Positions 1-59,668 of a stretch of DNA of 59,668 nt are shown in pieces. Source of the DNA: an uncultured Desulfobacteraceae bacterium (GTDB lineage Bacteria; Desulfobacterota; Desulfobacteria; Desulfobacterales; Desulfobacteraceae); contig CAJWHT010000008.1 of assembly GCA_913041495.1 (NCBI GenBank), positions 1 through 59,668 of the forward strand, given 5' to 3'. The notes beneath the pieces were generated by a model that searched no databases, was not told the origin of the DNA, and saw only the letters and a program-made list of their open reading frames with translations. The position numbers were made by a program, and so were the translations under genes. Numbering within the stretch: position 1 is the stretch's first letter; each line of letters starts with the position of its first letter.

Positions 1-1
1 C

Positions 2-604
2 ATCTATGTGGACAGCCCCCTGGCGTCCAACATTACAACGGTGTTCGGAGAGCATCCGGAAGTCTATGATCGGGAAACCCATGCGGCCTTCCTGGAAAAG
101 GGGCTGAACCCCTTTTACTTTGACAGCATCAAGTTCGTGGAGACCGTGGAGGAGTCCATGAACCTTACCCGGGACAACACGCCCCACGTGGTGATTTCCG
201 CCTCGGGCATGTGTGAGGCCGGACGTATTCTCCATCATCTGCGCTATAAGATACACGACCCCAAAAATACCGTCCTGCTGGTGGGCTACATGGCACAGCA
301 TACCCTGGGCCGGCGGCTGGAGGAGTTAGGAAGCTTGAAGGGTGAGGATGGAGACGCCGCCCCGGAAGTTAAAATCCTTGGCAAGTCCTATCCCCTGCAC
401 GCCAGTGTGGAGAAAATCGGTGGGTTCAGCGCCCACGCCGACCGCCATGAACTCATGCGGGTGATCACCGAATCCAACCTCCGGGTGAACCGGGTGGCAG
501 TGGTTCACGGAGAAGCCTCTCAAAGTGAGGCGCTTGCCCGGCGGCTGAATGAAAAAGGGCTGAGTACCGTAGTGCCTCAGCCCGGGGATCGTATTTCATT
601 GTAA
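2..604 (+). CDS. MBL-fold/beta-CASP RNA-metabolizing protein, C-terminal part
   Basis: The gene runs in from the left edge; about 200 codons remain and the reading frame is open from base 2, so the true start is outside the window. The visible part begins with IYVDSPLAS, which belongs to the beta-CASP domain. It continues through SASGMCEAGRILHHL and GYMAQHTLGRRL, and ends in an RMMBL-type segment with GGFSAHADRHEL near residues 140-150. Family knowledge: such proteins are zinc-dependent ribonucleases or mRNA 3'-end-processing-like nucleases. The N-terminal HxHxDH zinc site lies outside the window, so activity cannot be judged. The call rests on the RMMBL and beta-CASP motifs. Confidence 0.88.
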   Translation: MYVDSPLASNITTVFGEHPEVYDRETHAAFLEKGLNPFYFDSIKFVETVEESMNLTRDNTPHVVISASGMCEAGRILHHLRYKIHDPKNTVLLVGYMAQHTLGRRLEELGSLKGEDGDAAPEVKILGKSYPLHASVEKIGGFSAHADRHELMRVITESNLRVNRVAVVHGEASQSEALARRLNEKGLSTVVPQPGDRISL

Positions 605-620
605 AATGTTGATTGTTTGT

Positions 621-746
621 ACCTCCTAACAAGATTGACGTCTTGAAAGTTTATCTTGTTGTGCTTATACTTGTGGGTGACAACCCGGTGTAACAGCCGG
701 TATGATACGACCCCAAACTTGCGGCGTTCTTACTGCCGCAGGAGGT
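621..746 (+). promoter_or_regulatory. Possible structured leader upstream of a 58-residue gene
   Basis: The 147-base gap after the MBL gene has several small inverted repeats. AACAAGAT (628-635) pairs with ATCTTGTT (653-660), a GGGT/ACCC hairpin follows, and TGCGGC/GCCGCA forms a hairpin just before the ribosome binding site. ACCTCCT at 621-627 is an exact complement of the Shine-Dalgarno AGGAGGT at 740-746. If both are on one transcript, the ribosome binding site could be sequestered. No known riboswitch class was recognised. The structure is inference from base pairing only. Confidence 0.3.
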
Positions 747-751
747 GAATA

Positions 752-928
752 ATGGTAAAATCAGTCAACATCAATGCAAAAGAATGCTGCCTTAAGGAAA
801 AAGATCGTCTGGTCAAGGAGCTTTACGCCTGTGACTATGACACCACCAGCATGGAAGAAAGATCGCTGTGCTATAAATGGGCGGCGAAAAAGAGCGGCCG
901 GCGCCACCGGGCGTGCATGATTTCCTGA
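752..928 (+). CDS. Small cysteine-containing hypothetical protein, 58 aa
   Basis: The start ATG sits six bases after a strong AGGAGG, which strongly supports a real gene despite its size. The product is basic (KSGRRHR near the C-terminus) and has five cysteines, including a CC pair at residues 12-13. It shows no signal peptide or membrane segment. It lies 31 bases upstream of another small gene in the same direction, so the two are probably co-transcribed. The cysteines hint at metal or redox chemistry, but I do not recognise the family. Confidence 0.6.
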   Translation: MVKSVNINAKECCLKEKDRLVKELYACDYDTTSMEERSLCYKWAAKKSGRRHRACMIS

Positions 929-959
929 TGTAAACATCCCGGCCCTGAAGGAGGACAAT

Positions 960-1223
960 ATGGACGCTTTTGTCATGGACAACGAAACGGCCTGTGTTGT
1001 GGATCTGAACATATTGAACACCCACAACGAAAAGGGCTGTGAAGCCTGTAACCAAAAGTTTAATCTCGGGGATACCGTGGTGATGGCCTGCGGGGCCTGG
1101 GATGACGGGGGCGCCCGTCTCATTCACGAACGCGAAGCGACCTTTGATCCCAAAACCCGGGCCTGGTATGAACGCAAATACTACCGGGCGTTAAAAATGA
1201 AGGCAAATGAGAACATAAATTGA
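960..1223 (+). CDS. Hypothetical protein, 87 aa
   Basis: A good ribosome binding site (AAGGAGG, five bases before the ATG) supports the start. The protein is small and soluble. Residues 33-36 form a CEAC motif in the context KGCEACNQKF, a third cysteine follows at MACGAW, and a histidine follows in LIHERE. A treble-clef-like or knuckle-like zinc site is possible but not shown. It follows the 58-residue gene with a 31-base gap, suggesting an operon. Its stop lies one base from the stop of the converging hypothetical gene on the other strand. Family not recognised. Confidence 0.6.
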   Translation: MDAFVMDNETACVVDLNILNTHNEKGCEACNQKFNLGDTVVMACGAWDDGGARLIHEREATFDPKTRAWYERKYYRALKMKANENIN

Positions 1224-1224
1224 C

Positions 1225-1719
1225 CTAGTTGGGGGGCTGAGCCTTTACGATTGCCATGTCCGTTCCCCGGGCAGAGAGGGTCAGCCCCCGCCCCACCGTT
1301 TCTTCAAGTTCAAATGGAAACCAAAGCTCATACATTTCAGGGCATACTGCAAAGACCTGGGTGGTCAAGGCCCCCAGAATCTTTGAATAGAATTTGCTCG
1401 CCTTTCCGTCTTTTGCCTCTTCGGTAAGATCCAGAAGAAAAACCACCCGTGCCCGGCCTGTGGCCTTGTCCGTTTTTGCGGCCAGAAACGGCGGTGCAGG
1501 TTTGTCGCCGTTGAAGGACACCCGGCAGAAACCGCAGGCTGCAAATTCATCCAGCAGGGTATCAAGTTCCCCTGGCGCCAGGGTGTCCTGCCGAAGGTTT
1601 ATGCATTTTCCCCCTGAAACAATAATGTTTAGATTTTTTTCTTGGATATAGGATTTAACCGCCTTGTATATCCGGCGGTCCCCCAGCATTTCCTGGTTGA
1701 TATCTTCAAATTTCATCAT
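1225..1719 (-). CDS. Hypothetical protein downstream of HD-GYP regulator, 164 aa
   Basis: The frame is open further upstream, but the likely start is the ATG pair at 1714-1719 (protein begins MMKFEDINQE). It lies 10 bases after the stop of the HD-GYP gene, consistent with translational coupling; the ribosome binding site itself is weak. The protein is soluble, without membrane segments. It contains GGKCINLRQDT and a C-terminal half rich in hydrophobic strands (ARVVFLLDLTEEAKD). I do not recognise a domain. Position suggests a function linked to the HD-GYP response regulator, for example as an accessory or output partner. This is inference. Confidence 0.6.
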   Translation of the reverse strand: MMKFEDINQEMLGDRRIYKAVKSYIQEKNLNIIVSGGKCINLRQDTLAPGELDTLLDEFAACGFCRVSFNGDKPAPPFLAAKTDKATGRARVVFLLDLTEEAKDGKASKFYSKILGALTTQVFAVCPEMYELWFPFELEETVGRGLTLSARGTDMAIVKAQPPN

Positions 1720-1729
1720 GGTTCTTTTT

Positions 1730-2827
1730 TTACTCGCTGTAGGTGTCCCGGATGGCTTCGAAGGCCGGGCGCAGATGGCGTATGGCTCTGAATATGTTGG
1801 GGTCCAGGTGGGGGCCGGCACATTCTTGAAGTTCCTGCCAGGCGGCTTCCGGGGAAAAGGCCTGCTTGTATGAGCGCTCAGACCGAAGGGCGTCGTAGAC
1901 GTCGGCGTAGGCCACGATGCGGCCGGGCAGGGGAATGGCATCGCCTGCCAGCCCCAAGGGATATCCGTTGCCGTCCCAGCGTTCATGGTGGGACATGGCG
2001 ATGGTGGCGGCGTATTCCCTGACCTTTGCTCCCATCTTCAGTTCCGGTGGTGTCTGGGTCTTCAGGGCGTAGAATTCCTGCATTCCCCTGGGTTTCATCA
2101 GGAGGATATCCGCCCCGATTTTGCAGTGGTGCTTCATGATTTCCATCTCCCCGGGGGTGAGCCTGCCCTGTTTGAGAAGGATACCGTCGGGGATACCTAT
2201 CTTGCCCAGGTCGTGGAGGGACGCGGTGAGAAATATCAGTTCTATTTCCCTGTCGGGCAGCCCAAGGGCCTGGGCGATCAGGCGGCTGATGTGGCTGACC
2301 CGCATGACATGGTCGCCGGTCTCCTCATCCCTGAGCTCTCCGGCCTTGGCCAGCCGCCACACCAGATCGTGGTGGAGAAATTCCAGTTCCCGGGTCCGTT
2401 TTTTTACCTTGGCTTCCAGGGTGGTGTTCTGCCGCCGCATTTTATCTTCATAGGATTTGAGGCGCAGGGCGGAAATGAGCCTGGCCACCAGGTCTTCGGG
2501 GTTGATGGGTTTGTTCAAAAGATCTGTGGCCCCGTATTCCAGGGCCCGGCGCTTGAGGGCCGTGTCCGCGTCTCCGGTGAGTACAATCACGGGGATGCGG
2601 CTGGTATGGTCTGCCTCCTGAAGGATTTCCAGAAGATCGAACCCGGATTTGCCCGGCATGTTGGCGTCGGTGACGATTACATCAATGTCATGGGCGTTGA
2701 TCTGGGTTACCGCCTCATCCACGCTTTGGGCAAAACAGAGGCGCCATTCATCCCGCCGGTGGTGCAGCATCCGCTCCACCCCTTTGAGGTAATGCGCTTC
2801 ATCATCCACAAAAAGCAGTCGATTCAT
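1730..2827 (-). CDS. Response regulator with HD-GYP c-di-GMP phosphodiesterase domain
   Basis: The 365-residue protein has an N-terminal receiver domain (acidic D8/D9, phospho-acceptor D54 in VTDANMPG, conserved K106). A short helical linker of about residues 125-155 follows, then an HD-GYP domain. The HD pair is at 205-206 (SLHDLGKIG) and HHERWDGNGYP at 280-290 carries the family signature. Known role: HD-GYP proteins hydrolyse c-di-GMP to GMP or pGpG, here probably gated by phosphorylation. All expected metal ligands visible in these motifs are kept. No sensor kinase gene is adjacent. It precedes a 164-residue hypothetical gene with a 10-base gap. Confidence 0.93.
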   Translation of the reverse strand: MNRLLFVDDEAHYLKGVERMLHHRRDEWRLCFAQSVDEAVTQINAHDIDVIVTDANMPGKSGFDLLEILQEADHTSRIPVIVLTGDADTALKRRALEYGATDLLNKPINPEDLVARLISALRLKSYEDKMRRQNTTLEAKVKKRTRELEFLHHDLVWRLAKAGELRDEETGDHVMRVSHISRLIAQALGLPDREIELIFLTASLHDLGKIGIPDGILLKQGRLTPGEMEIMKHHCKIGADILLMKPRGMQEFYALKTQTPPELKMGAKVREYAATIAMSHHERWDGNGYPLGLAGDAIPLPGRIVAYADVYDALRSERSYKQAFSPEAAWQELQECAGPHLDPNIFRAIRHLRPAFEAIRDTYSE

Positions 2828-2989
2828 GACATTCTAAGCCCTAAAACAATACCCTTTCAGCCTATAACCCAGGCGCTATTCTGACACGGTTTATCAAAGT
2901 GATCAATGAATTTTATGTGACAGGGTCAGATCGCGCACCTAAGTGGTTTTAGGCGGTGTTGTATGCACGTCCAATGACTGTCATGGCCG

Positions 2990-3886
2990 TTATTCCGCCC
3001 CGAATTCAGAGGGCTTGAGCCGGGTGAGATATTCGACCAGGGCCTTGTTTTTTTCAAAGGCCAGTTTTTCTTTTTTGATGAAGATGTTGAAGTGGTCTGC
3101 TCCGGGCTGGATGCCCGGAAAAGGGTCCACCAATATCTTTTCTGCAAGTTCACGGATAACGGTGTATTTGGGGACGAAGCCTATGCCTAAGCCGGCAATG
3201 GCACCGTTGATAATGCCCCGGATATGGTTGATCTGGACCACTTGTTTCAAGCAGGCCTGTTTGCTTTCAGGGATGGCGGTGATGAAGTGCCGCCACCAGG
3301 CCAACTGCTTGTCGTTGGAAAGGATGTTGATCCCGGAAAGGTCCTCTAAGGTGTCTATCCCGTGTTCCTTGAGAAATGCCGGAGAGGCAATGGTAACGTA
3401 TTGCTCCTGGAAGAGGTGGAAGGTTTCCAGATTCGGCAGGGCATGGGGGATGCAGTCCACGACGAGATCCACCTCATCCCTGGCTAAAGGCGTTTCCAGG
3501 TGGTGGGAAAAGTAAAAGTCCAGATGGATGTCCGGATGGGTGTCAAGAAAGTCCCGGATGTGATTGATCAGGATGGTGGTGCCGAATTCCACGGGGCTGC
3601 CCAGCCGGATGCTGACCCTGGCTTCATGCCTGTACCGGGAGACCTCCTGGTCCGCCCGTTCGATCTCGTAGAAAATCTTTTCGCAGGAGCGGTAGAGGGC
3701 GTAGCCGGCAGGGGTCAGATCCAGCACTTTGCCCTGCCGGACGATCAGGGGGGTGTCCACGGAAGCTTCCAGTTTTTTGATGGCATGGCTGACGGCAGAC
3801 TGGGTGACAAAGAGGTGTTCTGCCGCCCGGGTGAAATTTTTCACCTTTGCCAGGGTAAAAAAGGTTTTCAGGTGATAGAGATCCAT
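2990..3886 (-). CDS. LysR-family transcriptional regulator (divergent from ALDH genes)
   Basis: The product has 298 residues, normal for the family. The N-terminal winged helix-turn-helix is clear (residues 1-65: MDLYHLKTFFTLAKVKNFT, then TQSAVSHAIKKLE). The C-terminal two thirds form the periplasmic-binding-protein-like effector domain (RLGSPVEFGTT onward). It is transcribed away from the aldehyde dehydrogenase pair across a 115-base gap containing a dyad. In LysR systems this arrangement usually means control of the divergent genes with the pathway intermediate as inducer. Which ligand it binds cannot be read from the sequence. Confidence 0.92.
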   Translation of the reverse strand: MDLYHLKTFFTLAKVKNFTRAAEHLFVTQSAVSHAIKKLEASVDTPLIVRQGKVLDLTPAGYALYRSCEKIFYEIERADQEVSRYRHEARVSIRLGSPVEFGTTILINHIRDFLDTHPDIHLDFYFSHHLETPLARDEVDLVVDCIPHALPNLETFHLFQEQYVTIASPAFLKEHGIDTLEDLSGINILSNDKQLAWWRHFITAIPESKQACLKQVVQINHIRGIINGAIAGLGIGFVPKYTVIRELAEKILVDPFPGIQPGADHFNIFIKKEKLAFEKNKALVEYLTRLKPSEFGAE

Positions 3887-3900
3887 GATCAGTATGATCC

Positions 3901-3932
3901 AAATTCATGATTTCGATAAATATTATGAATTT
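3901..3932. promoter_or_regulatory. Candidate LysR operator dyad
   Basis: AAATTCAT at 3901-3908 and ATGAATTT at 3925-3932 are a perfect 8-base inverted repeat with a 16-base AT-rich spacer. It lies 15 bases upstream of the lysR start and about 70 bases before the ALDH7 start. It contains the T-N11-A type spacing typical of LysR sites. Position between divergent genes supports a shared operator. Confidence 0.45.
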
Positions 3933-4001
3933 TACTTTAGCAGTTCTGTGGTTATATTACAAGTATCCATCATCCAAACACCTGCAAAAGGAGGTTAAAC
4001 C

Positions 4002-5582
4002 ATGAAAAACGGTCTGGCGCAAAGCACCATAAATGATATTTTACATACCCTGGGAATAATCCCCATGGACGCGGGGGCGAATCCCGGCGCCACCTCCGGC
4101 AGCAGTGCGGGATGGATCGAAACAGAGGGCCCTGAACTGGTCAGCTACTCACCTGTCAACGGCCAGCCCCTGGCCAGGATCAGGACGGCCCGCCGGGAAG
4201 ATTACGAAACCCTTATGAAGCGTGCCCAAGAGGCGTTTAACACCTTCCGGATGACACCGGCCCCCAAACGGGGGGAAATGGTCCGGGAAATCGGCAATGC
4301 CCTCAGGGAAAAAAAAGATGCCCTGGGCGCCCTGATTTCCCTTGAAGCCGGTAAAATTCTGGCCGAAGGCCAGGGGGAAGTCCAGGAGATGATCGATATC
4401 GCTGATTTTTCCGTGGGGCTGAGCCGCCAGCTTTACGGCCTGACCATGCATTCCGAACGCCCGGAACACCGGATGTATGAGCAGTGGCATCCCCTTGGCA
4501 TCGTGGGGATCATCACCGCCTTTAACTTTCCTGCGGCGGTCTGGTCCTGGAATGCCCTGATCGCAGGTGTCTGCGGCGATGCCAACATGTTCAAGCCCAG
4601 CTCAAAAACGCCGCTTACCGCCATTGCCATCCAGAACATCATCGCACCGGTGGTGGATAAATTCGGGGCGGACGGTATCTTCAACATGGTGATCGGCTCC
4701 CGCACAGACGTGGGAGAACCCATGCTCCATGACCCGCGCATCCCTTTGATCTCCGCCACCGGCAGCACGGCCATGGGCAAGCATGTGGGGCAAGTTGTGG
4801 GGGGGCGTTTGGGCAAAAGCCTGCTGGAACTGGGGGGGAACAACGCCATCATCGTCACCGAGGATGCGGATATGGACATGGCCATCCGGGCCACCCTGTT
4901 CGGTGCCGTGGGCACGGCGGGCCAGCGCTGTACTTCCACCCGGCGGATCATTGTGCAGTCTTCGGTCAAAGAGACCTTTGTCAAACGTCTGGTGGCCGCT
5001 TACAAACAGGTGAAAATCGGCAATCCCCTGGATGAATCCACCCTCATGGGGCCGCTTATCGATGAAGGGGCCGCAGAAGCCATGGACCGGGCCCTTGAGG
5101 CCGTGGTGGCCCAGGGGGGAGAAATTCTGTACGGCGGGGGAAGGGCGACGTTGGACGGCCTTGAAGGCGGCAGTTACGTGATTCCGGCTGTTGTGGCTGC
5201 GGAAAACCACTACCCTGTCGTTCAGGAAGAGACCTTTGCCCCCATTCTTTATATCATCGAATATGACAGTTTCGACCAGGCCATCGACCTGCACAACGGG
5301 GTGCCCCAGGGGCTTTCCTCTGCCATATTTACAGGCTCCGTACACTACCAGGAAGGCTTTCTCTCCCACAGGGGATCGGACTGCGGCATTGCCAATGTGA
5401 ATATCGGTACCTCCGGGGCAGAGATCGGCGGTGCCTTCGGCGGGGAAAAGGAAACCGGCGGCGGCCGGGAGTCCGGCTCAGACGCCTGGAAGATTTACAT
5501 GAGACGACAGACCAACACCATTAACTGGGGCAGGGAGCTTCCCCTGGCCCAGGGAATTGAATTTAATATCAGTGAGGATTAA
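4002..5582 (+). CDS. amaB: ALDH7-type aldehyde dehydrogenase (alpha-aminoadipate semialdehyde dehydrogenase-like)
   Basis: The 526-residue protein is an NAD(P)-dependent aldehyde dehydrogenase of the ALDH7 group. N175 (TAFNFP), general base E276 in the ALDH7-specific ELGGNNA, and nucleophile C310 in GTAGQRCTSTRR are all present. ALDH7 enzymes oxidise alpha-aminoadipate-6-semialdehyde (in equilibrium with piperideine-6-carboxylate) in lysine breakdown, and related aldehydes. The start has a strong AAGGAGG. It is directly followed by an ALDH4 gene after one base. The symbol is by subfamily resemblance only; substrate is not proven by sequence. An N-terminal extension of about 40 residues precedes the conserved domain. 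Confidence 0.85.
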   Translation: MKNGLAQSTINDILHTLGIIPMDAGANPGATSGSSAGWIETEGPELVSYSPVNGQPLARIRTARREDYETLMKRAQEAFNTFRMTPAPKRGEMVREIGNALREKKDALGALISLEAGKILAEGQGEVQEMIDIADFSVGLSRQLYGLTMHSERPEHRMYEQWHPLGIVGIITAFNFPAAVWSWNALIAGVCGDANMFKPSSKTPLTAIAIQNIIAPVVDKFGADGIFNMVIGSRTDVGEPMLHDPRIPLISATGSTAMGKHVGQVVGGRLGKSLLELGGNNAIIVTEDADMDMAIRATLFGAVGTAGQRCTSTRRIIVQSSVKETFVKRLVAAYKQVKIGNPLDESTLMGPLIDEGAAEAMDRALEAVVAQGGEILYGGGRATLDGLEGGSYVIPAVVAAENHYPVVQEETFAPILYIIEYDSFDQAIDLHNGVPQGLSSAIFTGSVHYQEGFLSHRGSDCGIANVNIGTSGAEIGGAFGGEKETGGGRESGSDAWKIYMRRQTNTINWGRELPLAQGIEFNISED

Positions 5583-5583
5583 A

Positions 5584-7215
5584 ATGACCAACAGCGTATA
5601 TACATTACCCGCCCCCTACAATGAGCCCGTTAAAGACTATGCGCCGGGCAGCCCGGAACGGGCCGCCCTCAAGGCCGAACTCACCCGCCAGCTAAATGAT
5701 TCAGTGGAGGTGCCGGTGATCATTAACGGACAGGCGGTCCGTACCGGCAACGTCCGGGAAATCGTCTGCCCCCACGACCACAGCAGAGCGCTGGGCACCT
5801 TCCACATGGCCGGAGAAGATGAGATCCATGCGGCCATTGATGCGGCAATGGCCGCAAAACCTTTCTGGGAAGCCATGGACTGGCAGGAGCGGGCGGCCAT
5901 CTTCCTGAAAGCCGCCGATCTGATGTCCCAGAAATATACGGCAAAGATCAACGCCGCAACCATGCTGGGACAGTCCAAGAACGCTTTCCAGGCGGAAATC
6001 GACAGTACCTGTGAACTGGCGGATTTCCTCCGGTTCAACGTCAAGTTCATGGAGGAGATTTATACGGGCCAGCCCCGGTCCGGCCGCGGGATCTGGAACC
6101 GCACCGAATACCGTCCCCTGGAGGGCTTTATTTTTGCCCTGAGCCCCTTTAATTTCACCGCCATCGCAGGCAATCTGAGTTCCGCCCCTGCCATGATGGG
6201 CAACACCGTGGTATGGAAACCCGCATCCACCGCCGTGCTGTCCGGTTATTTCATCATGGAGATCTTTAAGGAGGCCGGCCTGCCCGACGGCGTGATCAAC
6301 TTTATCCCGGGCCGCGGCTCCCAGATCGGCAGAATCCTGCTTTCCCACAGGGACCTTGCAGGGATTCACTTTACGGGCTCCACCGGGGTGTTCCAGACCC
6401 TGTGGCAGAAAACCGGTGAACATATCGACACCTACACATCCTACCCCAGGATTGTGGGAGAAACCGGCGGCAAAGATTATATCTTTGTCCATCCGTCCGC
6501 TGATGTGACCCAGGCCGCCACTGCGGCTGTCCGGGGAGCATTTGAATACCAGGGACAAAAATGTTCCGCCTGCTCCCGTCTCTACCTGCCTAAATCCCTC
6601 TGGCCTGCGTTTGAAGAACGCTTGGGCGAACAGATCAAGGAAATCAAGATGGGACCGGTAACGGATTTTTCCAACTTCGTGAACGCCGTGATCGATGAAA
6701 AGGCCTTCGACACTATCGCAGGCTACATCGAACGGGCCGAAAACTCGGAAGATGCCGAGGTGATCATCGGCGGTGAGCGAGATAAATCCCGGGGGTATTA
6801 CATCCAGCCCACGGTGATTCTGGCCAAGGAACCGGACTACGAAACCATGGCCGAGGAGATTTTCGGCCCGGTGCTTACCATTTTTGTTTATCCTGATGAT
6901 GATCTTGAGGCCACCCTGGACCTTTTGGACAGCACCTCCGCCTATGCCCTCACCGGTGCGATCTTTGCCAGGGACCGCGGTGTGGTCAACCATCTGATGG
7001 CACGCCTGACCCATACGGCCGGCAATTTTTACATCAACGATAAGCCCACCGGTGCCGTGGTGGGGCAGCAGCCATTCGGCGGTTCCCGGAAAAGCGGGAC
7101 CAACGACAAGGCCGGCAGCCCCTTAAACCTTCTGCGATGGACATCCCCTAGAACCATCAAAGAAACCTTTGTCCCCCCTGAAGATTTCAGATATCCCTTT
7201 ATGGACGAATCCTGA
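5584..7215 (+). CDS. ALDH4-type 1-pyrroline-5-carboxylate dehydrogenase
   Basis: The chosen ATG at 5584 comes one base after the preceding stop, with GTGAGG overlapping the end of that gene. A start 9 codons earlier in frame would overlap the ALDH7 gene without benefit. The 543-residue product matches the length of stand-alone ALDH4 enzymes. It has SPFNFTAIAGNL (cofactor loop), E293 in GETGGKD and catalytic C327 in YQGQKCSACSR. ALDH4 converts glutamate-5-semialdehyde to glutamate in proline, arginine and ornithine breakdown. No proline dehydrogenase gene is adjacent. Pairing with ALDH7 under one LysR suggests joint use in amino acid catabolism. Confidence 0.88.
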   Translation: MTNSVYTLPAPYNEPVKDYAPGSPERAALKAELTRQLNDSVEVPVIINGQAVRTGNVREIVCPHDHSRALGTFHMAGEDEIHAAIDAAMAAKPFWEAMDWQERAAIFLKAADLMSQKYTAKINAATMLGQSKNAFQAEIDSTCELADFLRFNVKFMEEIYTGQPRSGRGIWNRTEYRPLEGFIFALSPFNFTAIAGNLSSAPAMMGNTVVWKPASTAVLSGYFIMEIFKEAGLPDGVINFIPGRGSQIGRILLSHRDLAGIHFTGSTGVFQTLWQKTGEHIDTYTSYPRIVGETGGKDYIFVHPSADVTQAATAAVRGAFEYQGQKCSACSRLYLPKSLWPAFEERLGEQIKEIKMGPVTDFSNFVNAVIDEKAFDTIAGYIERAENSEDAEVIIGGERDKSRGYYIQPTVILAKEPDYETMAEEIFGPVLTIFVYPDDDLEATLDLLDSTSAYALTGAIFARDRGVVNHLMARLTHTAGNFYINDKPTGAVVGQQPFGGSRKSGTNDKAGSPLNLLRWTSPRTIKETFVPPEDFRYPFMDES

Positions 7216-7234
7216 TTCCCCACACATCAGGCAT

Positions 7235-7286
7235 ATACCGTAAACGGCAGCCGCAGGTTTTACTTGTATTCTGCCTTTTACGGTAT
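7235..7286 (+). terminator. Long-stem hairpin after ALDH operon
   Basis: ATACCGTAAACGGCAG (7235-7250) pairs with CTGCCTTTTACGGTAT (7271-7286) with one mismatch and a 20-base loop. It sits 20 bases after the ALDH4 stop. There is only a short T-rich tail, so it may act as a weak terminator or an mRNA-stabilising hairpin. Confidence 0.5.
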
Positions 7287-7318
7287 TATGCTTTTCGGAT
7301 TGTTTCCTAAATACAGGG

Positions 7319-8434
7319 GTGACCGTGGCGAATCTGAAGCAGGACATATCCCCGCGGGTGTTGGATGATTTGAAGAAGAGGTCACTGGCGGGGGTTTTTA
7401 CTTACACCATAGCGCTTTGCGTGGTGCTTTTTCCTGACGGCTATTACTACCGTAATCCCCAGATGTCCAATTGGTTTCTCTGGCTGATCACAGGTATCTG
7501 TGTGCTTCGGCTGATCCAGCTTTTTATTGAATCAAAATTCATATCCCGGCCCACCCGGCTGAATACCTGCCTATTCTGGGTGGGGGTGGTTGTGACCGGT
7601 TTGATATGGGGGGTATTGTCTGCCATTGTCATGGTGCAGCCCGGAGAGGAAAACGTCAAACTGATGATGCTGGTATGCACCATCGGCATCTGCTCGGGCG
7701 GATGTTCGGCATTCAGCCCTGATTTGCGCCTTGCGCTGGTGTTCAATGTGTTTATCCTATGGCCGAGTATTTTTGCCCTGGCCACGGTGACGGAGAATTT
7801 TCCGCTTGTCAGTCTTCTGGTGATGTTTTCCACCTATATGGCCTTTATGTCCAGCCGCCAGAACACCGAGTACTGGACTGCCCTGAACAATGAGACCCTG
7901 CTGAAAGAAAAAACCCGGGACCTTGAAAAACTATCGAACATGGACGGGCTCACCGGGCTTTACAACCGCAGGTTTTTTGATACGGCATTCAAGCTGGCCT
8001 GGCAGCGGGCATTGCGGAACCGTCAGCGGCTTTCCCTGATCATCTGCGATATTGACTATTTCAAACAGGTGAATGACGCCCATGGCCATCAGGCCGGTGA
8101 CGAGTTCCTCAGAACCATGGCCCATACCCTGACCCAGGTGTTCAAACGCCAGACCGATATCGTGGCCAGATACGGTGGTGAAGAATTTGTGGTGCTCATT
8201 GAAGATGCCGGTGACGGACGGGCGGTGGAGCTTTCGGAGCGGTTCCGGCGGCAGATGGCAGACAACCGGGTGCGCTTTGAGGCCCGTACCATCCGGGCAA
8301 CCGTTTCCTTAGGGGTGGCCGAAGAGGTACCGGCAGCGGACACACAAAGAGAATCCCTGCTTGCCCGGGCCGATGCCATGCTCTACAAGGCCAAGCAGAG
8401 CGGCCGGAACCGCGTGGCCGTCTATACGGATTGA
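7319..8434 (+). CDS. Membrane-bound diguanylate cyclase (GGDEF)
   Basis: The N-terminal half (residues 22-178) has about six hydrophobic membrane segments without a recognised sensor family. A short helical linker (LLKEKTRDLEKL) leads to a GGDEF domain from about residue 205. The active-site motif is GGEEF at 286-290. The inhibitory-site motif RxxD (R277-D280) sits at the correct five-residue distance, so product feedback inhibition is expected. Substrate contacts DIDYFKQVND and HGHQAGDEFL are intact. The enzyme makes c-di-GMP from two GTP, opposing the HD-GYP protein upstream. The start is GTG at 7319; GTG at 7325 is an alternative. Confidence 0.93.
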   Translation: MTVANLKQDISPRVLDDLKKRSLAGVFTYTIALCVVLFPDGYYYRNPQMSNWFLWLITGICVLRLIQLFIESKFISRPTRLNTCLFWVGVVVTGLIWGVLSAIVMVQPGEENVKLMMLVCTIGICSGGCSAFSPDLRLALVFNVFILWPSIFALATVTENFPLVSLLVMFSTYMAFMSSRQNTEYWTALNNETLLKEKTRDLEKLSNMDGLTGLYNRRFFDTAFKLAWQRALRNRQRLSLIICDIDYFKQVNDAHGHQAGDEFLRTMAHTLTQVFKRQTDIVARYGGEEFVVLIEDAGDGRAVELSERFRRQMADNRVRFEARTIRATVSLGVAEEVPAADTQRESLLARADAMLYKAKQSGRNRVAVYTD

Positions 8435-8445
8435 CTCCTCCGCAA

Positions 8446-8536
8446 TAACGGCCATGGGCCGTCCAGGAATGCTATTCGGCGTGCCCACAACAAACCATGA
8501 AAGAATTCAGCGAGTTATTTGGTTCTTTCATATAAA
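8446..8536. repeat. 91-base dispersed repeat, copy 1
   Basis: This intergenic segment aligns without gaps to 21091-21181, with 15 differences in 91 positions by my count. It contains an ACGGCC/GGCCGT hairpin at the left end, a fully conserved core around CACAACAAACCATGAAA, and a perfect ATGAAAGAA/TTCTTTCAT stem at the right end. It lies 12 bases after the diguanylate cyclase stop. A repetitive extragenic element or small RNA is possible. Confidence 0.75.
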
Positions 8537-8607
8537 CCTCCCCACAGAAAAGAGCAAAGCGTTCCGGCCGGGTCATGGAGAAGCCGGCGCCTTATCAGAG
8601 ACCGGGA

Positions 8608-10917
8608 TTATTTACTTTTCATTGTGTAGACCCCGTTCCACTCATCCTTGGGCTGGTGCTCCGCCAGGTACTGGCACCGCTCCACAAACATTTTGGACAG
8701 CTTATCACCGGGGTTCAGCTCCAATGCCCTGTAAAATGCGGAGATGGCCTTTGACCAATTCCCCTTCCTGTAGTGTTCCCGCCCGTCCCTGAAATGGTTT
8801 ACCACTTCCATGAGGTTGGGAAAACTCTCTTCCGAATGGTAGTCCAGGACCTCATAAACCCGTACCGGTGTGGATTTGCCCTTGACGATCACATCGTCAA
8901 TATCCCGGATGCGGTAGGTGCCCCGCAGTTTGTCATAGGTATACCCTGAAATGAGAATCCGGGCGTAATACTGCTTGCAGGCCGACTCCAGGCGGGCAGC
9001 CAGGTTGACACCGTCCCCGATGACGGTAAAGTCCATGCGCTTGGGGGAACCGATGTTGCCGGATACCACCATATCGGTATTCAGGCCGATGCCCATATCC
9101 AGGGGCATTTTGCCCACGGCTTCCCGCTCCACATTCCACTTGTCCAGTTCCGTAATCATGGAAATGGCGGCCCGGACCGCCGCATCTTCATCGTGTTCAC
9201 CGGGAATGGGAATACCGAAGCCCGCCATGATGGCATCGCCGATGAACTTGTCCAGCATCCCGTTTTCCTGCTTGATGCAGTCCACCATGATGGTGAAGTA
9301 TTCATTCAGGAGGCTGACGGTCTCCTGGGCCCCGTGGGTTTCGGTGATAGAGGTAAATCCCCGGATATCTGAAAAAAGGATGGTGGCTTCCATGCTCCTG
9401 CCACCCAGGATATCCTGATTTTCCCCGGTGAGCAGCCGGTCGGCCAGGCCGGGGTCCATATACCGGGACATGGTGGACTTCATCCGTTTTTCCGTGCTGA
9501 TATCCTCTACGACGATCATGGTCCCCAGGCTCTTGCCCTCGCCGCTGCGCAGGGGAAGACTGTTGACGTTGGCCGACACCTCATGTTCCGGAAATTTAAG
9601 TTCCGCATCCATGGTGATCATCTGGCTGCCGGTTTCCCCGGTTTTCTTCAACTGCTCTATAAGCCAGCTGTTTTCCCCGTTGAAAAACTCTTCCGCCTTT
9701 TTCAATATGATATCCTTGTCCGCCATCTTGAAAATGCGACACCCGGCGGCGTTGCAGGTCATGATCGTGCCCTCGTCGTCCAGGGTAATCACACCGTTGG
9801 ACATACTTTCCAGCATACTCTCGTTGTAATTTTTCATATTCTGGACATCGGCGAAGAGATTGGCGTTTTCCAGGGCAATGGAAATCTGGGCGGTAAATGC
9901 CCGCAGGCGGGATTCATCCTCATCGGTGAATGCTCCGCCCTTGCGGTTGAGTACCTGGGTGACACCGATGATCTTCCCGTCCTTGTTCACCACCGGAACA
10001 CAGAGAATGGACCGGGTAAAAAAACCGGTCTGCTTGTCAAAGGAGGGATTGAAACGCAGGTCGGCATAGGCGTAAGGGATGTTGATGGTTTTTCCGGTGG
10101 TGAACACCGCACCGGCGATGCCCATGTGGTTGGGGAACCGGATCTGTGTGGTTTCAATCCCCTCCCCCACCTCGGACCAGAGTTCATTTGTCTTTTTATC
10201 GTTGAGAAACAGGGTGGACCGCTCAGCATGAAGCATTTTGGTGGCCTCTCCCATGACCTTTCGAAGCAGGGTCCCCAATTCGATCTCCGAGGTAATATCC
10301 GCCACCATATCCAGAAAGCCCATCTCTTTCTCCCTGGAAAGCTTCATCTTTTCAATGACCTGGGCATCCTGAAGGGTCACCGCAGCCTGGAGGCACATGG
10401 CCTCGATGACGCGCATATCCCTGTCGGTAAACTCGCCGTGAATCTTGTTCAATGCCTGGATGACACCGATCACCGTCCCCCTGCCCGTACGGATGGGGGC
10501 GCAGAGAATGGAATGCGTCTTAAATCCGGTCTGGTCGTCAATGGAGCGGTTGAACCGCTCGTCTGAATAGGCGTCGTGGATAATCACCCCACGTCCCTCG
10601 TGGAAAACCGAGCCGGCGATCCCCTTGGTGTTGACCATCCTGATCCGCTGCTTGAAGCTGCCCATGGCCACCCTGGCATATAGTTCGTTGCTTTCTGCAT
10701 CGTTGAGAAATATCGTACACCGCTGGGCATCCACCTCCTTGGCCGTAACCTCCATGAGGTGCTGAAGGATTTCATCCAGACTTTCCAGCTTTGCCATATC
10801 CCGGGAGATGGCCAGCAGCATCTCTGCCCGATTCAGCCGCTGCCGTTCATCCTCTGTCAGATTCTCTTTATTCTTCGGCGAACCGCCGGCGGTGTTTTTC
10901 ATCTCATAATTTTCCAT
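8608..10917 (-). CDS. GAF-GAF-PAS class III adenylate/guanylate cyclase
   Basis: ATG at 10917 is preferred because AGGA lies nine bases upstream; a GTG seven codons earlier has no such site. The 769-residue protein has two GAF domains (about 42-190 and 205-355), a PAS domain (365-475) and a class III cyclase domain (505-690). A short TPR-like tail follows (about 712-745). Metal-binding D517 (FSDIRGF) and D561 (FIGDAIM) are both present, and K557 precedes the second, favouring ATP over GTP as substrate. NxxxR-type residues N638-R642 (VNLAARLE) are kept. The GAF domains probably bind a small ligand. It follows a coiled-coil gene with an 11-base gap. Confidence 0.93.
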   Translation of the reverse strand: MENYEMKNTAGGSPKNKENLTEDERQRLNRAEMLLAISRDMAKLESLDEILQHLMEVTAKEVDAQRCTIFLNDAESNELYARVAMGSFKQRIRMVNTKGIAGSVFHEGRGVIIHDAYSDERFNRSIDDQTGFKTHSILCAPIRTGRGTVIGVIQALNKIHGEFTDRDMRVIEAMCLQAAVTLQDAQVIEKMKLSREKEMGFLDMVADITSEIELGTLLRKVMGEATKMLHAERSTLFLNDKKTNELWSEVGEGIETTQIRFPNHMGIAGAVFTTGKTINIPYAYADLRFNPSFDKQTGFFTRSILCVPVVNKDGKIIGVTQVLNRKGGAFTDEDESRLRAFTAQISIALENANLFADVQNMKNYNESMLESMSNGVITLDDEGTIMTCNAAGCRIFKMADKDIILKKAEEFFNGENSWLIEQLKKTGETGSQMITMDAELKFPEHEVSANVNSLPLRSGEGKSLGTMIVVEDISTEKRMKSTMSRYMDPGLADRLLTGENQDILGGRSMEATILFSDIRGFTSITETHGAQETVSLLNEYFTIMVDCIKQENGMLDKFIGDAIMAGFGIPIPGEHDEDAAVRAAISMITELDKWNVEREAVGKMPLDMGIGLNTDMVVSGNIGSPKRMDFTVIGDGVNLAARLESACKQYYARILISGYTYDKLRGTYRIRDIDDVIVKGKSTPVRVYEVLDYHSEESFPNLMEVVNHFRDGREHYRKGNWSKAISAFYRALELNPGDKLSKMFVERCQYLAEHQPKDEWNGVYTMKSK

Positions 10918-10928
10918 GGCGGTGCATC

Positions 10929-11252
10929 CTATTTCCACGCGTATTCTTCGAGTTTCTGCCTCATGGCCTGGATCATCTCCTGGAGCTGGTGGATCTCATC
11001 CCTGTACCCCAGTGAATTGTCCATCACAGCCTGCTGATTTTCCTGATTCTTTTTTTCCAGCTCGTCCCTGAGCGCCGCTATGGTTTCCTTGAGCAGCTGG
11101 ATTTCTTTGTCGCGTTCCGCCACGGCATCCTGAACGGCCTGTTCCTTGCTCATGGCCAGTTGTTCCAGCCGCTCCCGCAGTGCGATCACCGTATCCTTCA
11201 GGAGCCGGTTCTCATGCTCAAGCTCAATACGCGCCTCGTCCGATTCATTCAT
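10929..11252 (-). CDS. Coiled-coil protein upstream of cyclase, 107 aa
   Basis: The ATG at 11252 is chosen over an upstream TTG. The whole protein is predicted to be a continuous coiled coil rich in Glu, Lys, Leu and Gln. It contains an internal duplication: LLKDTVIALRERLEQL is repeated as LLKETIAALRDELEKK about 36 residues later. It has no membrane segment or catalytic motif. Its stop lies 11 bases before the cyclase start, so the two are co-expressed. A scaffold or regulator for the cyclase is plausible but inferred only from position. Confidence 0.75.
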   Translation of the reverse strand: MNESDEARIELEHENRLLKDTVIALRERLEQLAMSKEQAVQDAVAERDKEIQLLKETIAALRDELEKKNQENQQAVMDNSLGYRDEIHQLQEMIQAMRQKLEEYAWK

Positions 11253-11432
11253 GATAGCCAACCCTCTGATCTGGCCCGGGATACCCTCCCGGGACCCCGC
11301 AGGAATCCGCCTGCGGACAGATTTAATTCGCCTGGTAAAGTGTAATTATCAGGTATCAGAATACCATTCTTTTTTCAATACGTGAATGTCTGTTCAAGAC
11401 CATTCAACGCGACTTTTGCCGCCCTCCCCGTC

Positions 11433-11519
11433 TTATCTGAAGAACAATTCTCCGACAGCGATGGCGACGGTTCCCATAAGCAGTGCGATAACGATAAAAC
11501 TGACGACATTCTTCAACAT
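11433..11519 (-). CDS. 28-residue single-pass membrane peptide
   Basis: A strong AAGGAGG lies six bases upstream of the ATG at 11519, which is the main reason to accept this very small gene. The peptide starts MLKNVVSFIVIALLMGTVA and ends GELFFR. It is one hydrophobic helix with a positively charged N-terminal lysine and a C-terminal arginine. This layout fits small membrane regulators or type I toxin-like peptides, but neither role can be shown. It lies about 180 bases downstream of the coiled-coil/cyclase promoter region and on the opposite strand to the amidohydrolase. Confidence 0.5.
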   Translation of the reverse strand: MLKNVVSFIVIALLMGTVAIAVGELFFR

Positions 11520-11825
11520 ACAGGCCTCCTTGAGTCAAACATTTGCAGGTTCACGTCCGAAGAATCAGGCCCCATTGTCCATGCTCCCGGCATATCTGTC
11601 AAGCACCGGGATTCCTTTTGTGTGCGCATGTACACAAATCCGTCCAATTGCCTCATCTGCAGTGCCTCCGGGAAAATTCGCCGCCATCCCATTTCAAGGA
11701 ACACCATGGGCCGGCCATTAAATCCTTGACGCCCTGCAGGCACAGGCAGATAATCACCCGGAAACGGTTGGACTGATATCAGAAACTGAATGGTGGAAAG
11801 AAAAAACAGCGCACAGCGGGGCCTT
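11520..11825. other. Intergenic stretch without convincing gene
   Basis: About 300 bases separate the small membrane peptide from the amidohydrolase. Open frames exist on both strands but lack ribosome binding sites and recognisable domains. Promoters for the two divergent genes should lie here; none matched a consensus clearly. Confidence 0.5.
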
Positions 11826-13553
11826 ATGAACCGGAAACTCATTACCAACGTCACCATCCGCACCATGGATCCACAGATTTTGGAACCACGAATTTTGGAT
11901 TCACAGGCCTTGGATTCCCGGCAACCGGACGCCCAGGCCATGGCCTGGGAAGGATCAGCCATCCTCGGACTCGGGGAAAAACAGGCCCTGGTTCGCGAAT
12001 TCGGCCCCATGGAAGAAATCGACGGCCGGGGGGCAACGGTTCTGCCCGGTTTCATAGATCCCCACATTCATTTCTTTGACGGCGCCATGTTCAGGGACGC
12101 CCTGGACTGCTCACCGGCCGCCACCCCGGACATGCCAACCATGGTGGATGCCCTGGCCACCCAGGCCGCCCGCCATCCCCGTGATGAATGGATCTTCGGC
12201 CAGGGCTACGATCCTGCTGCCCTTCCCGGCCAGATGCCGCCCACCCGGGACGACCTTGACCGGGCCTGCCCTGACCGGCCTGCCGCCCTGTTCCATTACT
12301 CCATGCACGAATGCGTGGTCAACTCCGTTGCCCTGAAACGGCTTGGCATCGGCCCTGCTACCCCCCAGCCCCACGCCGGAGAAATCGTACGGGACCACAA
12401 CGGCCGTCCCACGGGCGGCCTGGTGGAAATGGCCATGGGCCGGGTGGCCACCGCCGTCAAACACAGTATGTTGATCACCCAGGCGGCACAGATAAAAAAA
12501 CGGCTGCGGTCCTGCCAGGAAGACCTTTTCAAGGCCGGGATCACTGCGGTGGGAGATCCCGCCGTCTCCCGCCCTACCCTTAATTTTTATGAATCCGCCT
12601 TTGCCGACGGCACCCTGTCCATCCCGGTCACGGCCTTTCCCTGCGATGACACCAATTTTTTCGGCCTGCCCGAAGACCGGTCAGGACAACGGCCCCGGCC
12701 GCCGAAAGATCCCCGCCTGACCATCGGCCCCCTTAAAATCTTTTTGGACGGCGCAGACCGCGCATCGGTCCGCCTCAGTCCGGCACAGGCTGTCAAATCC
12801 GGCATCGGTACTGCGGCCCGTGCCATTGAATCCAGAAGCCTGGCCCCCTTCCGCCTGCTGCTGCGCAGCCCGGGCCACCCCGACGGCAGCGGCGTCCGCT
12901 TCGGTATCAAAATGGTGGAGGATTCCCGCGGCACGGAATGCGTTCGAAAGGCCGTCACCTCCGGCCACACCCTGGCCTTCCACGCCATCGGCAACGCCGC
13001 CGTGGACCAGGCCCTCACTTTGATGCGCAAAGCAGACAAAGGTCATCCCGCCTCTCCGCCCCCGAGGGTCGAACATGCCCTTTTCCTCACACCGGATCTC
13101 ATCACCCGGCTTGTGTCTCAACGGATGGCCGTGGTCACCCAGCCCGCGTTCCTGGATTTTTTGGGGTCCGACAACGTCCCGCCCCTGCCGGGATTCATGC
13201 TCATGCCGCTGAAGACGCTCATGGCCTCCGGCATCTGTGTTGCCGGCAGCTCAGACTGGCCCGTATCTTCATTCAGCCCTCTGCTTGCCATCCAGCGTGC
13301 CGTCACCCGTATCGCAAACTCAGGCGAAGCTATCCAGCCAAACGAAGCCGTTTCGGTAGCGCAGGCCCTTGCCATGTACACCATCCATGCCGCCCGGGTT
13401 TTAGGCAAAGAAGCCGAATCCGGCAGCCTTGCCCCGGGTAAGCGGGCGGATTTCGTCCTGCTTTCGGATGATCCGATGGCTGCCGAACCGGATAGGATTT
13501 CAAAAATCAGGGTGAATGAAACATATCTCGCAGGGGAGAAAGTAGCGGGATAA
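11826..13553 (+). CDS. Amidohydrolase family protein (YtcJ-like, amidohydrolase 3)
   Basis: The start at 11826 (MNRKLITNVTIRTMD) matches how family members begin; an in-frame ATG at 11790 has no better ribosome binding site. The 575-residue protein has a metal-binding HxH in GFIDPHIHFFDG and GQGYDP typical of the YtcJ group. A late Asp lies in SSDWPVSSFSPL, and the C-terminus ends with LAPGKRADFVLLSDDP. Such enzymes are metal-dependent hydrolases of amides or cyclic amides, with mostly unknown substrates. Near residues 16-35 the N-terminus carries a short 5-residue repeat encoded by 15-base units. It stands alone, converging with a LysR gene. Confidence 0.85.
   Translation: MNRKLITNVTIRTMDPQILEPRILDSQALDSRQPDAQAMAWEGSAILGLGEKQALVREFGPMEEIDGRGATVLPGFIDPHIHFFDGAMFRDALDCSPAATPDMPTMVDALATQAARHPRDEWIFGQGYDPAALPGQMPPTRDDLDRACPDRPAALFHYSMHECVVNSVALKRLGIGPATPQPHAGEIVRDHNGRPTGGLVEMAMGRVATAVKHSMLITQAAQIKKRLRSCQEDLFKAGITAVGDPAVSRPTLNFYESAFADGTLSIPVTAFPCDDTNFFGLPEDRSGQRPRPPKDPRLTIGPLKIFLDGADRASVRLSPAQAVKSGIGTAARAIESRSLAPFRLLLRSPGHPDGSGVRFGIKMVEDSRGTECVRKAVTSGHTLAFHAIGNAAVDQALTLMRKADKGHPASPPPRVEHALFLTPDLITRLVSQRMAVVTQPAFLDFLGSDNVPPLPGFMLMPLKTLMASGICVAGSSDWPVSSFSPLLAIQRAVTRIANSGEAIQPNEAVSVAQALAMYTIHAARVLGKEAESGSLAPGKRADFVLLSDDPMAAEPDRISKIRVNETYLAGEKVAG
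11871..11930 (+). repeat. Four degenerate 15-base tandem units inside the amidohydrolase gene
   Basis: Consecutive units at 11871, 11886, 11901 and 11916 share the pattern CCACRRATTTTGGAT. They encode PQILE, PRILD, SQALD and SRQPD. They extend the N-terminal beta-strand region, where relatives normally have a short turn. In-frame unit gain or loss is likely. Confidence 0.6.
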
Positions 13554-13585
13554 CGGGCTATCCGGCCTTTTGGCACACACGCTTT

Positions 13586-14479
13586 TCAGCCGATGGATTT
13601 CAACTGAACGGGTCCCTTATGGATTGAACGAAACTCGTCAGTAATATATCTGGCCAAGTGGCCTATCACTTGATTATTCTGATTTTCTGATTCATTAAGA
13701 TATACCTTGGCCGATGGCAGCGCAGGCAGCGTATCTGCAGAAATTATACGAAATTCAGGCAAACGTATGCTTGTACCGATTGGCGCTACGGCGAGTCCTG
13801 ATTTCACGGCAGCCAGAATTCCTGAAATACTGGGGCTTGAATAAGCAATTCTATATTTAATATTTTGCCTTTCCAAGGCCTGTATCGCCCATTGGCGGTA
13901 TATGCATCCGTCATGAAAGACAGCGATGGGCAATGGGGATTTTTTTTCTGGTTCCAAATCTTTGGGTCCGGCCCATATAATCGGCTCATCCCTTAAAAAT
14001 TCGCCTCCGATTTCATTACCCGGGGTGTTTCTTAAACATAAATCCAACCTGCCCTGCTGGAGCATTTTTAAAAGATCGTTTGAAAGATCACAGTACAAAT
14101 CCACTTGAACCAGGGGATATTGTTCTGCAAACCGTTTCAAAATCCCGGGCAGATATAATGCCGCGTAGTCTTCAGCCGATCCGACCCGAATTAGTCCGGT
14201 CATGTCAGGTTTTCTAAATGCTGCCAAAGTCTCATTATGCAGTTGTAAAAGACGGTTTGCAGATTTTAAAAAATATTGGCCATGTGCCGTTAATTCAACA
14301 CCTCTGGGTACCCTGTTAAAAAGCGTTTTGCCCAAATATTCTTCTAATTTTCGCACCTGGGTACTGACTGCAGATTGTGTAAGATTTACTTTGCAAGCCG
14401 CCTGCGTAAAATTTAAAGATTGTGCAGCCGCAATAAACGTTCTGAGTATATCTGGTGTCAAATCCATGGCTATGTCCAT
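13586..14479 (-). CDS. LysR-family transcriptional regulator (divergent from aldo/keto reductase)
   Basis: The 297-residue protein has an N-terminal helix-turn-helix (LTPDILRTFIAAAQSLNFTQ then TQSAVSTQVRKLEEYLGKTL) and a LysR effector-binding domain. The start may be the ATG at 14479 or the in-frame ATG at 14467; neither has a good ribosome binding site. The gene looks more AT-rich than its neighbours, suggesting separate ancestry. It is divergent from a Tat-exported aldo/keto reductase and is its likely regulator. A perfect dyad overlaps the upstream start, which would allow autoregulation. Confidence 0.9.
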   Translation of the reverse strand: MDIAMDLTPDILRTFIAAAQSLNFTQAACKVNLTQSAVSTQVRKLEEYLGKTLFNRVPRGVELTAHGQYFLKSANRLLQLHNETLAAFRKPDMTGLIRVGSAEDYAALYLPGILKRFAEQYPLVQVDLYCDLSNDLLKMLQQGRLDLCLRNTPGNEIGGEFLRDEPIIWAGPKDLEPEKKSPLPIAVFHDGCIYRQWAIQALERQNIKYRIAYSSPSISGILAAVKSGLAVAPIGTSIRLPEFRIISADTLPALPSAKVYLNESENQNNQVIGHLARYITDEFRSIHKGPVQLKSIG

Positions 14480-14495
14480 AATTTAAATTTATGGA
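14475..14495. promoter_or_regulatory. Candidate LysR operator dyad overlapping the regulator start
   Basis: TCCATAA (14475-14481) and TTATGGA (14489-14495) form a perfect 7-base inverted repeat around TTTAAAT. It overlaps the first possible start codon of the LysR gene, so it favours the internal start at 14467. A role in autoregulation and in control of the divergent reductase is inferred. Confidence 0.4.
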
Positions 14496-14669
14496 GAATA
14501 TATTAAAGATTAGTTTGTGAAATGTCAAAATGTATTGCCATCATAACGTCCTATGATGTCGGCAGCGTAATCCCAACAATGAAAGAAAATACAAACCATA
14601 AGGCCGGAACTTGTGGTATACAAACTTCAGTTTTTCACCCGATCCGCCAATACAACATAAGGAGGTACC

Positions 14670-15914
14670 ATGCCCCGGAAAAAGCCAACGATGTCAAGAA
14701 GAGACTTTGTTAAAACAGCCGCATCAGCCGGCGTGGCCGCCCCCCTGATGGCGTTGGGTTCCGCATTGCCAGCCAACGATGCCAATGCGTCGGAGCATCC
14801 GACACAAAAGACCGTGCCCAAGCGGCCCTTCGGGAAAACCGGGGAAATGGTCCCCATCCTTTCTCTGGGCGGGGTGTTAAAAGAGTCTGATCTGCTGGTA
14901 TTCCGGCAGGCGTTTAAACTGGGGGTGACCTATTGGGATACGGCGGATTCCTACGGCTGGGGGAAAAATGAAAAGGCCATCGGCAAGTATTTTGCCAAGT
15001 TTCCGGATGACCGCCGGCAAATCTTTCTGGTGACCAAGGCGGCGACATCCGATCCGGAAAAGCTGACCGAGGCGTTGAACCGGTCGCTTCTGCGTATGAA
15101 CACTTCATATATTGATTTGTACTTCATTCATTATGTGGGCAATGTTGAAAAGGAACTGACAAATGACGTCAAAGCCTGGGTTGATAAAGCCAAAGCCGAA
15201 GGGAAAATCCGGTTCTTCGGGTTCAGCGCCCATAAAAACATGGAAGAAAGCATGATGGCGGCAGCAAAGCTTGGATGGATCGACGGCATCATGATGAGCT
15301 ATAATTACCGGCTGATGGTTAAAGATGAGATGAAACGGGCCGTAGAGGCCTGTGTCACGGCTGGTATCGGATTGACGGCCATGAAAACCCAGGCGGCGTT
15401 TACCGCCAACTTTTACGCCTCCATCGGTTCGGAAACCGACGATGCATTAGAGATGACAGACAATTTTATGCGGAAAGGCTATACCACAGAACAGGCAAAG
15501 CTGAAGGTGGTATGGGAAAACCCGAATATTGCCAGTATCTGCTCGGCCATGCCGAATATGACCATCCTTCAGGCCAATGTTGCCGCCGCCTTAAAGGAAA
15601 CCACCCTGTCGCAGGGGGACAGGCAAAGGCTCCGGCGGTTTGCGGAACTGACGGCGCCAGGATATTGTGCGGGCTGCGCCAATATCTGCGAACCGACAGT
15701 GGGCTGCCCTGTTCCGATCAGTGATATTTTGCGGTACAGCATGTATCATCACGGCTACGGGGACCGCGACACGGCATCAAGGCTGTTCAACCAATTGCCG
15801 GAGGCCGTGAAAAAGAACATCATGCATGCAGACTTTCGCCAGGCCGAAAAAAAATGTCCGCAGCAGATTCAAATCGCTAAACTTTTAAAAGAAGCGGTGC
15901 GGGATTTAGCGTAA
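14670..15914 (+). CDS. Tat-exported aldo/keto reductase with C-terminal cysteine cluster
   Basis: AAGGAGG lies five bases before the ATG. The 414-residue protein starts with a twin-arginine signal (SRRDFVKTAA, RR at 10-11, hydrophobic stretch 17-35), so it acts outside the cytoplasm. The aldo/keto reductase tetrad is visible: D90, Y95, K123 and H154 (TYWDTADSYG, VTKAAT, YFIHYVG). Near the C-terminus CAGCANICEPTVGC has the Cx2Cx3Cx5C spacing of a [4Fe-4S]-type cluster motif found in a subgroup of these proteins. A Tat route fits export of a folded cofactor-bound protein. Substrate is unknown. Confidence 0.9.
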   Translation: MPRKKPTMSRRDFVKTAASAGVAAPLMALGSALPANDANASEHPTQKTVPKRPFGKTGEMVPILSLGGVLKESDLLVFRQAFKLGVTYWDTADSYGWGKNEKAIGKYFAKFPDDRRQIFLVTKAATSDPEKLTEALNRSLLRMNTSYIDLYFIHYVGNVEKELTNDVKAWVDKAKAEGKIRFFGFSAHKNMEESMMAAAKLGWIDGIMMSYNYRLMVKDEMKRAVEACVTAGIGLTAMKTQAAFTANFYASIGSETDDALEMTDNFMRKGYTTEQAKLKVVWENPNIASICSAMPNMTILQANVAAALKETTLSQGDRQRLRRFAELTAPGYCAGCANICEPTVGCPVPISDILRYSMYHHGYGDRDTASRLFNQLPEAVKKNIMHADFRQAEKKCPQQIQIAKLLKEAVRDLA

Positions 15915-15964
15915 TCCCAATAAAGCGCCCCACTCAGCCCCGAGGTGTACAAGAAGGCGCTAAC

Positions 15965-16957
15965 CTATTCGATCTTTTTACCGGCAGTCTGGGAAATCCG
16001 GTCCATGATCCAGGCGGAAAGGCCCTTGCGGCTGACTGTCCCGGTTTCTTTTCGTATCAGGGGAAGGTCCAGCTCGGCCCGGGCCATGGTTTTGTGGCCG
16101 CCGGCGGAGCCAAATTTGCAGAAGGCGTCCCGTGCTGTGTTGCCCGCGCCTTTTCTGAGGCCGTCGTTTCGAAGGATGACGATGAGCTTTTTTTCATAGA
16201 CACCGGAGATGATGCTCCAGTTGACCCCGGCGATGGAAAGGAAAAAGTCGGCCACAACCACCAGTTCGTCCGGCTTTGAGATGTTACCGGCGTGGTAGAA
16301 TGCGCGGTTGTCCACCACTTGCCGTTTTCTGATGGCGTTGCCAAGAAAATCCAGGTCGGTTTCGGTGAGCAGTGCCCGCTCCACCTTGGTGACGATATTC
16401 ATATCCGCAAATTTATAGAGGAACTGAAAGGCGCGGATGTCCTTGGCCGTGGCCTGCCGGGTAAAATCAGCGGTATCGGTTTTAATTCCCAGCATAAGAG
16501 CCGCCGCCAGTTTGGCAGAGGGTTTGACTTTCAGGCTTCTCAGATACTCGGTGAGGATACTGGAACAGGCCCCGTAGTCCGATCTGACATCTGAGTACGG
16601 GGCTTCCGGGGCGGACTTCGGATGATGATCGATAATCGCATCAAAGGTGAACCCTTCAAAGCTGACGTTGTGGTCCGGCTGGGAATCCACAATGATGAAC
16701 CGGTCGAACCCGTTTTTATCGATTTGATCCAAGGGGACCAGGCCGGATTCGGTGTACTCAATCATGGCCAGGTTGTCCGGCCGGCTGATCCGGTTGAAAT
16801 AGGTGATGGCCACCTCCGCCACCCGACGCCATAGAATCCTTTTGACCGCCATGGCCGAGGCAATGGCATCCGGATCCGCATTGATCACAACGAGGACCTT
16901 TGAAGAGCCGCTAAAGTGTGAGAGCAGCTGTTTTATCCGTTCCCGGTTACTTGTCAT
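15965..16957 (-). CDS. DHH/DHHA1 phosphoesterase (NrnA/RecJ-like)
   Basis: The 330-residue protein carries the DHH domain: NADPDAIASAMA (D28, D30), a central VDSQPD, and DHH at 110-112. It is followed by a DHHA1 domain ending in FGSAGGHKTMARAEL. Family members hydrolyse short oligoribonucleotides, pAp or cyclic dinucleotide products using Mn2+. The length matches nanoRNase/bis-phosphate phosphatase types rather than RecJ. It overlaps the upstream membrane protein gene by 11 bases and is the last gene of a three-gene operon. Given the c-di-GMP enzymes nearby, degradation of linear dinucleotides is a reasonable but unproven role. Confidence 0.88.
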   Translation of the reverse strand: MTSNRERIKQLLSHFSGSSKVLVVINADPDAIASAMAVKRILWRRVAEVAITYFNRISRPDNLAMIEYTESGLVPLDQIDKNGFDRFIIVDSQPDHNVSFEGFTFDAIIDHHPKSAPEAPYSDVRSDYGACSSILTEYLRSLKVKPSAKLAAALMLGIKTDTADFTRQATAKDIRAFQFLYKFADMNIVTKVERALLTETDLDFLGNAIRKRQVVDNRAFYHAGNISKPDELVVVADFFLSIAGVNWSIISGVYEKKLIVILRNDGLRKGAGNTARDAFCKFGSAGGHKTMARAELDLPLIRKETGTVSRKGLSAWIMDRISQTAGKKIE

Positions 16958-18050
16958 AGATATGTTTTCCGTTGCTGGAAAAAAACAAGGTTAGTGTAAT
17001 AAAAGCATACCCCAGGATGGCAAGAATCGCAAACCAACCGTAAAATACTCCCAGGGGTGCCAGCACCAGGGCCGTCAGCCAGTGGACAAAGATCACCGTG
17101 GGAGAATGAAGCTGGATGGGAAAATCATCAAACCTGCAGATCACCGACAATCCGCACAGATTCCAGCCGTAAAGGGATGCAAACACATGGATATGGAGCA
17201 GCCACTTGGTTTTTTCAGGATCATACCCCTCTTGCATCTGCAGAAAAATATAGGCAATACCCGACACCGCCGTCACGATCAGAAAGCCGATTCCCGAGGT
17301 GAGAAAAAGCTTCTGCTGCATTCTTTCCGCAAAGGTATAGTAGAGATAAAACACCGTGACCACGGCGGCAAACAGGGCGGAGGTGACAAAGATCTGGGGG
17401 ATAAAGCGTTCAAACAGAATAAAAACAAAAAAGATGATCACCCCCAGGGTGATGGTCCAGAAGCAGATCTCCATCACAGCCTTTTTGCCTGCCCCCTCCA
17501 GTTTTTTAAGATTCCCGAAAACAAGGGACAGGGTAATCAGGGACAGGGGGAATGAATACCCCAGAAAGAAAGTGTTCAGGGTCAGTTTTTCCATCTGCAC
17601 CCACAGGGTGTACTCGTTGTTGATGATCACCAGGGAGGCCATGCCGATGCCGATGGACAGACACCAGAGGGACGCATGATGAAACTTCTCGGATACGGAG
17701 ACATCTTTTTTCAAAAATTGGAGGGGAATCAGTGAAAAGCGCTGAATCCGAACCTTTTCCACCACAAAACAAAGCCCCAGGGAAACCAGAAGGGTCAGCG
17801 GATACAGCTTGAAAAAGGCGGAAAACGCGTAAATCAGGGAAAGAAAAAAGAAGATACGTACGGTTTTAGACACCCGGTGCCTGCCCTGGGTGTAATACAG
17901 CAGGATGGTACCGCCGGTGCACAGGTTGAACAAAAAAATGTGGAGGCGTTCGAAACTATAGGTTTCAAGGGGAAAATAAATATTTATGAAGCCGAACGTC
18001 AGGGCCACGATCATTATAAACGAAAACAGAAACTTTAATTGGGTATTCAT
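16947..18050 (-). CDS. Polytopic membrane protein of unknown function, 367 aa
   Basis: About ten strongly hydrophobic segments cover nearly the whole sequence, with lysine/arginine-rich loops. A conserved-looking segment near residue 290 contains LLHIHVFASLYGWNLCGLSV with two histidines inside a membrane helix. This could bind heme or a metal, as in NnrS- or cytochrome-like proteins, but no family motif was recognised with confidence. It lies 29 bases after the SDR gene and overlaps the DHH gene by 11 bases. Role unknown. Confidence 0.75.
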   Translation of the reverse strand: MNTQLKFLFSFIMIVALTFGFINIYFPLETYSFERLHIFLFNLCTGGTILLYYTQGRHRVSKTVRIFFFLSLIYAFSAFFKLYPLTLLVSLGLCFVVEKVRIQRFSLIPLQFLKKDVSVSEKFHHASLWCLSIGIGMASLVIINNEYTLWVQMEKLTLNTFFLGYSFPLSLITLSLVFGNLKKLEGAGKKAVMEICFWTITLGVIIFFVFILFERFIPQIFVTSALFAAVVTVFYLYYTFAERMQQKLFLTSGIGFLIVTAVSGIAYIFLQMQEGYDPEKTKWLLHIHVFASLYGWNLCGLSVICRFDDFPIQLHSPTVIFVHWLTALVLAPLGVFYGWFAILAILGYAFITLTLFFSSNGKHIYDK

Positions 18051-18079
18051 ATCGTATGGACCAAATCAGATGAAAGTGT

Positions 18080-19465
18080 TTATCCGGAGCAGGGCCTGCC
18101 CAGCAGGTGGCACAGGGCCTTTTCCAGGCGGGTATGGTTAAAGTAAAAGCCGCTGTCCAGAAGTTTTTGGGGAATGACCCGGGCGGATGTCAACAGGGTT
18201 TCCCTGCCCATATCCCCCCACAGGGCGGTGGCCACGGCCCGCGGCATGACAAAAAAGGCCGGCCTATGCAGCACCTTGCCCAAAGATCTTGTAAAATCCG
18301 CATTGGTGACCGGGTTGGGTGCCGTAAGATTTACCGGGCCGTGGACACGGCCGTTCTCCAGCAGGTGGAGGATGCCGCCCAGGGCATCGTCCATTGAAAT
18401 CCAGCTCATGTACTGCCGGCCGTGGGACAGCCGGGTCCCAAGCCCCAGGGAAAAAGGCAGATACATCCGTTCCAGCGCCCCGCCGGCCGGAGTCAGTACC
18501 ACGCCGATCCGAAGCTGAATGGTCCGGATACCGCCCCTGGCGGCCCCCAGAGAAGCCGTTTCCCACTGATCGCAGACCTCTGAGATAAAGGAACGGCCCA
18601 TGGGGGTGTCTTCGGTGATTTCCGCATCACCGCCCTCACCGTAAAGCCCGATGGCCGAGGAGGAGATAAAGACGGAGGGCGGCTTATCCATGGCCCGCAT
18701 CTTTTCCACCAGGGTCCTCGTGGGCATGACCCTGGAGTCAATGATAAGCTTCTTTTGGCGGTCCGTCCATTTGCCCCGGGAGATGTCCACCCCGTTCAGG
18801 CTGATGACGGCATCAATGGGGCCTGCAGCCTCAATATCCAGCTGGCCTTTGTAAGGGTCCCAGTACAGGGCATCTTCGTCAGAATCGGAGGGGTCCCTTA
18901 CCAGACGGACCACCTCATGTCCACAGGTGCGCAGGAAAGGCACAAGCGCCTGCCCGATGGTGCCGGAAGCACCTGAAATGAGAATCCGCTGTTTCTTTAT
19001 TTTTCCGATCCGATGCTCCATGTCATACTTGAGCACCTGGTGCCGGTATTCAAAGATCCGGGCAAGCTCATTGGCCGCATGGCCATAGAAAGGGAGGCTG
19101 CAGGGTCCCATGGGCAGGCGGTAGCGCACCCTGTCCTCCATAATGGACCGGTTCGGCCCGTCCCTGTGAAACAGGTGGTCATGCTCCCAGAGGGCAAAGG
19201 GTCCGCGGGTCTGACGGTCTTTGAAGTAGCAGTTTTCCTTATAATCCACATGTTCCGCCTCCCAGATGGTGGGCACCCCCAGGGTCTTCATTTTGAAGCG
19301 GACCTCAACCCCTTTTTCGATGCCGTTTCCCTTGCGGGAGATCAGGGTCAGGGGGGTCCAGGGCGGGGTGAGGCGGTTGATGGCCCCGTTTCTGGCATGC
19401 CAGGCGAACAGGGTTTCCACCGGTACGTCAATCCGGGTTTTTTTTGTAAAAATATGGTCTTTCAT
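18080..19465 (-). CDS. SRPBCC domain fused to TIGR01777/YfcH-like NAD(P)-binding epimerase
   Basis: Residues 1-150 form a START/SRPBCC-like ligand-binding domain (MKDHIFTKKTRIDVPVETLF, FKMKTLGVPTIWEA). Residues 158-455 form a short-chain dehydrogenase-like epimerase with the nucleotide loop ISGASGTIGQALVPFL, the conserved SSSAIGLYG and the C-terminal domain typical of TIGR01777. This fused form is known in several bacteria. Substrate is unknown; the SRPBCC part may deliver a hydrophobic ligand. A single-domain relative occurs at 34827-35729. It is the first gene of an operon with the membrane protein and DHH protein. Confidence 0.88.
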   Translation of the reverse strand: MKDHIFTKKTRIDVPVETLFAWHARNGAINRLTPPWTPLTLISRKGNGIEKGVEVRFKMKTLGVPTIWEAEHVDYKENCYFKDRQTRGPFALWEHDHLFHRDGPNRSIMEDRVRYRLPMGPCSLPFYGHAANELARIFEYRHQVLKYDMEHRIGKIKKQRILISGASGTIGQALVPFLRTCGHEVVRLVRDPSDSDEDALYWDPYKGQLDIEAAGPIDAVISLNGVDISRGKWTDRQKKLIIDSRVMPTRTLVEKMRAMDKPPSVFISSSAIGLYGEGGDAEITEDTPMGRSFISEVCDQWETASLGAARGGIRTIQLRIGVVLTPAGGALERMYLPFSLGLGTRLSHGRQYMSWISMDDALGGILHLLENGRVHGPVNLTAPNPVTNADFTRSLGKVLHRPAFFVMPRAVATALWGDMGRETLLTSARVIPQKLLDSGFYFNHTRLEKALCHLLGRPCSG

Positions 19466-19591
19466 CCTAGGGCCTGCAAATAAATGATTTATTGATTTTG
19501 CAGGGCTTATATTATAGTAATACCAGACAAGTGAAAACCTTTATCTGCGATCCCATTTGTAATTCAGCAGGTACCGTTTAAGACCGAGAAC

Positions 19592-19607
19592 TGGCATACA
19601 CCTTGCA
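19592..19607 (+). promoter_or_regulatory. Candidate sigma-54 promoter for rubredoxin-roo
   Basis: TGGCATACACCTTGCA matches the -24/-12 consensus TGGCAC-N5-TTGCA with one difference. The GG and GC doublets are exactly ten bases apart. Transcription would start near 19619, about 95 bases before the rubredoxin ATG. No activator binding site was identified. Confidence 0.5.
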
Positions 19608-19713
19608 TTGTTATGGCGGGATGATATCTGATAATAACCCCATACGCATCAAGCTTTCCAACATAAGATGCCGAACCGAATACTTTTAAAAAATCATATA
19701 TGGAGGACAAACA

Positions 19714-19875
19714 ATGGATAAATATGAATGCCCCTGCGGATATGTTTATAACCCTGCCGACGGTGACCCCGATAACGGTGTTGCCCCCGGAACCGCCTGG
19801 GAAGATTTACCCGAAGACTGGGTCTGCCCCCTTTGCGGTGCCGCCCAGGAAGATTTTGAAAAACTCGACGATTAG
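19714..19875 (+). CDS. Rubredoxin with CxC first motif, 53 aa
   Basis: TGGAGGA precedes the ATG at good distance. The protein is a one-domain rubredoxin: [20 protein letters not shown] at the N-terminal knuckle and DWVCPLCG at the second. It carries the usual four cysteines, but the first pair is C-P-C (one residue between) rather than the standard C-x2-C; the second pair is normal. The electron carrier would donate to the Roo protein encoded 18 bases downstream. The short first loop could alter the redox potential or iron geometry. Confidence 0.93.
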
Positions 19876-19893
19876 CTCAAAAGGATACGAGTC

Positions 19894-21093
19894 ATGTACA
19901 AACCCATGGAAATAGCGGACAATATTTACTCCGTCGGCTGCCGGGACTGGGACATCAGGGACTTTCACGGGTACTCCACCTATGAAGGTACCACCTATAA
20001 CGCCTTCCTCGTCCTGGGTGAAAAAAACATCCTTATCGACACGGTCAAAGCCCCTTTCGGGGACGAGCTTCTGGCCAATATATCCAGAATCATTGATCCC
20101 AAGAAGATTGATGCCGTCATCAGCAACCACACGGAAATGGACCATTCCGGCGCCATTCCCAAGGTCCTGCACAAGATCGGCCAGGACAAACCGGTGTACT
20201 GCTCAAAAATGGGCGCCAAGAACTTAAAGAGCCATTTCAACCGGGAATACAACTTCCAGGTGGTGGGTACCGGCGACAGCCTTACCTTAGGGGACAGAAC
20301 ATTTTCGTTCCTTGAGACAAGAATGCTTCACTGGCCGGATTCCATGTTCACCTACCTGCCGGATCAGGCCATCTTGTTTTCCAGCGACGCATTCGGCCAG
20401 CATTACAGCGGAGATGTCTTCTTCGACGACGAGATCGGGGATGAGATCATGCCCCACGCCCGGAAATATTACGCCAACATACTGCTGCACTTCTCCCCCA
20501 GGGTCCAGGCCCTGCTCAAGGATGTGGCCAAACTGAACCTGAAGATCGATATGATCTGCCCCGACCATGGCATCATCTGGCGGGACAATCCCTCGAAAAT
20601 CATCCAGGCCTACGATCAATGGTCCAGACAGGCACCCACGAAAAAGGCTGTGGTAATCTTTGACTCCATGTGGGAAAGCACCACCAAAATGGCCCGGGCC
20701 ATCACCAGCGGCATCGAGTCCGAGGAAGTAAATGTCAGGCTGATGAACACCCGCAAATGGCATCGCAGCGATATCATGACCGAAGTCCTGGATGCAGGGG
20801 CCATTGCCGTTGGCTCCCCCACCCTGAACAACAGCATCTTCCCTGTGATCGCCGACGTGATGACGTACATCAAGGGCCTGCGCCCCCAGAATAAGATTGC
20901 TGCGGCATTCGGCTCCTATGGCTGGAGCGGCGAGGCCGTAAAAATAATCAACAAAGAGTTTGAAGAAATGAAGCTGGACGTGATTGACCCGGGGGTCAAG
21001 GTACAATATGTGCCGGATGAGGCAGACCTGTCCAAATGTTTCGACCTGGGTGTCACACTGGCCAAAACCCTCAAAGAACGACTTGCTGAATAA
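19894..21093 (+). CDS. roo: Rubredoxin:oxygen oxidoreductase (A-type flavodiiron protein)
   Basis: The 399-residue protein has an N-terminal metallo-beta-lactamase-like diiron domain with HxExDH at 79-84 (NHTEMDHSG). Further ligands are visible in MLHWPDS and CPDHGIIW. The C-terminal part (from about 250) is a flavodoxin-like FMN domain (VVIFDSMWESTTKMA, FGSYGWSGEA). Flavodiiron proteins reduce oxygen to water, or nitric oxide to N2O, with electrons from rubredoxin, which is encoded just upstream. It acts in the cytoplasm of anaerobes as an oxygen scavenger. Its stop codon is the first triplet of the 91-base repeat copy 2. Confidence 0.95.
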   Translation: MYKPMEIADNIYSVGCRDWDIRDFHGYSTYEGTTYNAFLVLGEKNILIDTVKAPFGDELLANISRIIDPKKIDAVISNHTEMDHSGAIPKVLHKIGQDKPVYCSKMGAKNLKSHFNREYNFQVVGTGDSLTLGDRTFSFLETRMLHWPDSMFTYLPDQAILFSSDAFGQHYSGDVFFDDEIGDEIMPHARKYYANILLHFSPRVQALLKDVAKLNLKIDMICPDHGIIWRDNPSKIIQAYDQWSRQAPTKKAVVIFDSMWESTTKMARAITSGIESEEVNVRLMNTRKWHRSDIMTEVLDAGAIAVGSPTLNNSIFPVIADVMTYIKGLRPQNKIAAAFGSYGWSGEAVKIINKEFEEMKLDVIDPGVKVQYVPDEADLSKCFDLGVTLAKTLKERLAE

Positions 21094-21181
21094 CGGCCCT
21101 GGGCCGCCCATGAACGTCATGCGCCGTGCCCACAACAAACCATGAAAAGATTCAAAGAGTTACTTAATTCTTTCATATAAA
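21091..21181. repeat. 91-base dispersed repeat, copy 2
   Basis: It aligns gap-free with 8446-8536 (15 differences in 91). It starts at the TAA stop of roo and ends 17 bases before the next ATG, so it fills the whole space between two genes of one operon. The left CGGCC/GGCCG hairpin is kept although its bases changed. Confidence 0.75.
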
Positions 21182-21198
21182 AACGGAAAGGAGACCAC

Positions 21199-21672
21199 AT
21201 GGGCAACGAATTTAATGCGAATGATATTTTTGAAATCGCCAAGCAGATTGAGATCAACGGTGCCAGATTCTACAGAGAAGCTGCCAACCGTGTGGATGAA
21301 GACGCCCACAAAAATTTTCTTACGGGGCTGGCCGAAATGGAAGACAGCCATGAGCAGACCTTTGCCCAGATGCAGCAGGATCTTAAGTCTGCAGAGAAGG
21401 CCGAGGCCACATTCGACCCGGAAGATGAAAACGCCCTCTATTTAAAGGCCCTTGCCGACACCCGGGTGTTTTTTGAAAAAGACCAGCCCGAAAAGACCAT
21501 GAAAGGCATTTTGAAATCCGCTATTTCAGCGGAAAAGGACTCCATCGCCTTTTACCTGGGCATGAAGGAACTGGTATCCGAGCGCATGGGCAAATCCAAG
21601 GTGGACGACATCATCAAAGAAGAGATGAGCCACATCAAGCTTCTGGCATCCAAGCTGGTTGATTTTGCCTGA
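21199..21672 (+). CDS. Ferritin-like (rubrerythrin-type) diiron protein without rubredoxin domain
   Basis: The 157-residue four-helix protein carries the paired Glu/His ligands of the rubrerythrin family: IEINGARFYREAA with EMEDSHEQTF, then SAEKDSIAFYLGM with EEMSHIKLL. The C-terminal rubredoxin domain of classical rubrerythrin is missing. Such proteins bind a diiron centre and are thought to reduce peroxide or store iron; reductant could be the rubredoxin encoded upstream. GGAGA precedes the ATG. It lies downstream of roo, separated by the repeat, and ends at a strong shared terminator. Confidence 0.9.
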   Translation: MGNEFNANDIFEIAKQIEINGARFYREAANRVDEDAHKNFLTGLAEMEDSHEQTFAQMQQDLKSAEKAEATFDPEDENALYLKALADTRVFFEKDQPEKTMKGILKSAISAEKDSIAFYLGMKELVSERMGKSKVDDIIKEEMSHIKLLASKLVDFA

Positions 21673-21697
21673 TCCTTAAGACCTTTTTCAACAAAAA

Positions 21698-21743
21698 AAA
21701 CCGCCCCTGCCCGGCCTGAAATCAGGCCGGGCAGGGGCGGTTT
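21698..21743. terminator. Bidirectional terminator, 22-base perfect stem
   Basis: AAACCGCCCCTGCCCGGCCT... pairs perfectly with its complement ending at 21743, with A-rich and T-rich flanks. It lies between the converging ferritin-like and desulfoferrodoxin genes and can stop transcription from both sides. Confidence 0.9.
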
Positions 21744-21764
21744 GAATTCGGTCACAAATCTTTT

Positions 21765-22145
21765 TTAAGATTTCCAGAGGCCGTGCAGGTTGCAATATGC
21801 TTTTGCTTCCACTTTATCGGCATCACACTTGAAGGTTGCTTCAGGGGTGCTGGAGGGGGTCAGCATCATGCGCTGGACATAGGAACCGTCACAGGATACA
21901 AGCTCTATCCATTCGATCCAGTGATCCGGTGTCATGGGATGGGCAGTGGACCCCACTTTAACCGTATATCCGCCATCAATTTTTTCTACCACAGGCACAT
22001 GCTTTTCCACGGCAGCATCCACCGTGTTTTCCACCAGTCTGTCCATGGGTTTGCCGCAGCAGGTAACCGGCGGTTTTTCACCGTGAAGGACCTGGACAAT
22101 GTTTCCGCACTTTTCACATTTATAGATACCCAGTTGTTCTGCCAT
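21765..22145 (-). CDS. dfx: Desulfoferrodoxin (superoxide reductase)
   Basis: ATG at 22145 follows AAGGAG at ideal distance; a GTG three codons upstream is less likely. The 126-residue length is exactly that of two-centre desulfoferrodoxins. Centre I is formed by C10, C13, C29 and C30. Centre II ligands H49, H69, H75, C118 and H121 are all present (AYCNLHGLW). It reduces superoxide to hydrogen peroxide without making oxygen, using rubredoxin as donor, which links it to the rubredoxin-roo genes on the other strand. Confidence 0.96.
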   Translation of the reverse strand: MAEQLGIYKCEKCGNIVQVLHGEKPPVTCCGKPMDRLVENTVDAAVEKHVPVVEKIDGGYTVKVGSTAHPMTPDHWIEWIELVSCDGSYVQRMMLTPSSTPEATFKCDADKVEAKAYCNLHGLWKS

Positions 22146-22238
22146 TGATAACACTCCTTTCGATTAAGTATATTGACTTTTGCCTTGGATACATATGAGC
22201 CGGTGCCGCAGGAAAGAAGACACCGCACACTGTTAAGT

Positions 22239-22484
22239 TTATATGTTATCCGTAAAGAGATTGCCAGGATTATTTACCCGGCTTGATGCCAGGATCCGGT
22301 CCATCCACTGGCTGCTGAGGTGATCCTGCCCCCGGGTCACCTCCCTGAACAGGGACGCCATCTGGAAATAGACCTCGTTCTTGGATTTGCGGGCACCGTA
22401 AAACGGAACTGTGCCGGTCTTATAACCGGTTTGACAGGTGCCTTTCCTTGACTCAAGTGCTTTCGTTCCAGATGTTTCAGACAT
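22239..22484 (-). CDS. Hypothetical protein, 81 aa
   Basis: AGGAGGGTGACA directly before the ATG at 22484 fixes the start; the longer frame upstream is not needed. The protein is basic and polar (SRKGTCQTGYKTGTVPFYGA) with one cysteine and no membrane segment. The second half (VYFQMASLFREVTRGQDHL) looks helical. It is 93 bases upstream of desulfoferrodoxin in the same direction and may share its transcript. I do not recognise the family. Confidence 0.55.
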   Translation of the reverse strand: MSETSGTKALESRKGTCQTGYKTGTVPFYGARKSKNEVYFQMASLFREVTRGQDHLSSQWMDRILASSRVNNPGNLFTDNI

Positions 22485-22856
22485 TGTCACCCTCCTGGTG
22501 TTTTTTGTCCCTGTTGCAGTCCGGTACCATGACGGCTCCGGCGTCATTTCCTCCAGATAAAAAGCAAAGTCCATACCATATCAGATTTTTTTTTCGTAAA
22601 CCGCATCATGTCTCCCATTTTTAACGAAAATTTACGGGGTTTCCTCCGGGAGACGGGCATCTGTTTCATCCGGTCCAAATGGAACCCCTCAGGATTGTCT
22701 CAAGTATCCGTATCATGCGCGACAGGTACGGACACTTGTGTATCCCTCGTGTTTCAGGCGGCTTATATCGTACAAATTTTAGGATTTCTTTAGTTTCAGG
22801 TGAAGCTTTCGTATCGTAACAAAATAAAAATGATTAAATCAAGAAGAAATTTAAGA
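22485..22856. other. Intergenic region with a 12-base dyad
   Basis: About 370 bases lie between the rhodanese/ferritin gene stop and the 81-residue gene start. The only structure seen is CAAGTATCCGTA (22701-22712) opposite TACGGACACTTG (22727-22738), a 12-base stem with one wobble and a 14-base loop. It may be an operator for the 81-residue/desulfoferrodoxin transcript. A plus-strand frame at 22608-22793 lacks support. Confidence 0.45.
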
Positions 22857-23666
22857 TTACGCCACAAGATCGATACAGGTGAGGATATCTGCAATATGCG
22901 TTTTTTCCGCCTGGGCCAGGGCAATGAAAAGGTCGCCTGCGGCACCGGAGCTCTCCGCCCCCCTGTTTTTATACAGATCGTAGGCGGAGAATTCCATATC
23001 CAGGGCAAAGTCGAGTATGGCTTCCAGGCGGTTTCCGCAGGATTTCGCCATGAGGGCCAGGGTTTCATCCGTTGAGCGCCCTCCCTCCAAAAATCCTCCC
23101 TTACAGGATGCAAACACCGCGTCAAAGGCTCGCGAATCGCCCACCAGTGGGGCCAGGGTATTGAATATGGCTCTGGCATGGGCGATCTCCGTATCCGCCA
23201 TGCCTCTGAGATAGGGATACGCCTGTGTATCCTCAAACAGCGGGGTAATCTTGCGGTAAAACCGACAGGCCCCTTTTTCAAGGTTCACCGCCCGTTCCAT
23301 GAGTTCGGCCAGGGGCATATCCTTAGGAAAGGTTGACAGTTCGGGCATATCCAGAAGAATCTCACCGGTATAGGCGGCAATACCGCCGCTGAGGTTAAAC
23401 ACCCTGTCCCCCGGAAATCCGTTTTCTTCGGCAATACAGGCCGCCACCTTTGACCGGATACCGTTCCTGCAGTAAAAGACGAGACTGTCCCAGGTGTCCG
23501 CATCAAAAGAATGGTCGTCTATTTCAGAGGCCGGCAGGTTGATAGCCCCCGGGATATGGTCCAGGGCGTAGACACCGGTGGGCCTGACATCCACCAGAAG
23601 AAACGACCGCTCCCTTCCCTTCCGGATCAGCCGGTCCAGTTCGTCAGGGGAAAGATATCCCGGCAT
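22857..23666 (-). CDS. Rhodanese domain fused to ferritin-like domain
   Basis: Residues 1-110 form a single rhodanese domain with LLVDVRPTGVY (D26) and active-site C66 in FYCRNGIRS. A persulfide intermediate is expected there. Residues 117-265 form a ferritin/rubrerythrin-like helical domain (LMERAVNLEKGACRFYRK, ADTEIAHARAIF, ALDMEFSAYDLY, ALAQAEKTHI). Fusion of sulfurtransferase and ferritin-like domains is known in anaerobes, but the reaction is unclear; sulfane-sulfur handling coupled to peroxide defence is a guess. It is the last gene of the minus-strand korA-korB-flavodoxin-thioredoxin-kinase run. Confidence 0.88.
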   Translation of the reverse strand: MPGYLSPDELDRLIRKGRERSFLLVDVRPTGVYALDHIPGAINLPASEIDDHSFDADTWDSLVFYCRNGIRSKVAACIAEENGFPGDRVFNLSGGIAAYTGEILLDMPELSTFPKDMPLAELMERAVNLEKGACRFYRKITPLFEDTQAYPYLRGMADTEIAHARAIFNTLAPLVGDSRAFDAVFASCKGGFLEGGRSTDETLALMAKSCGNRLEAILDFALDMEFSAYDLYKNRGAESSGAAGDLFIALAQAEKTHIADILTCIDLVA

Positions 23667-23681
23667 GATGCCTCCTTTGTA

Positions 23682-24668
23682 TCATAACGGCTCTTCCTTG
23701 AACGACCAGATGTCCCTGAGTTCCGCCATGTGGCGGATCAGGATATTCATAAAGGCAAGCTCAGTTTCCAGCATTTGGGTATCATTTTTCCGGAGCCACT
23801 CCGACAGCCAGGCAAACCTGAGGGCCAGGATATACTCGGGAAACCAGGTCCATCCAAAGCCGCTGATCAGACCTTCCCGCCGCAGTTCCTTTAAAAACCG
23901 GGTGACCATGGGCATGGCAAGGCCTTCGGGATGCTCAATACCGGCACACCCCACAAGATTGGCCGCATCGTAGCACTCCGGTTTTATCCCGGTGAACTCC
24001 CAGTCAATCACGGCGGATATCTTCTGTTCCTGCCAGATGACGTTCAGGGGATGAAAATCCCCGTGGCAGAACACCAGGGGCAGCCGGTCATGTTCGGCCA
24101 TAAATCCTTTTTCCAGAAACCGCAACACCGGCAGGTACCTGTCGTGGATCTTCGGTGCGTGCCCCTGCATATCTTTAAAGAGCCTGTAGATATACGTTTT
24201 CAAGGAGAAACCAGGGTAAGTGATACGGTTCGATATCCCATCGCAAGCCCGGTTCATCTCCACTAAAAAACCGGCCATCTCCTTTCCCATATCTGCGGAT
24301 GTCAACCAGTCCGGCCGTTTTAATGCGGTGCTGTCCAAAAATCGCGTGATCTGAAAATACCCGTCCCCATAACGGGGAAGATACGCCCCGTCCCGGGCCG
24401 GTTCAGGGGCAAGTGCCCGGTCCAACCCATTCTTGTTTACAAACGCCAGGGTTTCGGCCACCCGCTGCCGGATCTCAATTTTTTCCGGTGCAAACTTCTC
24501 CATGAGAAACCGCTGCCCCGAAGACGCTCTGAACACGGCCCTGGAAAGCGAACGCTCCGGGCTTCCCTGGATTAAAACCGTATCACACACGCCCGCAATA
24601 CGGATGCCCCACAGGTCTTTCACCCAGGCCCGGAACCGGTTTGTTTCCAGCTCAGATAAGACGGTCAA
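23682..24668 (-). CDS. Aminoglycoside/choline kinase-like phosphotransferase
   Basis: The 328-residue protein has the APH kinase-like fold motifs: VFCHGDFHPLNVIW (Brenner motif, catalytic Asp) and AVIDWEFTG (metal-binding Asp). The N-terminal lobe has RASSGQRFLMEKF, where a Lys could contact ATP. Family members phosphorylate small hydroxylated compounds; the name does not imply antibiotic resistance. Its start overlaps the end of the thioredoxin gene by 17 bases and its stop is 15 bases before the rhodanese gene, so it is in the operon. Substrate unknown. Confidence 0.85.
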   Translation of the reverse strand: MTVLSELETNRFRAWVKDLWGIRIAGVCDTVLIQGSPERSLSRAVFRASSGQRFLMEKFAPEKIEIRQRVAETLAFVNKNGLDRALAPEPARDGAYLPRYGDGYFQITRFLDSTALKRPDWLTSADMGKEMAGFLVEMNRACDGISNRITYPGFSLKTYIYRLFKDMQGHAPKIHDRYLPVLRFLEKGFMAEHDRLPLVFCHGDFHPLNVIWQEQKISAVIDWEFTGIKPECYDAANLVGCAGIEHPEGLAMPMVTRFLKELRREGLISGFGWTWFPEYILALRFAWLSEWLRKNDTQMLETELAFMNILIRHMAELRDIWSFKEEPL

Positions 24669-25095
24669 TGGCAGCTTCCATAACTTCTTTGGGTTGTGCC
24701 CCCACCAGGGTTTCTTTTACCTGCCCCCCTTTCACCAGGAGCAGGGTGGGCACAGACGAAATGCCGAACCTGGAGCCTGTACCCGGATTTTCATCCAGGT
24801 TCAGCTTGAGGATTCGAAGACGGCCGGCATACACTTTCGCCAGCGAATCTAAAATCGGGGCCACGGCACGGCAGGGTCCGCACCAGGGTGCCCAGCAGTC
24901 CACCAGCACCGGCATGGACGATTGCATCACCTGGGCCTCGAAGTTCAAATCGGTCACCGTCCCCACCTGCGACAGGGTTTCCAGGGGCAGCCGGGTTTTA
25001 CACCGGCCGCACACGGGCGCATCGCTCAATCGATTTACCGGAACCCGGTTTTTGGTGTGGCATGAACTGCACGCCAGAATAACGGAATCAGGCAT
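24652..25095 (-). CDS. trxC: Thioredoxin 2 with N-terminal zinc ribbon
   Basis: The 147-residue protein starts with a zinc-ribbon-like segment (C9/C12 and C29/C32), followed by a thioredoxin domain with active-site WCGPC at 71-75 and the cis-proline in SSVPTLLLV. This is the TrxC/thioredoxin-2 layout. It reduces disulfides in the cytoplasm and is often linked to oxidative stress. It follows flavodoxin by 12 bases and overlaps the kinase gene by 17 bases. The electron source could be the FTR-type system encoded further right. Confidence 0.93.
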   Translation of the reverse strand: MPDSVILACSSCHTKNRVPVNRLSDAPVCGRCKTRLPLETLSQVGTVTDLNFEAQVMQSSMPVLVDCWAPWCGPCRAVAPILDSLAKVYAGRLRILKLNLDENPGTGSRFGISSVPTLLLVKGGQVKETLVGAQPKEVMEAAIDRLI

Positions 25096-25107
25096 CGCTT
25101 CCTCCTT

Positions 25108-25542
25108 TTAAATCTTGGCCGCCAGGCTCTTGCCGTAGCTCTGGGCCGCCTGTATACCGCCTTCCACCCACCCGGCCTTGAGCATCAGGGGACCGTCAGA
25201 TACCATATCCATGCCGTAGATGTTGGCCATGGTATCGAAGATCCGGCCGGCCGCCTCGCCACTCCAGCCATACGCACCGAATGCGCCGCCGGGCTTTCCT
25301 TTCAATTCTGCCCGTTCGGCAATAAACAGCAGTTGCTTCATGGAGGTGATCATCTCCCCGTGGTAGGTGGGAGACCCGAAAAAGTAACCGTCGTATCCTT
25401 TAAGGTCCTCTTCGTTTTTGATCTCGCTGACCCGTTTGACATCGGCCTGGTGTCCCGAAATCCTGACCCCTTCACCGATGAGTTCCGCAATTCCTTTGGT
25501 TTCCTCGGATCTTGTGGCATATACAATCAATACGTTTCCCAT
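25108..25542 (-). CDS. Flavodoxin
   Basis: The 144-residue protein has the FMN phosphate-binding loop VYATRSEETKGIAE at the N-terminus (YxTxSxxT form), the FFGSPTYHGEM loop and FGAYGWSGEA near the second FMN contact. No other domain is present. Short-chain flavodoxins carry electrons for ferredoxin-type partners. It lies between korB (63-base gap) and trxC (12-base gap), so it may accept electrons from the 2-oxoacid oxidoreductase. Confidence 0.92.
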   Translation of the reverse strand: MGNVLIVYATRSEETKGIAELIGEGVRISGHQADVKRVSEIKNEEDLKGYDGYFFGSPTYHGEMITSMKQLLFIAERAELKGKPGGAFGAYGWSGEAAGRIFDTMANIYGMDMVSDGPLMLKAGWVEGGIQAAQSYGKSLAAKI

Positions 25543-25605
25543 GATTTCTCCTTCATGCGTGGTTGATAAAGATGCAAAAGTAAAAAAACTAAACGTTTCC
25601 AGGAA

Positions 25606-26460
25606 TCAGATCCCGGAAAGAATATCATTGATTTGATCTCCGGCAAAGGGATAATCCGTCAGTGCCTTGTCTTTCAGGACGGTAAACCGGTCCTGAAACG
25701 GGACCCCCGGCTTCCTGTACAACACGCCGGTGGGAATCTGCGTTCCCGGCTCCGTCATGGCAACGGCCAGTGCCTGGGGCAGGTCCGTTGGATCATGCCC
25801 GGTATCGCCAAGATCCTTTACCCGCTCCTTATACCAAAGATGCGTGTTGATCTTGTTGAAGGAGACGCAGGGTTGAAAGATATCGATCATGGCAAATCCC
25901 CTGAAGTTCATGGCCTCTTGGATCAGGCCTGCCAGTTGCTCTCCCGCACCTGAAAATCCCCTGGCCACAAATCCCGCCCCAGCTGTCAATGCCAGGGCCA
26001 ATGGGTTAAGAGGCGTTGATGTGGGGCCTCCCGGTGTCAACTTTGTGCCCATGGCAAGATCGGTGGTGGGGGATGACTGGCCCTTGGTCAGCCCGTACAC
26101 CTGGTTGTTGTGCACCAGGAGCGTAATATCCAGGTTCCTGCGGATGGCGGCCAGAAAATGGTTTCCGCCCTCCCCGTAGCAGTCGCCGTCCCCGGAACTG
26201 ACAACGACGTTGAGATGGTGATTGGCCAGCTTGGCCCCCGTGGCCATGGGCAGCGCCCTGCCGTGAAGGCCGTGAAGCATATTACAGGCCAGGTAATGGG
26301 GTGTCTTGCCGGCCTGCCCGATGCCCCCCACAAGAAGAATATCCCGGGGCTTTAGGTTCTGGTCCTCAAACGCCTGTTTCATGGCGGCAAGAATGGCAAA
26401 GTTTCCGCATCCCGGGCACCATTGGTTTTCCCTGTCCGTATCAAAAATTGAGGTGGTCAT
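25606..26460 (-). CDS. korB: 2-oxoacid:ferredoxin oxidoreductase beta subunit
   Basis: The 284-residue protein has the CPGCG motif at 15-19 and the thiamine diphosphate/Mg motif GDGD at 90-93 followed by GEGGNHF, as in KorB/OforB subunits. It lacks the extra ferredoxin-like cysteines of pyruvate oxidoreductases, so a 2-oxoglutarate or broad 2-oxoacid specificity is favoured. It forms the enzyme with the fused alpha/gamma chain encoded 67 bases upstream. The reaction oxidatively decarboxylates 2-oxoacids to acyl-CoA with reduced ferredoxin, reversible in anaerobes. Confidence 0.92.
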   Translation of the reverse strand: MTTSIFDTDRENQWCPGCGNFAILAAMKQAFEDQNLKPRDILLVGGIGQAGKTPHYLACNMLHGLHGRALPMATGAKLANHHLNVVVSSGDGDCYGEGGNHFLAAIRRNLDITLLVHNNQVYGLTKGQSSPTTDLAMGTKLTPGGPTSTPLNPLALALTAGAGFVARGFSGAGEQLAGLIQEAMNFRGFAMIDIFQPCVSFNKINTHLWYKERVKDLGDTGHDPTDLPQALAVAMTEPGTQIPTGVLYRKPGVPFQDRFTVLKDKALTDYPFAGDQINDILSGI

Positions 26461-26527
26461 CTGGTTGTCTCCCCATTCTTCAGGTTTGCTTGGGTTAGTT
26501 TGGCTTGGATTTTGTTTGCATGGGTGG

Positions 26528-28237
26528 TTAATTTGCCTGGATATCTTTTACCCGTTCCACAATGTATTCCGGATAGATGGGCCGGCCGTCATATTTAAGG
26601 ATGGCCGCAAGATACTCAATACCGGTGAGGGTGCGGATCAGGGTGCCAAGCTGGCTTGTGGCATTCCCCTCAACCATGATCAGCCGTTTTCCAGTCAGCA
26701 TGTCCTTGAGTCCCTGGGCGTCCAGGGGCCACAGATCCTCAAAAATAATCCAGCCGGCGTCAATTCCCTCCTCGCGAAGGTGGAGGCAGGCCTCCATAAT
26801 GCATCCTTTGGAAGAGCCCCATCCGGTAAGAAAAAACGAGGAGTTATTGCAGAACACGGACGGCAGCCGTAACTCCCGGGTCATGGCGGGCAATTTGACA
26901 AACCGTTTATCCACCATGGCCACCCGGTTCAAAGGCTCCTCACTGGGCAGCCCGTCCGGCGTATGTTCGTTGCCGGCCACCCGGACCAGGGCATGGGGGG
27001 TGCAGGGCAGACACCGCGGCGAGACGCCGTCCTCCGTGATCTTGTATCGATGATACGTCTCACCTTGATACATTTCTGTGTCCTGGATATAGGAGTGATG
27101 TTCATCGCCCACCACAAAATCGTTGGTTTCGGTCCGGGCGGAGTCAGTTAGATATTGGTCCATCAGAACGATGGCGGGCACCTGGTACTTTTCAGACAGC
27201 ATAACGGCACGTTTCACCGTTTTGAAGGTGTCCAGCACCGACCCGGGGGCAAACACAAACCTGGGGAACTCATCCTGGGAGGCGTGGATGGAAAAAAGCA
27301 GGTCCGCCTGGGCGGTCCGTGTGGCAAGCCCCGTGGCGGGCCCCGGGCGCTGGGCATTGATGATCACCATGGGCGTTTCAGTGATACCGGAAAGCCCCAG
27401 CCCCTCAACCATCAGACTGAAGCCGCCGCCCGACGTCGCCACAAGCGACCGGATGCCGGCATACGAAGCCCCAATGGCCATATTCACTGCGGCAATCTCA
27501 TCTTCCGCCTGCTCCATGACAACGGGCAGTTTTCCTAGGTTTGCCGCAACCTCCGTCACGATCCCCGTGCCGGGGCTCATGGGGTAAAAGGGAAAAAACC
27601 GGCAGTCCGCAGCAAGGGCCCCTAAGGCTGCGGCTTTTGCCCCTGCCATCACCACATGGTCAGGGCTTTTCTCCCCGTCAAAGGAAAATGGGGATTGAAA
27701 ACAGATATCCCGTCCCTGCCCATAGCCTTTTTCCACAGCAGCCAGGTTCAGGGTCTGCACCTTTTCACCCTTTGCCTCAAACCTGCTTTCAATCACGGCA
27801 CGCACCCGGTCCAGGCCGGCGCCCATAACCGCAGCCACGACACCGGCGGCCACGGTGTTGGAAGCAATCTTGCCCCCTGCCTCTGCCGCCAGGTCCTGGA
27901 GGGGGACCCGGTAGATATTGCCTTTGGAGTCACCGTCGTTGCCGCCGTTCTTGTTTAATATGGCAATCCCTGAGGACATCAGTTTCTCCCGGTGAATGTC
28001 ATAGGTATTTTCATCAATGGCCACAAGGATATCGGGTCTTATAGATGGCGCACTCAAAGGCCGGCTGCCCACCCGGAGAAGATGAAAACTGTGGCCGCCG
28101 CGTATCCGGGACTGGAAATCATCCGTACTGAACACAAAAAGCCCGGCATCATGGCAGATGCCTGCCAGTATCGCCCCGATGGTCTGAATCCCCTGCCCTG
28201 CTTTCCCGCCGATCAATATCGTTATGTCGTTTCCCAT
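26528..28237 (-). CDS. korA: 2-oxoacid:ferredoxin oxidoreductase, fused gamma-alpha subunit
   Basis: ATG at 28237 follows GAGGTG with a seven-base gap; the GTG two codons earlier is less likely. The 569-residue chain starts with a gamma domain (ILIGGKAGQGIQTIGAIL, IRGGHSFHLLRV; about 1-190). An alpha pyrimidine-binding domain follows (PMSPGTGIVTEVA, VVMEQAEDEIAAVNMAIGAS) and then a C-terminal transketolase-like part. Gamma-alpha fusions are standard for the Kor/Ofor group. The catalytic centre forms with KorB. The gene heads the six-gene minus-strand run ending at the rhodanese gene. Confidence 0.92.
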   Translation of the reverse strand: MGNDITILIGGKAGQGIQTIGAILAGICHDAGLFVFSTDDFQSRIRGGHSFHLLRVGSRPLSAPSIRPDILVAIDENTYDIHREKLMSSGIAILNKNGGNDGDSKGNIYRVPLQDLAAEAGGKIASNTVAAGVVAAVMGAGLDRVRAVIESRFEAKGEKVQTLNLAAVEKGYGQGRDICFQSPFSFDGEKSPDHVVMAGAKAAALGALAADCRFFPFYPMSPGTGIVTEVAANLGKLPVVMEQAEDEIAAVNMAIGASYAGIRSLVATSGGGFSLMVEGLGLSGITETPMVIINAQRPGPATGLATRTAQADLLFSIHASQDEFPRFVFAPGSVLDTFKTVKRAVMLSEKYQVPAIVLMDQYLTDSARTETNDFVVGDEHHSYIQDTEMYQGETYHRYKITEDGVSPRCLPCTPHALVRVAGNEHTPDGLPSEEPLNRVAMVDKRFVKLPAMTRELRLPSVFCNNSSFFLTGWGSSKGCIMEACLHLREEGIDAGWIIFEDLWPLDAQGLKDMLTGKRLIMVEGNATSQLGTLIRTLTGIEYLAAILKYDGRPIYPEYIVERVKDIQAN

Positions 28238-28333
28238 GATCACTCACCTCAACATGAAAGGTTAAATGCGTGCAATACCCGAATTTGTTCACAAAACATT
28301 TTTACATTTGTAACAAAGCAAAAAGCAGACCAC

Positions 28334-28370
28334 GCAACCAAGACTTAGGCTAAACCTGAGTTTTGGTTGC
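28334..28370. promoter_or_regulatory. Strong 16-base hairpin between divergent korA and grx
   Basis: GCAACCAAGACTTAGG (28334-28349) pairs with CCTGAGTTTTGGTTGC (28355-28370) through two wobble pairs and a 5-base loop. There is no T-run, so it is not a typical terminator. It could be a protein-binding dyad or part of a 5' leader. Confidence 0.45.
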
Positions 28371-28424
28371 CCGAAACTTAAAATACCGGCACATATATCC
28401 GCACTGAGTTTTGCCTTGCCAAAC

Positions 28425-28440
28425 CGGCACGAAACATGCA
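28425..28440 (+). promoter_or_regulatory. Candidate sigma-54 promoter for grx-FTR
   Basis: CGGCACGAAACATGCA resembles TGGCACG-N4-TTGCA, with GG and GC exactly ten bases apart and two differences. Transcription would begin near 28451, about 80 bases before the glutaredoxin ATG. The match is somewhat weaker than the one before rubredoxin. Confidence 0.35.
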
Positions 28441-28529
28441 AACATGCATTTGTATTTTTGAACATTTGAAAAAATAAATATTACCACCGGCGTTCACGGC
28501 CGGCGTAACCTTGAAGGAGACTTAAATAG

Positions 28530-28793
28530 ATGGGCACAGCTGAAAAACCGAAATTATATGCGCTCAGCACCTGCAGCCATTGCAAATCCACCAAAAAGCT
28601 CTTGAGCGAGTGCGACGTTGAGTATGACTATGTGGAAGTGGATGATCTGGAAGGCGAAGAACGGAAAGCCATACTGGCGGATATCAAAGAGTTGAATCCC
28701 CGGTGCTCCTTTCCCACCATCAAAATAAACGACACCGTTATCGTTGGGTATAAAGAAAAAGAAATCAAGGAGGCATTGGGGATTTCAGTATGA
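28530..28793 (+). CDS. Glutaredoxin-like thiol-disulfide protein, 87 aa
   Basis: GAAGGAGA precedes the ATG. The protein has a dithiol active site CSHC (C15, C18) in LYALSTCSHCKSTKK and the cis-proline region FPTIKI, with the final GYKEKEIKEAL. It lacks the usual CPYC and is of the short, bacterial type. Its stop overlaps the start of the ferredoxin:thioredoxin reductase catalytic subunit gene (ATGA), implying translational coupling and functional partnership: FTR could reduce this glutaredoxin with ferredoxin electrons. Confidence 0.92.
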   Translation: MGTAEKPKLYALSTCSHCKSTKKLLSECDVEYDYVEVDDLEGEERKAILADIKELNPRCSFPTIKINDTVIVGYKEKEIKEALGISV

Positions 28794-29119
28794 ATGTTGA
28801 CACCTTATATAACGCATTAAAAAAGTCACAGGAAGCCAAAGGCATTTACTTTAACAAGGACAAGGACCTGGTATTTGAACTTCTGGAGGCCCTGATTAAA
28901 AACAAGGACCGCTACGGTTACATGGCATGCCCCTGCCGTCTTGCCTGTGGCGACCGGGAGCATGACAAGGACATCATTTGCCCCTGTGTTTACAGGGCAC
29001 CGGATTTAGAAGAGTTCGGGGCCTGCTTCTGCGGCCTTTACATCTCCACCGCCCTGAACAACAATGAGATCGAATCCCAGTACGTACCCGAAAGACGGCC
29101 GCCTGAAAAGATCTTTTAA
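28790..29119 (+). CDS. Ferredoxin:thioredoxin reductase catalytic (beta) subunit
   Basis: The 109-residue protein has all seven family cysteines: C47/C49 (CPCR), C53, C64/C66 (CPCVYR) and C79/C81 (CFCG). Together these form the [4Fe-4S] cluster and the redox-active disulfide. It passes single electrons from ferredoxin to a protein disulfide. In plants a variable subunit pairs with it; none is encoded nearby. The overlap with the glutaredoxin gene suggests that this protein is the immediate substrate. Confidence 0.94.
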   Translation: MNVDTLYNALKKSQEAKGIYFNKDKDLVFELLEALIKNKDRYGYMACPCRLACGDREHDKDIICPCVYRAPDLEEFGACFCGLYISTALNNNEIESQYVPERRPPEKIF

Positions 29120-29159
29120 TCGATCATCTTTCAACTCTTTTTGCTCAAAGGAGGCAACC

Positions 29160-30359
29160 ATGACTGATAATACCACCACCGACAATGAATGTACCCCCGT
29201 ATTGAATACCGGCTTAAGAGGTGTGGATGTTGCCAGTTCAAAAATCTGCGACGTCCAGGGAAAAAAGGGTAAGCTGATTTACAGGGGCTACCTGATCCAG
29301 GATCTTGCCGAAAAGGCGAATTTTGAAGAGATCTGTTTCCTCCTGCTTTACGAACGGCTGCCCAAGGCACAGGAACTGAAAGACTTTACAAAAAACCTGG
29401 CAGCCAAACGCCAGGTTCCCCAGAATGTGTTTGACCTGATGGCCTCTTTGCCCAAAGAAACCAACCCCATGGATGTGCTTCAGATGGTCACCCCCATGCT
29501 GATCCAAACAGACCCCAATGCCGGCCGGGAAGGGATGGAAAACACCCTGAATTCTGCAGAGAATCTCATTGCCGGCATGGCCACCATCACGGCGGCCTGG
29601 GACCGCATCCGCAACGGTAAGTCCCCTGTTGCGCCGGACCCGGATCTTGGGCATGCGGCCAATTTCCTGTACATGCTCAACAATGAAAAACCCAACGATG
29701 AAGCCGCCCATTTTTTTGACACGGGCCTGGTGCTTCACGCCGAGCATTCCTTCAACGCATCCACGTTCACCGCCCGGCAGGTGGCCTCCACAAAGGCCCA
29801 TATCTATGCCGCCATATCCGCCGCCATAGGCTCCTTGTCAGGGGCGCTGCACGGCGGTGCCAACGTCCGGGTAATGAAGATGCTCAAAGAGATCGGTTCG
29901 GTGGACAAAATTGACGGCTATATCTCAAACATCCTGGATACAGGCGGCCTGATCATGGGGTTGGGCCATGCGGTCTACCAGACCGATGACCCCAGGGCCA
30001 TCATCCTTGCCCCCATGAGCAAACGCATGGGAGAGATTGCAGGCGACACCACCTGGTATGAACTGTCCAAGGCACTGGAAATCAAGGGCAAAGCGGCGTT
30101 CATGGAAAGAAAAAACCGCGAAATATTCTGCAATGTGGATTTCTATTCCGCCTCTCTTTTCTACGCCATGGGCATTGCCACGGATATGTTTACCCCGCTC
30201 TTTGCGGTGTCCAGGGTATCCGGATGGACGGCCCATGTCATTGAAGAGCAGTATGCCATGGCCGCCCCCAAGCCCTCGCTGTACAGGCCGGGTGCGTCCT
30301 ATGTAGGCGATTACTGCGGACCGGACGAATGCAGCTACACAGAGATTGATGAACGCTGA
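29160..30359 (+). CDS. gltA: Citrate synthase
   Basis: ATG at 29160 has AAAGGAGG six bases upstream; an in-frame start 32 codons earlier would overlap the FTR gene. The 399-residue protein shows the catalytic triad of the family: H231 in ALHGGAN, H270 in GLGHAVY and D327 in NVDFYSAS. It condenses oxaloacetate and acetyl-CoA at the entry of the TCA cycle, consistent with oxidative acetate metabolism through the 2-oxoacid oxidoreductase nearby. It could instead be a 2-methylcitrate synthase, since close relatives differ little. Confidence 0.92.
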   Translation: MTDNTTTDNECTPVLNTGLRGVDVASSKICDVQGKKGKLIYRGYLIQDLAEKANFEEICFLLLYERLPKAQELKDFTKNLAAKRQVPQNVFDLMASLPKETNPMDVLQMVTPMLIQTDPNAGREGMENTLNSAENLIAGMATITAAWDRIRNGKSPVAPDPDLGHAANFLYMLNNEKPNDEAAHFFDTGLVLHAEHSFNASTFTARQVASTKAHIYAAISAAIGSLSGALHGGANVRVMKMLKEIGSVDKIDGYISNILDTGGLIMGLGHAVYQTDDPRAIILAPMSKRMGEIAGDTTWYELSKALEIKGKAAFMERKNREIFCNVDFYSASLFYAMGIATDMFTPLFAVSRVSGWTAHVIEEQYAMAAPKPSLYRPGASYVGDYCGPDECSYTEIDER

Positions 30360-30394
30360 TCTCTCAACTGAAAAAAAGATGTAAGGAAATAGTA

Positions 30395-31066
30395 ATGAAA
30401 AAATGGCAATGCACGGTCTGTAAATTTGTGCACGAGGGGGACGAGCCGCCTGACAAATGCCCGGTATGCGGGGTTTCCGGTGACAAGTTTATTCTTTTGG
30501 AAGACCCGCCGGACACCCCGGACACCCAAGTCCCTGAAAAGGGGCCTGAACCCGCGGCAGTATCCGCGCAAACCACTTCCGGGCCTGAAGCAACAACCGA
30601 ACCGGAAGATGATCAGCCGGAAGCTCCCCGGACGCCCTATGAAAAGATCGTCCACCTTCTGGTCAAGCACCATGCCCACCCGGTGTCGGTGCATATGCCC
30701 AACGGCATCCTGCCCGTATCGGTTGCCCTCTTTATCCTTGCCTGGGTGTTTGACTTAGGCCTTTTTGTCAAGGCCGGCTTCATCAACCTGGTATTTGTGG
30801 TGCTGGCCTTTCCCCTGGTATTGTTTTCAGGAATACTTGAGTGGAAGAAAAAATATGCGGGCGGCCTGACCCTGATCTTCAAACTCAAGATCCTGGCAGC
30901 AACGGTCACCACCACCGCCTGTATCATCTCAGTGATATGGTATATGGCAGATCCCCTGGTTCTGGAAACCTCCTTGGCCTGGGTATTTATACTTCTTAAT
31001 ATAGTGATGCTGGCGGCAGCAGGTGTTGCTGGTCATATCGGCGGAAAACTGGTGTTCAAGGATTAA
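30395..31066 (+). CDS. Rubredoxin-like domain fused to DUF2231-type membrane domain
   Basis: Residues 1-37 are a rubredoxin-like knuckle with two CxxC motifs (WQCTVCKFVH and DKCPVCGVSG), as in rubrerythrin tails. A proline/glutamate-rich linker (about 38-85) leads to a four-helix membrane domain with HHAHPVSVHMPNGILPVS at its start, the His-rich motif of DUF2231-like proteins. The iron site would face the cytoplasm. Electron transfer from a soluble donor to a membrane-embedded heme or quinone site is conceivable. It lies 35 bases after citrate synthase and ends at a terminator. Confidence 0.82.
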   Translation: MKKWQCTVCKFVHEGDEPPDKCPVCGVSGDKFILLEDPPDTPDTQVPEKGPEPAAVSAQTTSGPEATTEPEDDQPEAPRTPYEKIVHLLVKHHAHPVSVHMPNGILPVSVALFILAWVFDLGLFVKAGFINLVFVVLAFPLVLFSGILEWKKKYAGGLTLIFKLKILAATVTTTACIISVIWYMADPLVLETSLAWVFILLNIVMLAAAGVAGHIGGKLVFKD

Positions 31067-31086
31067 GCAAGACGGAATAGATGAAT

Positions 31087-31126
31087 AAAAAGGCCCGGCC
31101 GGAACAATTCCGGCCAGGCCTTTTTT
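31087..31126. terminator. Bidirectional terminator
   Basis: AAAAAGGCC...GGCCGGAA pairs with TTCCGGCC...GGCCTTTTTT around a three-base loop with one bulge. A-run and T-run flank it on both sides. It separates the rubredoxin/DUF2231 gene from the converging exonuclease III gene. Confidence 0.9.
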
Positions 31127-31134
31127 ATATCGGG

Positions 31135-31926
31135 TTACACCTCGATCACAAGTCCCACGGGGCAATGGTCCGAACCGAAAATATCATTGTCGATAAACGC
31201 CTCTTTGACCACGCCTGTGTCAATGAGATCCCGGGTCACGAAAAAATAGTCGATGCGCCACCCGGCGTTGTTTTTCCGGGCATTGAAGCGGTAGGACCAC
31301 CACGAGTATTTCACCATTTCCGGATGGAAATGGCGGAAGGTGTCCACATAGCCCATGTCCACCATCCGGTCCAGCACGTCCCGTTCAATGCGCAGAAAGC
31401 CGGACCGTTTTGAATTGGGTTTGGGATTTTTCAGATCGATTTCATTGTGGGCCGTGTTAAAATCGCCGGTGACAATCAGCCGCTTTCCTTGCTCCCTCAA
31501 TCCCTGAGCATAGTCCAGAAACCAGTCGTAAAAATCCAGTTTGTACCGGAGGCGCTCATCACTCATCTGGCCGTTGGGAAAGTAGATATTAAAAAGGGTG
31601 AACCCCTCAAAATCCATCTGGATGACCCTGCCCTCCCCGTCGTACTCCGGCCGCCCGAAATCCGTGATGACCTGTTTGGGGGCCACCTTTGTATACGCCG
31701 CAACCCCGCTGTATCCTTTCTTCACCGTAGAATATGCCCAGTAGTCGGTGTAGGGTTTAAAATCCGTCATTTCAGCGGTTCGCTGATCTTCCTGGAGTTT
31801 GGTTTCCTGAAGCATAAGTATATCAGGGGAAAGGGTGTCAACCGATTTGAAAAAATCCTTTTTTAACACCGCCCGAAAGCCGTTCACATTCCATGATACC
31901 AGTCTGAGTGTCTTTTTCTGAGTCAT
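31135..31926 (-). CDS. xthA: Exodeoxyribonuclease III / AP endonuclease
   Basis: The open frame extends 52 codons upstream, but that part overlaps the next gene and has no domain. The start MTQKKTLRLVSWNVNG at 31926 has AGGTGG close by. The 263-residue protein has N13 (SWNVNGFRA), metal ligand E41 (LQETKL), TGDFNTAHNEID and the C-terminal FGSDHCPVGL catalytic His. It removes 3' blocking groups and cuts abasic sites in DNA repair. It is in line with a strand of acyl-CoA synthetase genes but unrelated in function. Confidence 0.93.
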   Translation of the reverse strand: MTQKKTLRLVSWNVNGFRAVLKKDFFKSVDTLSPDILMLQETKLQEDQRTAEMTDFKPYTDYWAYSTVKKGYSGVAAYTKVAPKQVITDFGRPEYDGEGRVIQMDFEGFTLFNIYFPNGQMSDERLRYKLDFYDWFLDYAQGLREQGKRLIVTGDFNTAHNEIDLKNPKPNSKRSGFLRIERDVLDRMVDMGYVDTFRHFHPEMVKYSWWSYRFNARKNNAGWRIDYFFVTRDLIDTGVVKEAFIDNDIFGSDHCPVGLVIEV

Positions 31927-31946
31927 ATTCCACCTGATTGCGTACG

Positions 31947-32639
31947 TTAGGTTACCAGCATAATCCTGGCATCTGCCACGGTGCAGCCGTCCGGGCCGCA
32001 GATAACCGGGTTCAGATCCATGGATTGAAAATCCTTTTCCATGGCCATAGCCAGATGCGAAAACCGGACCACAAGTCCGCAAAGCCCCTTCATATCTATT
32101 CCCGAACCGCCACGGAAGCCTGTGAGCAATGCGGCGGCTTTCAAGGAATCTGCCATGGACAGGACATCTGTCTGTGTCAGCGGTGCCATACGCACAGCCG
32201 TATCGTTATAAATCTCCACACCGGTGCCCCCCATGCCAAGGATCACCACAGGCCCGAACTGGGCGTCGTTTTTTGCCCCCACAAAGAGCTCCAGACCGGT
32301 GACCATCTCTTCCACCAGTACGGTGCTGCAGCCGTCCAGCGTCAGGAGCCGCGCCATCTCATTTTCCAAACGCTCCCGGCTGTCGATGTTCAGGGACACC
32401 GCCCGGTGCTCGGTCTTATGGAGGATTGATCCGGATACGGCCTTGGCCGCCACCGGCATGTTTACATCTTCCATAAACTCAAAGGCCTCATCAATATCAT
32501 TGGTGACAAGTCTTCGGGGCAGTCCAAGACCGGCATTCCCAAGAATGGCTTTGGCATCCGGTTCAAGGACCCAACCCCGGCTCCTTGAATGCTCAATGAT
32601 CGCTTTATCTTCCTGCGTCAATCGAATATCCATTAACAT
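31947..32639 (-). CDS. ADP-forming acyl-CoA synthetase beta subunit (ATP-grasp)
   Basis: ATG at 32639 is chosen for AGAGGTG six bases before; a GTG three codons upstream is the alternative. The 230-residue protein is an ATP-grasp domain of the ACD beta type (AKAVSGSILHKTEHRAVSL, VLVEEMVTGLELFVG, GMGGTGVEIYNDTAVRMAPL, SMDLNPVI). With the alpha subunit it converts acyl-CoA, ADP and phosphate to acid, CoA and ATP, or the reverse. The genes overlap by seven bases. Which acid is used cannot be told. Confidence 0.88.
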   Translation of the reverse strand: MLMDIRLTQEDKAIIEHSRSRGWVLEPDAKAILGNAGLGLPRRLVTNDIDEAFEFMEDVNMPVAAKAVSGSILHKTEHRAVSLNIDSRERLENEMARLLTLDGCSTVLVEEMVTGLELFVGAKNDAQFGPVVILGMGGTGVEIYNDTAVRMAPLTQTDVLSMADSLKAAALLTGFRGGSGIDMKGLCGLVVRFSHLAMAMEKDFQSMDLNPVICGPDGCTVADARIMLVT

Positions 32640-34000
32640 GGTCTGCACCTCTTGAGAGCTTTGGCCATGAGGACGGCCCCTTCCACGGAGGCGGCCACCG
32701 GAATCCGGTTCAACTCGAACCCTTCGATAATAATTCTGTACTTATCCTCATGGGGCACATAGGCAATCATAGGCGTTGCCTCATTTCTGGCCACCTGGCT
32801 GAGCCTTGCCCCGATGTCCGCGGAAATCCCCGGAGAATAGGGCAGCAGCAACACCATCACGCAGTCAATGGTTTCATCCCGTGACAAATACCGGGCCGCC
32901 GTGATCATGTCCGCATCCACACTGGAACCGGTCAGATCCATGGGGTTTGTCAGACTGGCGATGGTGCGTATTTCGGCAGAAAGCCGTTCCCTGACAGCAT
33001 CCGCCGTGCCCTTTGACAGATCCGGCACCGAAAGTCCCTGTGCCACACAGGCATCGGCTGCCAGTACTCCATGCCCCCCACTGAGGCTTACGATACCCAC
33101 CCGGCCGTCAATACCTTTGGGGTAACAACTGAGGGATTCGCAAAACGAGGTCAGTTCAAACTCGTTGTCCGCCTCGGCCACGCAATGCTGCTTCATGATT
33201 TCGCTGAAAATCCGGTAATCACCGGCAATGGACGCGGTATGGCTGGATGCCGCAGCCATGCCCCGCGGCGTTTTACCGGCCTTGAGCACTACCACGGGCT
33301 TTTTGCACCGCTCCACGGCCCGTATAAAGGTTCGGCCCTCGCCCCGGTCAAACCCTTCAATGTAAAAGGCAATGACACGGGTGTCAGGGTCCGCCTCAAA
33401 AAATTCAAGCATATCGGTTTCCCTCAGGCCCGCCTTGTTGCCGATGGATACCCCCAAACTGATGCCGATTCCCTGACCGGCAAACTTGACCATCTGGTCC
33501 ACCAATACCCCGCCGCTCTGGGATACAAACCCCACATTCCCCTTTTCAGGGCGGATAATCCGTTCTCCGGGCAAAAAGAAGGTATCCACCTGACCCGGCG
33601 CATAAACCCCCAGGCAGTTGGGTCCCACAAAGGGAAAATCCGCCTCCCGTGCCATATCCGCCACCCGTTCCTGCAGATGGTGATTCCCGGCTTCTGAAAA
33701 CCCGCCGGAAATGATCACTGCCCCTTTCACCCCTTTTTTAATGCACTGGGCCAGCACATCCGGGACAAATTCGGCCCGGACCCCGATCACAGCCAGATCC
33801 AAAGGCGCTTCGATATCCAGCACCCCCTTATAAACCGTTTCCCGGTTTATCATCCCGCCCTTGGGATTCACCTGATAGGTGTCTACGGGGTAACGCAGAT
33901 GGTTTTTTGTAAAAATGACATTGGCCGGATGGTTATCCTGGGTGGTGGACACCCCGACCACTGCCATGGACCTGGGCCTGAAAAGCGGGGTTAAATCCAT
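32633..34000 (-). CDS. ADP-forming acyl-CoA synthetase alpha subunit
   Basis: The 455-residue protein has a CoA-binding Rossmann domain (RSMAVVGVSTTQDNHPANVI) and succinyl-CoA-ligase-like flavodoxin-fold domains (VGPNCLGVYAPG, GFVSQSGGVLVD). The phospho-histidine loop is in AAASSHTASIAGD. This is the alpha half of a split ACD; in many bacteria both halves are fused in one chain. It overlaps the beta gene by seven bases. Substrate-level ATP formation from acetyl-CoA or another acyl-CoA is the likely role. Confidence 0.9.
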   Translation of the reverse strand: MDLTPLFRPRSMAVVGVSTTQDNHPANVIFTKNHLRYPVDTYQVNPKGGMINRETVYKGVLDIEAPLDLAVIGVRAEFVPDVLAQCIKKGVKGAVIISGGFSEAGNHHLQERVADMAREADFPFVGPNCLGVYAPGQVDTFFLPGERIIRPEKGNVGFVSQSGGVLVDQMVKFAGQGIGISLGVSIGNKAGLRETDMLEFFEADPDTRVIAFYIEGFDRGEGRTFIRAVERCKKPVVVLKAGKTPRGMAAASSHTASIAGDYRIFSEIMKQHCVAEADNEFELTSFCESLSCYPKGIDGRVGIVSLSGGHGVLAADACVAQGLSVPDLSKGTADAVRERLSAEIRTIASLTNPMDLTGSSVDADMITAARYLSRDETIDCVMVLLLPYSPGISADIGARLSQVARNEATPMIAYVPHEDKYRIIIEGFELNRIPVAASVEGAVLMAKALKRCRPC

Positions 34001-34053
34001 GGGAGTACCTTTTAACCTTAATGAAACCGGTGGAGTTATCTTCGGGCCAAAGA

Positions 34054-34090
34054 AAAAGGGAAATCAACACAATCGGCTGATTCCCCTTTT
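34054..34090 (-). terminator. Terminator of ferritin-like gene
   Basis: Read on the minus strand, GAAAAGGGGAATCA pairs with TGATTTCCCTTTTTC with one mismatch, followed by a T-run. It lies downstream of the ferritin-like gene and upstream of the acyl-CoA synthetase genes. Confidence 0.6.
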
Positions 34091-34194
34091 CAATACGTCA
34101 TGATCAAACCTCAGGCTGAATGATTTAAGTGGTGCGTTGCAGCCCGGGGCTTTTCCCGATGCGTTTTATCTGTCCTGGGTATGAATGATCCCGG

Positions 34195-34236
34195 TTTAAT
34201 TATCCAGATTTAATTATCCGAGTTTAATTGTCCTGG
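34195..34236. repeat. Three 14-base tandem units at the end of a ferritin-like gene
   Basis: Units TTTAATTATCCAGA, TTTAATTATCCGAG and TTTAATTGTCCTGG follow each other directly. The third covers the stop and last codons of the ferritin-like gene, so the array probably arose by copying the gene end outward. Confidence 0.6.
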
Positions 34237-34685
34237 TCAGCCAGGTAATCATCATACATGGTTTCCAGGCCCAGTTTATGTTTGGACTCTTCTTGAACCA
34301 GGATCTGGAATACCTTTTTGGCATCGGCATTGTCTGTCTGGTCAGCCAGGGTGTTGTAAAGCTTGACCGCTTTTTCTTCACGTTTCATGGCCAGCTTGAG
34401 GATCTCCGGCATGGGCATGCCCTGTTCGTACTCCACATCCACCATGTAGTCACTGATTTTCAGATCGGTGATGGTTTTGAATTCGTAGGCATCAATTTTT
34501 TCCTTGTTGCCGGAAATATCGGAAAGAAGGGCCACATGTTTCTCCTCTTCTTTGGAGAAATCCACAAAAGTCTGTTTCAGAGATTCACGGGTCGCCTCTT
34601 CAGCCAGGGATGCATAAAACGCCACAGCTTCCTTTTCTCTGTCAATGGCGAAGTTTAATATTTCATCAACTGATCCGAAATTCAT
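34224..34685 (-). CDS. Ferritin-like (rubrerythrin-type) diiron protein
   Basis: The 153-residue protein is a four-helix bundle with the ligand pattern FAIDREKEAVAFYASLAEEA, SKEEEKHVALL, AMKREEKAVKLYNTLA and QEESKHKLGLE: two Glu-x6-Tyr and two Glu-x2-His half-sites. No rubredoxin tail is present. It is paralogous in layout to the protein at 21199-21672. GGAGG lies just upstream. Peroxide reduction or iron handling is likely. It is alone in its transcription unit, ended by a terminator. Confidence 0.9.
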   Translation of the reverse strand: MNFGSVDEILNFAIDREKEAVAFYASLAEEATRESLKQTFVDFSKEEEKHVALLSDISGNKEKIDAYEFKTITDLKISDYMVDVEYEQGMPMPEILKLAMKREEKAVKLYNTLADQTDNADAKKVFQILVQEESKHKLGLETMYDDYLADQDN

Positions 34686-34826
34686 GTTTGCTTACCTCCT
34701 GTTGGTGTTATTGTTACTTAAGTATAACTTTGGATGCTATATCATTTATCCCCTATCAATGGCAATTCCAAAAGGCAAATTCTATACCAGATTTGCGTGA
34801 AGATAAACAGTCCAATTCGCGGGTTC

Positions 34827-35729
34827 TTAACTTTTATAAATATCTGCCAGGGCGTCGGCAGCCTCCTGATACCGGAACTCGAACCCCAATTCGGTGAGCC
34901 GGTCCGGTTGTGCCTTTTGGCTTTGCAGCAAGGATGCCCCAAGTTCTCCCATTACGGTTTTTACCATAAAAGCGGGAGCCGGCATAAAAGAAGGCCTGTT
35001 CAGCGCCTTTCCCAGTGCTTTTGAAAATGTTTTCTGGCGAATCGGGTGTGGGCCTGAGAAATTGAAATGCCCCGCATGGCCGCCGGATATCAAAAACCAG
35101 ACAGCTTCGGTGAGATCGTCGATGTGAATCCAGGGGAACCATTGCCTGCCTGAACCCAGCGGCCCGCCGATAAAGGATTTAAACGCAGCGCCCATCACGG
35201 AGAGCGCACCGCCTTTTCCAAGCACCACACCGAAACGCATAATGGAAACCCGTGCGTCTTTTTGGGAGGCGTCCGACGCTGCAGCTTCCCAGTCCCGGCA
35301 CACCCCGGCCAGGAAATCACGGCCACACGGATCTGTCTCAGACACTAATGTATCGCCCCTGTCTCCGTAGAAACCAACAGCGGAAGTCGATAGAAGATGG
35401 CCTGACCATTCATCCCCCATGGCCGCCACCAGATGCCGGGTCGTCAGAACCCTTGAATCGTAAATTGCCTGTTTGTAGGTCTTTGTCCAGGGTTTGAATA
35501 TACTGCGGCCCGCAAGATTCACAATAATATCAGCGCCGGGGACATGCGCCTGCCAGTCGCCGGGCTGTGTGGTATCGGCAGACACCCAGGTAAACCGTTC
35601 ATTGGAAGACGACAGCTTATGTTCCAAAGAGGTGCCGACCCCTGTTACAACATGCCCTTTGTCAAGAAGATATCGGCTGAGGTGTGATCCCACAAAACCG
35701 GAAGCCCCGGTAATCAGAATGGTCTTCAT
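34827..35729 (-). CDS. TIGR01777/YfcH-like NAD(P)-binding epimerase family protein
   Basis: The 300-residue protein begins with ITGASGFVGSHLSRYLLDKG (nucleotide-binding loop) and has STSAVGFYGDRGD, FGVVLGKGGALSVM and the C-terminal TIGR01777 domain ending in LGFEFRYQEAADAL. It lacks the SRPBCC domain of the paralogue at 18080-19465. The family is related to extended short-chain dehydrogenases; substrates are mostly unknown. GGAGCG precedes the ATG. No clear operon partners. Confidence 0.9.
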   Translation of the reverse strand: MKTILITGASGFVGSHLSRYLLDKGHVVTGVGTSLEHKLSSSNERFTWVSADTTQPGDWQAHVPGADIIVNLAGRSIFKPWTKTYKQAIYDSRVLTTRHLVAAMGDEWSGHLLSTSAVGFYGDRGDTLVSETDPCGRDFLAGVCRDWEAAASDASQKDARVSIMRFGVVLGKGGALSVMGAAFKSFIGGPLGSGRQWFPWIHIDDLTEAVWFLISGGHAGHFNFSGPHPIRQKTFSKALGKALNRPSFMPAPAFMVKTVMGELGASLLQSQKAQPDRLTELGFEFRYQEAADALADIYKS

Positions 35730-35868
35730 TGAATCGCTCCTTATAGGTTGAATAAAAGGATGAATTCAATATAACCATTTTTTGGAATTCACCAATACTA
35801 CTTTCCAAAGAATTTTGAACGATTCAAACCACAGGCAAACCTGGCGGAATAATAAACCGAAATCTTTA

Positions 35869-36366
35869 TTATTCACACACGACAACAAGCCCTTCGGGAC
35901 GTCTCTCCATAAAAACCAACTCATGATCGTATCGCCCGTGGGCATCCATCCAGGCTTGCGCATTGGATCCAAAGTAGTACTCCCGGCCGCAAAAGGTGCC
36001 TTTGAATGTATATTCCGCTTTTTCACCCGGGCTCAGGGCTTCCCATTGGCTCCGGGTTAAAACCGTTTTTTTACCAGGTTGTATGCCGGCATACATGGGA
36101 ATGCCCATGTGCTTATCCAGGGCATATGCCACAACCTCGTACGCTTCATCCGGATCAGTGTTCAACGGCTTTAGATTGTAGTACTGCATGGATGTTTTTT
36201 CAGCCGGTACGTTGGTACGCCCCTGTTCAGCGTACATGTCTGCGTTTGATCCTGAATTGGTGTTCCAGCCGGTTGAGGTATTTAAACTGCGGCCTTTATC
36301 AGATGCAAAGAGTTGTCCTGAACTTAGAATGCAAAGAAATGAGAGTAAGATAACTGAATGTTTCAT
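35869..36366 (-). CDS. Secreted hypothetical protein, 165 aa
   Basis: A standard signal peptide is visible (MKHSVILLSFLCILSSGQL, cleavage likely after LFA near residue 21). The mature part has a Ser/Asn/Thr-rich start and a compact C-terminal region with GIPMYAGIQPGKKTVLTRSQ and GKAEYTFKG-like strands (actual: EKAEYTFKGTFCGREYYFG). Two cysteines could form a disulfide. No known family was recognised. It is in an AT-richer neighbourhood with about 250 bases of gene-free, AT-rich DNA upstream (36367-36615). Confidence 0.65.
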   Translation of the reverse strand: MKHSVILLSFLCILSSGQLFASDKGRSLNTSTGWNTNSGSNADMYAEQGRTNVPAEKTSMQYYNLKPLNTDPDEAYEVVAYALDKHMGIPMYAGIQPGKKTVLTRSQWEALSPGEKAEYTFKGTFCGREYYFGSNAQAWMDAHGRYDHELVFMERRPEGLVVVCE

Positions 36367-36615
36367 TTGAAGCTAATCCCAAACAAAGATATTGTGAAAG
36401 TTAATTCCATATATGGGCAGAAAAATACATAAATTTATAGTTTTTGTCCAGTAAAAACCACACGGAATACACAGATTTATTTACCACATACAAATGCGAC
36501 AAGTAAATACCTTTACAATTCAAGAATTGCAAGATAAATTCAACGGTTGTAATGACTTAACACAAGGGGGTTTCAATGATCCGTTTTCTACAGATTTCTA
36601 CAATGGGCGAAGAAT

Positions 36616-37002
36616 ATGCCTGACGTTGAGCACAACTGCCCCTTTTGCAAGATGAATAAAGACCGGATAAAAAGGACTGTGGGAAGCGTTTTTGCCGTTG
36701 AGGACACATCACCTGTCAGTCCGGGCCACATGCTGATCATCCCCTATCGCCATTGCGATAATTTCTTCGGGATGACCCGGGCTGAACTCTGTGATGCCGA
36801 AAAGTTGATAGAACAACTCCGAAAAGAGATTCAAGGAACCGATCAAAGGGTATCGGGATTCAATATCGGAGTCAATTGCGGGGAAGCGGCCGGGCAGACC
36901 GTGTGTCATGCCCATATCCATCTGATCCCGCGGCGGGTAAATGATACGCCGGAGCCCAGAGGGGGTGTCCGGGGGGTTATCCCGGACAGGATGTCTTATT
37001 AG
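36616..37002 (+). CDS. HIT-family nucleotide hydrolase/transferase
   Basis: The 128-residue protein has the histidine triad HAHIH at 98-102 (CHAHIHLIPRR) and the N-terminal CPFC (8-11), which with a histidine can bind zinc as in HinT/Fhit-like proteins. VSPGHMLIIPYRH is the conserved strand. HIT proteins hydrolyse adenosine phosphoramidates or dinucleoside polyphosphates. The start has only a weak ribosome binding site (GGGCGAAG region). It faces the phoU gene tail to tail. Confidence 0.88.
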   Translation: MPDVEHNCPFCKMNKDRIKRTVGSVFAVEDTSPVSPGHMLIIPYRHCDNFFGMTRAELCDAEKLIEQLRKEIQGTDQRVSGFNIGVNCGEAAGQTVCHAHIHLIPRRVNDTPEPRGGVRGVIPDRMSY

Positions 37003-37048
37003 ATAGCACCTGCCGGCTTGGCCGTATGATGAAATATTCGGTCAAGTG

Positions 37049-37108
37049 CTTGATCATGAGTCTGGTTATCTGCCTGATTATGTGTCTGATCATGTGCCTC
37101 ATCATGTT
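37049..37108. repeat. Five degenerate 12-base tandem units after phoU
   Basis: Units starting at 37049, 37061, 37073, 37085 and 37097 share the pattern YCTGATYATGTG. Several contain the palindrome TGATCA. The last unit overlaps the end of phoU. On the plus strand the array lies in a short frame reading repeated CLIM residues. Confidence 0.6.
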
Positions 37109-37779
37109 TCCAGGGTACCGATATAGGTTTCCCCGGTTTCAATATAGTAAATGCCTTCTGCAATATTGGTGATGTGATCCCCGATGCGTTCCAGGCAGCG
37201 GCCCATGAAAATCAGAAGGGTGCCGCAGTCAACAACGCTGGTATCTTCATTCATACTTGCTCTCAAATCGGTCATCAGACGGGCAAATTTTCTGTCAATG
37301 ACGTCGTCCCGGTGCCATATTTCCAGGGCACTCTCAACGTTTTGTTTCAGAAAAGCATCCACCACATCGGTGATCATTCTCCGCGCCAGGACACCGATCT
37401 CCTGAATCAGGGCAATGGGGGCTTCAAGGGTCAGTTCACATCCGCCCAATTCAGTCACCCGCCGGGCAATATTGGCGGCATAATCCCCGATTCTTTCCAG
37501 TTCGGAACCGGTACGCATGGCAGCCAGGATATACCTGAGGTCAGCAGCCAGAGGAGTCCGTTTGGCCAGCAGCATAACGGCATTCTCCTCCAGTTCCTTG
37601 TAAAGGGCGTTGAGATTTACATCTTCTTTGATCACTTCTTCGGCTAGCCGGACATCCATATTCTCAAGGGCTTTTAACGCCTTGGCCAACTGCCATTCAC
37701 AGGAGGCTCCCATGGCGGAGATCTGGGTGTTCAGCTGGTTGATTTCATCATCGTAGGATTTGACAATATGCGCTTCCAT
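37102..37779 (-). CDS. phoU: Phosphate uptake regulator PhoU
   Basis: The 225-residue protein is made of two three-helix PhoU repeats. The first carries the motif ELERIGDYAANIARR and the second CLERIGDHITNIAEG, each with the conserved E(R)IGD metal-binding segment. PhoU links the Pst transporter to the PhoR kinase and limits phosphate import. It is last in the pst operon, 41 bases after pstB. Complete in length. Confidence 0.95.
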   Translation of the reverse strand: MEAHIVKSYDDEINQLNTQISAMGASCEWQLAKALKALENMDVRLAEEVIKEDVNLNALYKELEENAVMLLAKRTPLAADLRYILAAMRTGSELERIGDYAANIARRVTELGGCELTLEAPIALIQEIGVLARRMITDVVDAFLKQNVESALEIWHRDDVIDRKFARLMTDLRASMNEDTSVVDCGTLLIFMGRCLERIGDHITNIAEGIYYIETGETYIGTLET

Positions 37780-37820
37780 TGGATCTTAGGTCTCCTTCTT
37801 AAGACATTCGAGCACGGCGG

Positions 37821-38735
37821 TTAACCGAACCGTCCTGTGATATAGTCTTCGGTTAATTGGTGAAGGGGATTTAAAAAGATCTGGTCCGTGGGGCCGATTT
37901 CAATGAGATCACCCAGATGGAAATATGCGGTACGCTGGGATACACGGGATGCCTGCTGCATGGAATGGGTCACGATGGCGATGGTATACTCCTGTTTCAG
38001 TTCGTCGATCAGGTCTTCTATAATGGCGGTGGCAATGGGGTCCAGGGCAGAGCAGGGTTCGTCCATCAGAATGATTTCAGGGTTTACTGCAATGGTTCTG
38101 GCAATGCACAGCCGTTGCTGCTGGCCTCCGGAAAGGCCTGTGCCGGGCTGATCCAGCCTGTCTTTTACCTCGTTCCAGAGCCCGGCCCGCTTCAAGGAAT
38201 TTTCAACCAGTTCATCGGTTTCATCCCGGTTCTGCACAAGGCCGTGTATTTTAGGGCCATAGGCAATGTTTTCGTAGATGGATTTGGGAAAGGGGTTGGG
38301 TTTCTGGAAGACCATGCCCACCTGGGCACGCAGGGGTACCACATCCACGTCTTTATCGTAGATGTTCTTGCCGTCCATGGAGATTTCACCCTTGACCTGG
38401 CACCCTTCGATGGTGTCGTTCATCCGGTTCAGGCACCGCAGAAAGGTGGATTTTCCACACCCGGAGGGTCCGATCATGGCAATGACCTCGTTGCGGCCAA
38501 TGTCCAGAGAAATATTGTTGATGGCTTTTTTCTCGCCAAAATTATAGTAAACATCAACGTTGCGGCAACTCATCCTGGGATTTTCAACGGCCATTTCGCC
38601 CACGGTGGCACGTTCTTCTCTGGCGACAAGCTTACGCTTGCCGGATTTTTTAACGGTTTCTTCCGGTGTTGCTTCTTCTTGTTTCATATCGGCTTCCGCT
38701 TGTTCGGCTGTTTGTTCAGCAGCAGTCATTTGCAT
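37821..38735 (-). CDS. pstB: Phosphate ABC transporter ATP-binding protein PstB
   Basis: The 304-residue protein has Walker [18 protein letters not shown], signature [12 protein letters not shown] and Walker [13 protein letters not shown], all PstB-typical. Compared with usual PstB (about 250 residues) it has an N-terminal charged extension of about 50 residues rich in Glu, Ala and Lys. The start at 38735 is supported by AGGGGG; an internal ATG (MAVENPRM) would remove the tail. It energises phosphate uptake with PstA and PstC. Confidence 0.95.
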
Positions 38736-38823
38736 GGGTACCCCCTGTGTTGTACGACCCCGGTGGAAATCCGGGCCAGGCCCCTAAATAGAGGACCTGG
38801 CCCGGTTGGGTATTAAACCTTGA

Positions 38824-39888
38824 TTAGAGGTCGCCAAGTGTCAGCGGTGTCAGGTTTTTCACTGCGGCCTGATACTTTGCTCTTTCGTCCGCAGGCATGG
38901 GAATCAGCCCCTTGTCTGTCAGGTAACCTTCGTCACCCCAGGCTTGTTCGCTGGTGAACTCGGCCAGGAATTCTTTGATACCGGGGATGGTGTTCACATG
39001 GGCCTTCTTCACGTAGAAGAACAGGGGACGAGATACAGGGTAGGAACCGTCGGCAATGGCATCGAATTCAGGCTGAACACCGTCGATGAAAGATCCCTGA
39101 ACCTTGTCGGTGTTCTGGTCGAGGAAGGAGAAACCGAAGATACCCAGTGCATTGGGGTTGGCTTCCAGCTTCTGAACGATCAGGTTGTCATTCTCACCGG
39201 CTTCGATGTAAGCACCGTCTTCACGGATGGTGTGGCAAAGGGCTTTGTACGCTTTTTTGTCCTGTTTTTTGAGAGCTTTGATCCAAGCGAATTTTTTGGC
39301 GCCGCCTTCCATGGCCAGTTCAACAAATGCGTCACGGGTACCGGAAGTGGGGGGGGGACCCAGCACTTCAATTTTGATATCGGGAAGTGCGGGATTCACG
39401 TCTTTCCAGGTTTTGTAGGGGTTGGGAACGGTCTTGCCGGCAACGTTTCCGGAAGGAACATCTTTGGCCAGGGCCAGGAAGAGGTCCTTTCTGGTGAGTT
39501 TCATGGCAGTGGCTTTTTTAGAGTTGGCCACTACAATTCCGTCATAACCGATCTTCACTTCAACGATCTCTTTTACACCGTTTTTCATGGCTTTTTCCAG
39601 CTCGCTCTTTTTGATCCGTCTGGACGAGTTGGTGATGTCCGGATGCTGAACGCCGACACCGGCACCAAAAAGTTTGTGACCGCCGCCGGAACCGGTGGAT
39701 TCGATTTTCGGGGTTTTAAAAGCGGTGGATTTACCGAACTGTTCGGCAACAACTGTGGCGAACGGGTAAACCGTGGAGGAACCTACGATAGAGATGTAAT
39801 CTCTTGAGGAACCGGCAAAAGCACCAGATACATTGGACAGGCCCAGACCGAAAACAAGGGCGGTTGCGGCTACCAGAAGTTTCTTCAT
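38824..39888 (-). CDS. pstS: Phosphate-binding periplasmic protein PstS
   Basis: The 354-residue protein has a signal peptide (MKKLLVAATALVFGLGLSNV, cleavage near AFAG) and phosphate-binding features: IVGSSTVYPFA, STGSGGGHKLFG and SSRRIKKSE. GPPPTSGTRDAFVELA carries the conserved GTR loop. It captures phosphate in the periplasm. Unusually it is the third gene of the operon, between pstA and pstB, rather than first. Confidence 0.95.
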   Translation of the reverse strand: MKKLLVAATALVFGLGLSNVSGAFAGSSRDYISIVGSSTVYPFATVVAEQFGKSTAFKTPKIESTGSGGGHKLFGAGVGVQHPDITNSSRRIKKSELEKAMKNGVKEIVEVKIGYDGIVVANSKKATAMKLTRKDLFLALAKDVPSGNVAGKTVPNPYKTWKDVNPALPDIKIEVLGPPPTSGTRDAFVELAMEGGAKKFAWIKALKKQDKKAYKALCHTIREDGAYIEAGENDNLIVQKLEANPNALGIFGFSFLDQNTDKVQGSFIDGVQPEFDAIADGSYPVSRPLFFYVKKAHVNTIPGIKEFLAEFTSEQAWGDEGYLTDKGLIPMPADERAKYQAAVKNLTPLTLGDL

Positions 39889-39946
39889 TTTTTACTCCTA
39901 AATGTTTGTTAGACTGCAAAAGTTAAGTTAAAGGGTTAAGATCAAC

Positions 39947-41245
39947 TTACCATCTTCTTTCAAACTTCTTCCTGAGCAGGACAGCTACGGCATTCATGGT
40001 GACCAGGAACGCCAGCAGAATCATGATGGCTGCCGAGGTTCTTTCCAGAAACGCACGTTCCGGGCTGTCCGCCCATAAAAATATCTGTACCGGCAGAACG
40101 GTTGAGGGATCGGTAAATCCGCCGGGGATGTCCACAATAAAGGCCACCATGCCGATCATCAGCAGGGGCGCAGTTTCTCCAAGGGCCTGGGCCATACCGA
40201 TGATGGTACCGGTGAGCATACCGGGAAGGGCCAGTGGAAGTACGTGATGGGTAACCATCTGGGTTTTCGAGGCACCGACGCCAAGGGCAGCTTCCCGGAT
40301 TGACGGGGGAACGGACTTCAAGGCAGCCCGGCTGGCAATGATGATCGTGGGCAGCGTCATCAGGGTGAGCACAAGGCCGCCAACCAGGGGAGCGGACCTT
40401 GGCAGTTCGAAAAAGTTGAGGAACACGGCAAGACCCAGCAGGCCAAAAACGATGGACGGCACTGCAGCCAGGTTATTGATGTTGACCTCAATCAGGTCGG
40501 TCCATCTGTTTGTGGGGGCAAACTCTTCAAGATATACGGCTGCGGCCACACCGATGGGAAAAGAAAGCAGCAGTGTGACAATCAGGGTATAGAAAGACCC
40601 GCAGGCCGCGCCCCATATACCTGCCAGTTCAGGTTCCCTTGAGTCTCCCGCCGTAAAGAACGTTGTGTTAAACACTTTCTTGATCTGTCCTGAAGCAATG
40701 AGTTTATCCACCCAGGACAACTGCATGTCGTTCATGCGGCGTTCGCTTTCAGGCACATCACGCTTGATATTGCCCTTCATGAGCATATCCACGTCATCAT
40801 CGGCCGGAACCCAGATTGTAATGGTGTTACCGATTTCATGCCGGTTGCGCATCACAAAATCCTGCAGCATGAAAGAGGCGCCCGGACTGACGAGGTTGTA
40901 CATTTTGCGTTTGTCGCGGCGTTTTTTAACATCGGGGAAGGTCTTTTTCAAAGATGTCCGGATCAGTCCCAGGTAATTGGCTGCGGCCAGATTCTCCTTG
41001 TCGATCTCCTGGGCATCCAGATGGACATCCAGCTGGATCATGGTCTGCTCGAAAGCCGTATATCCGTTTGCAATGATACTGATAAAGAGCAGTGACAAAA
41101 ATGCCAGGCTGAGTATGATTGCAGACAGTCCCATCATCCTGAACCGCCGCTCCCGTTTGTACCGTTTGGCAAGCCCTTTGTTTACAATATCCATGGTCCG
41201 GACTCTGCCGTTGCCGGACCCGTTTATAGCATCTGAGTTACTCAT
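39947..41245 (-). CDS. pstA: Phosphate ABC transporter permease PstA
   Basis: ATG at 41245 follows AGGGAG and overlaps the end of pstC by eight bases; a longer frame upstream is not needed. The 432-residue permease has a transmembrane helix at about 35-60, a large periplasmic insertion (about 60-190), and then five helices with the EAA loop (REAALGVGASKTQMV). Long N-terminal insertions are typical for one PstA subgroup. It forms the channel with PstC. Confidence 0.93.
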   Translation of the reverse strand: MSNSDAINGSGNGRVRTMDIVNKGLAKRYKRERRFRMMGLSAIILSLAFLSLLFISIIANGYTAFEQTMIQLDVHLDAQEIDKENLAAANYLGLIRTSLKKTFPDVKKRRDKRKMYNLVSPGASFMLQDFVMRNRHEIGNTITIWVPADDDVDMLMKGNIKRDVPESERRMNDMQLSWVDKLIASGQIKKVFNTTFFTAGDSREPELAGIWGAACGSFYTLIVTLLLSFPIGVAAAVYLEEFAPTNRWTDLIEVNINNLAAVPSIVFGLLGLAVFLNFFELPRSAPLVGGLVLTLMTLPTIIIASRAALKSVPPSIREAALGVGASKTQMVTHHVLPLALPGMLTGTIIGMAQALGETAPLLMIGMVAFIVDIPGGFTDPSTVLPVQIFLWADSPERAFLERTSAAIMILLAFLVTMNAVAVLLRKKFERRW

Positions 41246-42626
41246 ATTGCTCCCTGTATTTACGGACCACCACCAGGGCAATCACGTTCAGAATCAGCGT
41301 TATAATGAACAGCAACAGGCCAAGGGCAAATGCTGCAAGGGTTTTGGGGCTGTCGAACTCCTGATCCCCCACCAGAAGGGTAACGATCTGCACGGTTACC
41401 GTGGTGACTGTTTTCAAAGGGTTTAAGGTCAGGTTGGCGGACAGGCCTGCGGCCATCACCACGATCATGGTTTCACCGATGGCCCGTGATACGGCCAGAA
41501 GCACCCCGCCGACGATACCGGGAAGTGCGGCGGGTATCACGACTTTCGTGATGGTCTCAGACTGGGTTGAGCCCAGTCCGTATGCCCCGTCTCTCAAGGA
41601 TTGGGGAACCGCATTGATCACGTCATCGGAAAGGGAGGAAACAAAGGGGATAATCATGATCCCCATAACCAGTCCTGCGGCAAGGGCACTTTCACTGGAC
41701 ACGTCCATGCCGACGTTCGCCCCCATGTTCCGTATGAACGGGGCAACGATCAGCGCGGCAAAGAAGCCGTAGACAACCGTGGGAATACCGGCCAGGATCT
41801 CCAGCAGCGGTTTGGCAACGCTTCTGAACTTTTTGTTGGCGTATTCGGATAGGTAGATGGCGGACATCAGCCCGATGGGCACGGCCACACACATGGCGAT
41901 GGCTGAGATGAGCATGGTACCCAGAAAAACCGGAATCGCACCAAATGCGCCGGATGAGCCTACCTGATCGGCACGGATCGCCATCTGCGGGCTCCACTCC
42001 AGCCCCAGAAGGAATTCGCTGATAGGAATAATCTGGAAAAACCGGATGGCTTCGTACAGGACGGAAAGGACAATCCCGATGGTTGTAAATATCGCCAGGG
42101 TTGAACAGGCAATCAACAGCACCTTAATAACATTTTCCACATGGTTCCTGGCACGAAGCGCTGGAGAGATGACCTTGCGTATCCCCAAGATGGCAACGAT
42201 GGCCAGGGCGACCACCAGGACGCTAAGTGCGGCATGGCTGGTGGCCTTCATGCTCCGGTAGTGGTCGGCAGCCGCCTGGATGGCCGGGCTGATCTTACCG
42301 CCCACGATATTGCCGCTCACCAGATTGCGGATATCGTTGACGATCAGGTTCAGCCTGTCTGCGGGCAGGGTCCGGATGTCTTCTGGAAGTGCGGCGATCA
42401 TAATATCCGTAATGACGGAAGATTCAAAAGCCAGCCAGAATGAAAAGACAATCAGGGCAGGCACAGCGCACCACAGTGCCGTCAAGGACCCGTAATAAGT
42501 GGGCCTGGAGTGCAGCACCTTGGGGCCGCCTTTGGTTGATGACACGGCAAACGCTTGCCTGCGTCCGATATAAAATCCACCGGCGGTCAGCAAGAGAAGG
42601 GTTAAGAGCAACTGTGTTGGCGACAT
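41238..42626 (-). CDS. pstC: Phosphate ABC transporter permease PstC
   Basis: The 462-residue permease has an N-terminal helix (LLLTLLLLTAGGFYIGRR), a second one, and a periplasmic loop with LPEDIRTLPADRLN. The canonical six-helix core follows with SGIPTVVYGFF-like IPTVVYGFFAALIV and the EAA loop DGAYGLGSTQSETI. It is longer than the E. coli protein by about 140 residues, matching the elongated PstA here. It is the first pst gene, 83 bases after a chemoreceptor gene. Confidence 0.93.
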   Translation of the reverse strand: MSPTQLLLTLLLLTAGGFYIGRRQAFAVSSTKGGPKVLHSRPTYYGSLTALWCAVPALIVFSFWLAFESSVITDIMIAALPEDIRTLPADRLNLIVNDIRNLVSGNIVGGKISPAIQAAADHYRSMKATSHAALSVLVVALAIVAILGIRKVISPALRARNHVENVIKVLLIACSTLAIFTTIGIVLSVLYEAIRFFQIIPISEFLLGLEWSPQMAIRADQVGSSGAFGAIPVFLGTMLISAIAMCVAVPIGLMSAIYLSEYANKKFRSVAKPLLEILAGIPTVVYGFFAALIVAPFIRNMGANVGMDVSSESALAAGLVMGIMIIPFVSSLSDDVINAVPQSLRDGAYGLGSTQSETITKVVIPAALPGIVGGVLLAVSRAIGETMIVVMAAGLSANLTLNPLKTVTTVTVQIVTLLVGDQEFDSPKTLAAFALGLLLFIITLILNVIALVVVRKYREQYE

Positions 42627-42646
42627 GTTTGTTCCTTAAAATTTAA

Positions 42647-42664
42647 AACATTTATTTAAATGTT
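42647..42664. promoter_or_regulatory. AT-rich dyad before pstC
   Basis: AACATTT and AAATGTT are perfect 7-base arms around a 4-base loop, followed on the minus strand by TTTAAATTTT. It may be a weak terminator of the chemoreceptor gene or an operator for pstC. No Pho-box-like direct repeats were seen in this gap. Confidence 0.35.
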
Positions 42665-42709
42665 GAATGGAAAATACGCTTCTTTTATTAGATTGGGTTT
42701 AACAAAATA

Positions 42710-44629
42710 TTAGCAGATTGTTAGGGAAGTGTTATCGCCGATTTGTCCCAGTTTTTCCTGCGCCCCCGCCAGCAGATCTCCCAATGCAGCTTCCATGTCC
42801 GATGAATGGGTTCGAACATCTTCGGACAGGCGGCGGGTCTCCCGGGCAGCATCCTTGACAGTTGTCACCCGCTCGGACAGGTCGTGGACATCGTCACTTG
42901 TGGCTTCGGCATTCCGGGCAATCATGTCTGACAGGTCCCGCTGATCCTTAACCGAGTCAAATATACGCGTGCCGGCTTCTGACAAGGTGCCCACAAGGGA
43001 TTCCACTCCTTGGGTTGACTCAATCATCTGGGAGCAGGCCGACTGTATGGCGGATATCTTCGCCTCAATCTCCTGGTTGGCGGCTTCGGTCTGCAGGGAG
43101 AGGTCCCGGACCTCGTTTGCCACCACGGCAAAGCCTTTGCCGGCATCTCCGGCGCGGCTGGCCTCAATTCTGGCATTGAGGGCAAGAAGCTTGGTCTGTC
43201 CGGCAATATTTTTTACGATCTTTATAATTTCTTCAATTTCCTGGGAGGCGGTATTCAGATCCTGGATATTATCCATGGAACGGCGGGTGACCTTATTAAT
43301 ATCCGTGACCAGATCGTTCTGGGTTTCCACCTGTGCATGAATATTCTGAACCGAATTCTGCAGGCTGCCCGCAGCATGGGCCACACTGTCAGTGTTCTGC
43401 TCCGTACGGCCGATGGCCGTGGTGGCAGTATCGCTCTGATCGTTTGTCTTGCCCGCCAGTTCGTACAGGTCAAAGCTGGCGGTTTTCATGGCCTGGGATT
43501 TGGTCTGAAGGTCCTCGATCATCTGGGTCATGGTGAGGATCAATTCCTGAATCACCGCCTGTTCCCGCTGCTTTCTCTCATCCGCGGCCCTCAGGTTCTG
43601 CAGTGCCCCCTGAAATGACTGAAGCACACCGGCCAGGACACCGATTTTATCTTTTCTTTTCTGGTAGGGAATGCTTACGCTTTCACCGGCATTGATCTGT
43701 TCAATGGTCTGGGTGAGCTTTTTGAGAGGACGCTCCACATGAAAGGATGTCATTATATAAAGGACAATGAGGTTCAGGGCGATGGTGATACCCGCGATCA
43801 GCATCATGGTCTTCTGACGCGCGGCTCTGAACGCGCCCAAATCATCTTCCTGGGCCCGTATCTGGTCCACATGATACAGGATCTTTGTCCTGGCCTCTTC
43901 TGCTGCCAGACCTTCATCCGCAAGACGGGCATTGAGTTCGGCTATTTTTTTCTTCAGGGCATCTTCACTGTCGGCGGAAGCTTCTTCGGTCCGGATGATG
44001 GTTTTTATTTTATCCATGTCCCCTTGAGGGTCCAAGGTCTGGATATACATCATGCTGACATTGTCCGTGAACTGCCCCCTGTCGTCGGTCAACCCTTTGG
44101 AAACAATGAGCTGTCCATCTTTTACCTGAACGACAAACTTGCCCTTGGATATGTCCCGGCGCTGCCGCCGCTTGAAATATTTGCCATAGTTGGGACGGCC
44201 TTCCAGGATTTCTTCTCCATCCAGGGTAAACGCCGCCTGAATTTGTTTCTTGACGGCGCCTGCCGGATCCACCGTGAGCATATCGGGAATTTTAAGATAT
44301 TTGGCCTGAAGCTGGGAAATACTTTCTCGAAGTTCGGCGTTCAGTCCGGCATTCAGGTCCAGCAGTGCATTGGTCTTATCACTTACTTCCTGGGTGGATT
44401 TCCAGTTGGTGTAAATGAGAACCCCCATACACAGGTTGGATACCAACCCCACGCCGAGAATAAGCCTCACCCCCACAGTCAGCCAGGTCACTTGGGTTTT
44501 AGGCGCTTCAACACAGACACGTCCGGCATCATTCGTCCGGACAGATGCCTTTGTTTTTATTTTATCTATCCCCTTGTCAAAGAGTACCGTCAACCCATTT
44601 TCAACCCTGGAAACCACACTTAAACTCAT
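42710..44629 (-). CDS. Methyl-accepting chemotaxis protein
   Basis: The 639-residue protein has one transmembrane helix near 49-73, a periplasmic sensor region of about 200 residues with a coiled-coil end ([19 protein letters not shown]), and a second helix near 273-297. A HAMP linker ([18 protein letters not shown]) and a cytoplasmic signalling hairpin with [20 protein letters not shown] follow. A 45-residue cytoplasmic N-terminal tail before TM1 is uncommon. GGTGGA precedes the ATG. Its place directly upstream of pst suggests phosphate-related taxis, but it might be independent. Confidence 0.93.
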
Positions 44630-44833
44630 GTTCTTCCACCCCGTTACGGAATTAGTGTCATTATCTGGGCTGGTTTAACATTCGTTTATTAGGGATTGAT
44701 TAGAATAAAATGAGCAAACGATACCCTTTGGGCCCGCAAGCGATAAGATCGTCTTGTCCCGTTTTACCGAAACGCTTTAGATTGTATGGAGAACCCTCAG
44801 ATTTTTGGAGGTATAGAAAAACCAATACCTTGG

Positions 44834-45466
44834 TTAGTTTTTTTCCTTCAATTTTTCCACCAGGTCGTTAAATGACTGGCGCTCAAGAATCTGGTCGAAC
44901 TGAGACCTGTAATTGCCGATCATACTCACCCCTTCGATCACCATATCGTAGATCATCCAAAGGTCGTCTTTTTTCCTGTACATCCTGTAGTTGATGGGGA
45001 TTTCCAGATCCTTGGTAATGATTTTGGTATCCACCTGTGCCTTTTTTTCAGTTACCCGCTCATTCAAGAAGGCTACTTTTTCGTCTGTATACGCATCAAT
45101 CTTGGCCATGTAGGTGTCTTCGAGAAGAGTGCCGAACAGCTCCGTAAATGACTCCTTTTCCGTGTCGGATATCTGTCGCCAGTGCCTGCCGAGGCTCAAC
45201 TGGGACATTTTGCGATAATCAAACCGCTGTCTTGCTATACGGCGGAGTTTATCCTTTTTTTCCTCCCGCAGGCCGTCAGCTTTCAGGGCCGGGTCACGGA
45301 GTACTCCCAAAATATCCTGGATGGTGGTTTCAAGCTGGGCCTTGGGAGATCCCGTATCTGCCCACACCGGCATAAAAAGGCACAGCCCCAGGACGATCCC
45401 GCCACTTATATATAACAGGACAGCGTTCTTTACCGTTGAATTTTTATTGGCAGTTTTTTTCATCAT
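44834..45466 (-). CDS. mlaC: MlaC-like phospholipid-binding periplasmic protein
   Basis: The 210-residue protein has a signal peptide (NAVLLYISGGIVLGLCLFMP, cleavage after VWA near residue 36) and an MlaC/Ttg2D domain (RFDYRKMSQLSLGRHWRQIS, YRMYRKKDDLWMIYDMVIEG). MlaC shuttles phospholipids between the outer-membrane and inner-membrane Mla complexes. It is the last gene of the operon mlaF-mlaE-mlaD-STAS-mlaC. About 200 bases without a gene separate it from the chemoreceptor start (44630-44833). Confidence 0.92.
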   Translation of the reverse strand: MMKKTANKNSTVKNAVLLYISGGIVLGLCLFMPVWADTGSPKAQLETTIQDILGVLRDPALKADGLREEKKDKLRRIARQRFDYRKMSQLSLGRHWRQISDTEKESFTELFGTLLEDTYMAKIDAYTDEKVAFLNERVTEKKAQVDTKIITKDLEIPINYRMYRKKDDLWMIYDMVIEGVSMIGNYRSQFDQILERQSFNDLVEKLKEKN

Positions 45467-45513
45467 CCCGCAGGCATCTTCCTCAAATACATCTTTGGCC
45501 GAGCCCCCTCAAA

Positions 45514-45858
45514 TCATTGCTTCATGGCAGCCAGGGCCGCATCGGCATCCGGTTCAATCGTAAACACCTTGTCCAATTTTGTAAGGGACAGGGCGTTGAA
45601 TACCGTTTCCCCCAACCCGGTGAGCACAAATTTGCGGTTTTCCTTTTTGCTCCACTGAAGCCCCTCCACAAGGGTCGCAATACCGGAGCTGTCCATAAAG
45701 GAGACCTGGCTTAAGTCAACCACGACACCCGGGGTGGACGGTTTGAAAAAAGGCAGCAGGGTGTCCCTGAGATTAGGAGAGGTGAACATATCGATTTCCC
45801 CCTGTACAAATACCAGGGCAATACCGTTTTCTTCCTTGGTGTTTATTGAAAATCCCAT
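45514..45858 (-). CDS. STAS-domain protein (MlaB-like / anti-sigma-factor antagonist)
   Basis: The 114-residue protein is a single STAS domain with EIDMFTSPNLRD and the phosphorylatable motif DSSGIATL (D56, S57, S58). In the Mla complex a STAS protein, MlaB, binds the ATPase, and position between mlaD (7-base gap) and mlaC fits that role. Unlike typical MlaB it keeps the DSSG motif of SpoIIAA/RsbV proteins that are phosphorylated by RsbW-type kinases. Such a kinase is encoded in the divergent operon at 49652-50104. Confidence 0.88.
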   Translation of the reverse strand: MGFSINTKEENGIALVFVQGEIDMFTSPNLRDTLLPFFKPSTPGVVVDLSQVSFMDSSGIATLVEGLQWSKKENRKFVLTGLGETVFNALSLTKLDKVFTIEPDADAALAAMKQ

Positions 45859-45865
45859 GGCTTGT

Positions 45866-46303
45866 CTACTTTTCGAAAATATATTTGCTGATCAGTTCTT
45901 CAATGCTGATGGCGGACTCGGTATCCATCAGCGCGTCATTTTCTTCCAGAATATCTTCTGATCCGCCCGGCGACAGTTTTATAAACTTGTCGCCGATGAT
46001 GCCTTTGGTGCGGATGGATGCAATGGTATCGTCACTAATCTCAGTGCCCTTTCGGATCTCCATGTCAACACGGGCATTGTACTCTTCCAGAGAAATCCGT
46101 TTAACCTTACCCACCGGCACCCCGGCGATTTCAACGGTGGCACCGGGTTCCAGCCCCTCAATGGACCCGAAGGTGGCGGAAATATTGTAGGTATCCGATC
46201 CGAACAGCTCAACGGCTCCCAGGTTGACGGAGAGATAGATGAGACAGGTCATGCCCAGGATCATGAAGAGCCCTACTGAGATTTCAGTGCTTTTTTTATA
46301 CAT
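45866..46303 (-). CDS. mlaD: MlaD-like MCE-domain protein
   Basis: The 145-residue protein has one N-terminal membrane helix (VGLFMILGMTCLIYLSVNLG) and a single MCE domain (TFGSIEGLEPGATVEIAGVP, GIIGDKFIKLSPGG). MlaD forms the periplasmic hexameric ring that receives lipid on the transporter. It is short but complete. It lies 17 bases after mlaE and seven before the STAS gene. Confidence 0.92.
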   Translation of the reverse strand: MYKKSTEISVGLFMILGMTCLIYLSVNLGAVELFGSDTYNISATFGSIEGLEPGATVEIAGVPVGKVKRISLEEYNARVDMEIRKGTEISDDTIASIRTKGIIGDKFIKLSPGGSEDILEENDALMDTESAISIEELISKYIFEK

Positions 46304-46320
46304 GATGGTTAATTTAAATC

Positions 46321-47100
46321 CTATAGCAGTAAAGATGTCAAGATATAATCCATGACCAGTATGGCCAGGGAAGAAAAGACCACTGCCTGGGTGGTGGCAC
46401 GGCTGACGCCTTCGGTGGTGGCCTGGGCCGTATAGCCCATGAAGGAACAGATCCAGGCGATCACAAGACCAAAAGTCAGGGATTTGAGAACGCCGCCGAA
46501 AATATCGGTAAAGGTCACAGCGGAGACCATCTTTCCGAAATAGGCCCCTTCATTCACCCCCAGAAGCTTCACCCCCACAAGGTACCCCCCGAATATCCCC
46601 ACCACATTGAAAAAGGCGGTGAGCAGCGGAAGAGAGATGATACCGGCAAGAATTTTCGGGCTGATCACATATTTTAAAGGATCAATGGCCATCATCTCAA
46701 GGGCCGGGAACTGGTCTGTAATTTTCATGATGCCGATTTCCGCTGCCATGGCAGACCCTGCGCGCCCTGTCACCATCAGCGCACAGAGCACAGGCCCCAG
46801 TTCCCGGATGATGGACAGGGCCACGGCAGACCCCAGGAGCGCTTCCGCACCGAACTGGGTCAGGGTATGGTGTCCCTGAAGCCCTAAAACCATGCCGGTA
46901 AACAGACCGGTTACAAAAACGATAAGCAGAGATTTAGATCCGATAAATTCGATTTCCTTGATCAGCCGGCCCGGCCGAAGCGGCCTTAAAAATCCCTGGA
47001 AAATGGCCAGACAAAGAAAGATACCGCTCCTGCCGAATATCTGTATCCGGTTCAGTGTCCATCGGCCCAGCATCGCAGGCAAATTAAATATCTCAGTCAT
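46321..47100 (-). CDS. mlaE: MlaE-like lipid transport permease
   Basis: The 259-residue protein has the MlaE/YrbE permease signature (LRPLRPGRLIKEIEFIGSKS, GRAGSAMAAEIGIMKITDQ) and about five membrane helices. AGGACACC precedes the ATG. It forms the inner-membrane core of the Mla ABC transporter with MlaF and MlaD and moves phospholipids to keep outer-membrane asymmetry. It starts nine bases after mlaF. Confidence 0.94.
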   Translation of the reverse strand: MTEIFNLPAMLGRWTLNRIQIFGRSGIFLCLAIFQGFLRPLRPGRLIKEIEFIGSKSLLIVFVTGLFTGMVLGLQGHHTLTQFGAEALLGSAVALSIIRELGPVLCALMVTGRAGSAMAAEIGIMKITDQFPALEMMAIDPLKYVISPKILAGIISLPLLTAFFNVVGIFGGYLVGVKLLGVNEGAYFGKMVSAVTFTDIFGGVLKSLTFGLVIAWICSFMGYTAQATTEGVSRATTQAVVFSSLAILVMDYILTSLLL

Positions 47101-47109
47101 GGTGTCCTG

Positions 47110-47892
47110 TCAGCTTAAAATTTCATCCAGATAGTTCTTGTCGGTCCGGGTAAACGGGATCGGCCCTTCTGGATTGCCGTTTATGAATTGGATTACCCGC
47201 GGGTCCGTCGAATTCCGGATCTCCTCCACCGTGCCTTCGGCAATAATGTCACCGTAATAAAGGATAATGATCCGGTCTGCGATCCTGAAACAAGATTCGA
47301 TATCATGGGATACCACCACAGAGGTGATGTTCAGTTTCCGGTTCAAATCCCGGATCAGTTTATCGATTACGCCTGTGGAAATGGGATCCAGGCCGGAGGT
47401 GGGTTCATCGTAGAATATGATTTTCGGGTCCATAACAATGGCACGGGCCAGCCCCACCCGCTTCATCATCCCGCCGGAAAGCTGCGAAGGCATCAAATCT
47501 TCGGTCCCCCGGAGTCCCACCATCTCAAGTTTCATGGTAACGATGGTTTTAATCACATTATCTGCAATCTGGGTATGTTCCCGCAACGGAAATGCGATAT
47601 TTTCAAATATAGTTAAATAGTTGAACAGGGCAGCCCCCTGAAACAGCATCCCCATCTTTTTGCGTTTTTCATAGAGCTGCTCCCGGGTGGCCCTTGTCAG
47701 ATCCAGCCCGTCAAAAAGCACCTCTCCTGAATCAGGTTTTTCAAGGCCTGTGACCTGACGCAGCAGCGTACTTTTCCCCGATCCGCTGCCCCCCAGTATC
47801 ACCGTAACCTTTCCGGTCTCAAACCGGCAGTTCAGATGATTGGAAGCCACAACGCTTCCGTACTTTTTAACGAGATTTTTAACAATGACCAT
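47110..47892 (-). CDS. mlaF: MlaF-like lipid transport ATPase
   Basis: The chosen ATG at 47892 follows AAGGTG; GTG at 47904 is an alternative. The 260-residue ATPase has Walker A GGSGSGKSTLLRQV, signature QLSGGMMKRVGLARA and Walker B IIFYDEPTSGLDP. The SGGMxKRV signature is typical for MlaF. It powers lipid transport by MlaE. First gene of the operon; 430 bases of non-coding DNA separate it from the divergent phosphatase gene. Confidence 0.94.
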   Translation of the reverse strand: MVIVKNLVKKYGSVVASNHLNCRFETGKVTVILGGSGSGKSTLLRQVTGLEKPDSGEVLFDGLDLTRATREQLYEKRKKMGMLFQGAALFNYLTIFENIAFPLREHTQIADNVIKTIVTMKLEMVGLRGTEDLMPSQLSGGMMKRVGLARAIVMDPKIIFYDEPTSGLDPISTGVIDKLIRDLNRKLNITSVVVSHDIESCFRIADRIIILYYGDIIAEGTVEEIRNSTDPRVIQFINGNPEGPIPFTRTDKNYLDEILS

Positions 47893-48283
47893 GATTACGT
47901 TCACCTTATCAGATTGATCATTTTAGATACCCCAAGGTACCGGGCCTGTCAACGATAAAGCCGAAAGTGAACGCCCACGGACTGAATTTGTGCCCGGGTC
48001 TTTACAAACCGGGCCGGGTATACTTTAATATATAAATCTTATGCCTTACGAAAGGATTTACCACGTTTGCGAAAGGGATCTTTTCCAAAACATGATGCAA
48101 CGCAATGCTTTATCTTTGCTCCTTTTGATTTTTTCATATGCACCGGCAGCACCGGGCGGATGCCGGCGCAAACCAGCATATGAGCGCAGGTGATCTATCG
48201 GGTAAAATCCGGAAAGTTATGAAAAAGACAACCGCTAAAGACGCGGAAAACACAGGAAATAAAACAGGCAAGGAACCCAAGGA
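47893..48283. other. Intergenic region between divergent mla and RsbU-like operons
   Basis: The region has no supported gene. It holds a GC-rich dyad, CCGGCA (48143-48148) against TGCCGG (48161-48166), flanked by two CATATG sites. A run of A-rich DNA leads to the promoter at 48284. Promoters for mlaF should lie in its left part but match no consensus clearly. Confidence 0.5.
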
Positions 48284-48312
48284 TTGACAAACCCGTCAGG
48301 GGTTTATATAGA
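48284..48312 (+). promoter_or_regulatory. Strong sigma-70-type promoter
   Basis: TTGACA (48284-48289) and TATAGA (48307-48312) are separated by exactly 17 bases. Transcription would start near 48319. That is only five bases before the ATG at 48324, which argues for the internal start at 48351, where AAGGGA lies upstream. Confidence 0.6.
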
Positions 48313-48350
48313 AAATATCGCGTATGGAAAATACCAGCCTAAGGGATAAA

Positions 48351-49655
48351 ATGATACACGACCGGTCTACTGAGTTAAATGCATGCATGAACAAGGTGGC
48401 GCGGCTGAGCAACTGTGTTGAAATCGCGAACCTTATTAATTCGGAACTCTCCTTAGGAAAGCTTTTAAGTTCCGTGATGGAAACCACAAAAGCTGCCTTT
48501 CAGGCCGACTCTGTCAGTCTGCTGCTCCGGGAGGAAAAAACCGGCGATCTGGTGTTTCATATTGCCCTCGGAGATGTGGGGGATGAAATCAAAGAAATAT
48601 TCCGGTTGAAAAAAGGCAGCGGTATCGCAGGGTATGTGGCAGAAACAAAAACGCCTTTGAATATCGCTGATGTGTATGACCATCCGCGGTTCTCCCCGGA
48701 CTACGATCGAAAAACAAATTACCGGACCCGGTCCATGCTCTGTGTGCCCCTTCGCGCCAGGGGAAGAATCCTGGGGGTCATTCAGGTGCTGAACAAGCTG
48801 ACACCCCCTTATACCTTCTCCAATGAAGAGCTGGAGATGCTCATAACCATCGGCTCCAGTGCGGCGGTGGCCATTGACACCGCCCAGATACACCGGCAGA
48901 TTATCCGCAAAGAAACCCTGGAGCGGGATCTTTCCCTGGCCAGGGAAGTTCAGCAAAGTTTCCTGCCTGCCACCCTGCCCGATATACCGGGCTATGATTT
49001 CTCCGCCCTGAACCGCCCGGCCCTTGAAATCGGGGGGGATTTCTACAACTTTTTTATCCTGCCGGACAACCGGGTGGGTATTGTTCTCGGCGACGTTTCC
49101 GGCAAGGGCATTGCCGCGGCGTTGTTCATGGCCAGGCTGACCAGTGACATCCAGCATTCGGCCATGCACGGCCACACGCCCTCACAAGTGCTGGAAACCG
49201 TTAATGACCAGCTCTGCCAAAGGGCCAAACACGGCATGTTTGTTACCCTCGTCTATATGCTACTCGAACCGGATACGGGGCATATCGCCCTTGCCAATGC
49301 AGGCCACCTGTTTCCATTGCGCACGGACGAGGGATCTGCCTCGACACTGGGGTCCGACAATTCCAAAGGTCCGCCTCTGGGCATTCTTTCCGGACTCACG
49401 TTTGAACAGGAAGAGTTTATGCTGGCACCAGGCCAGTCTATTACCCTCTATACTGACGGTATCACTGAGGCCAAAAACAGCAGGGGAGATCTCTTCGGGA
49501 TGGACCGGCTGCTGGAGATTCTCCGCAGCGGCATGACCGCATCCGACAATATTGTCACCAGCGTCTCTTCTGCTGTGGAAAAATTCAGCCTTGACCACGG
49601 CAGAAGCGACGACATTACCCTGCTCACCCTTGTCCGTCAAAGGAGAACAACGTGA
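48351..49655 (+). CDS. GAF-domain PP2C-type serine phosphatase (RsbU-like)
   Basis: An ATG at 48324 lies in the same frame, but the start at 48351 has AAGGG five bases away and suits the promoter. A GAF domain (about residues 20-170: SLLLREEKTGDLVFHIALGD, RTRSMLCVPLRARGRILGVI) is followed by a helical linker and a SpoIIE/RsbU phosphatase domain. Metal sites are in EIGGDFYNFF, LGDVSGKGIAAALFM and DDITLLTLV. It would dephosphorylate a STAS anti-sigma antagonist. Its stop overlaps the start of an RsbW-like kinase gene by four bases. Confidence 0.92.
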   Translation: MIHDRSTELNACMNKVARLSNCVEIANLINSELSLGKLLSSVMETTKAAFQADSVSLLLREEKTGDLVFHIALGDVGDEIKEIFRLKKGSGIAGYVAETKTPLNIADVYDHPRFSPDYDRKTNYRTRSMLCVPLRARGRILGVIQVLNKLTPPYTFSNEELEMLITIGSSAAVAIDTAQIHRQIIRKETLERDLSLAREVQQSFLPATLPDIPGYDFSALNRPALEIGGDFYNFFILPDNRVGIVLGDVSGKGIAAALFMARLTSDIQHSAMHGHTPSQVLETVNDQLCQRAKHGMFVTLVYMLLEPDTGHIALANAGHLFPLRTDEGSASTLGSDNSKGPPLGILSGLTFEQEEFMLAPGQSITLYTDGITEAKNSRGDLFGMDRLLEILRSGMTASDNIVTSVSSAVEKFSLDHGRSDDITLLTLVRQRRTT

Positions 49656-50104
49656 TGGGCCAAAATAACGCTGACCGGAATACCAAGCAGGCCATAAACC
49701 AGACTATGGAATTGTCCATTCCGTCACACCCCAGATTTCTTCAGGTGGTACGGGCGATGATGAGCCGGGTGGCAGCCATGTTAAATATTCCGGACGCCAA
49801 AACAGGAAGCATTGTACTGGCTGTTGACGAGGCCTGCTCAAACATAATCAAACACGCATACTTCAACGACCCGTCCGGCGTTATTGAATTTTCCATCACC
49901 CCTGGCAAAACCCGCCTGGAAATTGCCATCACCGATTACGGTAAATCCTGCGACATGAACCTGATGAAACCCAGAGAGCTGGACGACATCCGCCCCGGCG
50001 GTCTTGGTACCTATATCATCGGTCAAGTGATGGATGAGGTGGAATACCACTGCGGCAATAACGGAAAAAACCAAATCAAAATGGTCACCCGCCTGATGCC
50101 CTGA
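49652..50104 (+). CDS. RsbW-like serine kinase / anti-sigma factor (HATPase)
   Basis: The 150-residue protein is a lone GHKL ATPase domain with the N-box VDEACSNIIKHAY, ITDYGKSCD and the glycine-rich lid PGGLGTYII. Such proteins bind a sigma factor or phosphorylate a STAS protein on Ser. Overlap of its start with the phosphatase stop (ATGA) means coupled synthesis. No sigma factor gene is adjacent; the nearest STAS protein is in the divergent mla operon. Confidence 0.9.
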   Translation: MMGQNNADRNTKQAINQTMELSIPSHPRFLQVVRAMMSRVAAMLNIPDAKTGSIVLAVDEACSNIIKHAYFNDPSGVIEFSITPGKTRLEIAITDYGKSCDMNLMKPRELDDIRPGGLGTYIIGQVMDEVEYHCGNNGKNQIKMVTRLMP

Positions 50105-50141
50105 TACCCGGCCTCCAAGCCTTAAATTCACACGGGACAAA

Positions 50142-50191
50142 AAAAGCCTCCCTTGTCCAGCCGATTTACCGGCCGGACAAAGGAGGCTTTT
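50142..50191. terminator. Bidirectional terminator
   Basis: AAAAGCCTCC...TTGTCC pairs with GGACAA...GGAGGCTTTT around a GCCG/CGGC inner stem, with A- and T-runs at the ends. It lies between the RsbW-like gene and the converging 185-residue hypothetical gene. Confidence 0.9.
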
Positions 50192-50209
50192 CGTTTTAAT
50201 GGAGGCCTT

Positions 50210-50767
50210 CTAACTCAGTTTACTTACGATTGCTTCAATGGTCTCGTAAGAAAATGGCTGGGACAGATGCTTACCACCGGATGCAGGCAACGGTTCCTGA
50301 GGTTTATGTCCGGAACCTGTGAACCCTGCAATCCGCTCATCCCCGAACTTGATACGGTAATTGGGACGTATTCCCTTCCCCGTGGTGCCAAGGAACACCT
50401 GGGATGCCTTATCGTCCGCCATATTGGCAAACATTTTCTTTAAAAAAACATCTGACAGTCCGGCGATCCGCTCTTCATCCCATTCAATCATGGATTTGCC
50501 GCCGGAACCGGACCTGCTGGCGGTTTTCCGCTTGGCTTTAAGCTTAGACAGCTTGCCCGAAAGCGCGTTGATTTTCATGCCCAGGTTCTTGACCGACCGC
50601 TTCTGAATTTCCCCTTCGGCCTGGGGACGCAACGCATCCAGTTCACCGTTAACCTCTTCAAAACATGCCTTGGATTCCTCCACGGCTTTCTTCTCAATCA
50701 ACTGGTCAATCTGTTCGCACATGCGGTTGATGGATTGCCTGGATTCACGGAATTTGTTGGGCTCCAT
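50210..50767 (-). CDS. Hypothetical protein, 185 aa, N-terminal coiled coil
   Basis: AAAGGAGG six bases before the ATG at 50767 fixes the start. The N-terminal 90 residues are helical and charged (RQSINRMCEQIDQLIEKKAV, LSGKLSKLKAKRK), then a Gly/Ser linker and a folded C-terminal part (SDVFLKKMFANMADDKASQV, GSGHKPQEPLPASGGK). No catalytic motif is recognised. The segment 50768-51008 upstream has no gene. Confidence 0.65.
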   Translation of the reverse strand: MEPNKFRESRQSINRMCEQIDQLIEKKAVEESKACFEEVNGELDALRPQAEGEIQKRSVKNLGMKINALSGKLSKLKAKRKTASRSGSGGKSMIEWDEERIAGLSDVFLKKMFANMADDKASQVFLGTTGKGIRPNYRIKFGDERIAGFTGSGHKPQEPLPASGGKHLSQPFSYETIEAIVSKLS

Positions 50768-51008
50768 TCTGCCTCCTTTGAACTCTATGTTATGCGGGAT
50801 CTTAAACCACCAGGCAGATGAAACAATCGGCTTGCTTAGAAAGGGACTTTTCAATCAGCAGCTACTTCCAGTGATCTAAAAAACTCTGCGTTAAATATCT
50901 TTAATCGTTCAAAGAATCCTACACCGATAGGAAAAAGATTTCAAGGGGTGCCAACAAAAGTGGAAGCGTACGGTTAGACATCACCCTGAAAAAAGGGCAG
51001 AAGCAGGC

Positions 51009-51482
51009 TCAAGATCGTTTGACAATGGCTGCAAACCGGCCACGGGTAAGGGCCGCCAGGTCCTTTGGGGCCAGGCAAATCTGAAGCCCCCGTTTACCCG
51101 CGCTGACGTAGATGGTGTCAAATGCGTTGGCAGAATCGTCAATGACTGTGGGCAGCCCTTTTTTCTGTCCGATAGGGCTGACACCGCCGGTGAGGTAGCC
51201 TGTTGTCCTTTCCACAATGGTTTTGTCCGCCATGGCGGTCTTTTTAACGCCGACAGCTTTTGCAAATGCCTTGAGATCAAGCTGCCCCGACACCGGCACT
51301 ACTGCCACGGCCAGATCTTTGGGGCCTGTGGCTACCACCAGGGTTTTAAAAAGCCTTTCCTCGGGCATCCCGAGTTTTTCTGCAGCCTCACGGCCGAAGG
51401 CACGCACCGACGGATCATGGTCGTACTCATGGAGGGTATAGGGGATTTTTGCCTTTTTGGCTTTGGCTACGGCTGGTGTCAT
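51009..51482 (-). CDS. ybaK: YbaK-type Cys-tRNA(Pro)/aminoacyl-tRNA deacylase
   Basis: The 157-residue protein has the YbaK/ProX features: KTLVVATGPKDLAVAVVPVS, the conserved lysine segment and the GGVSPIGQKKGLPTVID loop that defines the YbaK subgroup. It clears mis-charged tRNAs in trans. Length is standard. It is divergent from ribonuclease HI across about 120 bases. Confidence 0.92.
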   Translation of the reverse strand: MTPAVAKAKKAKIPYTLHEYDHDPSVRAFGREAAEKLGMPEERLFKTLVVATGPKDLAVAVVPVSGQLDLKAFAKAVGVKKTAMADKTIVERTTGYLTGGVSPIGQKKGLPTVIDDSANAFDTIYVSAGKRGLQICLAPKDLAALTRGRFAAIVKRS

Positions 51483-51603
51483 GGCGCTCTTTATACCAGT
51501 TCCCCGGGCAGATTGCCACCTTTTACCAAGGCCTTGAATTTTGGCTGTGCCTCACGGCATTCTGTCCTTTACTTCACCGTTCTTTGGCCGTATATTCCCC
51601 CCC

Positions 51604-52314
51604 ATGAAATACTATGCTGTTGCAAACGGACGAACCACAGGGATATTCACCTCCTGGCCCGAAGCGGAACGCCAGGTCAAAGGCTTTGCCGGAGCCAAAT
51701 ATAAAAGTTTTAAATCCAAAGCAGAGGCCGAGGCGTTTCTCAAAAACCCGGAATACGCCTCTCAAAAACAGAAGAAGCGCCCCCCGGCCAAGTCAAGCCG
51801 GAACGCCGGCGCTCCAGACAATTATCCTAAGGATGCGGTGATCGTGTATACGGACGGCGGTGCAATCGGCAATCCCGGTCCCGGCGGCTACGGAGTGGTG
51901 TTCGAGGACGGAGACGAATACGCCGGCGGCTATAACCTGACCACCAACAACCGTATGGAATTGATGGCTGTCATTGTTGCGCTGGAAGCACTTCAGGGCG
52001 AGCGCCGCCCCATCGTTCTGCATTCCGATTCCCGTTACGTGCTCAACGGTATTACCAAAGGCTGGGCCCGGGGATGGAAAAAACGGGGATGGAAAAAATC
52101 CGACGGCAACCCTGCCCTGAATCCCGATCTTTGGGAAAAACTATTGAACCTGCTGCCCGGTCTGGATATCCGTTTCCAATGGGTGAAAGGACATGCGGGT
52201 GATCCCCTGAACGAAGCCTGCGACCATCTGGCCAACAGCACCGCCCGGAAAACCGGGCTTCCCGACGACAACGGCTATCTTGCCACACTTTCCAACAAGG
52301 AACCCGAAAAATGA
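51604..52314 (+). CDS. rnhA: Ribonuclease HI with N-terminal viroplasmin-type hybrid-binding domain
   Basis: The start MKYYAVANGRTTGIFTSWPE at 51604 begins the viroplasmin-like RNA/DNA hybrid-binding domain (1-45); a 21-codon upstream extension is unnecessary. No clear Shine-Dalgarno is seen. A basic linker (KQKKRPPAK) leads to the RNase H domain with catalytic D84, E119, D142 and D207, all present. It degrades RNA in RNA/DNA hybrids. Its stop overlaps the nitrilase-family gene by four bases (ATGA), so both are co-translated. Confidence 0.94.
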   Translation: MKYYAVANGRTTGIFTSWPEAERQVKGFAGAKYKSFKSKAEAEAFLKNPEYASQKQKKRPPAKSSRNAGAPDNYPKDAVIVYTDGGAIGNPGPGGYGVVFEDGDEYAGGYNLTTNNRMELMAVIVALEALQGERRPIVLHSDSRYVLNGITKGWARGWKKRGWKKSDGNPALNPDLWEKLLNLLPGLDIRFQWVKGHAGDPLNEACDHLANSTARKTGLPDDNGYLATLSNKEPEK

Positions 52315-53081
52315 AACTGACGGTTTGTGAACTGAGCAACAACTGGATAGACACAGATGAATACAAGGCGCTCCTGGCCCACCTTGACACAGAAAAAAGC
52401 GATTTCCTTCTTCTGCCGGAAATGCCCTTTTCCACCTGGCTTGCCGGCACGAACCATGTGGACAGCGCCCGTTGGAAAGAGGCCGTGGACGCTCACCAGT
52501 CATGGATTGAGCGCCTGGCCGAGTTTAATACCCCCATCATCGCCGGTACCCGTCCGATCCTGAAAAACGGTGTGCCCCACAATGAGGGGTTTATCTGGAC
52601 AAAGGCCACCGGTGCCGTTGGCGTCCATGAAAAGTATTACCTGCCGGATGAAGAAGGGTTCTGGGAAGCCACCTGGTACCGCAGGGGAGACGGGGTCTTT
52701 GAAGTGGGAAAGATCAATGGCATTACATTCGGCTTTCTCATCTGCACCGAAATGTGGTTCAACCACAGGGCCAGGGAATACGGAAAAGCCGGTATGGAGA
52801 TTCTGCTTTGCCCAAGGGCCACGCCGTCCACCTCTTCGTCTTCCTGGCTGGCCGGTGGCCGGGCGGCGGCAAATGTGTCCGGAGCGTTCTGCTTATCCTC
52901 CAACTTCAACGGCCGGAACACACAAGACATGGATTTTGGCGGGACGGCCTGGATTATCGAACCCGAAGAGGGAGAAGTGCTGGGTACAACAAACGTAAAA
53001 GCCCCCGTCCTCACAAAAGAGGTTGACCTTGAAGACGCCGCAGCCGCCAAAGCCACCTATCCCAGATATGTGAAAGAATAG
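52311..53081 (+). CDS. Carbon-nitrogen hydrolase (nitrilase superfamily)
   Basis: The 256-residue protein has the Glu-Lys-Cys triad of the superfamily: E37 (LLPEMPF), K108 (HEKYYLP) and C145 (LICTEMWF). LPDEEGFWEATWY is a conserved active-site wall. Members hydrolyse amides, carbamoyl compounds or omega-amides; this one cannot be assigned to a branch with certainty. It overlaps rnhA by four bases and stands before a histidine-kinase-like gene. Confidence 0.88.
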   Translation: MKLTVCELSNNWIDTDEYKALLAHLDTEKSDFLLLPEMPFSTWLAGTNHVDSARWKEAVDAHQSWIERLAEFNTPIIAGTRPILKNGVPHNEGFIWTKATGAVGVHEKYYLPDEEGFWEATWYRRGDGVFEVGKINGITFGFLICTEMWFNHRAREYGKAGMEILLCPRATPSTSSSSWLAGGRAAANVSGAFCLSSNFNGRNTQDMDFGGTAWIIEPEEGEVLGTTNVKAPVLTKEVDLEDAAAAKATYPRYVKE

Positions 53082-53200
53082 GCAGGCAGGCGTTGCTTCG
53101 GGAGCCTTCCCCCGATCCAACAAGGCGTTGCAAATACATCTAAGGGTTGGTATATTTGACAAACACTCGCTTTGCGGCCACCCCAACGTTTGGCACCCTG

Positions 53201-53932
53201 ATGGACAATTTTTCAGAAAAATATACAAAAGAAGGCTTAAAAAAAGTCATCGACGCCCTGCCTCTGGCCATTTCTGTCATTGATAAAAACAGGGTGGTGG
53301 CTCTGGCCAACAAATCCACCACCCTGTTTGTCAACAAGGACAAAATTCAGCTCATCGGCTTTGTCGGCGGAGAAGCCTTCGGATGCATTCACCATGACGA
53401 TGCCCCGGAAGGCTGCGGTTTCGGACAGGAATGCATGAGGTGCAAACTGCGGCAGACCGTATTGGATACCCTGGAGAATCAGGTCGCCCACCAGATGGTG
53501 GAAACCACGATGGTATTTAAAGATCGCGGAGAACGCCACCTGAGGATCTCCACCCTGCCCATGACCCTGGACCATGACCAGGTGGTATTGCTTTCCATTG
53601 AAGATGTCACCCAAGCCCGGCTTCTTGAGCAAACCCGGCTGGAAAAACAGAAACTGACCGCTGCAGTGGAAACCGCAGGTGCGGTATGCCACGAAATCAA
53701 CCAGCCACTGATGATCATTCTGGGCATGGCTGAAATGCTTCTGGATGATCCGGGAACCGAAGATGAAGGGCGGCTGGCCAATCTTATGCAGATCAAAGAG
53801 CAGGCGGAACGCCTTGGAGAAATCACCCGGAAACTGATGACCCTGACCGAGTACAAAACCAAACCCTACCTTAAAACCGATATCCTGGATATCGACAGTG
53901 CTGCCGGAGAAGACACACCGGTTGACGGCTAA
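53201..53932 (+). CDS. PAS-HisKA protein lacking the kinase ATPase domain
   Basis: The ATG at 53201 (MDNFSEKYTKEGLKKVIDA) is used; TTG starts at 53147 or 53156 are possible and no good ribosome binding site exists. A PAS domain spans residues 10-135, with a Cys-rich loop (GCGFGQECMRCKLRQ). It is followed by a HisKA dimerisation helix with phospho-acceptor His in VCHEINQPLMIILGM. The protein ends about 60 residues later, so the HATPase domain with N and G boxes is absent. It may be a phosphotransfer or dimerisation partner or a gene remnant. Confidence 0.82.
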   Translation: MDNFSEKYTKEGLKKVIDALPLAISVIDKNRVVALANKSTTLFVNKDKIQLIGFVGGEAFGCIHHDDAPEGCGFGQECMRCKLRQTVLDTLENQVAHQMVETTMVFKDRGERHLRISTLPMTLDHDQVVLLSIEDVTQARLLEQTRLEKQKLTAAVETAGAVCHEINQPLMIILGMAEMLLDDPGTEDEGRLANLMQIKEQAERLGEITRKLMTLTEYKTKPYLKTDILDIDSAAGEDTPVDG

Positions 53933-54738
53933 TCGCTTTCTTTCATTTTTTTTGCGGACAGAAATGACACGGCCCCCCTGTCCGTCAGGCCCGTTTTGAT
54001 CATATATGCGTTCCCCTCTATTCCGGCTTGGGAAAAATCAATCCGGCCGTCCCTGGGGGTATATCCCCGCCATGGGGTCGAATGGGGGCGAAACACCGAC
54101 AGCCTTATACAATCATCTGTCTCAAGGATAAAAAAACACTGGATGACACCCCGCCGCCCCCAGACCTTGAATACCAATTTGCCCCTATACTCTCCGGGTT
54201 CAATATCCGACGATGCATACCGCTGGGGATCCAGTCCGTCCGTGACAGCGTCCTTAAAGCGATAGGCTTTGGATGCACATACGATATCATCCTTATTCAA
54301 GGTTGCGTATGTGAAAGACTTTATCTTTATCCCGGACTGCATTAATTTAAAAATCGACCGGCGTTCACAATACCGTATAAAATCTTCAGCATCCGATTTG
54401 GGAAATTTTCGCCGGGCCCGCGGCCTGCCGGATTCGGGACATATCATTTGAGCGCAAAAGGACCGTGCAAGGAAACGTTCACCCGGGGTATTTTTCACTT
54501 TTTGCAGTCTTTTGACGGACACCCCCAGCCGCTGAGCAATATCAGTAAAGGAATAGGCCTCCTCATAGAGGCTCTGAAAGGCCTGTAAAGAAGCCACCGA
54601 TACAGTGATGTCCGGCAAACTCAATCCCGTATCCACTCCGGAAAAAATCTCCGGATGCTCTTCTATGATCTTTAACACCTGGTTCGGCCCGACACCGATG
54701 TCTCGGGCCGCATCTTCGAGAGAACAGCTATCTTGCAT
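53929..54738 (-). CDS. Hypothetical protein with helix-turn-helix-like N-terminus, 269 aa
   Basis: ATG at 54738 follows GGAG; a start five codons earlier is possible. Residues 6-80 contain two helix-turn-helix-like segments (LEDAARDIGVGPNQVLKIIE and FTDIAQRLGVSVKRLQKVKN). The basic region GRPRARRKFPKSDAEDFIRY follows, and the C-terminal half is beta-rich (RGKLVFKVWGRRGVIQCFFI). DNA binding is plausible. No family recognised. It overlaps the end of the converging PAS-HisKA gene by four bases. Confidence 0.65.
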   Translation of the reverse strand: MQDSCSLEDAARDIGVGPNQVLKIIEEHPEIFSGVDTGLSLPDITVSVASLQAFQSLYEEAYSFTDIAQRLGVSVKRLQKVKNTPGERFLARSFCAQMICPESGRPRARRKFPKSDAEDFIRYCERRSIFKLMQSGIKIKSFTYATLNKDDIVCASKAYRFKDAVTDGLDPQRYASSDIEPGEYRGKLVFKVWGRRGVIQCFFILETDDCIRLSVFRPHSTPWRGYTPRDGRIDFSQAGIEGNAYMIKTGLTDRGAVSFLSAKKMKESD

Positions 54739-54797
54739 ACCAACTCCGCACAAACATTAGGGGGATGTCTCAGTCCACTATCTTAAGCAATGAACAA

Positions 54798-54829
54798 AAA
54801 AAGGCCTCAGAAATCTCTGAGGCCTTTTT
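54798..54829. terminator. Bidirectional terminator-like hairpin
   Basis: AAAAAGGCCTCAGA pairs perfectly with TCTGAGGCCTTTTT around a four-base loop. It lies upstream of the hypothetical gene on the minus strand and 29 bases left of the tRNA fragment, so it marks the end of the GC-rich chromosome part. It may be the terminator of the original tRNA-Arg gene. Confidence 0.75.
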
Positions 54830-54857
54830 ATATTAAGCCTGTTGCTTATTGTCTTTA

Positions 54858-54902
54858 TGGCGCGCCCGGCGCGATTCGAACACGCGGCCTACGGATTAGA
54901 AG
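54858..54902 (-). other. Attachment-site remnant: 3' half of tRNA-Arg(UCU)
   Basis: On the minus strand this reads from the anticodon loop CTTCTAA (anticodon TCT, complement at 54898-54900) through the anticodon-stem 3' strand. A T-arm (GCGTG-TTCGAAT-CGCGC) and acceptor strand CGGGCGC follow, then G and CCA at 54858-54860. The 5' half is absent: the sequence upstream shows no D-arm or matching acceptor. A tRNA 3' half starting at the anticodon loop is the common attB core of tyrosine-recombinase elements. The intact tRNA should lie beyond the island. Confidence 0.75.
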
Positions 54903-55016
54903 ACAGATCACCGTGTTTTTCACACAGCCTTAACACACGCCTTTTCCAATAAAAACAGTCTATTATATTTTGGTCAGTCTCATTTTTCTTATGCAAATAT
55001 AGATTATTTCGATCCA

Positions 55017-55039
55017 AAGCGCAAGACTAAGCGCAAGAC
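55017..55039. repeat. Two 11-base direct repeats near the attachment site
   Basis: AAGCGCAAGAC occurs at 55017-55027 and 55029-55039, one base apart (12-base period). It is about 115 bases from the tRNA fragment inside the AT-rich side. Spacing and location resemble arm-type integrase or excisionase sites. No gene was found between 54903 and 55344. Confidence 0.4.
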
Positions 55040-55060
55040 CTGATATGTCCATGTAACCTA

Positions 55061-55106
55061 TGCCAGTTGCGGGAATTGAACCCGTAGCCATTCCTTATTC
55101 ATGCGT
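55061..55106 (-). repeat. tRNA T-arm/acceptor-like sequence B
   Basis: On the minus strand it reads ACGGG-TTCAATT-CCCGC followed by an acceptor-like AACTGGCA, as in a tRNA or tmRNA 3' end; no other tRNA arms are present. The stretch 55070-55106 matches 55547-55583 in 32 of 37 positions, including ATTCATGCGT beyond the T-arm. It is likely an att-like remnant. Confidence 0.5.
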
Positions 55107-55344
55107 TAAATTCTTTTGCCGACATCCTGCTCCCAAAATATCTGGCAGGGTTTGGTCCCCCTTGAACTCCATGTTTTTTCAGTCCCAATTTTAATCATGT
55201 CTATTCAGAATCGTCAGATAAATCAAAAAACCGCACCCAATTTATGAAAAAACAATGTTCAAATCAGGGTTTCCCCGATTGTTTACAATTTAGAATAAGA
55301 TTACTATCAAGACATATAATAATGTCAATAACTGGAGGGTGAAA

Positions 55345-55539
55345 ATGAATATTTACATGGTAGGGGCTTGTGTCGGTCTCGGGTTAGTGATTGGTTCAAT
55401 AGGGTTGCTGTTAAATACCAATCACCTAATGATGTTTGGGCTTGGTCTCGGTCTAATTGTTGGCTGTATTTTTCGTCATATAAAGAAATCCATTGAAGTT
55501 ATCCAGGCGGCTCAAGTAGAAAAAAGTGAAATCAATTAA
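55345..55539 (+). CDS. Small membrane protein with two helices, 64 aa
   Basis: GGAGGG lies five bases before the ATG at 55345. The protein is nearly all hydrophobic up to residue 42 (YMVGACVGLGLVIGSIGLLL, MMFGLGLGLIVGCIFRHI), with glycine-rich helices and a basic then polar C-terminal tail. Two membrane passes are likely. It sits in AT-rich DNA and its stop is directly followed by tRNA-like sequence C. No family recognised. Confidence 0.6.
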   Translation: MNIYMVGACVGLGLVIGSIGLLLNTNHLMMFGLGLGLIVGCIFRHIKKSIEVIQAAQVEKSEIN

Positions 55540-55583
55540 GTGGACTCGGGATTTGAACCCGCATCCTTTCCCTATTCATGCGT
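55535..55583 (-). repeat. tRNA T-arm/acceptor-like sequence C
   Basis: Minus-strand reading gives GCGGG-TTCAAAT-CCCGA and an acceptor-like GTCCACTT. It begins at the stop codon of the 64-residue gene. It matches sequence B (32 of 37) and, on its other side, sequence D (24 of 32 from ATTAAGTG). No complete tRNA is present around it. The 195 bases after it hold no gene. Confidence 0.5.
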
Positions 55584-55779
55584 GTTTTAGAGGTGGGCGC
55601 TAAACAGCTTATAATCTCATCAGTTTCAATTTTTTAAAGGATACTCTTCCTTATTGTATTCTTTTCTGAATCGCGTTAATGTCCAATAAACGCGATCCAT
55701 GGTTTTGCGCCCGACCTCTCTTCATCTGGTCGGATATCATTCAAATACTCAAAAGATACAGCCATCATTCGGAGAATAG

Positions 55780-56283
55780 GTGAACAATTTGGCAAAAACA
55801 TTAGCAACGAAGCCTATTACTATAAAAACTGCCAATGAATTCATTAAAGATTATCATAGACATCACCGTCCAACCATTAGAAATAGTGGGCGCTGGGCTT
55901 TGGCTGCTATTGATCTAAACGGAGAAATGGTTGGTGTCGTGATAGCTGGCAATCCTGTTTCGGCAACTTATATGGATGGCTATACACTTGAGTTAACCAG
56001 ACTCTGTGTGAAAGAGATCGCTCCAAAAGGGACATGTAGTTTTTTGTTAAGTAAATGTTGCTCTATTTGGCGGACTATGGGAGGACAGAGGGTAATCACA
56101 TACACTTTAGCGACTGAATCAGGAGCATCGTTAAAAGGTGCTGGTTGGAAATTATCTGGAACAGTGAAGCCTCATAAAAGATGGACAAATAAAAATAAAG
56201 TTGATGGGCTCGACCGAACCCATTTAGAAATTTATGAGTTAATGAAACATCGCTGGGAAAAAGAATTGAAGGGTGTTGTCTGA
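55780..56283 (+). CDS. XF1762-family-like protein of mobile elements
   Basis: The start is GTG at 55780, with GGAG six bases upstream. The 167-residue protein resembles the XF1762 family found on phages and integrative elements: FIKDYHRHHRPTIRNSGRWA, then YTLELTRLCVKEIAPKGTCS, ITYTLATESGASLKGAGWKL. The fold is thought to be GNAT-like, but no activity is established. It is the first of three closely packed genes (1-base overlap with the next). AT-rich codon use fits recent transfer. Confidence 0.75.
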   Translation: MNNLAKTLATKPITIKTANEFIKDYHRHHRPTIRNSGRWALAAIDLNGEMVGVVIAGNPVSATYMDGYTLELTRLCVKEIAPKGTCSFLLSKCCSIWRTMGGQRVITYTLATESGASLKGAGWKLSGTVKPHKRWTNKNKVDGLDRTHLEIYELMKHRWEKELKGVV

Positions 56284-57293
56284 TGGATACAATATGTGCA
56301 TTTAGTTCTGATAGTCGAGAACTTTATAAAGCTGATATTTATCGTGTTTTAGCCTTGCCTAAAAATCACATCGTGCATTTCCGGTACAAAAAGATATACG
56401 TTGATGACTACCTGTTACAGAATCCTAAAAAATTAAAGAAACAAAGTGTTGCCATTTTTTTTACCCACGGAAATAATTTGGGTACTGATGAGAATACCTT
56501 CCAGCACTTTTCTGTCAGGTGGGCCACCATAACCACCACTGAATTTAGCTTAGAGACAGATGTATTTCATATTTATATGAAGTTGGGTGATTTTTGTAAC
56601 GTCCGAGTTGATTCTGGAAATTCTGATGAAAAGATACCTCCAACTAAATTTTTATCAAAATTAAACTGCACCGAAGTTGGTGAAGGAAATAACTGGCAAT
56701 CAAGAATCTTAGCTATTAAAAACTACTTCCCGAAAATCACCTTTATACACTTGAAAGAGATTCGAAACGGATGGAGAGGTAAATGGATTCATTATCAAAA
56801 TAGTAAAAAATCTTGTTACTACAACCTAACTCACGGCAATAGATACATACTAAAGTTAGCGGTATCGAATCCCGATGCGTCGAATACCAAAATTGAAATA
56901 TCTGACAGTAGCGAAGAGATAACGATTAACTGTATAAATCCACTTGAATCATCAATCCAATTTGATGATCATGATATTTCTATTTCAGTAAAAACATTGC
57001 AAGTTTTTAAGCAAGCATCATTATTAGAATTTAAGCCATCAAAAAAAGAGAGTGATGCCGATGAATACAAAGTTCTTGGAGAGTACTCAACGAACATTGA
57101 ACTAAATTTAAAATTGAGCCTTAAAAGGCCACTAATTTTTGGATTGTTCAGTACAATGGCATTTTGGTCGGTTCTGTTGGCAAGGCCAATGTCAAGTTCT
57201 GTAAATTGGCCATCTGAATCCGTTTTAGTGATTTCAACATTGTTATTTTATTTATCTAGCAGTTCGCTGTTTTTTTGGTTTAACAAGAAATAA
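56283..57293 (+). CDS. Unknown protein with C-terminal membrane hairpin, 336 aa
   Basis: The ATG overlaps the previous stop by one base. Residues 1-275 look soluble and rich in beta-strands (HIVHFRYKKIYVDDYLLQ, QSVAIFFTHGNNLGTDENTF, YYNLTHGNRYILKLAVSN). The last 55 residues form two membrane helices (FGLFSTMAFWSVLLA and VLVISTLLFYLSSSSLFFW) separated by a short loop, with KRPLIF before and FNKK after. The large domain would therefore be anchored to the inner membrane by its C-terminus. No family recognised. It is between the XF1762-like and DUF4365 genes, with a 14-base gap to the latter. Confidence 0.65.
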   Translation: MDTICAFSSDSRELYKADIYRVLALPKNHIVHFRYKKIYVDDYLLQNPKKLKKQSVAIFFTHGNNLGTDENTFQHFSVRWATITTTEFSLETDVFHIYMKLGDFCNVRVDSGNSDEKIPPTKFLSKLNCTEVGEGNNWQSRILAIKNYFPKITFIHLKEIRNGWRGKWIHYQNSKKSCYYNLTHGNRYILKLAVSNPDASNTKIEISDSSEEITINCINPLESSIQFDDHDISISVKTLQVFKQASLLEFKPSKKESDADEYKVLGEYSTNIELNLKLSLKRPLIFGLFSTMAFWSVLLARPMSSSVNWPSESVLVISTLLFYLSSSSLFFWFNKK

Positions 57294-57307
57294 ACAATCG
57301 TATAATC

Positions 57308-58636
57308 ATGAAAAGACCGCGTTCTCATAGAATTGAAGCTGAAAGTCTGAGATTCGTACAAAATGTGTTTGAAAGAGAGCCTTTTTGTTGGCATGCTAGG
57401 GAGGTAGGTGCCAGAGACGATTATGGCCATGATTTAGAGGTAGAACTCGCAGATTTAGATGAACTCACAGGAAAAATTTTTAGGGTTCAAGTTAAAGCAA
57501 CTGATTTTGTAAAAATACGTCAAAAAGATAATGTTATACTCTTTGAAGTATATACTAATCATTTAAAACGTTGGTTTGAAATATCACTTTCTATGCCAAT
57601 GCTGCTTATACTTTATGATTCAAAAAATGAGTGTGCATACTATAAAAACATAGGAAAATGGGTTCAAAAAAAAATATTAAAAATAGGTGGCATTAAGTTT
57701 TTAGAGAAACAAAAATCGTACACAATAACTATAGATCCTGAAGATAATTTAGAAAATTCGTTAAAGAGAATTCAAATTCTTGTTTCTGATCATTTTGAAA
57801 AATTGAAATTTCTGTTTTCTCCATCTATTGATCCGTATTCTTCTCAAAAGCCCAAACTAAAATCGGAGACTACAGCAATAAAAAATAGAACTCGATTTGA
57901 AATTTCCAAAAAAATTACAATTCGTAAAAAACTGGATAGATTGAATATAAGAGATCAAGGTGAACGAGATACAGCAGTAGCTTTTGCGGTTTTAGGTGCA
58001 ATCGAAGTTATGTTACAATGCAAAATGATTTCATTAAGGCTTTCTCCTCAACATTTATATTATAAGTGTAAAACAATAGATAATTATAAAAATATAGATG
58101 GCACCTGGGTAGACTGCGCGTTACAAATTATGAACAACTATGGTGTTTGTTTAGATCAAGATTGGCCATATAATCCAAAACTTAATCCTAAAAATTTGGC
58201 ACAAGGTCCGGAACCTAAAAACCTACCGATCGCGGCTAAAATAACTGGTTATCATGCTTTTAATCCGACAGATATAGATTTTGCACACTATTTGCTCGAC
58301 AGAAATATTCCGCTAATAGCAACAATACCTGCATATAGATCATGGCTGCAATATAATAGTTGGGTTGAAAAAACCGGAGAAATTAACCTTCCCCTGCCAG
58401 CTGACTTGGAGAAAGGTTTATTAGGATACCATGTGATATGTATTGTCGATTATAATAAGGCCGATCAATCTTTTATTTTTAAAAATAGCTGGGGGAAAAA
58501 ATGGGCGGAAAATGGAAGTTACGGCCCGGGAATAGGTCAATTGCCTTGGAGTTATATTGCACAATATGCAACCGAGATTCATTTTATAGAGAACGTTTTC
58601 TTGAATATAAACGTCTCTGATCCAGGGTCACGTTAA
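57308..58636 (+). CDS. DUF4365 nuclease-like domain fused to a papain-like domain lacking the catalytic Cys
   Basis: The 442-residue protein starts with a DUF4365-like domain (about 1-150). RDDYGHDLEVEL carries D42 and E44, and FRVQVKATD carries Q61 and K63, the D-E-QxK pattern of PD-(D/E)xK nucleases. After a basic linker (190-212) comes a C1 (papain) peptidase fold. RDQGERDTAVAFAV (215-228) aligns with the bacterial signature RDQGxRGTCxAFA, but the nucleophile is Ala223. The His (H375 in GYHVICIVDY) and Asn (N393 in FKNSWG) are kept. The fold is probably retained without protease activity. Last gene of the AT-rich three-gene operon. Confidence 0.82.
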   Translation: MKRPRSHRIEAESLRFVQNVFEREPFCWHAREVGARDDYGHDLEVELADLDELTGKIFRVQVKATDFVKIRQKDNVILFEVYTNHLKRWFEISLSMPMLLILYDSKNECAYYKNIGKWVQKKILKIGGIKFLEKQKSYTITIDPEDNLENSLKRIQILVSDHFEKLKFLFSPSIDPYSSQKPKLKSETTAIKNRTRFEISKKITIRKKLDRLNIRDQGERDTAVAFAVLGAIEVMLQCKMISLRLSPQHLYYKCKTIDNYKNIDGTWVDCALQIMNNYGVCLDQDWPYNPKLNPKNLAQGPEPKNLPIAAKITGYHAFNPTDIDFAHYLLDRNIPLIATIPAYRSWLQYNSWVEKTGEINLPLPADLEKGLLGYHVICIVDYNKADQSFIFKNSWGKKWAENGSYGPGIGQLPWSYIAQYATEIHFIENVFLNINVSDPGSR

Positions 58637-58642
58637 TAACAC

Positions 58643-58674
58643 ATTAAGTGAACCTGGGAGTTAAACCAGCTGCC
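58643..58674 (-). repeat. tRNA T-arm/acceptor-like sequence D
   Basis: It starts six bases after the stop of the DUF4365 fusion gene and aligns gap-free with sequence C (24 of 32). On the minus strand CTGG-TTTAACTC-CCAG could form a T-arm-like stem followed by GTTCACTT. It is more decayed than A to C. The remaining gap to the integrase (58675-58887) holds no gene. Confidence 0.4.
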
Positions 58675-58887
58675 GACCATATCCACTAAGGGTTTTCAAT
58701 GTCAGTGATCCACGCCTGATCCATTTCACACGCTTATCCACCTTTCTTATAAGAAACAAATCCATATCCGCAAGCCGCTAATAAACTGATTGTGAATCAG
58801 GTACCAGATATGAAATAAAAGTTCTTTGTTTGCAACCTGCACGGTTGAATGTTGTTTACTGTTGAATTTGAAGAATAGGAGCGGACA

Positions 58888-59668
58888 TTGGAAAACCACA
58901 TCAAAGACTTTTTGTTTCATTGCAAATTTGAAAAAAACCTTAGTACCAAAACTCTTGCGGCCTATGAAATAGACCTGAGACAATTTAATTCATTTTTTGC
59001 AAAAGGGAAAAGGGATCCCCTTGTCCGAGATGTGGATAAATATGTCCTAAAACAATACCTGGAAACAATATCCCCGAAATTCAAGCCCAAAACCCTAAAA
59101 CGAAAACTTGCCTCACTCAAAGCCTTTTTCAACTACATGCAATTTGAGGATGAGATCGATATCAATCCGTTCAACAAGGTAAAAATCAAAATCAAAGAAG
59201 GGAAACGAGTCCCCAGGACAATAGACCCAAGAATAATCAAACGGCTTTACAGATATCTCTATGATAAAAAGGAATGCCTTGAACCAGAATCTTACGCTTA
59301 CCAGATCATTGTCCGGGATATCGCCGTCCTTGAACTGTTGTTCTCAACAGGCCTCAGGGTATCAGAGCTGTCCCACCTGAAGACATCATCTTTGAGCCTG
59401 ACAAAATCCACAATCAGGATAACGGGTAAAGGCAATAAAGAAAGGCTCATCCCCATTTGCAGCGCAGATACACGGGAAGCTTTGAACAGTTATTTTAAGC
59501 TTTACCGCAAACGGATCGAAAATGCCGAATTCTTTTTTTTGAACAGATTCGACCGACGCCTCTCAGAACAGTCCATAAGGTTCATGATAAAAAAATACAT
59601 GAACAACTTAAACGTAAGCGATGAATTAACCCCATCTACTGCTGAGTCCAGCCATGGGATAGTATGCT
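58888..59668 (+). CDS. Tyrosine recombinase/integrase (XerC-like), partial
   Basis: The start is TTG at 58888, with AGGAG seven bases upstream; the frame stays open to the window edge (260 codons). The N-terminal SAM-like DNA-binding domain is clear (TKTLAAYEIDLRQFNSFFAK, LKRKLASLKAFFNYMQ), then the catalytic domain with the first active-site Arg in FSTGLRVSELSHL and the Lys strand ITGKGNKERLIPI. After DELTP the expected HxxRH box is replaced by STAESSHGIV, so resemblance stops near residue 249. The gene may be interrupted or the sequence shifted there. It probably mobilises the island. Confidence 0.8.
   Translation, partial: MENHIKDFLFHCKFEKNLSTKTLAAYEIDLRQFNSFFAKGKRDPLVRDVDKYVLKQYLETISPKFKPKTLKRKLASLKAFFNYMQFEDEIDINPFNKVKIKIKEGKRVPRTIDPRIIKRLYRYLYDKKECLEPESYAYQIIVRDIAVLELLFSTGLRVSELSHLKTSSLSLTKSTIRITGKGNKERLIPICSADTREALNSYFKLYRKRIENAEFFFLNRFDRRLSEQSIRFMIKKYMNNLNVSDELTPSTAESSHGIVC

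What the first reader, a model, noticed from the sequence alone, without database searches (positions are those of the whole stretch)
57308..58636. Nuclease-like DUF4365 fused to a papain-like domain with Cys-to-Ala at the active site
Seen in the sequence: D42/E44 and QVK (61-63) in the first domain, and a C1-peptidase fold where the nucleophile position in RDTAVAFA is Ala223 while H375 and N393 remain. Known: the bacterial C1 signature is QGxRGTCxAFA, so the loss is at one exact residue. Inference: the papain fold is used as a sensor or peptide-binding module that controls a nuclease, in a mobile island. This would fit an anti-phage or anti-plasmid effector that is not, to my knowledge, described.
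Basis: partly seen in the sequence, partly recalled or inferred. Interest (0 to 1): 0.82.

Follow-up and report, generated by a model that had tools for sequence, protein, structure and literature searches.

The report
Nuclease fused to dead papain domain
A gene on what looks like a mobile DNA island in a bacterium joins a DNA-cutting domain of a kind used in anti-virus defence to a papain-type protease domain that has lost its cutting residue, perhaps so that the dead protease now works as a switch or sensor for the DNA cutter.

Summary

It apparently lies at one end of an island integrated in tRNA-Arg: 56-bp identical repeat, low GC. Upstream are two genes that recur as a pair in prophages.

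No second fusion was found: 0 of 259 papain ORFs carry the nuclease motif; 0 of 40 other loci carry a papain match. At the Cys position, 180 of 184 readable distinct domains were scored Cys; one of the other four is Cys on inspection, three truly lack it and form a separate clade.

Best reading: an effector nuclease controlled by a pseudo-protease sensor. Inferred, not tested; one sequence cannot show selection. New variant of a known kind.

The parts
57308..58636 (+). DUF4365-pseudo-papain fusion gene, 442 aa
   Evidence: ORF; Pfam
57335..57757 (+). DUF4365 (DREN-type) nuclease domain; first base of codon: D38 57419, G40 57425, D42 57431, Q61 57488, K63 57494
   Evidence: Pfam match; invariant columns; codons
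57917..58516 (+). Pseudo-papain (Peptidase_C1) domain; first base of codon: Q217 57956, Ala223 57974, H375 58430, N393 58484
55780..56283 (+). Mom-like / XF1762-family protein, first gene of the likely operon
   Evidence: NCBIfam NF045478 E 3.8e-46; phrog_1384 Mom-like E 1.7e-35
56283..57293 (+). 336-aa protein of phrog_30351 with C-terminal hydrophobic stretches (by reading); start overlaps the Mom-like stop by one base, stop lies 14 bases before the fusion gene
   Evidence: phrog_30351 E 1.3e-80, residues 1-336; pair recurs in prophages
54847..54902 (-). att-type repeat: 3' part of tRNA-Arg(UCU) and its 3' flank, identical over 56 bp to contig C116 8063-8118, where the tRNA is intact (8074-8150)
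58888..59668 (+). XerC/D-like tyrosine recombinase, cut by the end of the contig
   Evidence: Pfam Phage_integrase E 3.2e-17; NCBIfam XerC/XerD below their cut-offs
55070..55106 (.). 37-bp tRNA-3'-end-like repeat, copy 1 (copy 2 at 55547-55583, 86% identical)
   Evidence: resemblance to a tRNA 3' end is by reading, no tRNA called

Best explanation
The gene encodes a two-part effector carried as cargo on a tRNA-Arg integrated island. The N-terminal DUF4365 domain is a metal-dependent, probably sequence-unspecific nuclease (shown: motif and homology; inferred: activity). It is kept off at rest, and the C-terminal pseudo-papain is the switch: the fold and the Gln, His and Asn of the groove are kept but it cannot cut, so it would bind a peptide, an exposed protein segment or a protease inhibitor that appears on infection by a rival phage or element, and binding would free or multimerise the nuclease domain, which then degrades DNA (inferred). 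The two upstream genes are the host element's accessory pair and are probably co-transcribed (inferred from spacing); whether they take part is open.
For: DUF4365 motif intact; its five residues are the invariant columns in 10 of 10 aligned domains. In NbaSPARDA D41/Q60/K62 are catalytic, the lone domain shows no detectable activity, and activity comes with tetramerisation on the filament (PMC12205087, passages). DUF4365 proteins in the same order of bacteria are fused to other modules: among 10 scanned of 28 other loci, nSTAND6 NTPase in one, Ras/Roc in two, TPR in one, no named control domain in the rest. The papain half is an intact reading frame with a confident fold and keeps 37 of 53 columns identical in five relatives, including Q217, H375, N393; its Ala codon is three bases from Cys. 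L082, a Cys-bearing papain in the same part of the tree, is in a defence-like operon with an ImmA/IrrE-chagasin fusion gene and a SIR2 gene. Inactive caspase and trypsin domains as regulators or peptide binders in bacterial conflict systems are described (PMC7159879, passages). Island with att-type repeat.
Against: Only one sequence of this architecture was found, so neither conservation nor purifying selection can be shown. The papain half also differs from its relatives in 16 of 53 otherwise identical columns, some of them next to the active site (Tyr374) and in a four-column gap, and it has a very long branch (1.76), which decay would give as well as a new role. The upstream pair occurs without this gene in the six other loci seen, of which four show the next gene. 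No ligand, expression or activity is known. The PADLOC match (short-pAgo REase, E 1.1e-10) covers only the nuclease half. The DUF4365 model is unusable. The placement of P0001 and of L082 in the tree is marked as unsure by the program because both branches are long.
Confidence: 0.45

Rival explanations
1. The pseudo-papain is only an oligomerisation or structural scaffold (or an anchor to a partner such as the phrog_30351 protein) and senses nothing by its groove; the trigger comes from elsewhere.
For: DREN domains are activated by multimerisation in SPARDA; other dead papain folds are scaffolds or binding domains, e.g. menin, Rad4 family (PMC10318531, passages).
Against: Q217, H375 and N393 of the groove are kept, which a pure scaffold need not do.
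Confidence: 0.22
2. The gene is a restriction-like partner of the Mom-like modifier: the modifier marks island DNA, the DUF4365 nuclease cuts unmarked DNA, and the pseudo-papain is a docking part.
For: Tight gene order Mom-like, phrog_30351, fusion gene, with a one-base overlap and a 14-base gap; Mom-like family match.
Against: The Mom-like/phrog_30351 pair recurs without a DUF4365 gene beside it in 4 of 4 loci where the next gene is visible, and no DUF4365 match lies in any of the six pair loci fetched.
Confidence: 0.12
3. A decaying or neutral fusion: a papain domain captured by chance whose catalytic residue was then lost without consequence.
For: Single occurrence; long branch; 16 of 53 conserved columns changed.
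Against: No stop or frameshift in 442 codons; nuclease motif intact; confident papain fold; Q, H and N of the site kept; three-base change at the nucleophile.
Confidence: 0.18

Closest known systems
DREN/DUF4365-APAZ of SPARDA (short prokaryotic Argonaute systems)
   Same: N-terminal DUF4365 nuclease with the D..QxK site at nearly the same residue numbers, followed by a C-terminal control module; NbaSPARDA protein also about 442 aa (passages)
   Different: C-terminal module is a pseudo-papain, not APAZ; no Argonaute gene in the visible neighbourhood
Xylellain-type bacterial C1 peptidases (PDB 3OIS) and the C1 sub-family of L177, L017, L018, L022, L023
   Different: Nucleophile Cys replaced by Ala; fused to a nuclease
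Inactive peptidase domains in NTP-dependent conflict systems (PMC7159879, passages)
   Same: Dead peptidase proposed as regulator or peptide binder in a conflict protein
   Different: Those are caspase and trypsin folds in MoxR-vWA systems; no such gene was seen in the stretch here
Gated nuclease plus protease pairs of Hachiman, AVAST and canu loci (PMC12799240, passages)
   Same: Nuclease controlled by a protease-type partner
   Different: Metallo-beta-lactamase nuclease activated by cleavage with a live trypsin-like or caspase protease; here the protease is dead and in the same chain

Membership tests
DUF4365 (DREN) effector nucleases | Pfam PF14280 above gathering score | tested here: met
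   72.9 bits against 24.3
DUF4365 (DREN) effector nucleases | DxGxD...QxK motif | tested here: met
   D38, G40, D42, Q61, K63 invariant in 10 of 10 aligned domains; motif as given in PMC11297309 (passage)
DUF4365 (DREN) effector nucleases | PD-(D/E)xK fold | tested here: inconclusive
   Model with a 3-row alignment has mean pLDDT 44.3; not trustworthy, no fold search run on it
DUF4365 (DREN) effector nucleases | Nuclease activity | not testable with these tools
   needs bench work
SPARDA | APAZ domain behind DUF4365 | tested here: not met
   Residues 204-403 are Peptidase_C1
SPARDA | Short Argonaute gene next to it | tested here: not met
   Adjacent genes are Mom-like, phrog_30351 and an integrase; the contig ends about 1 kb downstream of the gene, so the rest of the island was not seen
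Peptidase family C1 (active) | Papain fold | tested here: met
Peptidase family C1 (active) | Catalytic Cys | tested here: not met
   Ala223
Peptidase family C1 (active) | Oxyanion Gln, His and Asn | tested here: met
   Q217, H375, N393
MoxR-vWA (VMAP-type) conflict systems with dead peptidases | MoxR ATPase and vWA genes in the locus | tested here: inconclusive
   Not among the genes scanned at 53.9-59.7 kb; rest of the island not seen
Restriction-modification with a Mom-like modifier | Modifier and nuclease kept together in relatives | tested here: not met
   No DUF4365 match in any of six other pair loci, next gene visible in 4

The most novel reading that the evidence does not exclude
The pseudo-papain is a decoy: it imitates a conflict-system papain protease so that a rival phage's protease inhibitor (chagasin-like) or other anti-defence factor binds it, and that binding releases the nuclease. 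The fusion would be a guard against counter-defence, a control principle that I saw described for no DUF4365 nuclease in the passages read.
Probability: 0.12. Interest if true: 0.85.

Novelty: new variant of a known kind. Interest (0 to 1): 0.56.

Why it matters
DUF4365 nucleases draw interest because their collateral activity is proposed for diagnostics (PMC12205087, passages), and the switch that turns the domain on is worked out, in what I read, only for the Argonaute-bound form. A naturally fused pseudo-protease as the switch would add a new kind of sensor and a one-chain system in which to test how a dead protease controls a nuclease. It also suggests that some bacterial papain-type proteases, such as those beside chagasin-type inhibitor and SIR2 genes, belong to conflict systems.

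Tried and rejected
DUF4365-side scans of viral contigs gave one and two loci. The contig scans work by short patterns and capped lists, so a divergent fusion could be missed.

L024, L095, L159 and L160 had matches reaching into the nuclease half. Pfam finds no DUF4365 in L024 or L095; none of the 259 papain ORFs, these four among the loci used, has DxGxD...QxK or a match to the DUF4365 half.

One search lists L297 as Ala at the Cys position; printing the protein shows an ordinary DQGSLGSCTANA, so that row is a misalignment. Five further rows cannot be read there. The four Ala and one Thr at the His position were not checked one by one (the Thr is L179).

I first counted the columns kept by P0001 from an alignment that contains it, which is circular. 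The recount on the five relatives alone gives 37 of 53. I lowered the best explanation from 0.5 to 0.45 and raised decay from 0.13 to 0.18 for that.

Two DUF4365 rows put in the first structural alignment landed in the wrong half and were dropped, so the full-length model has no relatives for its nuclease half (10-residue blocks of pLDDT 26-59 over 1-170). The DUF4365 domain alone gave pLDDT 44.3.

A chagasin-type inhibitor in the own genome as a possible ligand: none at E 0.001. A crude motif script for chagasin-like neighbours of papain genes gave three loci, one of them (L091) confirmed by Pfam, and missed the one in L082, so it is no count. Promoter scan no better than shuffles (16 against mean 14.7); terminator-like sites 7 against mean 3.1, sd 1.9. 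Rfam gave no tRNA in the island; its best hit (CsrC) is far below the gathering score.

Literature: ten papers list DUF4365 (passages seen in four). Papain with conflict or defence terms (listings; passages in three papers). XF1762: no paper. Mom with nuclease and prophage (listing). Vibrio satellites (listing). No listing or passage that I saw names a DUF4365-papain fusion; subscription journals and preprints are not covered.

Full report
What is there. The ORF at 57308-58636 (+) is 442 codons long with an ATG start. Pfam gives DUF4365 at residues 10-150 (E 3.5e-20) and Peptidase_C1 at 204-403 (E 2.4e-15), both above the curated cut-offs; NCBIfam gives no match.

Nuclease half. In an alignment of ten DUF4365 domains, nine of them from other genomes of the same order, the invariant columns are D38, G40, D42, Q61 and K63. 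The same motif is given for the family in PMC11297309, where changing three of four conserved residues singly led to loss of effect (passage, cut at that point). In NbaSPARDA the catalytic residues are D41, Q60 and K62, the isolated domain shows no detectable activity, and filament-driven tetramers are the active form (PMC12205087, passages). In TmuRE Q62 and K64 were named as potential active-site residues and changed together (PMC10810196, passages). By sequence alone phmmer also finds a solved DUF4365 protein, 9qbq (E 3.2e-4). The domain should therefore be a nuclease; this is homology, not a test. My own models of this half are not usable. In the order sample, 25 of 379 genomes, the own one included, have a DUF4365 match, 22 over the cut-off. 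Of 28 other loci from that search I scanned ten proteins: one has an nSTAND6 NTPase, two Ras/Roc, one TPR repeats, one a SEC-C motif.

No second fusion. Samples of 59, 395 and 389 genomes (overlapping), plasmids, phages and viral contigs and genome contigs gave, where they gave anything, matches to the papain half; the contig lists were capped at the best 80. None of 259 papain ORFs (189 distinct domains) carries DxGxD...QxK. None of 40 further loci (31 from the DUF4365 searches, 7 of the gene pair, 2 of the own contig C116; some overlap one another) has a papain match. The architecture is rare in what was searched.

Where it sits. GC falls from about 0.53 to 0.32-0.40 right of 55 kb. A 56-bp stretch at 54847-54902 is identical to contig C116 8063-8118, where it is the 3' part of an intact tRNA-Arg(UCU) and its flank. 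On the island side of that tRNA, C116 holds, by my reading of the ORFs, an integrase (6890-7984), a CHAT-NTPase-TPR protein (2390-5368; TPR also by PADLOC) and a MazF/PemK-like gene (558-917). The simplest reading is one island whose two ends lie on C8 and C116. The contigs do not join, so its length, and that both ends are one element, are not shown.

Neighbours. Directly upstream are a Mom-like XF1762-family gene and a 336-aa gene of phrog_30351; these two overlap by one base, and the second ends 14 bases before the fusion gene. The two recur as a pair in a Vinavirales prophage of Vibrio beside its integrase, in genome G557 between an integrase and an HTH gene, and in four viral contigs. In the order sample the 336-aa gene was found in 2 of 340 genomes, the own one included. 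No DUF4365 match lies in any of those six loci. So the fusion gene is an extra gene beside a prophage-type pair.

How it most likely works. Shown: intact nuclease motif, dead papain domain that keeps its fold and the other site residues, att-type repeat. Inferred: the papain half holds the nuclease off and senses a protein ligand through its groove; ligand binding frees or multimerises the nuclease, which cuts DNA. Precedents are the activation of DREN by multimerisation and dead peptidase domains proposed as dominant-negative regulators or peptide binders in conflict systems (PMC7159879, passages). From relatives: in L082 a Cys-bearing papain gene follows an ImmA/IrrE-chagasin fusion gene and is followed by an unknown gene and a SIR2-like gene; a Priestia plasmid has a papain gene followed by a chagasin-type (I42) inhibitor gene. 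No chagasin-type gene was found in the window's own genome.

Verdict. Real, uncommon in what was searched, and a new variant of a known kind (DUF4365 effector with a new C-terminal module). The main limits are that it is a single sequence and that a good part of the papain pattern has changed, so decay stays a serious rival.

Noticed in passing
L024 339-1649, L074 663-1766, L179 1480-2715: A separate family of pseudo-papains with Ser, Val or Thr in place of the Cys, each behind an N-terminal hydrophobic segment and a likely coiled coil (by reading); one clade with 100/97 support across Bacteroidota, Acidobacteriota and the window's order. Function unknown.
   Followed up: partly
L082 2928-7257: Operon-like run in a Dehalococcoidia contig: ImmA/IrrE peptidase fused to a chagasin-type (I42) inhibitor, papain protease with Cys, unknown 255-aa gene, SIR2-like gene, 344-aa gene; looks like a defence-type system.
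   Followed up: partly
window 55780-57293: Mom-like plus phrog_30351 gene pair, a two-gene prophage module seen beside or near integrases in a Vibrio Vinavirales prophage, G557 and viral contigs. No paper in the library holds the word XF1762.
   Followed up: partly
window 55070-55106, 55547-55583 and about 58645-58700: tRNA-3'-end-like fragments (by reading) that bracket gene segments; the first two are 86% identical and their shared pattern has no other match in the genome at up to 3 mismatches. Could be remnants of earlier integrations.
   Followed up: partly
L316 (G000:C116) 558-917, 2390-5368, 6890-7984: Likely opposite end of the tRNA-Arg island: integrase, CHAT-NTPase-TPR protein and MazF/PemK-like gene, named by reading.
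   Followed up: partly
L018, L023, L030, L035, L046, L054, L094: Chloroflexota proteins of 931-1025 aa with an N-terminal-side papain domain; L023 also has a C25-peptidase match just under the Pfam cut-off. Possible multi-protease conflict proteins.
   Followed up: no
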